Positions 1 through 47,947 of a DNA stretch of 47,947 bases are shown piece by piece (position 1 is the first letter of the stretch; every line of letters starts with the position of its first letter). The stretch is from a virus, in the IMG/VR virus record IMGVR_UViG_3300049478_000019, positions 1 to 47,947 of that record. One strand, written 5' to 3'. Made by a program: the position numbers and the translations under genes. The notes under the pieces are model-generated. The model searched no databases, was not told the DNA's origin, and worked only from the letters and a program-made list of their open reading frames with translations.

Positions 1-240
1 AACCACACTTGGGCTTTTAACTTAATGAAATTCAATATCACAACTGCCCACCCCGAGGCCCTTATTGAAACCCTGGAATATATGAAAAAGAACCCTAAAG
101 AATTACCTTACCCATATGCAAAAAAGAAGCTGGAAGAGCGGTCCAAAGACCTTCGGGCTAGGGATCATCAAACCGAGAATGATAAATTTAAAAACGAATC
201 CACTCAAGTAGGATCTATCCTAAAGGAGTTGGCTAAATAA
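1..240 (+). CDS. Hypothetical protein, probably 3' end of a longer gene
   Basis: The reading frame is open from the first base of the window to the stop at 238-240, so this is likely the C-terminal end of a gene starting upstream. An ATG at 25 exists, but no Shine-Dalgarno sequence precedes it. The visible part is charged and Lys/Glu rich and has no motif I recognise. It ends 11 bases before the amidotransferase gene, so it is probably in the same operon. If it started at ATG 25 it would be a 71-residue protein. Confidence 0.5.
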   Translation, partial: NHTWAFNLMKFNITTAHPEALIETLEYMKKNPKELPYPYAKKKLEERSKDLRARDHQTENDKFKNESTQVGSILKELAK

Positions 241-251
241 GAGGAGTTAAA

Positions 252-1388
252 ATGAAATATTGCAAAAAATGTCTCTATCCAGACACGAAGCCGGATTTGA
301 TTTTCGATGAGGAAGGGATCTGTTCGGCCTGTAGATCATTTGAGCGGAGGAAGGGAATCGATTGGGCAAGAAGGTGGGACGAATTGAAGCAGATCCTTGG
401 GGGAAGCCGCCAGTCGCCCCATAATTATGATTGCATCATTCCTGGGAGTGGGGGAAAGGACTCAACTTTCCAGGCGATTTTCGTAAGGAATATGGGTTTC
501 AATCCCCTTATTGTTACCGCCACGACGGATTTCCCGTCGGAATTGGGCAAGAAAAACATCGAGAATCTAAAGGAAAATGGGTTTGATTATATCGAATATA
601 CTCCCAATTTGATTATTCGGAGGAAGATTGCGAGGATTGCCCTTAATGAAGTTGGCGATCTCAGTTGGCCTGAACATGCAAGCATTTTTTGTATTCCGGT
701 TCGCCTAGCCATACAGATGGGAATCAAAACCGTTATTTTCGGCGAATCTCCACAAAACGAATATGGAGGCCCCGAGGGAACCGGAGAAAATCTTTATCTT
801 ACCCACCGATGGCGAGAAGAGTTTGGTGGGCTCCTGGGCCTTCGGGTATCTGATTTTATAGGCCGAGAAGGGATCCGCGCCGCCGATCTCATCCCTTACC
901 AATATCCTCCCGAAGATCAAGTATCTAGGTCAGAAGTCAAGGTGATATTCCTCGGCCAATTCATCGAATGGGATGGTTGGGCGAATTCGGTTTTCTCGAT
1001 GGCCCATGGGCTGACCACTTTCTCGGGAATGATAGAGGGATCCCTTGCGGATTATGAGAATTTGGATAATTATATCACCGGTCCCCGCGATTATTTCAAA
1101 TTCCTCAAGTATGGATTCGGAAGGGCCACAGATATTGCATGTAACCATATTCGAAGGGGCCGATTGCAAAAGGAATTGGCCTTTCAATTGGTGAGAAAAA
1201 GGGAGAGATTTCCATGGTCATATCTCGGGAAGCCGCTGGCGGAAATTTTGAAACCATTTGACATAAATATCGATCAATACATTTCGGTTTGCAATAGATT
1301 TACGAACACGAAAATATTTCAAACCGATGCTAAGGGGAAATTGATTAAAGACAAGGATGGTACGCCATGCCCCTGGCCAAGCGAATAA
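252..1388 (+). CDS. pseA: PseA/WbpG-type N-acetyl sugar amidotransferase
   Basis: This 378-residue protein resembles the N-acetyl sugar amidotransferase family (PseA of Campylobacter, WbpG of Pseudomonas), which converts an acetamido group to an acetamidino group on surface sugars, including pseudaminic acid. Visible features are two Cys pairs at the N-terminus (C4/C7 and C24/C27, likely a zinc ribbon) and a PP-loop ATP-binding motif, SGGKDS, at residues 66-71. Length matches the family. The start is supported by GAGGAG just upstream. The frame overlaps the HisF-like gene by 22 bases; in other systems WbpG works with HisF- and HisH-like partners. No HisH-like glutaminase is present in the window. 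The family call is strong; the exact substrate is inferred from the nonulosonate genes further on. Confidence 0.85.
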   Translation: MKYCKKCLYPDTKPDLIFDEEGICSACRSFERRKGIDWARRWDELKQILGGSRQSPHNYDCIIPGSGGKDSTFQAIFVRNMGFNPLIVTATTDFPSELGKKNIENLKENGFDYIEYTPNLIIRRKIARIALNEVGDLSWPEHASIFCIPVRLAIQMGIKTVIFGESPQNEYGGPEGTGENLYLTHRWREEFGGLLGLRVSDFIGREGIRAADLIPYQYPPEDQVSRSEVKVIFLGQFIEWDGWANSVFSMAHGLTTFSGMIEGSLADYENLDNYITGPRDYFKFLKYGFGRATDIACNHIRRGRLQKELAFQLVRKRERFPWSYLGKPLAEILKPFDINIDQYISVCNRFTNTKIFQTDAKGKLIKDKDGTPCPWPSE

Positions 1389-2077
1389 TCCCTATTCTCT
1401 TGGTCCGTGATGGAATGCTGGTGAAGGGACGCCAATTCAAATCGGATCGGGTGGTGGGGTCAGTGATACAGGCGGTTAAGGTTTTTGAAAGTAGGCAGGC
1501 CGATGAGCTTGTCATTTTGGACGTGGGCGCGACGCCAGCCAGAAGGGGTCCGGACTTTGAGTTTATGAGAAGCGTTTGCGATGAGGCATTCATGCCCTTG
1601 ACTATCGGGGGCGGGGTGAGGACGGTTGGGGATATCCGGGGACTCCTTAATGCGGGCGCGGATAAGGTAGTGATTCATTCGGCGATAATTGAAAGAGAGG
1701 CGGCAGAGATATTTGGCTCAAATTGTATAGTCGTCTCCCTTGATGTTGGCCGTGGTTTCTGCACCGGGGAACCATCGGCGGTTTCCGCAGCGCAATTTAT
1801 AGAGAGACAAGGTGGCGGAGAAATCCTCCTCCAGTCTATTGATCGGGATGGCATGATGACCGGATATAATTTAGAATTAATCAGGAAGGTAGCCAAGGTC
1901 CTTTCCATTCCCTTGGTTGCCTCCAGCGGTTGCCGGGATTATGAGGATATGTATCAGGCAATCCAGGCGGGTGCCGATGCGGTTGCGGCCGGGGCACTTT
2001 GGCAATTCACGGATGCCACGCCGTTAGAGGCTAAAAAATATCTGAGGGCCAAGGGCGTGAATGTGAGATTGACATGA
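1367..2077 (+). CDS. hisF: HisF-like cyclase subunit (sugar amidation type)
   Basis: This 236-residue TIM-barrel protein is homologous to the HisF subunit of imidazole glycerol phosphate synthase. It keeps the phosphate-binding GGG (residues 81-83), the second-half motif ASSGC (185-189) and D126, which corresponds to catalytic D130 of HisF. At the position of the first catalytic Asp (D11 of Thermotoga HisF) it has Leu (L12, in ILLVRDG), the pattern I associate with HisF-like proteins of polysaccharide clusters rather than histidine synthesis. It overlaps the upstream PseA-type gene, so the likely role is to channel ammonia to that amidotransferase. A role in histidine synthesis is unlikely because no other his gene is present. 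Confidence 0.85.
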   Translation: MPLAKRIIPILLVRDGMLVKGRQFKSDRVVGSVIQAVKVFESRQADELVILDVGATPARRGPDFEFMRSVCDEAFMPLTIGGGVRTVGDIRGLLNAGADKVVIHSAIIEREAAEIFGSNCIVVSLDVGRGFCTGEPSAVSAAQFIERQGGGEILLQSIDRDGMMTGYNLELIRKVAKVLSIPLVASSGCRDYEDMYQAIQAGADAVAAGALWQFTDATPLEAKKYLRAKGVNVRLT

Positions 2078-2316
2078 GGGAAGATGAGATGTCGGGAGAA
2101 GAAAAATTGGCCATCGCCGTAATTCATAGGGCGGTTTTAGATCTATTGAACAAAAAAGCATACGGAAGAACCAAGATTCAAAGGAAAGTTGATTATGATT
2201 CAGCCAAAAGATTTTTGGGGAATCTTTCTAAAAACAAAGATACTCCATGGGCCGCTTTAGCATCTGGCCACCTAAATATCCCCAAACTAGAACGATGGGC
2301 AAAAATATTTCCATGA
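2074..2316 (+). CDS. Small hypothetical phage protein
   Basis: This 80-residue basic protein starts at an ATG overlapping the stop of the HisF-like gene (ATGA), so it is translationally coupled to it. It has an alpha-helical look, with the segment SAKRFLGNL in the middle, and no motif I can name. Small proteins of this shape are common upstream of phage packaging genes. No function is assigned. Confidence 0.6.
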   Translation: MREDEMSGEEKLAIAVIHRAVLDLLNKKAYGRTKIQRKVDYDSAKRFLGNLSKNKDTPWAALASGHLNIPKLERWAKIFP

Positions 2317-2325
2317 GGGGCGGAG

Positions 2326-2421
2326 ATGGCTGGCAGGGCCATTAGTCGGGGGCTTTTCAAGAAAGGAGAAATCCCAAGAGGCGGCCACCCGGCGAATCCG
2401 CCCCATATTCCAAGGAGGTGA
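2326..2421 (+). CDS. Possible 31-residue basic peptide
   Basis: A short frame begins at ATG 2326 after GGGGCGGAG and ends at TGA 2419-2421, inside the Shine-Dalgarno sequence of the next gene. It is rich in Gly, Arg and Pro. The position fits tight phage packing, but length and composition make it uncertain; it may be chance. Confidence 0.25.
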   Translation: MAGRAISRGLFKKGEIPRGGHPANPPHIPRR

Positions 2422-2424
2422 TGT

Positions 2425-2622
2425 TTGAGATTTCCCACGCTTGAGGAAATAGAGGCGGCGAAGAGGGTGGTGGAGATTCGGTTGTCCATTATCCCTAAAC
2501 ATATCCGCTCAATAAAGAACCTAGAAACGGGAATCCCTAACCTTTATGCAAACGTGGGGCCGGAAAAAAGTATTAAGATTTTCTATTCCGAGGAGAAGTT
2601 GAAGACGCAGTTTAATTTTTGA
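2425..2622 (+). CDS. Small hypothetical protein, TTG start
   Basis: This 65-residue frame starts at TTG 2425, preceded by a strong AAGGAGGTGA at 2412-2421; the nearby ATG at 2421 gives only a seven-codon frame, so TTG is preferred. The N-terminal half is a charged helix (EEIEAAKRVVEIRL). No family is recognised. It is the last gene before the pentamer array and terminator. Confidence 0.5.
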   Translation: MRFPTLEEIEAAKRVVEIRLSIIPKHIRSIKNLETGIPNLYANVGPEKSIKIFYSEEKLKTQFNF

Positions 2623-2629
2623 TTTACGA

Positions 2630-2677
2630 GGCACGGCTTGGCGTGGCGGGGCGTGGCAGGGCGAGGCGAGGCACGGC
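2630..2677 (+). repeat. GGCNN pentanucleotide array
   Basis: Ten copies of GGC occur exactly every five bases across 48 bases, with the two spacer bases varying (AC, TT, GT, GG, GT, AG, GA, GA, AC). It lies in the non-coding gap between the stop at 2622 and the terminator at 2755. The strict period with variable spacer is not explained by a hairpin or by coding; it could bind a protein or arise by slippage. Confidence 0.85.
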
Positions 2678-2754
2678 AAACTAAATTTAAACTGATTTAA
2701 TCCCCACCGGCAACCCCGAGGGAATCATTTATTGGGGCGTCCAACCCAAAAGAG

Positions 2755-2788
2755 AGGCGCTTCCGTAATAGGAGCGCCTTTTGTTTTT
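2755..2788 (+). terminator. Intrinsic terminator ahead of regulator-like gene
   Basis: AGGCGCTTCC (2755-2764) pairs with GGAGCGCCT (2771-2779) with one bulged base and a six-base loop, followed by a T-rich tract interrupted by one G. It separates the sugar-amidation block from the downstream operon. Confidence 0.75.
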
Positions 2789-2807
2789 CAAGTACGGCAG
2801 AGAGGCC

Positions 2808-3170
2808 ATGGATCAGGCAGTGGATTTCCAACTCAGGTCCTTGATGGGATGGATGATTGAGATGGCCGTCCTGAATATGCCAGAAAGCCGGGGTAAATCC
2901 AAGAAGCCGGCCTGGAAGGGAAATAGTCATGAGGATCTTTTGATTGAGGCGATCGACAAATGCTACCAACCAGGCGCCAGATTCCTGGAAGACCGGGGGC
3001 TGAGGATTCTGAATTATTATCTGGAAGGGTTCACAATTTGGCAGATTTCCGTCTTTGAATCGCTTTCCCAGGAGAGAATTAAGCAAATAATCACCCAAAT
3101 GAAGGCGATAACAAAAAAACGCCTACACAAAAATGGTTTGGTTTACGGTTTATATAGAATAGGGGGATAG
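2808..3170 (+). CDS. Putative phage transcriptional regulator (ArpU/RinA- or sigma-like)
   Basis: The frame could begin at TTG 2781, but that lies in the terminator T tract, so ATG 2808 (after GAGAGG) is chosen, giving 120 residues. The C-terminal third (ILNYYLEGFTIWQI through SQERIKQIITQMKAI) looks like a helix-turn-helix of the sigma region-4 or ArpU/RinA type that controls phage late genes. It lies upstream of the packaging genes and just after a terminator, as expected for such a regulator. The assignment rests on helix pattern and position only. Confidence 0.5.
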   Translation: MDQAVDFQLRSLMGWMIEMAVLNMPESRGKSKKPAWKGNSHEDLLIEAIDKCYQPGARFLEDRGLRILNYYLEGFTIWQISVFESLSQERIKQIITQMKAITKKRLHKNGLVYGLYRIGG

Positions 3171-3383
3171 ATGAGAAGCATCCGAGCACATATATGGGAT
3201 GGACGGAGAGAATTGATACGCAGATGTAGTCGATGCCAGGACAAAACCTGCGAAAAAACCGGGAAATTCTGTGAGGGGGCAAAGCATCTCTGGGTCAAGC
3301 TGGATAAGATGGAAAATTCATCGTCAGAAGTCTGCCTAGCCCCCCAGAAAATGAATTTTTTGATAGACCGGTATTTTGCATGA
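3171..3383 (+). CDS. Small Cys-rich, likely zinc-binding protein
   Basis: This 70-residue protein has a C-x2-C-x4-C-x6-C cluster near residues 19-34, suggesting a small zinc-binding fold. It starts immediately after the stop of the regulator-like gene and overlaps the HNH-like gene by four bases (ATGA), so the three form one unit. Its function is unknown. Confidence 0.6.
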   Translation: MRSIRAHIWDGRRELIRRCSRCQDKTCEKTGKFCEGAKHLWVKLDKMENSSSEVCLAPQKMNFLIDRYFA

Positions 3384-3667
3384 TCCCCAAAGAACCAAGA
3401 ACCGAGGACCAAAGATATCTTGCCTATGTCCGCACAAGGCCATGTACTATTAAGGGAAATGGTTGCTACGGCCCCTCGATTCCGCATCATACCATTTCAA
3501 GAGGTGCCTGGGGATCCGACCACCGGGCGATTCCATTATGTTCGATTCACCATACCGAAACTCACTCCCGAGGTTTGAAATGGATGGAAGAGCATTATTG
3601 CTTCAATCACCTAGATGAGATAATTAAGCTTTTGGACGAATATTTGAGGGACGATGAGCCAAAATGA
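3380..3667 (+). CDS. HNH-like protein of DUF968/NinX-type
   Basis: This 95-residue protein contains Cys residues at about 22 and 29, a PHHTISRG motif, and RAIPLCSIHHTETHSRG, an arrangement seen in HNH-like phage recombination proteins (DUF968 and related Nin-region families). The spaced Cys and His residues probably coordinate a metal and form a beta-beta-alpha-metal nuclease core. It overlaps its upstream neighbour by four bases. A nuclease or DNA-junction role is inferred. Confidence 0.6.
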   Translation: MIPKEPRTEDQRYLAYVRTRPCTIKGNGCYGPSIPHHTISRGAWGSDHRAIPLCSIHHTETHSRGLKWMEEHYCFNHLDEIIKLLDEYLRDDEPK

Positions 3668-3929
3668 AGATTCTTTTCTACCTGCAGCTATTTGCGTCCG
3701 CGATCTTATTAAAAGCAGGGGCGGCCCTAATTCCCGCAATTTTTGCGGATGCCCTAAATGCGCAGATAGAAAAAGAAAAAACAAAAAGGATTACTCCCTT
3801 AGAGATAACCCCGACTTTCAGGGAATCTATGCATGGATTGATCGCCAGAGAAGAAATAGGCAGTCCCAAAATGATGGCGATGCCAAACCTGGCCTTCTTC
3901 GTGACTTCCCCGGGTATGCGGGCCGATGA
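3654..3929 (+). CDS. Possible small CxC/CxxC protein (competing frame)
   Basis: This 91-residue frame starts at ATG 3654, inside the end of the HNH-like gene. It carries Cys residues in a C-G-C-P-K-C cluster followed by a Lys/Arg-rich stretch. Its Leu codons (mostly CTT) fit the phage better than those of the other frame over the same bases, which uses rarer CTA and TTA. Both frames could be real in part; this one explains the 5' part best. Confidence 0.4.
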   Translation: MSQNEDSFLPAAICVRDLIKSRGGPNSRNFCGCPKCADRKRKNKKDYSLRDNPDFQGIYAWIDRQRRNRQSQNDGDAKPGLLRDFPGYAGR

Positions 3930-4026
3930 AGCCTACATACGGTCCCAGGTTTTCGCCTTTGATGAATTGCCAATAATACCGGGAAAATTCATTTACCTCA
4001 AGCCCGGCTATTGGGTGGATTGCTAA
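3664..4026 (+). CDS. Hypothetical protein (overlaps the CxxC frame)
   Basis: ATG 3664 overlaps the stop of the HNH-like gene (ATGA), giving a 120-residue frame that ends 13 bases before the next gene. The 3' part has codon use typical of the phage and the sequence looks protein-like (ELPIIPGKFIYLKPG). The 5' part uses atypical Leu codons. The true start may therefore be internal, near ATG 3871 or 3880, giving about 50 residues. No family is recognised. Confidence 0.5.
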   Translation: MKILFYLQLFASAILLKAGAALIPAIFADALNAQIEKEKTKRITPLEITPTFRESMHGLIAREEIGSPKMMAMPNLAFFVTSPGMRADEAYIRSQVFAFDELPIIPGKFIYLKPGYWVDC

Positions 4027-4039
4027 AAAAGGAGGCCAA

Positions 4040-4237
4040 ATGTCCGAAATCAAAGAATTTCAGGCGCAAGTGAAGGAAATTAAAAGCAAGGCACTCGTTA
4101 GTTTGGATAAATCCGCGAGAATCATCCTGGAAACGGAAGACCTGGAAACATTGGATATCGGCAAATGGCCAGCGGATGAGAATGTCCGAGTGACGATTGA
4201 GCGGATTCCGAAGGTGGATATTGGGTTGAAAGAATGA
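4040..4237 (+). CDS. Small hypothetical protein
   Basis: This 65-residue protein is preceded by a strong AAAAAGGAGG and ends in a four-base ATGA overlap with the methyltransferase gene. It is acidic and predicted helix plus strand, with repeated LETEDLETLD. No family is recognised; tight coupling suggests co-expression with the methyltransferase. Confidence 0.65.
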   Translation: MSEIKEFQAQVKEIKSKALVSLDKSARIILETEDLETLDIGKWPADENVRVTIERIPKVDIGLKE

Positions 4238-5415
4238 ATGACCTTCAGATAAAATATGTCCCTGTCGGGTCCCTCAAGGAATTCCCGATGAATCCGCGCA
4301 AGAATGACGAGGCGGCGGAACAGTTGGCAAGGTTGATGGGGGAATACGGATTCGTCATTCCGATAATTGCCACGCCAGATGGGACAATTCGGGCTGGGCA
4401 CACTAGGATAAAAGCTGCCAGAAAACAGGGAATGAAAGAAGTGCCCGTGATCTTTGTCGATTTTGGGGACGAGAAGAAGGCCGTCGCCTTTTCTTTGGCT
4501 GATAACAAAAGCCATGAATGGAGTGAGTGGGATTTCCCGAAACTCAAAGATATTATGGTTGAAATTGATGATGGATCGTTCGATATGGCATTGACGGGAT
4601 TCAAGGAAGATGAACTCAAGGAGATATTTGGCCATAACGGTGATCCTCCCGCCGATGCCGAACCCCAGGTTGACCGAGCCGAGGAGACGAATAAGAGATG
4701 GCAGGTCAAGACTGGCGATTTGTGGCAGATCGGGGAGCATCGGCTGCTCTGCGGGGATTGCACGAAGCGCGAGGATGCTCAGCGCGTAATGGGAGGCAAG
4801 AAGGCGCAGCTTTGCTTCACTGACCCGCCTTATGGCGCAGACATTCAGTATGCCACCCACAACGACACGCAAGACGCGCTTGAGGGGCTGATTGCTGGCT
4901 TCTTTCCGATTGCGCGTGATATGTGCGATGTGGTTGCGCTCACGCCTGGAATCAACAATGTGTTTCTATATCCCAAGCCGTCCTGGTTGCTCTGTTGGTT
5001 CTATGCGGCCGGCACAGGTCGCTCGCCTTGGGGTTTTACAGCTTGGCAGCCCGTGGCCGTTTGGGGGTCTGACCCTAAACTCGCGGCTGGCGAGGGTTGT
5101 CACCCTGATGGTTTCCAGTGGATGATGGACAAACAAGACGCTGAGATAAACCAGAACACCGGCCATGCGTGCCCGAAGCCGACAAGTGTTTGGACTCGAT
5201 TTCTCGAACGCCTGACAAACAAAAAGAGCGTGAATATTTACGACCCATTCCTTGGCTCCGGCACCACTATGGTCGCCTGCGAGAATTTAAAACGCAAATG
5301 CCGAGCGATAGAAATTTCTCCGGCCTATTGTGCCGTTAGTCTTCAGCGCATGGCCGATGCCTTTCCGGGAATTAAAATTAAAAGATTGGGAAATGGCACA
5401 GAACCTAACAATTAA
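4234..5415 (+). CDS. ParB-domain DNA methyltransferase fusion
   Basis: Residues 1-130 form a ParB/sulfiredoxin-like domain (GHTR at 55-58). Residues 160-385 form a SAM-dependent DNA methyltransferase with catalytic DPPY at 197-200, before the SAM-binding DPFLGSGTT at 337-345; this order is that of the beta class (N6-adenine or N4-cytosine). Such ParB-methyltransferase fusions are common in phages next to terminase genes and probably protect phage DNA from restriction. The target sequence cannot be predicted. It overlaps the small terminase start by 23 bases. Confidence 0.9.
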   Translation: MNDLQIKYVPVGSLKEFPMNPRKNDEAAEQLARLMGEYGFVIPIIATPDGTIRAGHTRIKAARKQGMKEVPVIFVDFGDEKKAVAFSLADNKSHEWSEWDFPKLKDIMVEIDDGSFDMALTGFKEDELKEIFGHNGDPPADAEPQVDRAEETNKRWQVKTGDLWQIGEHRLLCGDCTKREDAQRVMGGKKAQLCFTDPPYGADIQYATHNDTQDALEGLIAGFFPIARDMCDVVALTPGINNVFLYPKPSWLLCWFYAAGTGRSPWGFTAWQPVAVWGSDPKLAAGEGCHPDGFQWMMDKQDAEINQNTGHACPKPTSVWTRFLERLTNKKSVNIYDPFLGSGTTMVACENLKRKCRAIEISPAYCAVSLQRMADAFPGIKIKRLGNGTEPNN

Positions 5416-5962
5416 AGAACGCAAATTCATCAAAGCCATGATGGATCATGGCAATATTACGCAAGCGGTAATTGACGCGGGATATAAGCACAAGGACCGG
5501 GATTCAGCATCTTCTATCGGCTGGAATCTTTTGAGAAAATTAAGGCCTCATATAGCAGATGTTCTTGAGATGCGGGGCATTGATGATACACGACTTTCCA
5601 AGATCATCGATGACGGCCTCCAGGCCCAGAAGATCGAAATGGTCAAGGATGCCGATGGCAACCAGAAATTCGGCATGGTCACGGATCATTTCATAAGGCA
5701 CAGGTATTTGGAGACGGCCCTGAAGGTCAAGGGGGGATTCGCCCCGGAGAAGAAGGAGTTGACCGGCAAGGATGGCAAACCGATTGAAACAAAATCAGAA
5801 TTTGATTTAGCAACCAGATTGCTTAATGATGAAAACGCAAACAAACTTGTCCATGCTCTCCTCAATATTGCAGGCAAGCCCGGCGGGAATGGCGGCAAAC
5901 CTGAGCCGGGGGCGGTGGATCCCGGCGAGGCACTTGGTACACTTGAGCCAAAAGCTGGTTGA
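5393..5962 (+). CDS. terS: Terminase small subunit
   Basis: ATG 5393 is chosen over an upstream in-frame ATG at 5330 because homologues start near LTIKERKFIKAM. The product has 189 residues. The N-terminal part has the Terminase_2-like pattern (KERKFIKAMMDHGNITQA followed by an AGY motif), a helix-turn-helix that recognises DNA for packaging. The middle carries D-T-R-L-S-K-I-I-D-D-G-L, typical of the family. The C-terminal tail is Gly/Pro rich and overlaps the large subunit gene. Position directly before the large terminase supports the call. Confidence 0.8.
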   Translation: MAQNLTIKERKFIKAMMDHGNITQAVIDAGYKHKDRDSASSIGWNLLRKLRPHIADVLEMRGIDDTRLSKIIDDGLQAQKIEMVKDADGNQKFGMVTDHFIRHRYLETALKVKGGFAPEKKELTGKDGKPIETKSEFDLATRLLNDENANKLVHALLNIAGKPGGNGGKPEPGAVDPGEALGTLEPKAG

Positions 5963-7313
5963 TTTGGCGGCGGGTAGAATCAAGCGCCTCATTATTGAGA
6001 TGCCCCCGAGAAGCGGGAAGAGCGAGTTGGCCTCCCATTGGTTCCCGGTTTGGTATCTCAGGCAGTGGCCAGATAGAGAAATAATTCTGGCAAGTTATGA
6101 GGCTGATTTCGCGGCAAAATGGGGTAGGAAAACGAGAAATAGCATCCTGGAAAATGGCGATAAGCTGAAAATCCAATTAAGTCCAGATTCTCAGGCAACC
6201 AACCGATGGGAAACAACCATGGGTGGCGGCATGGTGACGGCCGGGGTGGGGGGACCTATAACGGGTAGGGGAGCCCACCTTCTTATCGTTGATGACCCAA
6301 TAAAGAACCAGGAAGAGGCATTTTCGGAGGTATACCGGGAAAAGACATGGGATTGGTTTAGGTCTACCGCCTACACTCGTTTAGAGCCGGGCGGGGTTGC
6401 TGTGTTGATAATGACGCGGTGGCATAACGATGACTTGGCTGGCAGATTGATAAGGGAAATGGAGAATGGTGGGGAAAAATGGGAGGTGATATGCTTCCCG
6501 GCGGTTGCCGAAGTTGATGACGACATAGGGAGATTCACTGGGGAGGCATTGTGGCCGGAGAGGTTCAATCTTGACGCTTTGGGGCAGATAAAGAATGCCG
6601 TGGGGTCGAGGATATGGTTTTCAATGTATCAGCAAAGGCCCACACCACTTGAGGGCGCCGTATTCCAGCGGGAATGGTTCAAGATTGCGGATAAAGGGCC
6701 AGCAGTTTACCCGCGCGTGCGATTCTGGGATTTTGCGGCTACCGAGGCCAAAGGCAAGTCGGATCCGGATTGGACGGCGGGGGCCTTGGTCTCTGTGATA
6801 GACGGGCAGTGGTGGGTTTACGATATTCGGCGGATAAGAGGAACGCCTAAGTCCGTCGAGGATTTGGTTGTCCAGACCGCGCAGATTGACTCCAATTTGA
6901 CGCAGATCTGGATTGAGCAGGAGCCGGGGTCTTCGGGGATTCACACGATTGACTATTACCAGCGAAGTGTCCTGGTTGGCTATCCGGTCCAGGGATTGCG
7001 AACGACCGGCCCTAAAATCCTCCGGGCGCAGCCGATGAGTGCGGCGGCAGAAGCGGGCAACGTTTTTCTTGTCAATGGTTCATGGGTTAATGATTTCCTG
7101 GATGAAGTCGAGGCTTTTCCAGCGGGTGCGCATGATGATCAAGTGGATGCGGTAAGCGGGGCATTCACGGTTTTGGGTGCCGCCGAGCAGGGTTGGGAAC
7201 TCCCCTATCAGTCAGACGACCGTTGGGGCCACATCCCCCAAGGCGATCGGCGAGACCTAAGCAATTTCGCCATGACCAAGAAAGAGAAAGAGCCATGGGA
7301 TATGGAATATTGA
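5826..7313 (+). CDS. terL: Terminase large subunit
   Basis: This is the ATP-driven DNA packaging motor with a C-terminal nuclease. Walker A is PRSGKS (61-66), Walker B is LLIVDD (152-157), and a coupling motif TRWHNDD is at 197-203. Nuclease acidic residues are likely D302 (WDFAAT), E365 and HDDQVDA (436-442). ATG 5826 gives 495 residues and a 137-base overlap with the small subunit. Neither it nor the internal ATG 5889 has a good ribosome binding site, and 5889 is quite possibly the real start. The family motifs are intact. Confidence 0.93.
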   Translation: MMKTQTNLSMLSSILQASPAGMAANLSRGRWIPARHLVHLSQKLVDLAAGRIKRLIIEMPPRSGKSELASHWFPVWYLRQWPDREIILASYEADFAAKWGRKTRNSILENGDKLKIQLSPDSQATNRWETTMGGGMVTAGVGGPITGRGAHLLIVDDPIKNQEEAFSEVYREKTWDWFRSTAYTRLEPGGVAVLIMTRWHNDDLAGRLIREMENGGEKWEVICFPAVAEVDDDIGRFTGEALWPERFNLDALGQIKNAVGSRIWFSMYQQRPTPLEGAVFQREWFKIADKGPAVYPRVRFWDFAATEAKGKSDPDWTAGALVSVIDGQWWVYDIRRIRGTPKSVEDLVVQTAQIDSNLTQIWIEQEPGSSGIHTIDYYQRSVLVGYPVQGLRTTGPKILRAQPMSAAAEAGNVFLVNGSWVNDFLDEVEAFPAGAHDDQVDAVSGAFTVLGAAEQGWELPYQSDDRWGHIPQGDRRDLSNFAMTKKEKEPWDMEY

Positions 7314-7314
7314 G

Positions 7315-8919
7315 ATGAAATGGCTTGACCGATTCACGGGAAAGGAAGAGATCGGCGCACTGCGGTCTATGGTAGAGCAGCAGAGGGGTTCCCTTGCCAT
7401 CGTCGAGAGGATTGCTACCGACGCCATGGGCAGACTCCGGGTGGTCGAAGAAAAAGAGCAATGGGTCAATATCCTTGCCTCGGATTCCAAGCGGGAACTT
7501 GACAAGGATACGCGCAACCGTCTTCGGGAACGATGCATCGATGTTTACTACAAAACCCCCGAGGGCAAGGCCATAATTGAGAACATGACCAATTACATCG
7601 TAGGCGGGGGGGTGAACTGGACGGCCCAGGATGAAAACCCAGTAGTACAGGAATTCATTGACAAGTTCTGCGATGCCGAGAATGTGAGATTTTCCCAGAG
7701 ACAGATAAGCACCGTCAAGCGAACGATGCGGGATGGGGAACTATTTATTCACCTCATTGACGATAGCAAGGGATTCACAAACGCAATGAGGTTCTACCCT
7801 GCCTCCGAAATTGATGAAGTGCAGACTGACCCCCAGGATGCCGAAAAGCCAAAAGCCTATGTGCGGAAATATACGGATGTTGACGGCAAACAGCAAGAAG
7901 AGACTATTCCTGCGGAAGAGATCCATCACATCAAAATTGGCGTGGATGAGGATATCTCCAGGGGGCGACCACTTCTTGAGCCGGTTATGAAGCGAATAAC
8001 TGAGTACGAGGATTGGTTGAGCAACCGAGTTATATTGAATAAAAACAGGACTTCCGTAGTGTTGGAAAAAATCGTAGAAGGCAGTCCCTCAAAAGTAGCT
8101 TCGGTTGCCGCATCCTTCGGGTCAAGTGGATCGGGCGCTTTCAGCACCGATGAATATGCGGTTCCAGCTCCCAAACCCGGAACGGTGATTGTTCATTCCA
8201 AAAACATTGAATACAAATGGAATTCTCCCGACATAAAGGCCCAGGATGTTTCCGAGGATGGCAGGCAGATAAGGCTTTCAATTGCGGCTGGTGTGGGGAT
8301 GCCGGAGTATATTCTGACCTCAGATGCTTCTAATGCTAATTTCGCCAGCACGATGGTCTCCGAATCCCCGTTTGTCAAAGCGGTTGAGGCATGGCAGAAG
8401 TTCTTTGAGGAACATTTCAAGATCATTTTCGCTAGAGTCATCCAACGGGGCATCGATAAGGGATCGTTGCCCAAGAATTCCATTGAGACCGTTATGAAGG
8501 AGTCGGCTAGAAGGCAAATCAATATCCTCAAGGCGATGAAGGAAGCGGCGATCGACCAGAACCAAGGGAACCAAATTAGCAATCAAATAGGCGGGATAAT
8601 CCAGGATCAAACCAAATACGAGGAGAAAATCGTCCCCACAAAGACGCAAGTTGATTTTGAATGGCCTTCGATTCAGACCCGGAATTTATGGGAAGAAACC
8701 CAGGCCATCGATCTGCATTTTACTAACGGCTGGTGCTCCAAGAGAACCGCCAGGATGAGATTCGGCTATGACCCAGACGAAGAGGACCGCATAATCGAGA
8801 AAGAACGGGAGGAAGCCGAGGCGGGAACCGAGGCATACCGGAAGATGAAGGCGGAGACAGCGGGACTTGACAAGAAGATTCAAGATCGGCAGGGCCAGGA
8901 TAATGTCACCGAACAATGA
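7315..8919 (+). CDS. Portal protein
   Basis: This 534-residue protein directly follows the large terminase and resembles lambda/SPP1-type portal proteins, which form the dodecameric DNA entry ring at one capsid vertex. Features include the N-terminal RCIDVYYKTPEGKAIIENMTN-like segment, the central RTMRDGELFIHL and RFYPASEIDEV strands, and a C-terminal charged helix. It overlaps the next small gene by four bases (ATGA). The length is typical. Confidence 0.88.
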   Translation: MKWLDRFTGKEEIGALRSMVEQQRGSLAIVERIATDAMGRLRVVEEKEQWVNILASDSKRELDKDTRNRLRERCIDVYYKTPEGKAIIENMTNYIVGGGVNWTAQDENPVVQEFIDKFCDAENVRFSQRQISTVKRTMRDGELFIHLIDDSKGFTNAMRFYPASEIDEVQTDPQDAEKPKAYVRKYTDVDGKQQEETIPAEEIHHIKIGVDEDISRGRPLLEPVMKRITEYEDWLSNRVILNKNRTSVVLEKIVEGSPSKVASVAASFGSSGSGAFSTDEYAVPAPKPGTVIVHSKNIEYKWNSPDIKAQDVSEDGRQIRLSIAAGVGMPEYILTSDASNANFASTMVSESPFVKAVEAWQKFFEEHFKIIFARVIQRGIDKGSLPKNSIETVMKESARRQINILKAMKEAAIDQNQGNQISNQIGGIIQDQTKYEEKIVPTKTQVDFEWPSIQTRNLWEETQAIDLHFTNGWCSKRTARMRFGYDPDEEDRIIEKEREEAEAGTEAYRKMKAETAGLDKKIQDRQGQDNVTEQ

Positions 8920-9173
8920 GTCGATTATCATTCTTAAGACATGTCATTTCCATTGAAAACAAAATCCAGGCAATCTATGACAAGGCCACAAGAGAGATCA
9001 AGAAATTGCCATTAGTCCCAGCATCCAGGGCGGAGGCCAAGGCGATCCAGGAATATGCCGACCAGGAGACTATCGAGATAATCAGGAATTCAGTCAGGCA
9101 CGGGGCGGAGGTCGGGGAGGAGGAAGCGATAAGGCGGGCACTTGAGGAAATGAAGAAGAGGTGGCCCAAATAA
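8916..9173 (+). CDS. Small protein between portal and MuF genes
   Basis: This 85-residue, largely helical and charged protein starts in an ATGA overlap with the portal and ends in a TAATG overlap with the MuF gene. No family is recognised. Coiled-coil-like composition (EAKAIQEYADQETIEII) and position suggest a minor head component or chaperone. Confidence 0.6.
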   Translation: MSRLSFLRHVISIENKIQAIYDKATREIKKLPLVPASRAEAKAIQEYADQETIEIIRNSVRHGAEVGEEEAIRRALEEMKKRWPK

Positions 9174-10654
9174 TGCCCGAGACCACTTTTACATTCACGG
9201 ATGTTGCCACCGAGGCCGAACGCCAGACGGTCATGAGAAATGTGGCTGGGGTCCGGCTTTCGCAGCGCCTTTGGAATCTGAGCAATGAGAACCAGAAGAA
9301 CATCAACCGGGTGGTGCAGGATAGCGTCCGCATCGGGCGGGATCTGGTATCAACGGGCAAGGAATTGGTAAATATCGACCCAGGCATGGTCAAGGTGAGA
9401 ATCCCGAAATATGTGAATGAATTGGCTGATGCCTCGAGGCAGGCTAGGGCATTGTCGGATAATTCCATCCTCCAGCAGACGGTTAGGAAATATGAGTCTT
9501 ATATCAACAAGTTAACGCGGGGATTGGAGCCGGAGGATATCCAGAAGCGATACGCCCATCTTGGAATCCGGGGAGCCTCCCGAATGCTGGTCAGGCGCCT
9601 ATCATCCCAAAATGAGGAAGTCTATGCCTCGGCGGTTGACAAATGGGTGAAGAGGAAGGCCAGCTACCAGGCGCGAGTGGTGGCCCGGAACGAGACCAAT
9701 GAGGCCCATTGGAATGCGATGCAGGCGGAGGCCAGCGATAAGCCCTATTTGGTTGGTTTTAAATGGAATTTTGGATCTCATCCACGCGCAGACGTATGCA
9801 ATGAACTCCATGATCAGAATTTATATGGCCTCGGGAATGGTGTCTATCCCGTGGGAAGTGTGCCCCCACGGCCGCATCCTAACTGTAACTGTTATTTGAG
9901 TCAGGAAATGGACAAGGACTATTTCGCCACCCATACCCCATCTGCTGAATTGATGCAGCAGGTGAAGGACGATCCTCGATTTGATGAATTTCATTCATGG
10001 GCGGATTCGTGGTTGGGGAAGATTGGGGCGGCGCCATTATTACCGCGTGGACAGATATTTCCACTCCCCACCAAAATAGATATAGAGAAATCTATTGAGG
10101 ATGCGGTCAATGATGCCTATAATTTTGGCAATCGAACGGGAAATGAAGTTGGCATATTCATTGATAATGACACGGGCCAAATGATAGATAGAACGGCAGG
10201 AAGTTCAAATTATGTGGCATTGGGAGATGCGTATTCTAAATTGAAAAAGGACGGAAATTATACTCTTGTTCATAATCATCCAACATCGGCCTCCTTCAGT
10301 TCTACAAATATTTTGAATTTATTACAGCCAGGAATAAGAAATCTTGTGGTTATTGGTCACGATGGCACAAAATATTTCCTTTCATGGAAAGAGGGAACAA
10401 AAATTCCCCCCAACAACGAAAGGATTAGAGACGTGATTACTCAAACTTGGCGACATTACGAATCCCAATTGATGGATAAATATCTATCTCCCATAAGGAG
10501 AAAAGTTGACGAATTAATAGCTGCCGGAAAGATGAAATACGGAGATCCTTATCCCAAAGAATTAATTGTCCCGGCCTGGAAAGAGCACAGTCATGAGATT
10601 ATGCAAAAGGTAGCCGAGACCGGAGAAATGGCCTATCGGCGAGAACTTCCTTAA
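9173..10654 (+). CDS. MuF-type minor head protein with JAB-like C-terminal domain
   Basis: The start is taken at ATG 9173 in a TAATG overlap; an in-frame GTG at 9161 is the alternative. The N-terminal 255 residues match phage Mu gpF-like head morphogenesis proteins, with the Cys/His segment SHPRADVC to RPHPNCNC typical of the family. The C-terminal half has a conserved-looking Glu near 325 and HNHPTSASFS at 367-376, which resembles the H-x-H-P...S-x-x-D motif of JAB/MPN metalloproteases, but the last Asp is replaced by Asn. MuF proteins often carry variable C-terminal effector domains that are injected with DNA. The MuF part is secure; the JAB call is tentative. Confidence 0.8.
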   Translation: MPETTFTFTDVATEAERQTVMRNVAGVRLSQRLWNLSNENQKNINRVVQDSVRIGRDLVSTGKELVNIDPGMVKVRIPKYVNELADASRQARALSDNSILQQTVRKYESYINKLTRGLEPEDIQKRYAHLGIRGASRMLVRRLSSQNEEVYASAVDKWVKRKASYQARVVARNETNEAHWNAMQAEASDKPYLVGFKWNFGSHPRADVCNELHDQNLYGLGNGVYPVGSVPPRPHPNCNCYLSQEMDKDYFATHTPSAELMQQVKDDPRFDEFHSWADSWLGKIGAAPLLPRGQIFPLPTKIDIEKSIEDAVNDAYNFGNRTGNEVGIFIDNDTGQMIDRTAGSSNYVALGDAYSKLKKDGNYTLVHNHPTSASFSSTNILNLLQPGIRNLVVIGHDGTKYFLSWKEGTKIPPNNERIRDVITQTWRHYESQLMDKYLSPIRRKVDELIAAGKMKYGDPYPKELIVPAWKEHSHEIMQKVAETGEMAYRRELP

Positions 10655-10800
10655 TGAATATTGATGATCAAGAAGTTAATAATCCCCCCTATGATGAATT
10701 TGGCCGTTTATGGGATAAGGCGGAAAAGTTAAAAATTCTAAATTATAAGAAAATGACCAAGGAGGAATTAATTGACGCGATACGAAGAAAGCAAAAATAA
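10654..10800 (+). CDS. 48-residue SAP-like small protein
   Basis: The ATG overlaps the MuF stop (TAATG) and the frame runs to TAA 10798-10800, giving 48 residues. The C-terminal half (KMTKEELIDAIRRK) matches the helix-extended-helix pattern of Rho-N/SAP nucleic-acid-binding motifs. The next gene's ribosome binding site lies inside it. Short length limits certainty, but both junctions are typical of real phage genes. Confidence 0.55.
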   Translation: MNIDDQEVNNPPYDEFGRLWDKAEKLKILNYKKMTKEELIDAIRRKQK

Positions 10801-11068
10801 ACCGATGGATGCCGATTTCAAAGAGAAAAAATTAACCTTCCATGCCAAGATAAGCAAGATTCGATGGCAGGCAGATATGTACGATTCGGCGGAGGTGTCT
10901 GCGGATTATTGCTGTGAGGGGGCCATTAAGAATGCGGGGCAGTTGTTTCCCCAAACTACCACAGCGGGCGGGCGAGATCCAGCCAATTTCCTCAAGGTGA
11001 TTTACAATGGCAAGGTGATTGATGAATGCCCATTCTGCGGAGCCAAGCTGGAAGTGATCAAGGAATGA
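10772..11068 (+). CDS. Hypothetical protein with C-terminal CxxC
   Basis: TTG 10772 is preceded by AAGGAGG at 10759-10765, which decides this start, giving 98 residues. It has a Cys-Cys pair in the middle (YCCEGA) and CPFCG near the C-terminus, so a metal may be bound between them. It overlaps the next gene by four bases. No function is assigned. Confidence 0.6.
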   Translation: MTRYEESKNKPMDADFKEKKLTFHAKISKIRWQADMYDSAEVSADYCCEGAIKNAGQLFPQTTTAGGRDPANFLKVIYNGKVIDECPFCGAKLEVIKE

Positions 11069-11292
11069 AGGGCATTCTTGAATTCGACCTTCCCGAGGAT
11101 GAATGCAACTTTAAGATTGCATCCACCGCCATGGATTGGGCCTTGACGATTCTGGAAATGGATAGGTGGCTAAGGGATAAGTTGAAGCATGGCCATGAGT
11201 TTAAGAATACAGATGAAGCACTTCAATTCATGAGAGATTATTTGAATTCGGAGTTGGCCGGAAGGAATTTGAATTTGGATATGATTGAATAA
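11065..11292 (+). CDS. Small hypothetical phage protein
   Basis: ATG 11065 in an ATGA overlap is preferred over the in-frame ATG 11026, giving 75 residues. The protein is helical and acidic (AMDWALTILEMDRWLRDKLK). It resembles small conserved phage proteins of unknown function located before the prohead protease. It is the last gene before the terminator at 11317. Confidence 0.65.
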   Translation: MKGILEFDLPEDECNFKIASTAMDWALTILEMDRWLRDKLKHGHEFKNTDEALQFMRDYLNSELAGRNLNLDMIE

Positions 11293-11316
11293 CCGATATA
11301 GATTTCGTAACAACCG

Positions 11317-11341
11317 AAGGCCCTCTTTGAGGGTTTTTTTA
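11317..11341 (+). terminator. Hairpin plus T7 before protease/scaffold gene
   Basis: CCCTC (11321-11325) and GAGGG (11329-11333) flank a TTT loop and are followed by seven T. It ends only about ten bases before the ribosome binding site of the protease gene, so it may attenuate or protect transcripts rather than simply end an operon. Confidence 0.75.
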
Positions 11342-11355
11342 TTGGGAGAATTCAA

Positions 11356-12849
11356 ATGCCGATGAAACCAAATCCTGGCGAGTCTGAAAAGGATTTCGTC
11401 AGCAGATGCATAGGATTTCACACGAAGAATAACGATAAGGGCAGGAATGTGGATCAGATTAGCGCGATGTGCTACTCGATGTTCAAGGAGTCGGATCAGA
11501 TTAAGGAAGCGGAATGGGATGCCGCCTTCATCAATAGTCTTCCCGATTCTTGTTTTGGCTATATCGAGCCTGGAGGATCCAAAGACGGCGAAGGTAAGAC
11601 GGTTCCCCGATCCCTGCGCCATTTCCCCTACAAAGATGCCTCTGGCAAGATCGACCTGCCCCACTTGACAAATGCCTTGGGACGTGCCCCTCAATCGCCA
11701 TTTGGAGATAAGGCAATGCCGAAATTAAAGGCGGCGGCGAAATCGGCGGGGGTTGGACAGGCGGCGGAGTCTTTCAAGCAGAACATCCATGAGGCCATTC
11801 CCCTTAGTGAGGGCCAGATAATCCCCGATCAAGACGGCAAGAAATCGTTTCTGGCCTGGTGGCCATTATTGAGAGAAGGCCCAGGGAATAAGGCCCACAA
11901 GAATTTCTACCATAAGACTGCCCTTGAGTCAGTGGTCTCTCGCATTCCCCTTAGAAACAAAATGTTCTTTGGGCATATGGAGGGAGATGTTAAACCAACC
12001 GAGAGAAGCGTCAAGGATTGGGCCGCGAGTATCCGTGAAACCAAGATCGAGAATGGGGTGCTTTTCGGCAAGGTCCAGGCCCTTGACCCCTGGCTCAAAG
12101 AAAGGATGTATGATGCCCCCGCCGACCTTGCGGCCTCGATTGAGGCCCGGGGCAAGGCGGGAAAAACCATAGATCACGAAGGCGAGAAGTGGAACCTGAT
12201 TGAGGAGATAAGGTGGCTCAATGGGTTCCAGATTGTTGACTATCCGGGCAATGCCCCGATGGGAATCACAATAACCGAATCTGATAAGGATTCAAACGGA
12301 GACGAATACATGACTATTGCGGAACTGAAAGAAAAAAACCCGGAATTATATTCCGAGATCGAAAAAGAACTCAAGGAGGCTGCTAAGGCCGATTTGGATA
12401 AAGTGACGACCGAGAAAGATGCGGCCCTGAAAGTCAAGGATGATGAAATCAAGAAACTGAAGGAATCTCAGACGGCGGATCAGGCGTCCATGACCTCCCT
12501 CAAAGAATCCGTAATCAAATTAGAGGCCAAGGTTGACGGCTTCGAGGCACTTGGGAAAAAGAAAGAACGGGATGCCAAAGTCACCGCCGAAATGGCCAAG
12601 CTACCCAAAGAAGCCATTACCGACAAATTCAAGGAGTTGGTCGAGTCTGCCAAGGATGAGAAGTCAGCCCTGGAATTGATCGACGAACGTGCAAAACTCT
12701 TTGAGGGCAAAGTCATTGGCCACGGGAAGACGCAGGAAAAGACCGGTGAAGAAGGCGTGAAAGAACGATATGCGATCTTTGCGCACGCGCTCGGACAGAA
12801 GACCCCTGAAGAGATAGAAGCCGAAAGAAAAGCTAAAGAAGGAAAATAA
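11356..12849 (+). CDS. Prohead protease / scaffold fusion
   Basis: This 497-residue protein lies between the portal/MuF genes and the major capsid gene. Residues 1-45 have a Cys-containing segment seen in phage head proteins. Residues about 55-130 contain the segment LPDSCFGYIEPGG to LPHLTNALGR, a separate domain. Residues about 160-310 (FFGHMEGDVKPTERSV, ASIEARG) look like a prohead protease that matures the capsid. The C-terminal 180 residues are Lys/Glu-rich coiled coil, as in internal scaffolds. The catalytic residues are not certain from sequence alone. Confidence 0.7.
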   Translation: MPMKPNPGESEKDFVSRCIGFHTKNNDKGRNVDQISAMCYSMFKESDQIKEAEWDAAFINSLPDSCFGYIEPGGSKDGEGKTVPRSLRHFPYKDASGKIDLPHLTNALGRAPQSPFGDKAMPKLKAAAKSAGVGQAAESFKQNIHEAIPLSEGQIIPDQDGKKSFLAWWPLLREGPGNKAHKNFYHKTALESVVSRIPLRNKMFFGHMEGDVKPTERSVKDWAASIRETKIENGVLFGKVQALDPWLKERMYDAPADLAASIEARGKAGKTIDHEGEKWNLIEEIRWLNGFQIVDYPGNAPMGITITESDKDSNGDEYMTIAELKEKNPELYSEIEKELKEAAKADLDKVTTEKDAALKVKDDEIKKLKESQTADQASMTSLKESVIKLEAKVDGFEALGKKKERDAKVTAEMAKLPKEAITDKFKELVESAKDEKSALELIDERAKLFEGKVIGHGKTQEKTGEEGVKERYAIFAHALGQKTPEEIEAERKAKEGK

Positions 12850-12855
12850 GTTTCA

Positions 12856-12917
12856 ATTCGCCAACGGCGAATATCACCGGGTGCCGGGACTGCGAGGCTG
12901 ACGCCTACTTCTCGGCA
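12856..12917 (+). promoter_or_regulatory. Hairpin-rich leader of decoration gene
   Basis: ATTCGCC (12856-12862) and GGCGAAT (12866-12872) form a perfect seven-base-pair stem with a three-base loop. Downstream, TGCCG pairs with CGGCA around an inner AGGC-TGAC-GCCT stem. There is no T tract, so it is not an intrinsic terminator. It may shape expression or stability of the decoration-protein message. Confidence 0.4.
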
Positions 12918-12940
12918 TTCGTATTCCAAGGAGAAAAATA

Positions 12941-13885
12941 ATGGCTCAGAAAGCCGAGAATTTTAAATTTGAGGGGAAGTATTCAGAGTATATCCCCGTT
13001 GCCAGCACCCAGGTTTCATCCGGAGATGCTGTTTCCGTGGTGAACGGAAGACTCCAGGTGTCTACCGCCCTTAAGGCCGATTACAAGAATTTCGTCGGCT
13101 TTAGCGATGACAACTGGAACGCAACCGTGGCCATCCAGAGATACGGGGCTGCATCTACGGATTTTGCCACGCCGACAACCAGACCAGTCAAGTTGAAGGT
13201 TTACCAGGATGGCGTTTTTGATTTGGCCATCCGAGAAGCCGCAGGAACTGCTGGACAGGCCGTTTATCTGTTGACTGCCACAACCGGAGCTCAGGTTTTT
13301 ACTATCGAACCGAATACGGTGGCGGCCGAGACGGTCATGGGACCTGTGGGATTCCTGTACGAGACCTTTACTGGCGCTACCGCCAATGACTGCCAGAAGG
13401 TGCGGATTACTGCCGGTCTGCAAAACAACCCCCGCGATATAAGGTGGCATCTGATGAACCGCATTATCCTGTGGGGTGCCGGTCCAACCACCAATTGCGT
13501 TCGGTTGATCGGGCAATGTGCGGCGGGCGATAGTTACGCCATCAGCATTGGTCGATTCGCGGCACTGGTCAACGGAGTCTTGGTATTTATCAACTCTGAC
13601 TGCACCGTGGGAACGATGCAACTGACTGATAGCGTAGAGCACAACATGATCGTCATGTGGGGTATTGGTTCTGCGGGATCCGTCTGCATTTTCTATGATA
13701 CCGCCAAGAGGACGGCTTCCGGAACGGTTGCGAGCGCCACGATGAGAGCCGATCCCTATTATTGGCCATCGATGACAACTGACTATCTGCCATTCGCGAT
13801 GGGCTTTGTCCGGTCCGATTCCGGAATATCGGGGCCGATCTACGTTGTATTCCCGACTGTAGCTGATTGTTTGCGCGTAACCTGA
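12941..13885 (+). CDS. Head decoration protein (DUF2190-like N-terminus)
   Basis: The first 150 residues are an Ala/Gly/Thr/Val-rich beta domain (VSSGDAVSVVNGRLQV, AGTAGQAVYLLT) resembling DUF2190-type capsid decoration proteins. Residues 165-314 add a second beta-rich domain of unknown role, unusual in length for the family. The gene has a good AAGGAG ribosome binding site and a structured leader. Its place between protease and major capsid fits a decoration role. Confidence 0.6.
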   Translation: MAQKAENFKFEGKYSEYIPVASTQVSSGDAVSVVNGRLQVSTALKADYKNFVGFSDDNWNATVAIQRYGAASTDFATPTTRPVKLKVYQDGVFDLAIREAAGTAGQAVYLLTATTGAQVFTIEPNTVAAETVMGPVGFLYETFTGATANDCQKVRITAGLQNNPRDIRWHLMNRIILWGAGPTTNCVRLIGQCAAGDSYAISIGRFAALVNGVLVFINSDCTVGTMQLTDSVEHNMIVMWGIGSAGSVCIFYDTAKRTASGTVASATMRADPYYWPSMTTDYLPFAMGFVRSDSGISGPIYVVFPTVADCLRVT

Positions 13886-13905
13886 GTAATTTCAAGGAGT
13901 TAGAT

Positions 13906-13974
13906 ATGGGGTGTGGTGGGGATGACTCATTACACCCCAATAATTTGAGTAAATATTTTCCCGCGTGGTTTTAG
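13906..13974 (+). CDS. Possible 22-residue peptide
   Basis: ATG 13906 is preceded by AAGGAG at 13894-13899 and the frame stops at TAG 13972-13974, inside the first hairpin loop of the structured element. The peptide contains MGCGGDD and ends in aromatic residues. It could be a leader peptide whose translation affects the hairpin, or chance. Confidence 0.25.
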   Translation: MGCGGDDSLHPNNLSKYFPAWF

Positions 13975-14033
13975 CTCCTTTCTCCCACGCGGCCTCCGGG
14001 CGAGGCGGGCTACCTCCTCGGCGCGTCTCGCCC
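13961..14033 (+). promoter_or_regulatory. Two-hairpin RNA element, copy A
   Basis: CCGCGTGG (13961-13968) pairs with CCACGCGG (13985-13992) around a pyrimidine-rich loop. After the spacer CCTCC, GGGCGAG (13998-14004) pairs with CTCGCCC (14027-14033), with an inner GCG/CGC stem, a 3'-side bulge and a loop containing CTACCTCCTCG. No T tract follows. The same layout with different sequence recurs at 17407-17482. Confidence 0.6.
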
Positions 14034-14059
14034 ACCTTTAGGAAAGGCAGGTGATATAG

Positions 14060-14221
14060 ATGTGCAAATGTGCTTGTGGTTTTGAGGGGACTGAATCGCA
14101 AGTTTTTGCTCATGTTTATTATTCTTATAATCCAGGACAACATTTTTCGGTTAAAGAATATAAGTGTATCTGTACCACAATTAAAAACAAGGATTGTTTA
14201 ATTCACGCGGACAGTCCATAG
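14060..14221 (+). CDS. Small Cys-rich protein
   Basis: ATG 14060 follows GGCAGGTGAT and the frame runs to TAG 14219-14221, giving 53 residues. It begins M-C-K-C-A-C and has a second C-x-C plus a further Cys in the C-terminal half, which suggests a small zinc-binding fold. No family is recognised. It begins soon after the two-hairpin element. Confidence 0.5.
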   Translation: MCKCACGFEGTESQVFAHVYYSYNPGQHFSVKEYKCICTTIKNKDCLIHADSP

Positions 14222-14235
14222 GGGAGGTGATGTGG

Positions 14236-14385
14236 ATGCAAAGCCCTGAATCTCCAAAGTTTGGTGAAGCTGGGTATGTTAGTCAATTAGACTCCGGGGG
14301 GTGCGTGTCGGAGTGGGAAGAAAAACAAGCACGTGCGGTTCTTTCGGAAAAAGTTTTGGCGAGAGACTGGGATCAGCAGAATTGA
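14236..14385 (+). CDS. Small hypothetical protein
   Basis: GGGGAGGTG at 14221-14229 places the likely start at ATG 14236 (or ATG 14230), giving about 49 residues. The protein is polar and contains QSPESPKFGEAG and ARAVLSEKV. The underlying DNA includes an inverted repeat (ACTCCG/CGGAGT). No family is recognised. Confidence 0.4.
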   Translation: MQSPESPKFGEAGYVSQLDSGGCVSEWEEKQARAVLSEKVLARDWDQQN

Positions 14386-14402
14386 TCATCCTTAAAGTTG
14401 AC

Positions 14403-14480
14403 ATGCCGAGAAAACAACAACTAATTATTAATGCCGGAAATTGGGTATTAACTATTAAAAAATGTAAGGAAAATAAATAA
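14403..14480 (+). CDS. Possible 25-residue basic peptide
   Basis: ATG 14403 opens a short frame ending in TAA that overlaps the next ATG (TAATG). A TTGACA sequence covers 14398-14403, but no good -10 box follows. The peptide is basic (MPRKQQL, TIKKCKENK). The overlap supports translation; length argues against. Confidence 0.3.
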   Translation: MPRKQQLIINAGNWVLTIKKCKENK

Positions 14481-14671
14481 TGCCTGTTCATAAAGGGGGC
14501 AAGGGTGGAACCAAGAAATATGGGCGCAATAAGATAAAGTGTGCCCGATACCGTGCAGAGGGGAAAAAAGAAAAAAACAAAAAGAGAAGAATCTTGACCC
14601 AAAAAAGAAAAGAACAAAAGAAGCACTTGAAATTAGAAAGAAAAAAATTATTTGAACATTCAATCAGATAG
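14480..14671 (+). CDS. Small highly basic Lys/Arg-rich protein
   Basis: This 63-residue protein is more than one third Lys or Arg (KKEKNKKRRIL, KRKEQKKHLKLERKK) and begins MPVHKGGKGGTKKYG. It overlaps the methyltransferase start by 20 bases. Such basic proteins may bind nucleic acid, for example packaged DNA. No family is recognised. Confidence 0.5.
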   Translation: MPVHKGGKGGTKKYGRNKIKCARYRAEGKKEKNKKRRILTQKRKEQKKHLKLERKKLFEHSIR

Positions 14672-15272
14672 ATGGACTGGAAAATTCGGGGATGATTATG
14701 TTAGAAGATCACTGTTATCTCCTGATATCATCGCAAAAAGATCCGCAACGTTCCGATCCATCTTTTGGTCTTTCGCGCAGGAACCTACATCCATTTTGGA
14801 GGTTGGCTGTAATATCGGTTGCAATCTATTAGCTTTTAGGCCGCATGTAGTTCCGCCAAATTTACTTATCGGGGTAGAGCCGAATGAAACAGCCCGCCGA
14901 ATTGCTCTCATGTGGGGACTGGCGGTTTATCCGGATTTCGGACACGACCTAAAATTTCTTGACACATTTTTTGATGTAGTCTTTACTTGTGGAGTTCTAA
15001 TGCATTGCGATATTGAGATGGCGGAAAAGATCGCTGATGAAATGAACAGGGTCTCAAAAAGGTGTCTGATGTTTATGGAATATTTTGGGAACGAGGACAA
15101 AGAAATTCCCTATCGAGAAGAAAAAGAATATCTCTGGGAAAGGCCATGGCCAAATTATTTCAAAAAGTGGGGATTCGGCGAGCCAGCAGTATACGGCTTT
15201 CTGGAACCGGATCAAGGATTTGATTCGATCAATTATTGGATTTATCCGAAACGGCCCGAAAGGATTCTATGA
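14652..15272 (+). CDS. Pseudaminic-acid-associated methyltransferase, copy 1
   Basis: This 206-residue SAM-dependent methyltransferase has the motif ILEVGCNIGCNL (SAM-binding loop), GVEPNE (acidic end of strand 2) and VFTCGVLMHC. The N-terminal W-x-G-K-F-G-D-D-Y and the C-terminal EYF...IPYREE...LWERPW are hallmarks of the family named pseudaminic acid biosynthesis-associated methylase. The substrate is presumably a nonulosonic acid or its precursor. It is followed by a paralogue in an ATGA overlap and then by a Maf-like gene, so the three form one unit. Confidence 0.8.
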   Translation: MNIQSDRWTGKFGDDYVRRSLLSPDIIAKRSATFRSIFWSFAQEPTSILEVGCNIGCNLLAFRPHVVPPNLLIGVEPNETARRIALMWGLAVYPDFGHDLKFLDTFFDVVFTCGVLMHCDIEMAEKIADEMNRVSKRCLMFMEYFGNEDKEIPYREEKEYLWERPWPNYFKKWGFGEPAVYGFLEPDQGFDSINYWIYPKRPERIL

Positions 15273-15868
15273 CGGACCTGCAGCTTGAAAGATGGATGGG
15301 GAAATTCGGAGATGATTACACCAAGCGAAACCCTCTTTCGGAAGCGTTGATCAAAAAGCGGGCGGAAGTTCTAAGACAGATAATCGAACCATTAAGACCG
15401 GTGGGCATCATAGAGATCGGATGCAATATGGGCATCAATCTGGGTGCACTATTGACCTTCCTCCCATTCCCGAATTTTGTCTGTGGGGTCGAGCCCAATG
15501 AAGTGGCCAGGAGGGTGGCCGAGGTAAGTAACTTGAAGGTATTTCCCGATTGCGGGCAGAATCTAAAATTTCCTGACGAATTCGCCGATATGGTTTTTAC
15601 TTCTGGGGTCCTTATCCATTGCGCATTGGGAGAAGCGGAAAAAATCGTTAGAGAGATGCGCAGGGTTTCTAAGAAATACCTTCTATTCTTGGAATATTTT
15701 AACAAAACCGATGAGGAGATCGAGTACCGGGGCGAAACGCGATTACTTTGGAAACGGAACTGGCCCGATCATTTTAAGGCATGGGGTTTGGGGAAGCAGA
15801 TATCATGCGGATTCGCCGGGAAGGACCAGGGATTTGATGATGTCCATTGGTGGGTCTACAAAAAATGA
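15269..15868 (+). CDS. Pseudaminic-acid-associated methyltransferase, copy 2
   Basis: ATG 15269 overlaps the stop of copy 1 (ATGA) and is preferred over in-frame ATG 15236, giving 199 residues. It shares the whole architecture with copy 1: W-M-G-K-F-G-D-D-Y, IIEIGCNMGINL, GVEPNE, VFTSGVLIHC and IEYRGETRLLWKRNW. The copies are diverged, so they may methylate different positions. It runs into the Maf-like gene with another ATGA overlap. Confidence 0.82.
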   Translation: MTDLQLERWMGKFGDDYTKRNPLSEALIKKRAEVLRQIIEPLRPVGIIEIGCNMGINLGALLTFLPFPNFVCGVEPNEVARRVAEVSNLKVFPDCGQNLKFPDEFADMVFTSGVLIHCALGEAEKIVREMRRVSKKYLLFLEYFNKTDEEIEYRGETRLLWKRNWPDHFKAWGLGKQISCGFAGKDQGFDDVHWWVYKK

Positions 15869-17121
15869 ATTATAAATATCGGGATAAAGATGAATGGAAA
15901 ATGTCAGCTTGGCCCTGGACAACCGTGGATTCCATGAACCAAGGGATCGCATCCGGCCAATTCAGCCCCGACAAGAAAGTCATGACCTGGGAAGAGATTT
16001 TAATGCTGCGCGCTCGCATCGCCAGTCTGGTTACGGGAGTTGCTATCGGCAGGAGGTCAAAATATAATATCCGGGCCTCTGAAGCGGCGCTGAATAACGG
16101 AGCCATGGGAATAAAAGATTTATTCACGTCGAAATGCCCGACTTGCGGATCCAGGGGCGAAAAAATCCCACGCGAGATGCCAGAATACAAGAATGCCCTT
16201 CCGGGGTTGCTTTGTCCCCAATGCAAAAAGACCTTTCTCTCAAAATCTATTTATGGCAACAAACCCGTTTTCGCAGTGGCGGCTGGTCCGTCACTGAAAA
16301 ATAACGGGCATGAATTGAAAAGGATCGAGGGGAAATATCCAATATTTGCCGTTGATACTGCGTTGCCAACCCTTAAGATGATCGGCATTAAGCCGGATTA
16401 CATGATGACGGTGGAAGTGGATCCCCTTATCAATGAGATGAAAGTTGACAGTGAGGGGATAACGATGATTGCAACCATGACCGTTGACCCGGAATTCAGA
16501 AGATCCTGGAAAGGGCCGGTATATTTCTTGGATACGCCAACGGCGAATAAGAGGGAACAGAAAAAACGAAGCAAGATAAGATCCGATATCGGATGGGCTT
16601 CACCCGGGGGAAATATATCTTCAATCATGTATAGCATGCTTTATGGCACATATCCAAGCAAGATTATCATGGTTGGACATGATTTTTCTTATGACCATAT
16701 CATGAATTATTTCGCCGAAGGTGGCCCCATGTCCATGATTCCAGGCAAGATGATATTTACCACCCATAATATATACGGCAAAAGGGTCTTAACGGACTCC
16801 AGTCTTTTCGGATACAAGGAATGGACTCAAGCGGCAATCAAGAGTCTATCCATAAATTCTTGGGCGACGACGGTCAATGCCACTGAGGGCGGGATATTGG
16901 GGACCACTTATTATGATCCCCAAAAGTTCATAAGGGTAAGGAGATATTTAAAGGAATTATCGTATAGATTTAATGTTCTGATAAACCAGCGGAAATGGGT
17001 CAATCGGGAAGAGGCCCAAGAGAACGGCTTTAAGGGGCCGAATTTAGATTGCATTGAATATCTGACATTGAAAGAGGCCATTGACAAATACTGCCCCGAT
17101 GCCTCTAAAGGAGAAAGGTAA
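15865..17121 (+). CDS. Maf-like glycosyltransferase (DUF115/MptE-like), copy 1
   Basis: ATG 15865 in an ATGA overlap gives 418 residues. A zinc-ribbon insertion (CPTCG ... CPQC) precedes the core, which has VFAVAAGPSL, IFAVDTALPTL, GIKPDYMMTVEVDP and IIMVGHDFSYD, the pattern of Maf/DUF115 proteins that transfer pseudaminic or legionaminic acid to flagellin. It follows two nonulosonate-type methyltransferases and precedes a small virion protein and the major capsid gene. Function as a virion glycosyltransferase is inferred. An alternative in this superfamily is the pterin pyrophosphokinase MptE. Confidence 0.75.
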   Translation: MNYKYRDKDEWKMSAWPWTTVDSMNQGIASGQFSPDKKVMTWEEILMLRARIASLVTGVAIGRRSKYNIRASEAALNNGAMGIKDLFTSKCPTCGSRGEKIPREMPEYKNALPGLLCPQCKKTFLSKSIYGNKPVFAVAAGPSLKNNGHELKRIEGKYPIFAVDTALPTLKMIGIKPDYMMTVEVDPLINEMKVDSEGITMIATMTVDPEFRRSWKGPVYFLDTPTANKREQKKRSKIRSDIGWASPGGNISSIMYSMLYGTYPSKIIMVGHDFSYDHIMNYFAEGGPMSMIPGKMIFTTHNIYGKRVLTDSSLFGYKEWTQAAIKSLSINSWATTVNATEGGILGTTYYDPQKFIRVRRYLKELSYRFNVLINQRKWVNREEAQENGFKGPNLDCIEYLTLKEAIDKYCPDASKGER

Positions 17122-17387
17122 TGTCATTAATTCCACAAATAGTCAGTTCATCTACGGCAGTGGGTACTAATTCTGGATATCTTTTGAAGGGCATTGAGGT
17201 CACGCCCGACGGCGGATCGCTTGAAGTTAGAATTTTGCAGGGGACCGATAGCACGGGTAGCGAGAAAATGCGTATTCGCGCCATGGAAAAGAGCGAATAT
17301 AGATATTATCCGGAAGGGATCCAATTAAACGGTCCTCTCTATATCTACTTTTATGCCGGATCTGGAGCAGTTACCGTTTTTCTATGA
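17121..17387 (+). CDS. Small beta-rich virion/decoration-like protein
   Basis: The 88-residue product begins in an overlap with the Maf stop and has alternating hydrophobic strands (GYLLKGIEV, SLEVRILQGT, PLYIYFYAG, AVTVFL). The pattern matches small beta-sandwich phage proteins often found near capsid genes and resembles the protein at 19284. A decoration role is likely but not shown. Confidence 0.5.
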   Translation: MSLIPQIVSSSTAVGTNSGYLLKGIEVTPDGGSLEVRILQGTDSTGSEKMRIRAMEKSEYRYYPEGIQLNGPLYIYFYAGSGAVTVFL

Positions 17388-17406
17388 TGCGAAGAATCGG
17401 AATAGC

Positions 17407-17482
17407 CCACGGGGTTTTTATACCCTCCTTTTTCCCCGTGGCAGCGCCGGGAGGCTGGTCACTTCCTGCCAGCACTCCCGGC
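17407..17482 (+). promoter_or_regulatory. Two-hairpin RNA element, copy B (capsid leader)
   Basis: CCACGGGG (17407-17414) pairs with CCCCGTGG (17434-17441) around a pyrimidine-rich loop containing CCCTCC. After a four-base spacer, GCCGGGAG plus GCTGG (17446-17458) pairs with CCAGC plus CTCCCGGC (17469-17482) with one bulged A. It lies 88 bases before the major capsid gene and shares its layout with the element at 13961-14033. Confidence 0.65.
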
Positions 17483-17531
17483 CATTTAGAGGGTTTAAAT
17501 TGAGCATATCACAAGCCAGCATGGCAATAGG

Positions 17532-17554
17532 GGCCGCTTTCGGGCGGCCTTTTT
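17532..17554 (+). terminator. Terminator abutting major capsid ribosome site
   Basis: GGCCGC (17532-17537) pairs with GCGGCC (17544-17549), followed by five T. The capsid gene's TTGGAGG begins three bases after the T tract. The hairpin may set the 5' end of a capsid transcript or limit read-through. Confidence 0.75.
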
Positions 17555-17569
17555 ATTTGGAGGATACAA

Positions 17570-18544
17570 ATGAAAATTAGTGAAGTCTACAGAGCATACA
17601 GAGAGGGGCGAGAGGGGCTGCCCATTTCGGAAGTGGCTAGGGCAACCGAGTTCGCTTCCTTCCTGGCAAGGGGTCTCAGGACGGACTTGATGACCCAATA
17701 TACTAACTGGCTGGCCCCCGTCAATTCGATGTTTGATACCAAGCCAAGCGACGGCGCCTTTGAGACATATCCGAAACTGTCTGCGATTGACGGCATGGGC
17801 GAGCGGTTGGCCGGAGGAGAATTCCCCCGCATGGCCTTCAATTCGGAAGACGTGCGGCTGGTCAACAAGGAATATGGCGGGATCTGCGAGATCGACCAGT
17901 TCCTAATTGATACCGACCAGACCAACAAACTCAGGGGATTGGCCGGGACCGCCGGGGATATCGCCGGAAGAGCCAAGGGCGATGCGGCATCAACTTATTA
18001 CTTGGCGATGTCGGCGGCAACCAACTACGATGCCGTCTTTATCACGGCATTAACGGGCGCGGCTCATCCATACGTCACTGGCGGGGCGGCAGTAGCCACT
18101 CAATTCAACATGGCTGCGGCCGGGGCCTTGACGGAAGCGACCTGGGAAGCCACGCTTGTAATTATCCAGGCATGGCGCGGGATATTCGGCGAGCGGATCA
18201 ATGTGAATCCCAAAACAATAATTGTCGGGACAACCGATCAATTCAGCGCGGCCCGGTTATTCAAGGACCCGATTCGTCCCCCGACTGTGGCAACGACTTT
18301 CGGTCACGAGAAAAATATCCATTTCGGCGAAGTGGATGTGGTCTTCGACAAGACTTTCGGCGCGCATTGGTTCGTGAAAACGGATGTGACGGGATTGATC
18401 CATCAGCAATTGACGCCCCTTGAGGTGGCCCAGGAACCCAATAACACCGGTCTGTCATTCGATACCCGGATTTGGAGATTCCGGCTTTATGAAGCCTATG
18501 TCCTCGGGTGCGTTGACTGGCGGTCCATTCACCAAGGAAACTGA
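17570..18544 (+). CDS. Major capsid protein
   Basis: This 324-residue protein has the features of a Mu gpT/HK97-fold capsid subunit: an N-terminal helix, the segment GICEIDQFLIDTD, and a C-terminal strand region ending in RFRLYEAYVLGCVDW. It forms the icosahedral shell. The gene follows two RNA hairpins and a terminator and has a strong TTGGAGG site, consistent with high expression. It lies between protease/decoration genes and the connector genes. A Maf-like gene one gene upstream makes this a candidate glycosylation acceptor. Confidence 0.8.
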   Translation: MKISEVYRAYREGREGLPISEVARATEFASFLARGLRTDLMTQYTNWLAPVNSMFDTKPSDGAFETYPKLSAIDGMGERLAGGEFPRMAFNSEDVRLVNKEYGGICEIDQFLIDTDQTNKLRGLAGTAGDIAGRAKGDAASTYYLAMSAATNYDAVFITALTGAAHPYVTGGAAVATQFNMAAAGALTEATWEATLVIIQAWRGIFGERINVNPKTIIVGTTDQFSAARLFKDPIRPPTVATTFGHEKNIHFGEVDVVFDKTFGAHWFVKTDVTGLIHQQLTPLEVAQEPNNTGLSFDTRIWRFRLYEAYVLGCVDWRSIHQGN

Positions 18545-18557
18545 AAAATAAAACCTT

Positions 18558-18575
18558 GCGGTGGAGGTTAACCGC
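18558..18575 (+). promoter_or_regulatory. Small hairpin with GGAGG in its loop
   Basis: GCGGT (18558-18562) and ACCGC (18571-18575) enclose the loop GGAGGTTA, 13 bases after the capsid stop. The loop could pair with the CCTCC-containing loops of the two-hairpin elements, but this is only base complementarity. Confidence 0.3.
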
Positions 18576-18589
18576 GCATCTAAATCCAG

Positions 18590-18616
18590 AAGCCCACTCA
18601 TAAGGTGGGCTTTTTG
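18590..18616 (+). terminator. Terminator after major capsid gene
   Basis: AGCCCAC (18591-18597) pairs with GTGGGCT (18605-18611) around a seven-base loop, followed by a T tract. It closes the capsid transcript and sits just before the ribosome site of the next gene. Confidence 0.85.
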
Positions 18617-18630
18617 TTTCAGGAGAGTAT

Positions 18631-19287
18631 ATGAGCATCAACTTTGACGGCCTCGTGAAAAAGAAGGAAAGAGGCAAAGACAGATTAACACCGGAGGACA
18701 TGGCGACGCAGGCCAAAGTGGACCAATCAATCATCGACAATGCAATCAAGGCCGGATTCTTGAATGAGCCCCACTACACCTCTAAATTTGCTGTCAATGG
18801 GGTGGAATTATCGGCCGAAGACAAGGCACTAGTCGATAAGCATGCGGAATCCATCAAGGCCAGAAGGGGTCCAGGATTCACAAGCGAGGAGAACATACGC
18901 AACGTCGCCACAGCCAAGGTCATTGAGGACGCCCGCATGGCGGGCAGGCCCGTTTTCTTCAAACACAAAGAAAAGTCGGCCGAAGAGGTATTCGACGAGT
19001 TTTGGAAATCTCCCCTCGGAGAGGCAAGAATAGCCAGAGGCAAAGGCAAGTTGGAGATTGACAACATCATCCGGGGCGGAGAATGGTATGACAGGCCGAT
19101 GAATCTCCATGCCATGCCGGACGAATACAGCCAAATCCTGTGGGATAAAACCAAGGAAGAGGCGGCGCGATTGAATGTCCTTGCCCTGGCTGGGGATGAG
19201 GATGCGGCAGGAAAGTACCGAAAACTCCAGGCGAGATATCCTAAACAACTGCCGCCATTGGAGGCTGGCAAGGAGAAGACCAAATGA
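18631..19287 (+). CDS. Hypothetical virion-region protein
   Basis: This 218-residue protein is charged and mainly helical and follows the capsid terminator with an AGGAGAG ribosome site. It has ESIKARRGPGF, a middle helix rich in Lys/Glu, and a Pro-rich end. No family is recognised. The position directly after the capsid suggests a minor head or tail-connector role. Confidence 0.55.
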   Translation: MSINFDGLVKKKERGKDRLTPEDMATQAKVDQSIIDNAIKAGFLNEPHYTSKFAVNGVELSAEDKALVDKHAESIKARRGPGFTSEENIRNVATAKVIEDARMAGRPVFFKHKEKSAEEVFDEFWKSPLGEARIARGKGKLEIDNIIRGGEWYDRPMNLHAMPDEYSQILWDKTKEEAARLNVLALAGDEDAAGKYRKLQARYPKQLPPLEAGKEKTK

Positions 19288-19580
19288 TCGAGAGAAAAAC
19301 CAAATCGGTCGTGATCGGTGCGAGTGCGGTTATAGGTTCATCCGGCGTTTCGGGATATTTTCATGGAGTCAGCATTTTTAGCAATGGGGCGGCTACGGGT
19401 ACATTGTCAATCTATGATGGAATAAATGCTACTACTGGAACATTAAAATGGGTAATGCAATGCACCGCAACGGCAGGGGTTGGTAACTCCGTAAGCGGCC
19501 TCAATATCCATTGTCCGAACGGGATATATGCCCTAATAACCACTGTCGGTTATTGCAGTATTGAATATTCCGGTTGCTAA
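19284..19580 (+). CDS. Small beta-rich virion/decoration-like protein
   Basis: This 98-residue Gly/Ser/Thr-rich protein overlaps the previous gene by four bases. It has repeated strands (GVSGYFHGVSIF, TGTLSIYDG, NGIYALITTVGY) similar in pattern to the 17121 protein, so the two may be distant paralogues. The fold fits small capsid decoration or tail proteins. Confidence 0.5.
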   Translation: MIERKTKSVVIGASAVIGSSGVSGYFHGVSIFSNGAATGTLSIYDGINATTGTLKWVMQCTATAGVGNSVSGLNIHCPNGIYALITTVGYCSIEYSGC

Positions 19581-19583
19581 ATA

Positions 19584-20060
19584 ATGAGAATTTGGCTTCA
19601 CGGCATATCAACGGATGTAAAACCAACCGACGAAATAGAAGAGGGATCGGTTTATCTTGAAGAAGATACGGCAGAGACCTATTATCTTCAAGCGGGATCA
19701 TGGATCCGGAGAACGACTGGGAACAAGACTTATCTCTGGAATTCGGATAGTTTATCTTGGGAGGCAGCCACCAAAGGAAGCGGTGTCGGACAGGCTGTGA
19801 GCGTTGAAAATTTTCCTGCCTCTTTAACGGGTTCCACAATTCCGATTGAGCCGGGTTCCCCTGCGGATAAATATGCCATTACGGATATTGATGATGCTGG
19901 AACCACAAAATATTTCGGATATCTCGACAAAAACGGCAATTGGTATGTGATGCAATTGACTGACACGGGGGCGCGTTACACGCGGGGGAGTACGGGATAC
20001 CAAACGAATTGGAATGGCAGAACTGGTCTCAGTTATGATTATTTTGATATCGTTTTCTAG
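19584..20060 (+). CDS. Hypothetical virion protein
   Basis: This 158-residue protein is rich in aromatic, Gly and Thr residues (YYLQAGSWIRR, YFGYLDKNGNWYVMQL), typical of beta-structured phage surface proteins. It lies in a run of small structural genes. No family is recognised. Confidence 0.5.
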   Translation: MRIWLHGISTDVKPTDEIEEGSVYLEEDTAETYYLQAGSWIRRTTGNKTYLWNSDSLSWEAATKGSGVGQAVSVENFPASLTGSTIPIEPGSPADKYAITDIDDAGTTKYFGYLDKNGNWYVMQLTDTGARYTRGSTGYQTNWNGRTGLSYDYFDIVF

Positions 20061-20071
20061 GAGGGATTTAA

Positions 20072-20425
20072 ATGCCTTACAGCATATTAGGAAAGAATGC
20101 GATGTTGGATGCCCTTGGAGCATTGGCTGTTTTTGCTTCACTGCACACAGGAGACCCAGGGGAAAGTGGCACGAATGAGATTGCTGGGGGAAGTCCTGCT
20201 TATGCAAGGAAAGCTATCACTTGGAACCCTGCGGCAAGTGGAAGCATGGACGATTCAAATGTTCCTGTGTTCGATGTTCCGGCCAGCACGACGGTCTCTT
20301 ACGTGGGTTTCTGGTCACTCGCGACTAGTGGAGTATTCTATGGCTCAGCTAATGTAACTGATGAAGTGTTCACGAATCAGGGGACGTATGCGCTCACGGA
20401 CGCTGACTTGGATTTGAACGGCTAG
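20072..20425 (+). CDS. Conserved phage structural protein (SLHTGDPG type)
   Basis: The 117-residue product carries ASLHTGDPGESGTNEI, SPAYARKAITW, VPASTTVSYVGFW and a C-terminal TYALTDADLDL, a pattern common to many tailed phages in fibre or virion-associated proteins. It follows a GGAGGG ribosome site. Its exact place in the virion is not known. Confidence 0.6.
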   Translation: MPYSILGKNAMLDALGALAVFASLHTGDPGESGTNEIAGGSPAYARKAITWNPAASGSMDDSNVPVFDVPASTTVSYVGFWSLATSGVFYGSANVTDEVFTNQGTYALTDADLDLNG

Positions 20426-20434
20426 GAGAAAAAT

Positions 20435-21235
20435 ATGGCTATTACCACAATTGATGACATCGTTTCTGGACTTGCTGCAGGACAGACCAGATGGGTACTT
20501 AAAAATAGTACCGCTTGCAAGGCAATTGGATCTTATCAGAGTACATGGCTTGCCGTAGGTTTTCCTGGGGCGGGTGGGGCTTCACCGGCTTATACGGCGG
20601 GTTCGGGATATACTTGTTCTAAAGACACAACGGGAGCCATCCCCTACACCAATGGCGCGGTCAAGAACTGGTTGGCGAAATGGTTCGCTACCTCGACGAT
20701 TGCCGGAACTTTGATTCTTGTCGATAGATTATGGTCCTGTTCGGGCATGGGCTTTGCGGCATCAACTTACACAGTTACAACCCCCGGTGCCCTTCCGGCA
20801 CGCATTACGGATTATGGAGTTGGCTGCCAGATTTGGGTTGAGCAATTCGCCGCTGCTGGTGCGGCTTCTGGAACCCTGACGATCAATTACAAGAACCCGG
20901 CAGACGGAGCCGAGGCGGGAATTATACCTGCGGTTGTCTCTGCCCCCCTTATCGGACAAATGCAACCGGTTCCTTTGGCAACTGGGGCTACTGGAGTTCG
21001 CTCAATCGTAAGCGCAGTAAACTCCGCAACCTGGACCTCTGGATCCTGGGGATTGACCATTGTGAAACCGTTGGCGGCCATTTCACTTCCACTTGCTGGT
21101 ATCGGAAATACGTTGGGGTGGGCAACTCTTGGTCTACCCGATATCCCAAATGATGCTTGCTTACAATTTATATGGCAGGGTGGGGCGACCACAGCGAATC
21201 AAATTCAGAGTCGGATGGAGATAATCGATAAGTAA
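20435..21235 (+). CDS. Conserved phage virion protein
   Basis: This 266-residue Ala/Gly/Thr-rich protein has an N-terminal segment IDDIVSGLAAGQTR and repeated beta strands. I associate the pattern with uncharacterised structural proteins of tailed phages. It overlaps the next gene by one base. No enzymatic motif is seen. Confidence 0.55.
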   Translation: MAITTIDDIVSGLAAGQTRWVLKNSTACKAIGSYQSTWLAVGFPGAGGASPAYTAGSGYTCSKDTTGAIPYTNGAVKNWLAKWFATSTIAGTLILVDRLWSCSGMGFAASTYTVTTPGALPARITDYGVGCQIWVEQFAAAGAASGTLTINYKNPADGAEAGIIPAVVSAPLIGQMQPVPLATGATGVRSIVSAVNSATWTSGSWGLTIVKPLAAISLPLAGIGNTLGWATLGLPDIPNDACLQFIWQGGATTANQIQSRMEIIDK

Positions 21236-21975
21236 TGGCACACGGGTACAAGGCATTTATCGGAGAAAATTGCGACGAAAGTTTAGGCTTTGGCGAAGAT
21301 GACATCAGTTACGGTGTTGTCAAAGCAGTTCTGACTGATTGGTTCTTCGGAGGCGGAGAACAACATTCTGGTTCTGCCTCAATCTCTGGGAAAGGTTCTC
21401 AGGTCGGAGCGGCGGCAAAAGGCGGGAGAGGATCAGCAGTAATCTCTACTTTGGGAATACTCGCGGCCATCGGCCTAGCAGGAATGCTGGGCATTGCTTC
21501 TATATCTGGAAACGGTTCTCTGACAGCTACCGGTGAAGCCTTCCAAGGGGAACCCCATTCTGGTGTAGCTGCGATTTCTGGTAATGGAGCACTTGCTTCT
21601 GAGGGGAAGAAAGGTGGATTCGCCTCTGTTTCGATTTCCGATAACGGGGAACTTTCATCCAATGGTGTCAAGTCTGCAAATGTATCCATTCAAATCTCAG
21701 GAGATGGTATTGCCCAGGCCGCAGGTTCTAAACAAGCCCTAGGAGATTTCTCCCTTAGTGGTTCCGGCAACTTTTATGCAGAAGGGTTCCAACCGGAGTC
21801 ACATTCTGGCTATGGAATTATATCAGGAGATGGATATGTAAGTGGGACGGGAGAGAAAGGCGCAGTGGGAACAGCATCAATTCATCCCGACATACCAGTA
21901 ACTCCAGAAATAGTTGTGTCTTCCAAAGGAAAACTGTTGAAAAAACTAAACTCAAAGTTTTATTTGGAGCTTTAA
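21235..21975 (+). CDS. Repeat-rich fibre-like protein
   Basis: After a 40-residue N-terminus, the 246-residue protein has six to seven degenerate repeats of about 28-30 residues built on ISGNGxLxxxG (ASISGKGS, ASISGNGS, AAISGNGA, VSISDNGE, IQISGDGI, FSLSGSGN, GIISGDGY), which suggests a beta-solenoid. Between them lie Gly-rich and HSG segments. The C-terminal 30 residues are basic and differ. It may be a fibre or surface decoration. Confidence 0.55.
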   Translation: MAHGYKAFIGENCDESLGFGEDDISYGVVKAVLTDWFFGGGEQHSGSASISGKGSQVGAAAKGGRGSAVISTLGILAAIGLAGMLGIASISGNGSLTATGEAFQGEPHSGVAAISGNGALASEGKKGGFASVSISDNGELSSNGVKSANVSIQISGDGIAQAAGSKQALGDFSLSGSGNFYAEGFQPESHSGYGIISGDGYVSGTGEKGAVGTASIHPDIPVTPEIVVSSKGKLLKKLNSKFYLEL

Positions 21976-22208
21976 TGAAAAGTATTTTAACAATCTCTCG
22001 GAAATGGCACAATCCCCAGATAGAAGTCGCGATATCCAATGAAGGTATAAACTTAAAAATGGATATGGCCGACTTCAAAGAAGCACTTAAACGGGAAATA
22101 GGTTCAATCACTTGGACCTTCAGGAAAGAAACTTTCAATCAAATGCTCGATGAGGCTATAACCAAGATCATTTCCGGTATCAAAGAAGAATCTGCAAAAG
22201 TCGTATAA
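21975..22208 (+). CDS. Small hypothetical protein
   Basis: The 77-residue product overlaps the repeat protein by one base. It looks mixed alpha/beta with a C-terminal helix (FNQMLDEAITKIISGIKEES). No family is recognised. Confidence 0.55.
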   Translation: MKSILTISRKWHNPQIEVAISNEGINLKMDMADFKEALKREIGSITWTFRKETFNQMLDEAITKIISGIKEESAKVV

Positions 22209-22222
22209 AGGAGAAAATCATC

Positions 22223-22636
22223 ATGAAGAAATGGTTTATTATCGCCGCAATTATCGCTATTCCCGTGATCGTCTGGGCGCAGAGTTGGTTCCCAGCGAAT
22301 CAAAAGACCATGCAGTGGGATGCCGTGACGACCCTGGAAGGCGGGGCGCCATTGCCTAGCGGATCCACGGTCAAATATGTTTGTTACACGAAGACGCCCA
22401 CCGTTCCTACCCCGGTCCAAGTTGGAGTAAGTGATATTCCCCAGTTTACTTTTACCTTTACGGTTGAGGGAAAATATTATTTGGGGGTTAGGAGTCAACG
22501 GATAGAGGCTGGAGCGGTAATCTCAGAAAGTGCTATATCCTGGTCGAATGACCCCTTGTTTGCCCAGGCGGGAAACACATTCGGAATAGTTTTCTATTAC
22601 AATCCGGCGGCCCCAGGTGGATTGCGAGCGGAATAA
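22223..22636 (+). CDS. Exported beta-sandwich-like protein
   Basis: This 137-residue protein begins with a signal peptide (MKKWFIIAAIIAIPVIVWA). The rest has strands resembling a fibronectin type III/Ig fold (PLPSGSTVKYVCYTK, YYLGVRSQRI, SESAISWSNDP). It is expected in the periplasm or outside the cell. It directly precedes the nonulosonate cassette with a one-base overlap. A role in host surface change or exclusion is speculative. Confidence 0.55.
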   Translation: MKKWFIIAAIIAIPVIVWAQSWFPANQKTMQWDAVTTLEGGAPLPSGSTVKYVCYTKTPTVPTPVQVGVSDIPQFTFTFTVEGKYYLGVRSQRIEAGAVISESAISWSNDPLFAQAGNTFGIVFYYNPAAPGGLRAE

Positions 22637-23136
22637 TGATTCGTCTCCGGGCATTAGAACGGGAAGATTTGAAACAACTCCGGGATTGGCGAAATGATCC
22701 AGAGATTTTCACCCGTGTGCGCGAGTATCGATATCTCAACATGGAGAATCAGGAGGCATGGTTCAATTCTCTGAAGGATGATCGTCAGACGATAATGTTT
22801 GGGGTTGAGTATTTAAATAGAGGTTGGAATCTGATTGGCGTTTGTGGTCTGACTAATATTGATTGGGTTGGAAGAAAGGCGGAAGTTTCAATCTATATCG
22901 GCAATAAAGAGTTTCGGAGGAAGGGTCTCGGTAGGGAAATCCTTGACCTCTTGGCAAAATATGCCTTTGAGGAATGCAATCTAAATCGGTTGTGGGCGGA
23001 AGTGTTCTTTGAAAATTTACCCGGTAGAAAATTATTTGATAAGGCGGGATACAAAAAAGAGGGGATTTTAGTTTCTCATGCCTACAAAAATGGTGTATTC
23101 ACGGATTCTCACATTTACGGATTGGTTAGGAAATGA
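22636..23136 (+). CDS. pseH: PseH-like GNAT N-acetyltransferase
   Basis: This 166-residue GNAT protein has an N-terminal RLRALEREDLKQLRDWRND, the acetyl-CoA loop RRKGLGREIL, and FDKAGYKKEGIL near the C-terminus. The length and pattern match PseH, which acetylates the 4-amino group of the UDP-altrosamine precursor of pseudaminic acid. It overlaps the PseB-like gene by four bases. The GNAT family is clear; PseH specificity rests on the neighbours. Confidence 0.8.
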   Translation: MIRLRALEREDLKQLRDWRNDPEIFTRVREYRYLNMENQEAWFNSLKDDRQTIMFGVEYLNRGWNLIGVCGLTNIDWVGRKAEVSIYIGNKEFRRKGLGREILDLLAKYAFEECNLNRLWAEVFFENLPGRKLFDKAGYKKEGILVSHAYKNGVFTDSHIYGLVRK

Positions 23137-24113
23137 ATTATCTGATAACCGGCGGCACAGGTAGCTTCGGTCAGGCGATGGCGGCAAGACTTCTGGCTAA
23201 TCCCAATACCGAGAGTGTCAGGATATTCAGCCGAGGCGAATTGCGCCAAGCGCAGATGAAGGAGAAATTCGCCAGGGACTGGGAGCGAATCAGGTTTTTC
23301 ATCGGCGATGTGCGAGATAAGGAGCGTCTGTTAAGGGCGATGCGCGGAGTTGACGTGGTTTTCCATGCGGCCGCCCTGAAGCGCATCGAGGTCGCGGAAT
23401 ACAATCCCTACGAGGCCATCAAAACCAATGTTGCCGGAAGTCATAACGTGGTTGACTGTGCAGTTGAGGCCCAGGTCAGGAAATGCGTTCTGATTTCCTC
23501 CGACAAGGCAGTAGATCCGGCAAATACTTATGGGGCAAGTAAGATGCTGGCCGAAAGGATTTTCTCGCAGGCCCCCTATTTTTTCGGCGATCCTCAGACG
23601 GATTTCTTAATTGTGCGATATGGGAACGTAGCCGGGTCTAATGGGTCGGTCATTCCGCTGTTTAAGGTGAAGGCTGCCAATGGAGAGCCATTACCCATCA
23701 CTCACAATGACATGACGCGATTTATCATCAAAATGGATGAGGCTCTTGACTTAGTTGAGCAGATTCTAAATGAGGGTGAGAGCGGGGAGATTTTTATTAA
23801 GAAACTTCCAGCCCTTTCTGTTCTTGATCTGGCCAACACAATAAATTTCATATTCCGCAATAAGGCGGGATTAAGATTGGATGGCATAGGACCCGGAGAG
23901 AAAGTTCACGAATGCCTGGTTTCTCTTAATGAACTAAATAGGACCTTTGACTATGAGGATCATTTCATAATCGTGCCCCTAATGAGCAATAAGGAAAGAC
24001 GGGAATCCCATGAGGTCAAAGAGCCATTCAGTAGCGACAAGGCCAGAAGGATGACAAAAGAAGAAATTATGAAACTGATAGGGGGGAATAATGAATATTC
24101 AGGAGTTGCATGA
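23133..24113 (+). CDS. pseB: PseB-like UDP-GlcNAc 4,6-dehydratase
   Basis: This 326-residue short-chain dehydrogenase/reductase has the NAD(P)-binding TGGTGSFG (6-13), the FFIGDVRD segment, FHAAALKRIEVAEYNP, and the catalytic SSDKAVDP-YGASK with D124, K125, Y133 and K137. The Tyr at 133 fits PseB, which inverts C5 to give a 4-keto-L-altro sugar, better than FnlA/CapD types with Met at this place. The C-terminal GPGEKVHECLVS is also typical. It overlaps the upstream acetyltransferase and the downstream protease. Confidence 0.88.
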   Translation: MNYLITGGTGSFGQAMAARLLANPNTESVRIFSRGELRQAQMKEKFARDWERIRFFIGDVRDKERLLRAMRGVDVVFHAAALKRIEVAEYNPYEAIKTNVAGSHNVVDCAVEAQVRKCVLISSDKAVDPANTYGASKMLAERIFSQAPYFFGDPQTDFLIVRYGNVAGSNGSVIPLFKVKAANGEPLPITHNDMTRFIIKMDEALDLVEQILNEGESGEIFIKKLPALSVLDLANTINFIFRNKAGLRLDGIGPGEKVHECLVSLNELNRTFDYEDHFIIVPLMSNKERRESHEVKEPFSSDKARRMTKEEIMKLIGGNNEYSGVA

Positions 24114-24915
24114 TCGCTGCATCTATCCGGCTGTAAGGGTTCGCACAGAAAAAGCTGGGGGATCCGGGACGATAATTTATTCTAAGGAAGGAAAGGATGG
24201 TTTTGATACTTTCATCCTCACCAATCATCATGTCATTGAATCTTGCATTGGAATCAAGGACGACTGGGATTCCCTATTGAAAAAGAATATTAAAAAGGAA
24301 TTCCTTTCCGAGATGGTTGTAGAGGTCTTTGATTATGTAGAATGTTCAAAAGTCAACAGCGCCAATGCTCTCAAGGGACAGATTATTGCCTATGATAAGT
24401 ATCATGATCTCGCCATTCTAAAACTTATTTCTCCCAAAAGGGCGGATTTCGTCGCCCAGCTCATGCCCAAAGATAAAATTAGGGAAAATATTTATATCGG
24501 TATTGATGTGTTGGCAGTCGGATGCAGTTTGCTACATGACCCGGTGATAAGCTACGGAAAGATCACTGCCATGAGAGAGATAATTGATGATCGGGCCTAC
24601 CTGATGACCTCATGCCACATAATCTTCGGCAATTCGGGGGGAGCATTGTTCTTGGAAAGAACGGGTGAACTCTTAGGGGTTCCGTCTAGGGTGACAGTTA
24701 TCCCGATAGGATTCGGTGCCGACATTCTCACATGGATGAGTTTCCCGTCCCATCCATTGAGATTATATGAATTTTTTGAAGAACAGCAACTCCAGTTCCT
24801 TTATGACCCGAATGAGACATTTGACGGATGTTGCAAGCGGAGAGAGAGGAAGAAGAAAGCCGCAATGGCGGAAATGCTGAGGGTGGCTAGGGAAGAGGCG
24901 GAGGAAGAAGATTGA
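24091..24915 (+). CDS. Trypsin-like serine protease
   Basis: This 274-residue protein shows the chymotrypsin-type triad: TNHHV (His47), YHDLAIL (Asp106) and GNSGG (Ser182). A charged C-terminal tail rich in Glu and Lys (about residues 245-274) follows the protease domain. No signal peptide is seen, so it acts in the cytoplasm or in the virion. It is wedged between the PseB- and PseC-like genes with overlaps on both sides (23 and 4 bases). A GGGGG ribosome site lies before its ATG. Trypsin-like proteases in this setting are unusual. Confidence 0.8.
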   Translation: MNIQELHDRCIYPAVRVRTEKAGGSGTIIYSKEGKDGFDTFILTNHHVIESCIGIKDDWDSLLKKNIKKEFLSEMVVEVFDYVECSKVNSANALKGQIIAYDKYHDLAILKLISPKRADFVAQLMPKDKIRENIYIGIDVLAVGCSLLHDPVISYGKITAMREIIDDRAYLMTSCHIIFGNSGGALFLERTGELLGVPSRVTVIPIGFGADILTWMSFPSHPLRLYEFFEEQQLQFLYDPNETFDGCCKRRERKKKAAMAEMLRVAREEAEEED

Positions 24916-26000
24916 TCCCCTATTCCCTTCACTCCATCGGCGAAGAGGAAATTCAAGCCGTAAGTGAAGTAATGCGCTCCGGATATCTCACTGGAGGCCC
25001 CAAGCTTGCCGAGTTTGAGGCCAAATTCGCCGAATATGTGGGGGCAAGCCATGCCATAGCGGTAAATTCGGGCGCTGCGGCCCTCTATATGGCCATTAAA
25101 GCCATCTTTCCAGGTAGGGGGGCCATCATAGCCCTACCCGCTCTTACTTATGTAGCCACAGCCAATGCTGTGGTGTTAGCGGGCCATATTCCCAGGTTTG
25201 TGGACATTGATCCCGATACTTTTTGTATTGATCCATATAAAATCGGCCATCAAAACCCGGATGCCGTAATTTCCGTTCACTATGCTGGCCACCCATGCGA
25301 TTTGGATGCTATTTATGAGGAAAATTGGCACATTCCGATTATCGAAGATGCCGCCCATGCTTGCGGCGCAGAATACAAGAGTAAAAAGATCGGTTCAATC
25401 AACATAGCCTGCTTCTCCTTCCATCCCTCCAAGAACATGACTACGGGGGAGGGGGGGATGATTACTACTAATTCCAATGCCATGGCGGAAATCCTAAAGA
25501 GGATGCGCCTTAATGGAATTCGGAAAATCGGGATCTACCAAGATATGGTTGACTGGGGATTCAAATTCAACATGAATGAGATCCAGGCGGCGATTGGGAT
25601 TGAACAGTTAAAGAAAATTAATCAGATGAATAGCAGAAGAAGACTTATTGCAATCCGATATGAAATGGCTTTTGAAAATTGTCCGGGGATTAAGATGCAG
25701 AAGTTTTTCCCCTTAAATATTGTTCATTCCCGCCATCTTTTCTCCATTCTATTGCAAGAAAGGGACAAGGTTGCGGAATATCTGCAATCCCAAGAAATCT
25801 CTTGCGCCATCCATTATAAACCCGTGCATCTGATGTCCTGGTATCGAAAAATGTTTCATTACGAAGAAGGCGATTTCCCCGTTGCCGAGGAAGTGGCGAA
25901 ACATATTTTGAGCATTCCGATATATCCCGATATGACCGATGAACAGGTTGAATATGTGATTGAGAAGACAAAGGAGGCGGTTTGGGCGTCTACATCATAG
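24912..26000 (+). CDS. pseC: PseC-like sugar aminotransferase (DegT/DnrJ/EryC1)
   Basis: This 362-residue PLP enzyme has VNSGAAALYMAI, EDAAHA (145-150) and the PLP-lysine segment FHPSKNMTTGEGG (K174). It would transaminate the 4-keto sugar made by the PseB-like enzyme. The start is TTG 24912, overlapping the protease stop (TTGA); homologues start at I-P-Y-S, which supports it. It is followed by the synthase gene in a 19-base overlap. Family secure; substrate from context. Confidence 0.88.
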   Translation: MIPYSLHSIGEEEIQAVSEVMRSGYLTGGPKLAEFEAKFAEYVGASHAIAVNSGAAALYMAIKAIFPGRGAIIALPALTYVATANAVVLAGHIPRFVDIDPDTFCIDPYKIGHQNPDAVISVHYAGHPCDLDAIYEENWHIPIIEDAAHACGAEYKSKKIGSINIACFSFHPSKNMTTGEGGMITTNSNAMAEILKRMRLNGIRKIGIYQDMVDWGFKFNMNEIQAAIGIEQLKKINQMNSRRRLIAIRYEMAFENCPGIKMQKFFPLNIVHSRHLFSILLQERDKVAEYLQSQEISCAIHYKPVHLMSWYRKMFHYEEGDFPVAEEVAKHILSIPIYPDMTDEQVEYVIEKTKEAVWASTS

Positions 26001-26773
26001 CCGAGGCCGGGGCCAGCCATAAGGGAAATGTCAAGACGGCCCGCGAGTTGATTCTTGCGGCCAAGATAGCTGGGGCTGATTGTGTTAAATTTCAGGCATG
26101 GAATACGGAAAAGTTCGTGGCCAAGACGAGTCCTTTTTACGAGTCGTTCAAGAACAACGAATTCCAAAGTCTGGATTGGGTTTATCTCAAATACCAGTGC
26201 GACCAGATGGGGATTGATTTCCTGGCCTCTGCCTTCAATGTAGAAATGATTGACTTCCTGGATGAGATAGGAATGAAGGCTTTCAAGGTTGCGTCTGGGG
26301 ATCTCACCTATGAGCCATTGCTTCGGCATATCGGATCGAAAGGGAAACCGATTTACCTTTCAACGGGAATGGGGACAATCGAGGAAATAAGCAACGCCAT
26401 AAATTGGCTCGGAAGAATTCGTTTGACGCTTTTGAAATGCACGGTTGATTATCCGGCTGATGAGGAGAATGTGAATCTTGCCGGGATAAGAACTTTGGGA
26501 AGTTACTTCCCAGGGCACAGGATTGGCCTATCCGATCACACTAAGGGCCACCTTGCGGCTTGCATGGCGGTTGCCATGGGGGCGGGCGTGATTGAAAAGC
26601 ATTTTGCTTTAGAGGAAACCGGGGAGGCAATTGGTTCCGCAGATTTTAACGAATTTGTTAAGAAAGTGAGAACTGCGGAAAGTATCATGGGCAGCGAAAT
26701 ATTGGGGACCTTTGATTGCGAAGAGAAATGGAAGTTGGGCGCCCGAAGGGGAAAGAGTGGTTTAAGGGAATGA
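25982..26773 (+). CDS. pseI: PseI/NeuB-like nonulosonic acid synthase, catalytic domain only
   Basis: This protein condenses a hexosamine with phosphoenolpyruvate to a nine-carbon acid. It has EAGASHKGN (8-16), VKFQAW, LSTGMGT, GLSDHTKG and VIEKHFAL typical of NeuB barrels. The start is TTG 25982, supported by AAAGGAGG at 25970-25977. At 263 residues it stops at RRGKS, where NeuB/PseI proteins normally continue into a SAF/antifreeze-like C-terminal domain, which is missing. No remnant of it is seen downstream in any frame. It may be a natural short form or a truncation. Confidence 0.85.
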   Translation: MGVYIIAEAGASHKGNVKTARELILAAKIAGADCVKFQAWNTEKFVAKTSPFYESFKNNEFQSLDWVYLKYQCDQMGIDFLASAFNVEMIDFLDEIGMKAFKVASGDLTYEPLLRHIGSKGKPIYLSTGMGTIEEISNAINWLGRIRLTLLKCTVDYPADEENVNLAGIRTLGSYFPGHRIGLSDHTKGHLAACMAVAMGAGVIEKHFALEETGEAIGSADFNEFVKKVRTAESIMGSEILGTFDCEEKWKLGARRGKSGLRE

Positions 26774-26946
26774 CCCCTTATTGGTCGAATAATTCATCTC
26801 CCAAGGATAGAACATGGGATTGGATAATCTTGGCCGCCATCATAGCGGGATGTTTATTCATAGGAAAATGTCTAAATGGTAGGAATCATAATACAAGCAA
26901 GATTAGGATCGACACGGCTTCCTCGAAAAGTGCTGTTGCCTATTGA
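26770..26946 (+). CDS. Small single-pass membrane protein
   Basis: ATG 26770 overlaps the synthase stop (ATGA), giving 58 residues with one hydrophobic segment (WDWIILAAIIAGCLFIGKCL). The 3' part overlaps the cytidylyltransferase by 71 bases. The overlap and short length make it uncertain, but the start is coupled as elsewhere in the cassette. Its function is unknown. Confidence 0.45.
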   Translation: MTPYWSNNSSPKDRTWDWIILAAIIAGCLFIGKCLNGRNHNTSKIRIDTASSKSAVAY

Positions 26947-27520
26947 TGGCAAACCGATAATCGCGCACGTTTTTGAGAGATGCCTTCAAACGGGATTCCC
27001 AGTTGTGGTCGCCGTGCCCGAGGGAGAGGGGCAGGAATTCAAAGACGTCCTTCCAAATGCCCATGTTTTTGAGGGCCACCCGACCGATGTTTTGGACCGT
27101 TATTATGAGGTCGCCAAGGCATTCAAATTCGATCCCATTATCAGGATTACCGGGGATTGCCCATTGATAGATATAAACATTATGGGGCAAATGGTCACTC
27201 AATTTAAACTTGATGGCAATGATGGATATTTATCGAATTGTCATCCTATTAGAACAGTACCCCTCGGATTAGATATTGAAATATTTAGTTTTCGCCTTCT
27301 TGAGAAAATTCATTGCTTTGTCCATACTTCCCCTCTCAAGAATGCAGAAGAATATAAAGAGCATGTCACAATGGGCATGTATGATTATTTCGGTGACGAA
27401 AAAATAAGGACTTACTCTCCCCCTTGGAGTATTGATTGGAAAATGTCGGTTGATACCCAAGAAGATTATGAACGGGTCAAGGCAATGATCGAAGAAGGAA
27501 AATTCCCATGGCGGAACTAA
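26876..27520 (+). CDS. pseF: SpsF/PseF-like CMP-sugar cytidylyltransferase
   Basis: This 214-residue nucleotidyltransferase starts with GIIIQARLGSTRLPRKVL, the nucleotide-binding motif of the SpsF branch of the CMP-acylneuraminate synthetase family, followed by RITGDCPLID. It would activate the nonulosonic acid as a CMP sugar for transfer. The gene ends in a 13-base overlap with a connector-region gene, so the cassette is fused into the virion operon. PseF proper and SpsF-type enzymes differ in N-terminal motif; SpsF type is the better description. Confidence 0.82.
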   Translation: MVGIIIQARLGSTRLPRKVLLPIDGKPIIAHVFERCLQTGFPVVVAVPEGEGQEFKDVLPNAHVFEGHPTDVLDRYYEVAKAFKFDPIIRITGDCPLIDINIMGQMVTQFKLDGNDGYLSNCHPIRTVPLGLDIEIFSFRLLEKIHCFVHTSPLKNAEEYKEHVTMGMYDYFGDEKIRTYSPPWSIDWKMSVDTQEDYERVKAMIEEGKFPWRN

Positions 27521-27786
27521 CCCAGAGCGAACTTGAAACGAAGATAGCGGCGATTGACGCGCAAATCACAACACTCATCGCAAGTCCCGCAACGATTGCA
27601 GACTATCGGATAGGGCAGAAATCAGTCTCCAAGTCTCAAGTCATGATTAATCTCCTGGAGGCCCGGAAGGCTTACCAAGAGCAACTTAATGCCATCCCGG
27701 CCGAGGACTTCAATCGATTTGCGGTGGAAGTTTCTGAGATCGGGGAAGATCTAACTGAATATCTCGGAGATGAGGGTCAGGAATGA
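27508..27786 (+). CDS. Small virion connector-region protein
   Basis: This 92-residue helical protein (TQSELETKIAAIDAQI, SQVMINLLEARKAYQEQL) resembles small gpW-like or related head-tail joining proteins. It overlaps the cytidylyltransferase by 13 bases and the next gene by four. The assignment is by pattern and position only. Confidence 0.5.
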   Translation: MAELTQSELETKIAAIDAQITTLIASPATIADYRIGQKSVSKSQVMINLLEARKAYQEQLNAIPAEDFNRFAVEVSEIGEDLTEYLGDEGQE

Positions 27787-27968
27787 TCAAAATTGATACT
27801 CCTTGGGGAATTGATGACGCTTCACAAAAAGCGATTGAAAGTTTAGTTACTATCCTAAATAAAAATAAATTGTCCCCCAAAGACGAAAAATTAATCAAGG
27901 AAAATCTTAAAACTTTACTACAGGAAATGTCCTGTCTGATAGCAGAAATACTCGGAGAGGATATTTAG
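27783..27968 (+). CDS. Small hypothetical protein
   Basis: This 61-residue helical protein starts in an ATGA overlap and is followed after four bases by the head-tail adaptor gene. It contains ESLVTILNKNKLSPKDEKL. No family is recognised. Confidence 0.5.
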   Translation: MIKIDTPWGIDDASQKAIESLVTILNKNKLSPKDEKLIKENLKTLLQEMSCLIAEILGEDI

Positions 27969-27971
27969 AAA

Positions 27972-28331
27972 ATGACTATCGATTTGGCTGGATTCATAGC
28001 CGACACGACGGCCATTCTAGGCGATTGGGGAGAGACCGTCACGATTCAAAGATTGGCGATTAATTATGCTACCGTTCCCCCAACGGAGACGTGGACCGAT
28101 TCGGGAACGGTATCAATGGAAATCCAGCCGAGTAGTGGAAATCTTTCAAGGAGTGATCCGGGCTTATTGAGCGAAAGAACCCATCTGGGCATTGCGGCCT
28201 ATAATGCCGGATTATTGGCCAATGATAAGATTATCAGAAGTGGGGATACTAATTATTATCTGATTCTGAGGGTAGAAGATTGGGAGGATCACCTTGAGGT
28301 CTGGATGAAATATGTGGCGGGGGCAGTTTGA
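27972..28331 (+). CDS. Head-tail adaptor / head closure protein
   Basis: This 119-residue protein has the pattern of SPP1 gp16-like head closure proteins: an N-terminal helix, GETVTIQRL, VSMEIQPSSGN, and a C-terminal strand region (IIRSGDTNYYLILRVEDW). It would join the portal/adaptor ring to the tail. It is followed by a HK97 gp10-like gene in a TGATG overlap. Confidence 0.65.
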   Translation: MTIDLAGFIADTTAILGDWGETVTIQRLAINYATVPPTETWTDSGTVSMEIQPSSGNLSRSDPGLLSERTHLGIAAYNAGLLANDKIIRSGDTNYYLILRVEDWEDHLEVWMKYVAGAV

Positions 28332-28738
28332 TGGAAGATCTCAAGAATCTGGCAGAAGTGATTGGCAAGATTAACATGATTCCAGAGGGAATAATTAAAT
28401 CGCTTTTATTGGGTTTTAAGATGGGTCTTGATATTATCAAGGAAGAGGCCCGAAGAAATCATCCACCTTGGCCCGCTATGATTTTTAATTCAGATGGCAC
28501 TTGGCGGTATCACAATATAACTACTAACCTAACCAATTCAATAAATCTAAGGATGAGACACGATTTGAGTTCCATTGAAGGTGAGGTTGGTATTCTCGCA
28601 GAATTCGCCCAGGGCGGAGCGATGGAATATGCGGGAAAGATAGAAAGGGACCATCCCTTCATCGGTCCCGCAGTCGAGGCTAAGAAGCAGGAATGGGAAA
28701 GGCAGATTGAGATGGCGATAAGGTCTTTTTTTGCATGA
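28331..28738 (+). CDS. HK97 gp10-like tail completion protein
   Basis: ATG 28331 in a TGATG overlap gives 135 residues; a TTG one codon upstream is possible. It shows the gp10-type order: N-terminal helix with EEARRNHPPWP, strand TNSINLRM, EFAQGGAMEYAG, and the C-terminal HPFIGPAVEAKK. It acts at the head-tail joint. It overlaps the next gene by four bases. Confidence 0.7.
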   Translation: MEDLKNLAEVIGKINMIPEGIIKSLLLGFKMGLDIIKEEARRNHPPWPAMIFNSDGTWRYHNITTNLTNSINLRMRHDLSSIEGEVGILAEFAQGGAMEYAGKIERDHPFIGPAVEAKKQEWERQIEMAIRSFFA

Positions 28739-28965
28739 GTCCGGATCTAGGTTGGGCTGAACTGGCAAAAGTAATAGCCAGAAAAAGAGAAAGCAATTTT
28801 ATTGAAAGACCAGAGGATTTCCCGGGCCAGAAAAGAATAGAGGATTTGGAGATTGAAATATTCCATTTGAAAGAGGCCTTGCGGGAAGTGATAAAAGAAA
28901 ATATCAATCTCCTCTATTTTTTCGAGAAAATTGGAACCAGCCTAAAAATCAAAAAGGGAATCTAA
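28735..28965 (+). CDS. Small coiled-coil protein
   Basis: This 76-residue protein has a heptad-like stretch (IEDLEIEIFHLKEALREVIKENI) suggesting a coiled coil. It overlaps the gp10-like gene and abuts the next gene. No family is recognised. Confidence 0.5.
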   Translation: MSPDLGWAELAKVIARKRESNFIERPEDFPGQKRIEDLEIEIFHLKEALREVIKENINLLYFFEKIGTSLKIKKGI

Positions 28966-29448
28966 GTGATAGTAAAATTCATCCTTCAGAATTTCGATAT
29001 GGTCGATACAGATATTGTAACGGCGAAGCAGGGAGACATTGTTGACGCCGTCCCGGATTCCTTCCAGGGAGGGAAGGTCGAAAGGAAAACTCATCTAATT
29101 ATTGGGGTTGACATAGGAAATGTGTTGACCAACCCATCCCATATAATTGCGTTGAGATTGGAATCATATACCGATGACCGTCTATGGTTCCCGGAGATGG
29201 ATGAGACGAAAATAAGTCCGCAGATATTGGCCAAACGGAGATATAGGATTCCCTGGGCCGAACTGATCTCGAAAGCTCAAACACTTTTCGGGATCACTGT
29301 GGATATGAATAGATTGCTTGACGAGAATGAAGAATACCAGCCACTGGAGAAGGTGGCATTTCCGGTTGCCGACCTTCTGCAGGATAAGGTATTGGGAAAG
29401 AAGATTGGGGCGACCGAGTTTGCGAATATAAGACAGGCGATAGGGTAA
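28966..29448 (+). CDS. Hypothetical protein, GTG start
   Basis: This 160-residue protein starts at GTG 28966 after AAAAAGGGA, directly following the previous stop. It is mixed alpha/beta with an SFQGGKVERKTHLIIG segment. No family is recognised. It lies immediately before the fusion protein gene in the connector region. Confidence 0.5.
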   Translation: MIVKFILQNFDMVDTDIVTAKQGDIVDAVPDSFQGGKVERKTHLIIGVDIGNVLTNPSHIIALRLESYTDDRLWFPEMDETKISPQILAKRRYRIPWAELISKAQTLFGITVDMNRLLDENEEYQPLEKVAFPVADLLQDKVLGKKIGATEFANIRQAIG

Positions 29449-31641
29449 ATGGCGAGCAGCAGGGTACTTCCTTCATCTTACAATACTCATACCTTCGGAA
29501 CTGCCGGGGCTGGTCGGGATTACACTTCAATAGCGACCTGGGAATCTGATCACACGATTGACCTTGCCATAGCGGGTAAAGGCGAGGTCTTAGATTGCTA
29601 TGATGATGCAGGCAGTTTTGATCAATCGGGAATTAACGTAGCGGGAGCAACAAATTCCTCTGCAACAATATTTAGGCTTATCAGAGCTCCTTCTGGCCAA
29701 AGGCATGATGGGACACCGAATAACGGATTTATGATTGCTACTTCGACCGCTGCAAATGTTATAACTTTAACTGAAGCATATTCACAACTTCATGATCTAA
29801 TAGTAATATCAACCCTAAATTCTGCTTCATCTTACATAGCTATTAAGCCGTCAGGGACAGGAACTAAAGCAATTGGATGTATAGTTAAAATTATTAATAC
29901 CGGATCAGGGAGCGGAATAGGATTTAGACCCGATGGAAATTCCTCGGCAATAGTAATTAACTGTCTTGCTTATGAATGTAAAACTTACGGTTTTGAACTT
30001 CTAGCCGCTTCTACATTTACGATCTCTGCCTTTAACTGTAATGCTATTAATTCCGCAATCGGTTTTTATATGCACCAGGGTGCAACCGCAGGAACGATTG
30101 TCCTCACAAACTGCCTTGGAGATAATAATGCTACGGCGGATTTTTCTTCTGATGGGTTAGTAACTGAAACCGTAACCTATTGCCTTTCCAAAGATGCTAC
30201 GGCGGACGACTGGGGTGGGGCGGGGAATCTCATCTCTAAAACTCTTACTTTTGTCAACGCCGCCGGAGACGATTGGCATCTTGCGGCTGCGGATACGGAT
30301 GCGATAAACGCAGGTACGGATTTAAGCGGGATGTTCGATGATGATATAGATTTTCAAACAAGGGGAGCATCCTGGGATATTGGATTCGATGAGTTTACAT
30401 TCATCTATCCTGCGGGGATCACTTCAAGTGAATCCTTTGGTGCTTCATCTATTAAACTGTATTTGGTTCCTTCTGGGATTACTTCTTTGGAGGCATTGGG
30501 ATCTCCCAGCATTAAAAGATATATTCTTCCTTCTGGTGTCCCAAGTGCCCAGTCTTTCGGATCACCGAGCATCAAAAGATATGTTCTGCCAACAGGAATT
30601 GCTAGTTTAGAGGCATCTGGAAATCCTAACGTAAATTTTTCAATTTTCCCAACCGGAATATCTTCTAGTCAAGCATTAGGAAATAGCCAAGTGAATTTCA
30701 TTCTACATCCGTCAGGAATTTCTAGCAATCAATCTTTCGGGTCGGCCAATATTAAAAGATTCATTATTCCGTCGGGAATAAGTAGTGCCCAAAATTTTGG
30801 AAGTGCGGTCGTCACCGCAGGGAATTTGTTTATTCTTCCTTCCGGTATTGCGAGCGGCCAGGCTTTCGGATTGGCATCTATTAGCAGGTTTATTCTTCCA
30901 TCCGGCATTTCTTCCGATGAGGCTTTCGGGACCGGCAAATTGATTTTTAAGGTTTATCCTTCAGGCATTTCGTCCAGAGAGATTTTTGGAAATTCTAAAT
31001 TAAATTTAGTTCTTTATCCGACAGGAATCAGCACTTCTCAGGTATTTGGGAATGCCATTGTTATTGGGGGAATATCCTATATTCTCCCGTCGGGGATTGC
31101 CAGCGGTGAGGCTTTCGGATTACCAATTCTTCTCGGAGTAACCCAATTTATTTCGCCCATGGGTATCTTCTCGGGCGAATTATTTGGAACCTTAACTGTT
31201 ACCTATCCCAAGGATTGGAATGAACTAAAGGCGACGATTTTATACATATTGCGCACGGATTCAATTTTGCAGGGTCTTCTTAACAAATCCTCAATGCCAT
31301 TCGGCGTCTATTTTGCCAGACCCCCGGCGAGGCCGCCGTTCCCGGTTCTTACAATGCGGGTTCTGGATGAATTGCCGGATGGTGAAAATAACCCGCAACA
31401 GAGGACAATCCGGCTGGAATTCAAGGCTTATTCGGCCACCAATGCCGATGACATCCTTGAACGAGTGGAAGAATTATTAAACCAGGCGACAAAGTTCACG
31501 GACATGGCAGAATTCAAGGTTTCCAATGCCGCCCTTACTGCTATTGGACCAGATGATTTTGACGCAGATTTTAATATTTACACGTCTTCTCATCAATATC
31601 TTTTCTTTGTAGACTATCATTCTCCCGAAACTTGGAGTTAG
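29449..31641 (+). CDS. Beta-helix / 20-residue repeat / tail-terminator-like fusion
   Basis: Of 730 residues, about 1-320 resemble a parallel beta-helix (YTSIATW, CIVKII, VINCLAYECKT, ending SWDIGFDEF). Residues about 321-585 are 13 repeats built on P-S-G-I-x-S-x-x-x-F-G. The last about 145 residues (WNELKATILYILR, FGVYFARPPARPPFPVLT, DDILERVEELLNQ, DDFDADF) are paralogous to the separate protein at 32334, a tail-terminator/DUF3168-like protein. This is an unusual fusion of a fibre-like part and a tail-completion domain. The joint reading frame has no internal stop. Confidence 0.7.
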   Translation: MASSRVLPSSYNTHTFGTAGAGRDYTSIATWESDHTIDLAIAGKGEVLDCYDDAGSFDQSGINVAGATNSSATIFRLIRAPSGQRHDGTPNNGFMIATSTAANVITLTEAYSQLHDLIVISTLNSASSYIAIKPSGTGTKAIGCIVKIINTGSGSGIGFRPDGNSSAIVINCLAYECKTYGFELLAASTFTISAFNCNAINSAIGFYMHQGATAGTIVLTNCLGDNNATADFSSDGLVTETVTYCLSKDATADDWGGAGNLISKTLTFVNAAGDDWHLAAADTDAINAGTDLSGMFDDDIDFQTRGASWDIGFDEFTFIYPAGITSSESFGASSIKLYLVPSGITSLEALGSPSIKRYILPSGVPSAQSFGSPSIKRYVLPTGIASLEASGNPNVNFSIFPTGISSSQALGNSQVNFILHPSGISSNQSFGSANIKRFIIPSGISSAQNFGSAVVTAGNLFILPSGIASGQAFGLASISRFILPSGISSDEAFGTGKLIFKVYPSGISSREIFGNSKLNLVLYPTGISTSQVFGNAIVIGGISYILPSGIASGEAFGLPILLGVTQFISPMGIFSGELFGTLTVTYPKDWNELKATILYILRTDSILQGLLNKSSMPFGVYFARPPARPPFPVLTMRVLDELPDGENNPQQRTIRLEFKAYSATNADDILERVEELLNQATKFTDMAEFKVSNAALTAIGPDDFDADFNIYTSSHQYLFFVDYHSPETWS
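30409..31209 (+). repeat. 13 tandem 60-69 base coding repeats
   Basis: The repeats encode P-S-G-I-x-S-x-x-x-F-G with about 20 residues each (23 in three). DNA copies have diverged while the protein motif is kept, so selection is on the protein. The repeat block joins the beta-helix and the tail-terminator-like domain. Confidence 0.85.
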
Positions 31642-31664
31642 TTCGGGAGATTTTGGAGGATAAA

Positions 31665-32078
31665 ATGGCGAATGCGCTTTATGATTTAGCGAGACAAAGT
31701 TTTTTAAGCGGAGGGATTAAGTGGGATGCCGATGCCATTTCCGTACTATTGGTATCCGATGGATATGCGGTGAATTTGGCGACGCACCATTATCTCACCT
31801 GCATCACGGCGGGAGCGAGAATCAACAATAGCATCGGTCTAGCTATCACGAGTCCGACGATCCTCAGCGGAGTGGCTGATGGTGCGGATGTGACTTTTAC
31901 GGCGGTAACTGGGAATACAGCCGGTTATATCGTTATCTATCAAAGCACGGGCCTTTCCACCACTTCTCAATTGATCGCTTATATCGATACCGCCACTGGA
32001 CTTCCCGTCCTGCCGAATGGGGGCGATATTACTGTCCAATGGGACAATACCGCAGGGCTGAAAATATTCATGTTATAA
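31665..32078 (+). CDS. Conserved phage structural protein
   Basis: ATG 31665, after TTTTGGAGGATAAA, is preferred over in-frame ATG 31632, giving 137 residues. It has YDLARQSFLSGGIKWDAD, NLATHHYLT, GVADGADVTFTAV and LPVLPNGGDITVQW, a pattern found in many tailed phages as a virion or fibre-associated protein. Its exact place is not known. Confidence 0.65.
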   Translation: MANALYDLARQSFLSGGIKWDADAISVLLVSDGYAVNLATHHYLTCITAGARINNSIGLAITSPTILSGVADGADVTFTAVTGNTAGYIVIYQSTGLSTTSQLIAYIDTATGLPVLPNGGDITVQWDNTAGLKIFML

Positions 32079-32087
32079 GGAGGAAAG

Positions 32088-32333
32088 ATGCCTAAGCCAG
32101 ACTATGAAAGTATGACTTTAGAAGAGTTGGAGATCGTCCGCCAGGATTTACAAAATAAGCGTCTTGAAGTTGCGGCAGAACAGGATGAAGTTGTGGCTAT
32201 CATCCAGAAGAAAGGGGCGGCAATTGGTGCGCAACAAAAGTACGATGCATTGACTGATTCGGAAAAGAAAGCATTGCATCAAATTCTTTCCATTTCAGGG
32301 ATCAAGTCGGAAGAAAAAATGGGGAGACCTTGA
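32088..32333 (+). CDS. Small coiled-coil protein
   Basis: This 81-residue protein is a charged helix (LEELEIVRQDLQNKRLEVAA) with an AAGGAGG ribosome site. It abuts the tail-terminator-like gene. No family is recognised. Confidence 0.55.
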   Translation: MPKPDYESMTLEELEIVRQDLQNKRLEVAAEQDEVVAIIQKKGAAIGAQQKYDALTDSEKKALHQILSISGIKSEEKMGRP

Positions 32334-32753
32334 TTGAATGAACTCAAGGTCCAGATAGCATCGATTTTGAAAGCGGATACTACGCTAAGATCGCTACTTT
32401 CCAAGGTTGCTGATCCTTATGGAGTCTATTTTGTAAAGCCACCGGCAGGGCCGACCTTTCCCCTGGTTACTCATAAAATCTCCGGTGGTTCGGTAGGCGG
32501 CGGAAGCCGAGATGGTCAGATACGATCCCTTGCTTTGAGGATTTCAGCTTATTCCAAGACGAATACTGACCGAATCATGGAGCGAATCAAAAAAATCCTG
32601 GATCAAGCTACCTCCTTTTCCGGACTTACTTCATGCAAGGTATTATTTATCGGCATCGAAAATATCGGAATGGATGATTTTGACCGAGAGTTCCAAACCT
32701 ATGTTCGGACCGATCAATACCGGGTTTATTTGGTGAAGATGCCCAGTAGATAA
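32334..32753 (+). CDS. Tail terminator-like protein (DUF3168/gpU-like)
   Basis: This 139-residue protein has NELKVQIASILKADTTLRSLL, YGVYFVKPPAGPTFPLVTH, IMERIKKILDQA and FDREFQTYVRTDQYRVYL, the pattern of small tail completion/terminator proteins. TTG 32334 directly follows the previous stop. It is a stand-alone paralogue of the last domain of the 29449 fusion. It lies before the first tail-side Maf gene. Confidence 0.65.
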   Translation: MNELKVQIASILKADTTLRSLLSKVADPYGVYFVKPPAGPTFPLVTHKISGGSVGGGSRDGQIRSLALRISAYSKTNTDRIMERIKKILDQATSFSGLTSCKVLFIGIENIGMDDFDREFQTYVRTDQYRVYLVKMPSR

Positions 32754-32758
32754 CAATC

Positions 32759-33631
32759 ATGGAAGATACAACGCTCACAAAGGAACAAAAAGAAGCCGAG
32801 GAGTTGATGTTCTCCTTGGACAAGACGACGATTGAGCATTGGATGACTCCATGGGTAAAAAATGCGCTTGAGAATTATACCATCATCCCAAGGGACAGGC
32901 CGAAGACAATTTCTCATTTGCGGCATATCCATTACGGAGAAGAGGCCATTATCACCGCCTCCGGACCTTCCCTAGATGACTGCCTTCCTTATATGAAGGA
33001 TTTCAAGGGGAGGATTTTCGCCACGAACTCGACGGCGAATCCATTAATAGCAAACGGGATTAATCCTGATTGGACTGTGATTCTTGATGCCGATACCTAT
33101 GTTGCTAACCAATTCAAGGATCTCAATACGAAAAGAATGAAAATGATCCTTGCTACCTATTCGGCGGCGAATGCGATTAAACTTTTCTCAATTCATCTTT
33201 GCTGGTGGTTCAATATCTTCGATGACCGGCATTGGTTCTTGAAAGAAGGATTACATATCGCATTCCCCACAATTGATGGCCTTTTGGCTTCTACTTGCGC
33301 TTCGGGGGCGGCCGCTAGGTTGGCCTGCACAATGGGCATAAGTAAAATGTATCTCGTTGGTTTTGATTTTGGTTTCCCCGGCGGAAGGCATCGATGCACA
33401 AATTATAAGAAGATAGCCTATGCCTGGATACCTGATGGGATAGATCAGTACTGCATAGATAGGAGTGAGGAAAAAGAAATCGAGGGAATTAAAACCACTA
33501 TCAAGTTGCAAGTAGCTCATGCGGCCATTAGCCATATGATCCATTCCTTGGGCGGCATAGAGGTGATTAATTGCTCCAAGGGTCTGTCAATGGGATTTCC
33601 TCGGATGGAATTTAAGGACGCCATAAAGTGA
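32759..33631 (+). CDS. Maf-like glycosyltransferase (DUF115/MptE-like), copy 2
   Basis: This 290-residue protein shows AIITASGPSL, RIFATNSTANPLI, GINPDWTVILDAD and KMYLVGFDFGFPGGRHRC, the Maf/DUF115 core. It is a close paralogue of copy 3 along its whole length and a distant one of copy 1, with no zinc-ribbon insertion. It lies between the tail-terminator gene and the tail tube gene. Its place suggests that a tail protein is an acceptor of a nonulosonic acid. Catalytic activity is inferred. Confidence 0.75.
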   Translation: MEDTTLTKEQKEAEELMFSLDKTTIEHWMTPWVKNALENYTIIPRDRPKTISHLRHIHYGEEAIITASGPSLDDCLPYMKDFKGRIFATNSTANPLIANGINPDWTVILDADTYVANQFKDLNTKRMKMILATYSAANAIKLFSIHLCWWFNIFDDRHWFLKEGLHIAFPTIDGLLASTCASGAAARLACTMGISKMYLVGFDFGFPGGRHRCTNYKKIAYAWIPDGIDQYCIDRSEEKEIEGIKTTIKLQVAHAAISHMIHSLGGIEVINCSKGLSMGFPRMEFKDAIK

Positions 33632-33894
33632 TTCATTTTCTGGACGATATCTGCACTATCATGAAACCAACCTTTGATGATAATGGGAAAATTATCTTTG
33701 AAGATTTCGGAGACTCCTTCTGCAAAGTGAAAAAGGGAAATGAAAGATACATCCCCGGCAAATATACACACAAGGCAATACTTGAGATGAATGGGGCGGA
33801 ACCTGGTTATCTATTGATCACGCCCCAGCATGATTACATAATAACTGCGATAGACAGGAAGAACAACGTAGTGGGCCTGATTGTCAAGAAATAA
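33628..33894 (+). CDS. Small hypothetical protein
   Basis: GTG 33628 overlaps the Maf stop (GTGA), giving 88 residues with mixed strands (KVKKGNERYIPG, DYIITAIDRKNNVVGLI). No family is recognised. It is the last gene before the tail-tube terminator. Confidence 0.5.
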   Translation: MIHFLDDICTIMKPTFDDNGKIIFEDFGDSFCKVKKGNERYIPGKYTHKAILEMNGAEPGYLLITPQHDYIITAIDRKNNVVGLIVKK

Positions 33895-33922
33895 GGCCCC
33901 CTAAATTCAAAGTGCAAATGAA

Positions 33923-33953
33923 AGCCCATTCGGGAAACCGGGTGGGCTTTTTT
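33923..33953 (+). terminator. Terminator abutting tail tube ribosome site
   Basis: AGCCCATTCGG pairs with CCGGGTGGGCT (two G-T wobbles) around a GAAA loop, followed by six T. TTGGAGG of the tail tube gene begins two bases later. Confidence 0.85.
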
Positions 33954-33966
33954 ATTGGAGGATAAA

Positions 33967-34740
33967 ATGAGTCAGACAGTTGCGAGACGGATACCCATCG
34001 GACCCGTCCAAGTTTATCTTAACGACCAAAGGCTGGGAACCAGCAAGTCAAGGGCAATGCTGAACTGGACCTATGCGATGGCTTACGGAAGAACCGGAGA
34101 CAATGTGGGCCAGATTAACGCGCGGAAAATCAACGAGGAGGCTACCATTGAGGTCACGATTGCCGACATGAAGGCATCGCAATTACGCTATGCGATGGCC
34201 CAGGCGAAATCCCTGGAAACGATCTCAAACATTTTGACGACCAACTATTTGGCGTCCGTTACCGGAACCGTGTGGAGATCAATGCAGAAACAATTGAATA
34301 CCGCAAGTGCCATCAGTACTCCCTACACTTTTGAATCTGGGACGGTTCTGGTTTATTCGATGGACTATGAGACCGAGTATGTTCTGGGAACGGATTTCTC
34401 TACCACTGGGGCAAATGGAACCGTCGCCCATATCTCCGGTGGCACAATTACTGCCGGATCCTATGTCAATATTCATTACAAGGGATATCCAGTCGTAGCT
34501 TACATTCGCGGTGGCGGGGCCGATGATGTTCAAGAAGGAAAATTGGTTCTCTCTGGAGTAGACGCGGCCGGGAAATATTTTCAATTCACGGCATGGCGGG
34601 CGAAAAGGGAAGGTGCCTTTCCAATCACAGTCAACGAAAAAGATGAATATCCAGGACAAACGCTGACATTCCGATTAATGGCCGATGTCACGAATTACAG
34701 CAAGGGCAGCCAGCTTTTTGAGATTTCCCTGGAAATCTGA
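33967..34740 (+). CDS. Major tail tube protein
   Basis: ATG 33967 follows TTGGAGGATAAA, giving 257 residues; an in-frame ATG at 33955 lies within the terminator/ribosome-site region. The beta-rich sequence (VARRIPIGPVQVYLN, INEEATIEVTIADM, FRLMADVTNYSKGS at the C-terminus) and position before the tail chaperones identify the tube subunit. The middle (ISTPYTFESGTVLVYSMDYE) may be an added Ig-like or loop insertion. Two Maf-like genes flank it, so it is the best candidate for a glycosylated tail protein. Confidence 0.7.
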   Translation: MSQTVARRIPIGPVQVYLNDQRLGTSKSRAMLNWTYAMAYGRTGDNVGQINARKINEEATIEVTIADMKASQLRYAMAQAKSLETISNILTTNYLASVTGTVWRSMQKQLNTASAISTPYTFESGTVLVYSMDYETEYVLGTDFSTTGANGTVAHISGGTITAGSYVNIHYKGYPVVAYIRGGGADDVQEGKLVLSGVDAAGKYFQFTAWRAKREGAFPITVNEKDEYPGQTLTFRLMADVTNYSKGSQLFEISLEI

Positions 34741-35661
34741 ATGACCGACCTTTCAGTTTTTTCGGAGAATGGCATTGTCTTTCAAAACCTCGCTGAGGAA
34801 TTTGAAAGAATCTGCGACCGGATGGACATATTCACCATTGAGCAATGGATGCCGTTCTGGACTAGAAATGCTGCGGCGAATTACCACACGGTTCCGACCG
34901 ATCCGAAAAAACTGAGGACGCTTTCGCACCTGAAAAATATCCATTGGGGGAAGGAGGCCGCGATTCTGGCCTCCGGCCCCTCCCTGGATGAATCCATTCA
35001 ATATCTAAAGAAATTCAGGGGGCTCATCTTTGCCGGGAATTCAACAATCAATCCATGCATCGGAAATGGGATAATGCCGGATTGGGTTCACATTTTGGAT
35101 GCGGATGAAATGGTGCCCAAGCAATTTATGGGAATTGACTGCTCAAATTTCAAAGCTATCATCCCTACCTACATTCATCCAGATTCGGTTGCCCTTTTCA
35201 ATCCTGATTTGGTTTGGTGGATGAATATCTTTGACCATCGGCATTGGCTGACGAAAAATGGACTGCATGACCTTTTTCCCAATGTTGATGCCCTCCTAGC
35301 CTCCTCCACCTGTCCGACCGCCATGATTCGGTTAGCATATTGGATGGGAATCAGGAAAATGTATGTTCTCGGCGCTGATTTCGGATTCCCCAATGGGCAA
35401 AGGCGGTGCTCAATTTACATGCGAGAAAACGGGAGTTGGTTGAAAGCGGGGCAGGATGAGTGGGCAATGGATAAGGGCGCAATTGAAATTATCAATGGGA
35501 TAGAAACTACAATGAAGTTAAGAGTTTCCCATCGGGCCTTTGCCGAATCATGCAAATTGCTTCCGGGGCTGGAATTGATCGACTGCTCAAAAGGAATAAT
35601 GAACGAGTTTCCCAAAATTGATTTCAAGGAGGTTGTGAATGGCTCTGTTGGAAAGGTTTGA
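34741..35661 (+). CDS. Maf-like glycosyltransferase (DUF115/MptE-like), copy 3
   Basis: This 306-residue protein begins directly after the tail tube stop. It has AAILASGPSL, LIFAGNSTINPCI, GIMPDWVHILDADE and KMYVLGADFGFPNGQRRC and matches copy 2 along the full length. Its 3' end contains the AAGGAGG site of the tail chaperone gene. The pair of adjacent Maf copies around the tail tube suggests two acceptors or two sugar forms. Confidence 0.75.
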   Translation: MTDLSVFSENGIVFQNLAEEFERICDRMDIFTIEQWMPFWTRNAAANYHTVPTDPKKLRTLSHLKNIHWGKEAAILASGPSLDESIQYLKKFRGLIFAGNSTINPCIGNGIMPDWVHILDADEMVPKQFMGIDCSNFKAIIPTYIHPDSVALFNPDLVWWMNIFDHRHWLTKNGLHDLFPNVDALLASSTCPTAMIRLAYWMGIRKMYVLGADFGFPNGQRRCSIYMRENGSWLKAGQDEWAMDKGAIEIINGIETTMKLRVSHRAFAESCKLLPGLELIDCSKGIMNEFPKIDFKEVVNGSVGKV

Positions 35662-36076
35662 TGAAGAATTGACTTACGTTAATATCGGGGACAAAAAATT
35701 CGAACTCCGAGAAATGAAAATAGGCCGGACAAGAAAATTATTCGAATTGATTTTCAACATTCAATCAGATCTTTCCAGATTTTTCAGGGATGCCGAAGGG
35801 AACCCCCTGAAAGAGACCGATCAGCTTGATCCCGGATTCAATGCAGCGGTAGATGAAGGAACAGTCAGGATATTTAATTTCATTTTCAGCCTCTCCGCTG
35901 CGGAAAAACTTGATTCGGATTGGATTATGAATAATCTTTCCATGCGGCAGATAGAGGAAATCGTCAAGACCGCTGCAAACCAGTCTCGGGTGGACTGGCT
36001 AATCCCTTTTTTCGCACCTTTTATCCGGGTTGGAAGTGCATTAAGGATACCAGAAAAGAGTCCAGGGAATCGGTAA
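35639..36076 (+). CDS. Tail assembly chaperone (gpG-like)
   Basis: This 145-residue protein follows the tail tube and precedes the tape measure, the standard place of tail assembly chaperones. It has KKFELREMKIGRTRKLFELIF near the N-terminus. A slippery T-TTT-TTC near its 3' end allows fusion to the next frame, as in lambda G/GT. ATG 35639 has an AAGGAGG site. Confidence 0.75.
   Translation: MALLERFDEELTYVNIGDKKFELREMKIGRTRKLFELIFNIQSDLSRFFRDAEGNPLKETDQLDPGFNAAVDEGTVRIFNFIFSLSAAEKLDSDWIMNNLSMRQIEEIVKTAANQSRVDWLIPFFAPFIRVGSALRIPEKSPGNR
36007..36013 (+). other. -1 ribosomal frameshift site T-TTT-TTC
   Basis: In the chaperone frame the bases read CCT TTT TTC. A -1 slip gives TTT TTT CGC and a frame that stays open to 36336, joining the two chaperone parts. 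This is a classical slippery heptamer in the expected place. Confidence 0.75.
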
Positions 36077-36102
36077 CCAAATGGGAAAGTTATCACCTTA
36101 TC

Positions 36103-36336
36103 ATGCAAGCATATCCTGGATATACGGTGGGAAAAATAGAGGAGGAACTTTCTTACCGCCAATTAGAGGAGTTGAGCAAGCAATGGAACAGGGGAGACAC
36201 CGCATCGATGAATATTAAAGTATTAATGCAGATGGTAGCGGGATTTATGGGTGTTGACTTGAAGAGAGTTTTTAAGCCAACGGAAACAACGATAGATGAC
36301 ACGATTGAAATGTTTAGGTTAGAGGGATTGATTTGA
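36103..36336 (+). CDS. Tail assembly chaperone, frameshifted part (gpT-like)
   Basis: ATG 36103 gives 77 residues, but the frame is open upstream to the slippery site at 36007-36013, so the natural product is probably the fusion with the first chaperone. Upstream codons read protein-like (TFYPGWKCIKDTRKE). The C-terminus ends in TTGA at the tape measure start. Confidence 0.7.
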   Translation: MQAYPGYTVGKIEEELSYRQLEELSKQWNRGDTASMNIKVLMQMVAGFMGVDLKRVFKPTETTIDDTIEMFRLEGLI

Positions 36337-39300
36337 ACATTGGAGAAGTCACAGCAAAATTCAAACTAGACCTCGGGGAATTCACGCCCAAGGTCGGCCA
36401 GGTTGTGAGCGGATTCAACGAGATCAAGAAAGGATGGTCTATCCTCTCGCCTACCGGGGAAGTCATCAAATCCGGCATCATTGAACCGATGAAGACTGCC
36501 GCCGTCGAGATAGAGAAATCAGCAACCGCCCAAAAGTCTATCCTTACTAAATTAAAAGATCACTGGATAGCAATAGCTGGATCGATCATGGGTGCATATA
36601 TGGCTTTCGGCAAAGCCAAGGAATATATGCAACTTGGGGCCGTGGCTCTCCAGGTAGAAGAATCATTCAAAATAGTCAGCGAGGCGGCTGGAGAAAGTAG
36701 TGAAAGAATTATTGATGCGATGAAAAAGGCCGCTGCTGAAACTGTTGATGACTCGGATATTATGCAGAAAGCCGTCAAGGGGATGGTTCAGGGATTAAGC
36801 GGTGATCAGATAATAAAGATAATGGAGACGGCACGAGTCTCCGCAAGAGTCGCCGGAGAAGATGTTAAGACCGCTTATGAAACGATAACTGATGCTATTT
36901 CGACCAACATGCCACGCGCTCTTCGGCGATATGGATTAGTTACCAAAGAGGAAATCGCGCTTGTAAATAAGGCGCTGGCAGCGGGAATTGAGGAAGTGGA
37001 TCTATATGGAATAGCCATGGCGAATGCCGCCATCCAAGCCGCCAAAATGGGACCGCTACACAGCAATGCGGCAGAACAGATGCAAAAAACAAAAGCGCAG
37101 ATGCACGAATTGGCAGAGACCCTTGGCAAGGTCCTTATTGATGCATTACAAAAGAGCTTTGCCGCCTTGCAATGGCTTGCTTCTGGTGCGTTATCGGCAG
37201 CCTTTGGAATTGCCAAACTTCTTCAATTATCTGCGGAATTTGCAGCCTTCGGAGCCGAGAAGTTCGGATTTAAGGAAACTGCCGCTGGAATGCGAAAATG
37301 GGCGGAAGAGGCAAGGAAAACCGCTGAGGATCTTGCTGGGGCCTCGGGAGAATTGGCTAATAAAGCCGCCCAAAATATGGTTGGATTTTCGGGAGCTATT
37401 TCAGAAATAAATAAAAAAGAAATTGAGGCGGCCCAAAAAACCAAAGAAAAATGGACAGAAGAGACAAAGGCGGCTATTGAAGCAATAGAAATAAGGAAAA
37501 AACAAAAAGAATTAGAACAAAAGTTGATTGAAGAGATTGCTAACCTAAGAGAAAATGAAACGGGTAAGGTTCTGGCCGAGTATGATAAGAGATACGAAAT
37601 CGCAAAAGGAAATAAAGAATTAATAAATAAACTCAATGAATGGGCAACCCTTGAAGCCGGAAAAATTCTTGAAAAAGGGACGGAAGAATATCTAAAAAAC
37701 CAGAAGGAAATAATTGATATAAGGGAGGAGTCCTATCTTGCATTAAGTGACATTGAAGAAAATTCCTATGAAGCCACTACTGCAACGGAGAAAAGGAGAT
37801 TGGAATTCTTCACCCGAATTAGTCAGGAGGAAACTACGCAATATGTCTCATCTAATAAGGACAGGATAGATCGATATGAAGCAATGAATAACGCATTAAG
37901 TGATATCGATCAATCTTATGGAGACAAATCAATAGAATTTGATAAGGAAAAAGCGGCTGAAAGATGGAAAATTTACAATCAAATGAAAGGGGATATAGCA
38001 AGATTTAGCAGGGATGAAACCGAATTCAAAAAGGAAATGCTTGAAGAACAAATAAAGATGTATAGATATTTTGGAGTCAATGAGGTTCAACTTGCGAAAT
38101 GGATTGCCATTGAAAAAAAGAAAATTGATGAAGAAGAAAAATTGAGAAAGGGAAGTTTTTGGCAGGGCATGAAAGTCGCCATGGAGCAAAATATAAGGGA
38201 TCAAAAAAGCTGGGGGGAAGCAGGAAAGGCGATTTTTGATGATGTCTTTGGAAAGGGCGGGGCGGTTGCAAATACTTTGCAGGATTTTTATACGAAGTTA
38301 TTCAAGGGCCGACTGGATGACATGAAGGATCTTTGGCAGAACTTCGTTGATGCCCTCCTGGCCGCATTCACAAAAATGCTGGCCGACATGACGACTCAAT
38401 ATCTTGTTGAGTCGGCGAAATGGCTGCTTCTGGGAAAAGAGACTGCTCCGCAAACCGGAGGAACTAGTGGGGGCGGTGAAGGTGGCCTTCTCGGCAAGGG
38501 ATGGAATTGGCTGACGGGTGGGGGTGGTGCTCCGAGCGGCGCAGAGGGTGCGGGTGGTGAATTTGGCGTAGGAGGATCGGGGACTTTCGAGAGTTATTGG
38601 GGTGCTGGAGCCGGAGGAGGGGGATTGGCTGGAGCAGGAGAGGCGGGAAGTACGGCCTTTGCAGCGGAAGGATTGATGGCCGGAGGGGGGGAAGCCGCGG
38701 GTGCCGCTGCGGGCGCGGGCGCCGCCGGTGGTGCTGGTTATGGTGCATTGATGGCGGCTCCGGTAGTCTTATTTGCCATAGCAAAATGGACTAATTGGCT
38801 CGGAAACCAACCAACGGAGCTCAGCATGAGAGATGTTGGTGCTATCAATCCATTTATCGCCAAAGATCCAAATATTGGTAGTGGATTGAACCTTGTAATG
38901 CTAATGCAGGCAATGGAATCTGCTTATGGAAATACATGGATGGCCAATTGGCAAGATCCGCAAATTCAAAATCTCTTTGATTTAATAAAAAGTAATGCTT
39001 GGTTCGATCCTAATAATTTATTGAAATTATTCATTTCCAACTTTGGAAGGCAACCCACTCTTGAGGAAGCAAGGGGAGACGCAAATTTTTGGTTTAGTAA
39101 ACAAGCCGAGTATTCAAGCATGTTAGACCAGGTATTGAATAAGATTAAGGCCGGAAATATTGGTCTTCCGGTCAGCCTAATCGGAGAGCCGGGCGCGTCT
39201 TATGGTGGCCAATTCGGCGGCATTATAAACGAGGAAATCAGGGGAGTTGGAAGAAGTGGGCGGAGGTATGTATTCGGGGAGGCTGGGCCAGAAGAGATCA

Positions 39301-39437
39301 GGCCGTTAGCAAAAGATTCTGACCGACCGATTGAATTGCATGTTTATCTCGACGGGAAACCCATAACCAATTACCTATTGAAGAAAAGCAAAGACGGAAG
39401 AAGAATTATCCATTCGAGGGGACTGACGACAATCTAA
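36333..39437 (+). CDS. Tape measure protein
   Basis: This 1034-residue protein is the longest in the window and starts at TTG 36333 in a TTGA overlap. It has long helical and coiled-coil segments, a Lys/Glu-rich middle, and a Gly/Ala-rich stretch at about 705-805, ending in a C-terminal domain with GRRYVFGEAGPEEIRP, typical of many tape measures. At about 0.15 nm per residue it would give a tail near 155 nm. Ala/Gly-rich segments may span the membrane on DNA entry. Confidence 0.85.
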   Translation: MNIGEVTAKFKLDLGEFTPKVGQVVSGFNEIKKGWSILSPTGEVIKSGIIEPMKTAAVEIEKSATAQKSILTKLKDHWIAIAGSIMGAYMAFGKAKEYMQLGAVALQVEESFKIVSEAAGESSERIIDAMKKAAAETVDDSDIMQKAVKGMVQGLSGDQIIKIMETARVSARVAGEDVKTAYETITDAISTNMPRALRRYGLVTKEEIALVNKALAAGIEEVDLYGIAMANAAIQAAKMGPLHSNAAEQMQKTKAQMHELAETLGKVLIDALQKSFAALQWLASGALSAAFGIAKLLQLSAEFAAFGAEKFGFKETAAGMRKWAEEARKTAEDLAGASGELANKAAQNMVGFSGAISEINKKEIEAAQKTKEKWTEETKAAIEAIEIRKKQKELEQKLIEEIANLRENETGKVLAEYDKRYEIAKGNKELINKLNEWATLEAGKILEKGTEEYLKNQKEIIDIREESYLALSDIEENSYEATTATEKRRLEFFTRISQEETTQYVSSNKDRIDRYEAMNNALSDIDQSYGDKSIEFDKEKAAERWKIYNQMKGDIARFSRDETEFKKEMLEEQIKMYRYFGVNEVQLAKWIAIEKKKIDEEEKLRKGSFWQGMKVAMEQNIRDQKSWGEAGKAIFDDVFGKGGAVANTLQDFYTKLFKGRLDDMKDLWQNFVDALLAAFTKMLADMTTQYLVESAKWLLLGKETAPQTGGTSGGGEGGLLGKGWNWLTGGGGAPSGAEGAGGEFGVGGSGTFESYWGAGAGGGGLAGAGEAGSTAFAAEGLMAGGGEAAGAAAGAGAAGGAGYGALMAAPVVLFAIAKWTNWLGNQPTELSMRDVGAINPFIAKDPNIGSGLNLVMLMQAMESAYGNTWMANWQDPQIQNLFDLIKSNAWFDPNNLLKLFISNFGRQPTLEEARGDANFWFSKQAEYSSMLDQVLNKIKAGNIGLPVSLIGEPGASYGGQFGGIINEEIRGVGRSGRRYVFGEAGPEEIRPLAKDSDRPIELHVYLDGKPITNYLLKKSKDGRRIIHSRGLTTI

Positions 39438-40228
39438 TGGCCACCAAGATACTCTTTTTATATTCTAACCAATTTGATACAGCGACCCTGACAGAGAGTT
39501 CACAAGCTACTGGATTCCCAGCAGAGAATTTGCAGAATCCTTTCCGGACAAAAGTTTGGCGTACCGCTGGAGCCGTGGCAGGGACTGCGGACCTGATTAT
39601 TGACTTGGGTGCTGGAACAAAATCAACTACCTGTGTGGCTCTTATCGGATATACTTGGACATCCGCTCCCGGCACTCTTAACCTGCTTTTCCATGATGAT
39701 GCTGGCTTTGGCGTTGGAACTCATACAGAATCCTTAACATGGCATGCGAATCCGACAGCAAATGGAAATTATGGAACCATCATCAAGACTTTTGCCAGTT
39801 ATGATGAGAGGTTTTTGAAATTGGACGTGGTTTATTCCCCTGGAGCCGTGCCAACCGATTGGGACCTTGGCCGGATATTCATCGGAACTTATTTTGAACC
39901 CGCCTATTCATATGATGCTAATTGGATGGAGAATTTTGTGGATGAATCCATGGCGGCGCGAACCATTGGCGGCCAGGATCATTTTGATACGATAACTAAA
40001 TTTAGGGAATTTATATTTTCGCATACTACTTATACCCAAGCTCAATGGGAATCATTTCAGGCCGTATTCAATGCGGTTGGATTAGCGAAAGATCTTTTCA
40101 TTGCCTTCGATTATGACAATGAGCCGGATGAATTGACCGTATATGGAAAGTTTACCCAACTTCCGGGGGCCTCCTCTTATGCTTTCCAGGGATATAACGC
40201 CAACTTTACATTTAGGGAATCAAGGTAA
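39437..40228 (+). CDS. Distal tail / minor tail protein
   Basis: This 263-residue beta-rich protein follows the tape measure, the usual position for a distal tail protein. It has LLFHDDAGFGVGT, YDERFLKLDVVYS and IGTYFEPAYSY. It overlaps the next gene by one base. The place is firm; the exact role is inferred. Confidence 0.6.
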   Translation: MATKILFLYSNQFDTATLTESSQATGFPAENLQNPFRTKVWRTAGAVAGTADLIIDLGAGTKSTTCVALIGYTWTSAPGTLNLLFHDDAGFGVGTHTESLTWHANPTANGNYGTIIKTFASYDERFLKLDVVYSPGAVPTDWDLGRIFIGTYFEPAYSYDANWMENFVDESMAARTIGGQDHFDTITKFREFIFSHTTYTQAQWESFQAVFNAVGLAKDLFIAFDYDNEPDELTVYGKFTQLPGASSYAFQGYNANFTFRESR

Positions 40229-42141
40229 TGGGAACCGCCACTACATTTGCCGCCCTGATTGCTAATGCGGAATCAGAAAAGGTTTTTCTTGCCGAATTGA
40301 AGTTGGCCGAATTAATCACCGGATGGACATTAACGCCCGCGCAAACATTTACCTACCAGGTTTCATATCTCAATGAGACCGTGACTTTGCCCGACAGCAA
40401 GACGGAAATAATTCGCAAAGCGCTTGTTTCTTTGGAATTGGATGGAACCGCATTTACTGCTAGGGCTAATATCGCTTTGGTGGAAGCCAACGCTGGATCA
40501 TATTGGCACGATACGGCCAATGCTCTGCTTTACATTCATCCTCCTGACGATGGAAGTCCCAATCACCACACGATTGTCGGATTTTTCTGGGTTTACTTCG
40601 CCACCAAGGGGATCATCCTAAATAGTATCTATTACGAACCCTATATCGCAGACCGGGGAATTCCCTCCCTTTCCCAATCCATAACCGATATCCATTATGG
40701 CGTCAGCGAAATCGGCGCGGGCGACTTGATTCTTTTAAATGGCCGGGGATTCTTTGATCAAATCGCCAACAAGTTTATCTGGGTTAATAAGACTTGCAAA
40801 ATCCTTCTGGGGGGAGATTCCCTAGCCTATACTGAGTACACGGCTATCTTCACGGGTAAGATAACCGAGAAGATTTTCACATCAAGCCAATTGATCCTCT
40901 CGTTGCGATCAAACAGTTTTTCTCTTATGCGCCAAATCCCGATAAACCATTACTGGACTTCCAATTTTCCCAATCTTGATCCAGCGATGGTGGGGATGCC
41001 GATCCCATATTACTACGGTGTTTATGATTCCAATCAAGCCCCCGTGGTCGCATGCATTAACTCGGCCTATGCTATCAGCACTTTTCAATTCAATATTTGC
41101 TACCATGCAATTCAGGCCATTGATGATACATATGTCGATTTCGGCGACGGCGCGGGCTGGCAGCAGATAGCCCATGCGAATGTGAATTTGAGTGCTTCTA
41201 CGTTTACGATAACGTCAGTTTCTTTTGTAGTGGGAATGTCTCGGGTCAAGGTCGCCTTCCATGGAAAGACGAGCGGCGGATTGGTCCTTGAGGGTGCCCC
41301 GGAGATAGTCGAGGATATCCTTTTGAATGTTTGTGGATATGTTTCAGGGGATTTAAATGCTGCTTCTTTTACGGCATCCAAGGCGGCCAGCGAGTGTGTC
41401 TTGAATGTGCCGATAGATAGCGATATTGCGGCTATTTCTGTCATTGAAAAGATATGCCAATCCGACCTTGCTTTTTTTGATGAGGATGCGGCGGGCCTTC
41501 TCAGATACCGGACATGGGAGCCAGCCGTCACGGGCACGGTTCCGGAATTGACATCAACGGAAATCCTGGGAATGCCGGAAATCACCGATGACCCCGACAA
41601 ACTTTATTACAAGGTCAAGGTCGGATATTCTTATGATTGCGCAAATTGGGAATACCTCTACAAGGATGAAACCGATGAGACAAGCGGGTATAAATATGCC
41701 AAAAAAGAGACATTGCTTATCGACACTTATCTTCGCAATGAGAATGATGCATTGATTCTTGCCGGACGCCTCCTTTGGATTTCCGCCGACCCATCCCCCA
41801 CAATTAGATTAGATTTGAAGATTGCACAGATAACGAAAAATACTGGCGACAAGATGAAGATAACTCTCATTCGGGCACCCTTCTCCACGGTTGGCGGATA
41901 TAATGCAAGGTTATTTGAGATTTACGGCAAGACCCTCTCTTGCTTCCCGGTTATCCTGACCTTAGAGTGTCGGGATCTGTTGAATTATGGCGTGGACGTG
42001 GGATTCTGGATGCTGGATGCCGCGCCGATATGGGCCGCAGCCACGACGCAAGAAAAAGACGACTCTGGCTTCTGGTGTGATACGGATGGTTACTGTTTGA
42101 CGGGCGATGACACAAGCTTGAATAAATCCCTTTGGTGGTGA
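40228..42141 (+). CDS. Baseplate hub / tail-associated protein
   Basis: The 637-residue product is a large beta-rich protein with FYDEDAAGLL-like segments (DLAFFDEDAAGLLRYRTWE), consistent with hub or tail-associated proteins that bind the tail tip. It has no visible lysozyme or peptidase motif. It is followed after three bases by the first fibre gene. Confidence 0.6.
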   Translation: MGTATTFAALIANAESEKVFLAELKLAELITGWTLTPAQTFTYQVSYLNETVTLPDSKTEIIRKALVSLELDGTAFTARANIALVEANAGSYWHDTANALLYIHPPDDGSPNHHTIVGFFWVYFATKGIILNSIYYEPYIADRGIPSLSQSITDIHYGVSEIGAGDLILLNGRGFFDQIANKFIWVNKTCKILLGGDSLAYTEYTAIFTGKITEKIFTSSQLILSLRSNSFSLMRQIPINHYWTSNFPNLDPAMVGMPIPYYYGVYDSNQAPVVACINSAYAISTFQFNICYHAIQAIDDTYVDFGDGAGWQQIAHANVNLSASTFTITSVSFVVGMSRVKVAFHGKTSGGLVLEGAPEIVEDILLNVCGYVSGDLNAASFTASKAASECVLNVPIDSDIAAISVIEKICQSDLAFFDEDAAGLLRYRTWEPAVTGTVPELTSTEILGMPEITDDPDKLYYKVKVGYSYDCANWEYLYKDETDETSGYKYAKKETLLIDTYLRNENDALILAGRLLWISADPSPTIRLDLKIAQITKNTGDKMKITLIRAPFSTVGGYNARLFEIYGKTLSCFPVILTLECRDLLNYGVDVGFWMLDAAPIWAAATTQEKDDSGFWCDTDGYCLTGDDTSLNKSLWW

Positions 42142-42144
42142 TAA

Positions 42145-43209
42145 ATGGCCTGGACTTCTTCAACTCCCGTTACTGTTGGCAATCCAACGAAAAAGACGGA
42201 CATAGATAAGGTTTATGATAATACATTCTTCCTCGCGGGCACAGTCCACCATAATCTGAAACTCGCAGTGGACGGTGGGGATGTTGGCAAGCTGTGGGTT
42301 TATGCCCAATCCACTGGCGCACTCCCCAGCGCGACTTCCCCCATAGGAGTATTGATCCCCGACGGAGATGAATTGCAGATCCGCCAACGGACGGCGGCCT
42401 ATCTCACGGGGGCGGGATCATTCGACCTAGCCGATGCCGCTGGATATTGGGGAAGGGCATCCGCAGCGTCTAGCAAATATACCGCCTATCTTTATGCGAT
42501 ATGGGACGGAACTGGGATTGTCTGGGCCCTGTGCGCTTATAGCGGGATAAATCTAGTCCCCACAACAGTTGCCGCCACGGATGACAATTATTTTCTCCTT
42601 GAGGATTCCAGTACCTATGTAAGAAATGCTGCCCATTATTGTGTCTCAATCGCCAAATTGGAATATGAATATGATACCGCTGATGCACCCGATCATACCA
42701 TCAATGCGACCGGATTCAGGTTTGTCTATGATCGAGATCCAGCAGATTTCTATTTCAAGATGACCGAATATTCCGCTGCGATTATAGCCATGATCAATAA
42801 TGCCAATTGGACAGCCGTGGATGCCGTGAATGCCAGAATTTCTTTTATTGCCCCGAGAACTGGAAAATATGAAGTAACATTCAACTGCCCAGTTAGAATT
42901 CTTAGTGCTGTAGCCACTCTGGTAAATATAGTCGGTGCTCTTGGCCTATCATTGGATGTAGGAGCGACTGTAAGTGGTGGTCAAATATTCGGGTTGCAGA
43001 CTGGAACTCCGGCAGTTGGAGAAAGTTCCCAATTGCGCACCTCGATCTCGGTTTCATATGTTTTTGATCTAGCGGCTGCCACATCTTATGATTTTGATCT
43101 TTATTATAAATTGGCGATTTCCGGGGCTGGAGGAACTGCTCATATTTATGTGAGTGCGGCCACAGAAGTTCTGCATAAGACGATAAGGGAGTTGAGCCAA
43201 ACTCGATGA
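42145..43209 (+). CDS. Tail fibre protein
   Basis: This 354-residue protein begins MAWTSSTPVTVGNP, similar to the N-terminus of the next protein (MTWTSTNPLGAV), suggesting a shared virion-anchoring segment. The C-terminal 150 residues are beta-rich (ISFIAPRTGKYEVTFNCPV), like C1q/TNF jelly-roll receptor domains. It overlaps the tailspike gene by four bases. Confidence 0.6.
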   Translation: MAWTSSTPVTVGNPTKKTDIDKVYDNTFFLAGTVHHNLKLAVDGGDVGKLWVYAQSTGALPSATSPIGVLIPDGDELQIRQRTAAYLTGAGSFDLADAAGYWGRASAASSKYTAYLYAIWDGTGIVWALCAYSGINLVPTTVAATDDNYFLLEDSSTYVRNAAHYCVSIAKLEYEYDTADAPDHTINATGFRFVYDRDPADFYFKMTEYSAAIIAMINNANWTAVDAVNARISFIAPRTGKYEVTFNCPVRILSAVATLVNIVGALGLSLDVGATVSGGQIFGLQTGTPAVGESSQLRTSISVSYVFDLAAATSYDFDLYYKLAISGAGGTAHIYVSAATEVLHKTIRELSQTR

Positions 43210-44900
43210 CCTGGACCTCGACAAATCCCCTTGGCGCGGTTGACAGAGTGCCGAAAGCTGTCTTTGATCAGCTTTGGGACAATGTCTCCCGGATGGAAGG
43301 GTATGCGATCAATATCAAGGAATCTCCCTTCAATGCCAAGGGAGACGGCACAACGGATGACACAGCGGCGATCCAGGCTGCGATACAATATCTAGAAACT
43401 ACGGGAGGAGCAGTATATTTTCCAATTCCCGGTCAATACAACGTAACAGGCCAGATAATCATATCCTCTTATTATCCAGTAAGTCTTATTTCAAATATGG
43501 GTTCACCTGTTTCAACATCTTCTTATGGTAGTTATATTAAGATAGGAGGGAACATTAGTGGTAGTGTTTTTAAATATTCAGCTCCGGGAGCGCGTGGAAC
43601 TTCGGGAGGAGGAACAATTTCTGGCCTTTCTTTTGTTGATTCATCCAATATTGGATCTTGGGGAACGCAAGGAAACTATACATTGACGGCCTGTTTGGAA
43701 TTGATTGATTTCAATCTTAGTCATGTTGAAAATTGCTATTTTCATTTCATTCTTGGCAGCGCAATAAAATCTCAATATATGATCATGTCTAATATTCGGA
43801 ATTGTGTATTTCGTTATTGTGGCACTACCAGTAAACCAGCATTATGGTTGGCCAGTGATTCCGGCGGAACCTATGTAAACCAATCCGTATCTATTTCGGA
43901 TTGCAAGTTAGAAGTTAATCATTCTGCTCCCTATATTCAGATCGATCGGTACTCCGAAGATATTAAAATCAGGGGTTGCGGATTTGAAGCTACTCCGGGA
44001 ACTGCCAGTTCTAACCAATATTATATTTACAACAATTCTTTTGCCAATATGATTTCGGATTGCCACTTTCATGCAAACAATGGTACTTCCGTTTATCTTG
44101 ATACTTATGGTGATCAATGCCAGATTTCTAATTGCGAATTCAATAGCGACCCAACAACCGCGCCCAAGCTGGACATGGTTTCGACAAATGCGCAAATTTC
44201 TAACTGCATTTTCCGTGGATTAGATACCCATACTCAAATCAATGCCCAAAATGGATTTGCCCATTTTTCAAATTGCCGGGTTTATGGCGGGGGTGACGTA
44301 CAACTTGGAACTTATTCCAATTGGACTGGAGGATCTATCGAGGACCTAACCACCGGCCATTCTTATGCGATAGTCGTTGCCGATGGAAGTACGGTCTCGG
44401 GAGCAATTGTAAAATCCTGTGTTACGGCCGGGGGAATAAAATTAACGGGTTCATGCCCAGCGGCAATAGGGAATCTCATTTATTTAAACGGAGGGATTGG
44501 TCTCCGAAATGAAAGCAGTGTCTCTACTATTTATGGCAATAGATCTTATAGCAATACCGGAGGAGACGCATCTTTTACGTTTTATCCGAAGGGATATTCT
44601 CCAAATGCCAATTTTTTCCTGGATGCTAGTTATCCTCTGCAAACATCGGTCGCATGGAATCCTGGATCAATAGCCGATGGTGATGCGGAAACCAAAGGAG
44701 TGACCGTTACTGGGGCTACTGTAGGGGATATTGCTCTTGCCTCATTCCCGATGTTGTCGGGAGGTCTTTCGGTATCGGGAATGAATCTTTCGGCATCGGT
44801 TCTTTCCAACGATACTGTTTCGGTTACTATCTCTAATACTTCTGGATCGGCTCAGGATTTGGATAATGCAACATTAATTGTGCAAGTCTTAAAGGGGTAG
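43206..44900 (+). CDS. Tailspike with pectate-lyase-type beta-helix
   Basis: This 564-residue protein has an anchor-like N-terminus, then NAKGDGTTDDTAAIQAAIQYL, the signature of the pectate lyase superfamily, and a long right-handed beta-helix with rungs ending in C-x-F (NCYFHF, NCVFRY, DCHFHAN, NCEFNS, NCIFRG). Residues about 480-564 form a C-terminal beta domain. It would bind or cut a host surface polysaccharide. The catalytic residues are not identified. The stop follows a slippery A-AAG-GGG. Confidence 0.75.
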   Translation: MTWTSTNPLGAVDRVPKAVFDQLWDNVSRMEGYAINIKESPFNAKGDGTTDDTAAIQAAIQYLETTGGAVYFPIPGQYNVTGQIIISSYYPVSLISNMGSPVSTSSYGSYIKIGGNISGSVFKYSAPGARGTSGGGTISGLSFVDSSNIGSWGTQGNYTLTACLELIDFNLSHVENCYFHFILGSAIKSQYMIMSNIRNCVFRYCGTTSKPALWLASDSGGTYVNQSVSISDCKLEVNHSAPYIQIDRYSEDIKIRGCGFEATPGTASSNQYYIYNNSFANMISDCHFHANNGTSVYLDTYGDQCQISNCEFNSDPTTAPKLDMVSTNAQISNCIFRGLDTHTQINAQNGFAHFSNCRVYGGGDVQLGTYSNWTGGSIEDLTTGHSYAIVVADGSTVSGAIVKSCVTAGGIKLTGSCPAAIGNLIYLNGGIGLRNESSVSTIYGNRSYSNTGGDASFTFYPKGYSPNANFFLDASYPLQTSVAWNPGSIADGDAETKGVTVTGATVGDIALASFPMLSGGLSVSGMNLSASVLSNDTVSVTISNTSGSAQDLDNATLIVQVLKG

Positions 44901-45028
44901 AATTCCCGACTAATGGGACTTCAATGATCAATATTTATTGGGATGCTGGAAATGCGAGATATAAGATTCAGAACAAGGTGGCCGGGACAATCAGTTTTTA
45001 TCGGATTTTCATTGGATATCAACCGTAA
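44891..45028 (+). other. Possible -1 frameshift and tailspike extension
   Basis: The last sense codons TTA AAG GGG contain the heptamer A-AAG-GGG just before TAG. A -1 slip would continue as GVEFPTNGTSMINIYWD and end at TAA 45026-45028, adding about 43 residues that look protein-like (YKIQNKVAGTISFYRIFIG). A separate 34-residue frame from ATG 44924 is the alternative. Confidence 0.4.
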
Positions 45029-45099
45029 TTAAGAGAAATAAAATGGAACCCAACAATGAAAAATCGATAAAATTCCCAGCTTAAACATAGAGACACAAA

Positions 45100-45459
45100 A
45101 TGATTGAAGAAAAAAATAACAAGAAAAATGAATCGCCACATCTGAAGGTGACGCTTCCCATTGCCCTGATTATTTCGGGAATCGTATTCGCGGGATCAAT
45201 CGTCAGTGGAATCTATAACCAAAGTAGAGATGTCACCCATCTAAGGGAACGCGTGATCGCGATTGAATCCCTAGCCCACCAACAATATAAATTTGCCGAT
45301 ACGAACGAGGGGCGATTGACGGTCGTAGAGACGGCTTTCAAGAACTTGTGCGGAATTGTTGCCGAAATAAAAGAAGATTTTAAAAAAATGCGGGAGGATC
45401 AATTAAGTTTCTATAAAGAGCAACGGACTAATCATGCAAGAACGCAAAAAAGGCAATAA
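45100..45459 (+). CDS. Membrane protein, possible holin or spanin partner
   Basis: This 119-residue protein has one transmembrane segment at about 18-40 (VTLPIALIISGIVFAGSIVS) with a charged helical C-terminal part containing RVIAIE and KEDFKKMRED heptads. It lies directly before the endolysin gene, so a holin or membrane lysis role is likely. The single span fits class III holin or i-spanin-like topology. Bases 45029-45099 before it hold only a 13-codon frame and no clear signal. Confidence 0.5.
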   Translation: MIEEKNNKKNESPHLKVTLPIALIISGIVFAGSIVSGIYNQSRDVTHLRERVIAIESLAHQQYKFADTNEGRLTVVETAFKNLCGIVAEIKEDFKKMREDQLSFYKEQRTNHARTQKRQ

Positions 45460-45463
45460 ATAA

Positions 45464-45886
45464 ATGAAGGATAATTTCGATAAAGCATTCAGTTTGACCG
45501 TGGGATTGGAAGGAGAATATTCAAATGATCCTTCTGATTCTGGTGGGGAGACCAAATGGGGAATTTCACAAAAGGCCTACCCGAGCCTCGATATAAAAAA
45601 TTTGACGATTGAGAAGGCCAAGGAAATTTACCTGATTGACTATTGGATGCGGATAGACTGCAATTCGCTTCCATCGCCCCTTGATATATTGGTTTTTGAT
45701 AGCGCCGTGAATCTCGGAATTGGGGCGACGAAAAAATTACTTGAAAGAAGCGACCTCGACTCGCTCAGATTTCTTTTGAATCGGATTGATTATTATGTTG
45801 AATTAGCCAAAAAAAGTGAAAGTGCTCGGAAGTTTTTTCGCGGCTGGGTCAATCGAGTGATCCATCTTTATAAAATGCTGGCCTAA
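45464..45886 (+). CDS. Endolysin, GH108 N-acetylmuramidase
   Basis: This 140-residue protein has the GH108 signature VGLEGEYSNDPSDSGGETKWGI, with E16 the likely catalytic residue; the usual EGGY is EGEY here. It cuts the glycan strand of peptidoglycan. The C-terminal part is shorter than in many GH108 proteins with a peptidoglycan-binding domain. It lies four bases after the membrane protein gene. Confidence 0.85.
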   Translation: MKDNFDKAFSLTVGLEGEYSNDPSDSGGETKWGISQKAYPSLDIKNLTIEKAKEIYLIDYWMRIDCNSLPSPLDILVFDSAVNLGIGATKKLLERSDLDSLRFLLNRIDYYVELAKKSESARKFFRGWVNRVIHLYKMLA

Positions 45887-45911
45887 ATAAAAAAGCATGG
45901 AGGTGAGAAGG

Positions 45912-46316
45912 ATGAAAAAAAGAATCGCATTGGTTTCATTGGCCCTAATTTTTTTGGTGGGGTGTATTGCAAGTTGCGCCCTCACACAAAAAATCACGGA
46001 TCCTTTTGCCTATGCCTCATATGGAACTCTTTCGACTACCTTATCGACCTATAAGATCATCAACCGAGTATTTACTGGTCTTCGAGCATCGAAGGAAGTA
46101 TCCGATCAAAAATGGGCGGACTTTGAGAAACTGGCAAATAAATTTTTGGATGAACATATAAGTGCATCCAAGACCATGGCCGATTACAAAAGGGGTATCG
46201 TTTCGCAGAATTCAGCAGATGCCGCAATAAAATTATTGGATGTCGCACTCCAAAAACTTGAGGACTATTACAACGCCCAGATTCCAGAGGGCAAACGCGA
46301 ACCCTTAATCAAATAG
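45912..46316 (+). CDS. Lipoprotein
   Basis: ATG 45912 follows GAGGTGAGAAGG, giving 134 residues. The N-terminus MKKRIALVSLALIFLVGC has a lipobox (LVGC), so it is lipid-anchored. The rest is helical. Near the endolysin it could serve as an o-spanin-like protein or affect superinfection, but this is not shown by sequence. Confidence 0.65.
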   Translation: MKKRIALVSLALIFLVGCIASCALTQKITDPFAYASYGTLSTTLSTYKIINRVFTGLRASKEVSDQKWADFEKLANKFLDEHISASKTMADYKRGIVSQNSADAAIKLLDVALQKLEDYYNAQIPEGKREPLIK

Positions 46317-46331
46317 AAGGAGGAAATTCAA

Positions 46332-46535
46332 ATGACGGGACTTGAAGAAGCGGCAGCCATAGCTGCCACGATATCGGTGGCTCGAACACTATTGAAAGAG
46401 ATTCCAGCCGGCATTATCGAAGTGAGGAACATAATGCTTGCCTGGAACAATGCGGACCCATCCGCGGAGGATTTCGATTCCTTAGTTGCCATTGCAGAGG
46501 CATCTAGGCCAAAAGATCCCCTTGGGAAGGTCTGA
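46332..46535 (+). CDS. Small hypothetical protein
   Basis: This 67-residue acidic, helical protein (AAAIAATISVARTLLKEIPAG) has an AGGAGG site. No family is recognised. Bases 46536-46620 hold a possible 17-residue frame but nothing firm. Confidence 0.5.
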   Translation: MTGLEEAAAIAATISVARTLLKEIPAGIIEVRNIMLAWNNADPSAEDFDSLVAIAEASRPKDPLGKV

Positions 46536-46620
46536 AATCGCCCAGGATCGACAAATATCGAGGCGGTGGTATGCTTCTGTGGAGCTTTTATCCCAAGAGG
46601 CCCATTGCCTTCGCGGGAAG

Positions 46621-46869
46621 ATGATGAAAATAACAATAATTATGGCTATTGCTTTTGCCCTTTCCGTATTGACTGGTTGTAGTCCAAAATGGAAATGCTA
46701 TACCTTGGAATTAAAAGAGGATTTTCCGACAATTGATTTTGTCAGAGAGAACAAAAAAGAAAAGAATTGCGAAATAGCATATCAGGAATGTAGACAACAC
46801 GAAGGGGGAAGGACATTAATTAATTATCCTGCCCGAACAGTTATCTATTATTGGATAGAGAAAAAATAG
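46621..46869 (+). CDS. Small lipoprotein
   Basis: ATG 46621 (or 46624) gives 82 residues starting MMKITIIMAIAFALSVLTGC, with lipobox LTGC. An in-frame upstream ATG at 46486 lacks signal-peptide sense. The mature part has several Cys. It may be an o-spanin-like or superinfection-exclusion lipoprotein. Confidence 0.55.
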   Translation: MMKITIIMAIAFALSVLTGCSPKWKCYTLELKEDFPTIDFVRENKKEKNCEIAYQECRQHEGGRTLINYPARTVIYYWIEKK

Positions 46870-46885
46870 TAACGATTGGAGGTAA

Positions 46886-47890
46886 ATGGTGAGAAAAATT
46901 CTTCTTTTCGGGTTAATGATCGCCGTATTCTTCGCATTCTCGCCGAGTTGGGCTGGTCCCTTGAAGGTGGCGGATTTGGAGAGCAAAATAAAAGCGGCCA
47001 GCCACAAATGGAAATCGGGGGAGACTTCGGTTTCCAAGTTGTCTCCCGACAAATGGGCGAAAAAGTTGGGCTTAAAGAAACCCAAGAAAGTGCCCCTGCA
47101 GATCCCCAAGCTCGTCCCCAAGGTTGCCTTGCCAGCATTAATTGACTATCGCACTCGGGGTTATGTCTCCGCTATCAAGGACCAGGATAATTGCGGGTCA
47201 TGCTGGGCCTTTGCTGCCACAGGAGCCTTAGAATCCATAGTTATGATGGGAACTACCAACCCTAACTCAAATCTTAATTTGAGTGAGCAGACAATGGTTT
47301 CCTGCGACACCAATGATGAGGGATGCAATGGCGGATATCCGGATGAGGCCGCCAATTTTGTGGTGAATTCTGGTCTTCCATTGGAATTCTGTTTCCCATA
47401 CCTAGCCTCCGATCTCCTTTGTTCAAAGGCATGTCCAAATTGGCAGGCAAATGCCTATAGGGCCCAATCCTGGACCTATGCCTCCACTATCTCCGGGAAC
47501 CTCACCGACATCAAGATCGCCCTGGTGAATTACGGGCCGGTCTCGACGACCATGAATGTCTACTCCGATTTCATGTATTATGTGTCGGGGGTCTATAAGC
47601 AGACTTCGGGAATCCTTGAGGGCAGTCATGCCATCCTGATTGTCGGGTACGATGATGCCGACCAGGCATTCATCGTCAAAAACTCCTGGGGAACCGGATG
47701 GGGAGAATTGGGTTATTTCAGTATTGCCTACTCTGAATTATCGAGTGTTGTGGAATTCGGCGCCTACACTATTTATTTTATTTATGGTGCTGTGCCGCCG
47801 CCTCCCCCCCCTCCGCCAACTCCGGGATGCAGCACAAAATCAAACCTGTCAAACCAGAATCAACATTGGTTTTGGAAGTATTTCAAATAG
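46886..47890 (+). CDS. Exported papain-family (C1A) cysteine protease
   Basis: This 334-residue protein has a signal peptide (1-23), a short Lys-rich propeptide-like region (24-83) and a C1A peptidase domain with Q100, catalytic C106 (NCGSCWAFA), H248 (SHAILIVGYDD) and N266 (VKNSWGTGWGE). A Pro-rich segment (about 304-313) ends in a short tail. It is exported and could cut host surface or competitor proteins. Phage-encoded papain-like proteases are rare. A poly-C run in the Pro region leaves the C-terminus uncertain. Confidence 0.85.
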   Translation: MVRKILLFGLMIAVFFAFSPSWAGPLKVADLESKIKAASHKWKSGETSVSKLSPDKWAKKLGLKKPKKVPLQIPKLVPKVALPALIDYRTRGYVSAIKDQDNCGSCWAFAATGALESIVMMGTTNPNSNLNLSEQTMVSCDTNDEGCNGGYPDEAANFVVNSGLPLEFCFPYLASDLLCSKACPNWQANAYRAQSWTYASTISGNLTDIKIALVNYGPVSTTMNVYSDFMYYVSGVYKQTSGILEGSHAILIVGYDDADQAFIVKNSWGTGWGELGYFSIAYSELSSVVEFGAYTIYFIYGAVPPPPPPPPTPGCSTKSNLSNQNQHWFWKYFK

Positions 47891-47903
47891 GAGGTGATAA
47901 GAA

Positions 47904-47947
47904 ATGACTTGGCAAATGTGGCTGAAAGGCCTTTTGAGTGCCGTTAT
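47904..47947 (+). CDS. 5' end of next gene, holin-like start
   Basis: ATG 47904 follows AGGAGGTGATAAGAA and reads MTWQMWLKGLLSAV before the window ends. The start resembles small phage membrane/holin-like proteins with an early hydrophobic helix. Too short to be sure. Confidence 0.5.
   Translation, partial: MTWQMWLKGLLSAV

Follow-up and report, generated by a model that had tools for sequence, protein, structure and literature searches.

The window, by which we mean the whole 47,947-base stretch of virus record IMGVR_UViG_3300049478_000019, carries two short elements, each consisting of two adjacent hairpins, hereafter P1 and P2. Both had been claimed in an earlier note, at 13961-14033 (copy 1) and 17407-17482 (copy 2), and both were confirmed; the elements and the features flanking them are all on the + strand. 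In copy 1, P1 (13961..13992) has an 8-bp stem, 13961-13968/13985-13992 (CCGCGTGG/CCACGCGG), closing a 16-nt loop, UUUUAGCUCCUUUCUC (TTTTAGCTCCTTTCTC). P2 follows at 13998-14011/14020-14033, with 10 bp (one of them G.U), a 1x1 mismatch and 3 bp, and its loop is ACCUCCUC (ACCTCCTC). In copy 2, P1 (17407..17441) again has an 8-bp stem, 17407-17414/17434-17441 (CCACGGGG/CCCCGTGG), with a 19-nt loop, TTTTTATACCCTCCTTTTT (UUUUUAUACCCUCCUUUUU), and P2 (17446..17482) pairs 17446-17459 with 17468-17482 over 14 bp, as 8 bp, a bulged A on the 3' side and 6 bp, with the loop CACUUCCU (CACTTCCT). In both copies the 5' arm of P2 measures 14 nt, and a U.G pair closes its 8-nt loop. A 3'-side bulge had been attributed to P2 in general; it holds for copy 2, whereas in copy 1 the bases taken for a "GT bulge" are more plausibly a G.U pair.

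Copy 2 begins 20 nt past the stop codon of the preceding gene and is spanned entirely by a 39-codon open reading frame (17384-17503). The next gene, at 17570..18544, encodes the major capsid protein (PHROG 371, E 1.4e-9; Pfam Phage_capsid_4, E 1.8e-9). Copy 2 had been placed in the leader of this gene, and it does lie upstream of it, but it is not simply leader: an intrinsic-terminator-like hairpin with a T-run (17529..17558; hairpin 17529-17552, then TTATTT) separates it from the capsid Shine-Dalgarno site, a GGAGG directly 3' of that hairpin, and from the ATG at 17570. At copy 1, a small open reading frame (13906..13974) preceded by the Shine-Dalgarno sequence AAGGAG has its TAG stop inside the P1 loop, and possibly encodes a leader peptide; the P1 loop is also able to pair with AAGGAGTTA of this small reading frame. 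No T-run directly follows P1 or P2 of either copy, so none of the four hairpins qualifies as an intrinsic terminator.

Two methyltransferase genes (14652-15868) and an adjoining gene for an MptE-like protein (15847-17121), which weakly matches the flagellin modification protein PseD, are located between the two copies. Further rightward, a run of pseudaminic or nonulosonic acid genes occupies 22636-27520, all its matches being below the curated cut-offs: PseH-like (22636-23136), PseB-like (23133-24113), PseC-like (24912-26000), NeuB/PseI-like (25982-26773) and a KdsB/PseF-like cytidylyltransferase (26876-27520). An HtrA/DegP-like serine protease gene (24091-24915) is inserted between the PseB-like and PseC-like genes. 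The MptE-like protein and the methyltransferases could be users of the nonulosonic acid made by this gene run. Elsewhere in the window, at 4234-5415, one protein combines a ParB N-terminal domain with a DNA methylase domain.

The two elements are more stable than their shuffled counterparts, with folding z-scores of -2.2 and -4.4. The P1 loop pattern GGTTTT-N0-9-CTCCTTTYTCCC has two matches in the window, both within the elements, and zero in shuffled sequences. The layout by itself is not rare, as a loose two-hairpin scan returned three places in the window versus one per shuffled sequence; this descriptor was too permissive and was dropped as a search tool. In both copies the P1 loop can also pair with a strand located just after P2, at nearly equal offsets (+8 in copy 1, +7 in copy 2) and with different sequences: in copy 1, GGAAAGG (14041..14047) with CCTTTCT (13977-13983), and in copy 2, GAGGGT (17489..17494) with ACCCTC (17422-17427). 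As each pairing taken singly is matched by about one in five random stretches, the case in the window for a pseudoknot between the P1 loop and the strand after P2 is no more than suggestive.

IMG/VR was then scanned with the P1 loop pattern, in which only the innermost stem pairs were fixed and the rest of the stem was left free. This pattern matched 36 distinct places in viral contigs. In 12 of them the loop was closed by an uninterrupted stem of 9 bp or more, counting G-U pairs, the stems being unrelated in sequence, and several further places had interrupted stems. No stem of this length was found with a loop of matched composition but permuted order (0 of 16 distinct places), with a mirrored loop (0 of 7), or, using a slightly stricter pattern, across 257 Gb of genomes from bacteria and archaea (0 of 17 places). 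Because the control loops and the bacterial and archaeal genomes gave none, we conclude that loop and hairpin go together, and that the pair is seen in viral contigs only. Two extra scans, each with one side of the loop freed, added about a dozen hairpins (among them L184, L185, L186, L189, L192, L222, L233, L234, L249 and L258), and showed that the 5' U-run is variable, as is the 3' side of the CUCC and pyrimidines. As the scan patterns partly imposed the loop sequence, its conservation was correspondingly under-tested. The earlier note took a lack of further copies as grounds for giving up the idea; for P1, such copies were found in many unrelated viruses, most records having one copy and the window two.

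The two-hairpin unit as a whole fared differently: its recurrence outside the window is not supported, because in other viruses P1 mostly occurs by itself or is accompanied by a different second hairpin or a terminator. No P2 with an anti-Shine-Dalgarno-like loop turned up outside the window, and the collections searched contain no close relative of this phage. Its capsid protein has no relatives in the viral contigs and only two, distant ones (24-26% identity) in phage records; terminase relatives (at most 42% identity over long matches) do not share the elements. Weak R1 scores on the other strand of terminase relatives L006-L008 looked unrelated on reading, and a hairpin pair of similar layout in L009 looks like an ordinary terminator. 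Five loop variants searched in phage records had no matches. One Grimontviridae phage, OQ829281, scored 30.8 bits with a 6-bp stem, a single match which may be due to chance.

A covariance model was built from three members and used to align 26 copies. With this model, P1 scored 31.0 bits in copy 1 and a weak 21.3 bits in copy 2; L175 and L197 were scored as well. Among the 26 aligned copies, pairing was kept in 93.8% of the stem cells, and 9 of the 10 stem pairs showed double compensatory changes. The covariation score was 0.876, versus 0.191 for shuffled and at most 0.18 for slid controls, and 89 cells were doubly changed, versus 30 after shuffling; the alignment was fitted to the structure, which favours the covariation score, and the stems were found without the model too. 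Stem pairs departing from Watson-Crick were G-U 13 times and A-C never. It is therefore the sense-strand RNA that is the selected form, and explanations at the DNA level were rejected. The covariation that had been claimed from the two copies of the window is thus borne out for P1 across many unrelated viruses, and argues strongly for P1 being a real RNA motif.

The hairpins are located in intercistronic RNA. A stop codon was present at most 60 nt upstream of 7 of the 12 strong hairpins, compared to 3 of the 49 matches without a hairpin (p = 1.7e-4). Neighbouring genes include those for capsid proteins (L063, L072, L107 and copy 2), portal and head-tail adaptor proteins (L088), an internal virion protein (L079), terminase (L075, L096), a primase-helicase (L076) and a replication initiation protein (L081). 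On one viral-classed contig, an alphaproteobacterial-type tmRNA gene (L104:800-1175) is followed by the hairpin motif and then by a terminator.

The P1 loop starts with a U-rich stretch, followed by the core CUCCUUUYU. This core matches, over 9 nt, the 3' tail of 16S rRNA, which is reported as CCUCCUUUCU in B. subtilis (PMC5732282). In the window, CUCC or UUCC is present in all four loops, P1 and P2 of both copies, which supports their description as anti-Shine-Dalgarno-like; some loops lack the full CCUCC core, because the base preceding CUCC is not fixed to C. In some viruses the loop pairs strongly with the Shine-Dalgarno site of the next gene, as in L185 (GACUCCUUU with GAAGGAGUC) and L104 (UCCUUUCU with AGAAAGGA), and good pairing was also seen in L087, L189 and L192. 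Over 28 copies, however, the loop paired no better with its own tail than with swapped tails (p = 0.19), so that masking in cis is unsupported as a general mechanism. Sites complementary to the loop were not enriched in the window either (11 found versus 11.2 expected). The contig of L072, one of the best hairpins, has weak Shine-Dalgarno use.

The reading we favour, with a probability of roughly 40%, is that both elements represent a virus-associated anti-Shine-Dalgarno riboregulator hairpin. A freely changing GC-rich stem, placed in intercistronic RNA directly past a stop codon, would present a pyrimidine loop copying the 3' tail of 16S rRNA. The loop would most likely base-pair with purine-rich Shine-Dalgarno sequences of mRNAs, either that of the next gene on its own transcript or those of other mRNAs in trans, the trans form being possibly a processed 3'-UTR small RNA. 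Such pairing would lower, or time, translation initiation, and the window phage would have two such loops per copy, P1 and P2. The bolder proposal, that many unrelated phages convergently keep between late operons a hairpin copying the 16S tail to compete with ribosomes, as a previously undescribed virus-wide regulator, is doubtful at present. If the favoured reading is right, a portable phage RNA part would set the translation timing of late genes such as capsid genes.

Several of these observations could be accounted for otherwise. It could be that the loop is the binding site of a conserved host protein (S1, Hfq, a cold-shock protein or an RNase) which acts on phage mRNA between operons by stabilising, processing or terminating it, the likeness of the loop to 16S rRNA being incidental. 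A pyrimidine-rich loop with a U-tract, diverse viral contexts, tolerance to change in the 5' part of the loop and the lack of significant pairing in cis would all suit a bound protein. The 9-nt match of the core to the 16S tail would not, nor would the failure of pyrimidine loops of equal composition, permuted or mirrored, to form hairpins, although a sequence-specific protein would explain the latter too. We hold this explanation to be rather unlikely. The chance formation of the hairpins is highly improbable: the layout taken alone is not rare, but the shared loop pattern was never found in shuffled sequences, and the covariation across viruses already contradicts chance for P1.

Two other explanations assign a function to the elements as part of their own transcript. 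They could be intrinsic terminators or attenuators at operon ends that happen to have an unusual loop, as copies lie at the ends of transcription units, the stems of L063, L096, L107, L184 and L222 lead straight into a T-run, and a classical terminator-like hairpin stands 3' of the motif, ahead of the next Shine-Dalgarno site or close to it, in copy 2, L087, L104 and L197. However, by eye only some 6 of the 26 copies have such a T-run, 13-22 nt is long for the loop of a terminator, and termination leaves the conserved loop sequence unexplained, which makes this reading improbable. In the window, the elements could also gate the next gene in cis, either as pseudoknots of the P1 loop with the strand after P2 or as leader-peptide attenuators. 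The 6-7 bp pairing of the P1 loop at a near-equal offset in two copies of different sequence, and the small open reading frames that end in or cross the elements, point in this direction. Yet the frequency of such pairings in random stretches speaks against it, and the other viruses, as a set, have no similar downstream strand; we regard it as quite improbable.

The anti-Shine-Dalgarno riboregulator we propose can be compared with several known RNAs. Rfam gave no match above the gathering threshold in the window, and only tmRNA and tRNA in 14 related loci, which is consistent with the RNA being undescribed, as had been suggested. The put antitermination RNA of phage HK022 is also made of two adjacent hairpins, with two copies per genome and covarying stems, as in the window; put acts on RNA polymerase in early leaders.

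Another phage system has an RNA structure between genes which is able to cover a ribosome-binding site (PMC3014915). In that case initiation is inhibited by the stem-loop region as such, whereas the viral hairpin has a separate stem and loop, the loop being shared between viruses, and its pairing with its own site is not significant. The CcsR1-4 sRNAs of Rhodobacter sphaeroides, which are stress-induced according to the title of a reference cited in the source, lie 3' of a small protein gene, end with a Rho-independent terminator and are processed from a precursor by RNase E (PMC10253847). Copy 2 shares with them the order of gene, hairpins and terminator; theirs is a bacterial locus, in four copies.

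The closest likeness in loop and stem is to the alpha-r14 or "cuckoo" sRNAs of Rhizobiales, such as NfeR1, which consist of consecutive hairpins with highly different stems, each leaving an anti-Shine-Dalgarno motif unpaired (PMC10746234). Both window copies likewise have several hairpins with anti-Shine-Dalgarno loops on unrelated stems. The bacterial sRNAs, however, carry an ultraconserved CCUCCUCCC on three hairpins and reside in bacterial genomes, whereas the viral motif is CUCCUUUYU after a U-rich stretch, mostly on one hairpin. Because CCUCCUCCC is absent from the window loops UUUUAGCUCCUUUCUC, ACCUCCUC, UUUUUAUACCCUCCUUUUU and CACUUCCU, and because no family of the alpha-r14/cuckoo type matched in Rfam up to E = 10, we do not file the viral hairpin as a member. 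By analogy it may nevertheless work like these sRNAs, and if the reading proposed here is right, phages would have in it an equivalent of the bacterial anti-Shine-Dalgarno sRNAs, one that is absent from RNA databases.
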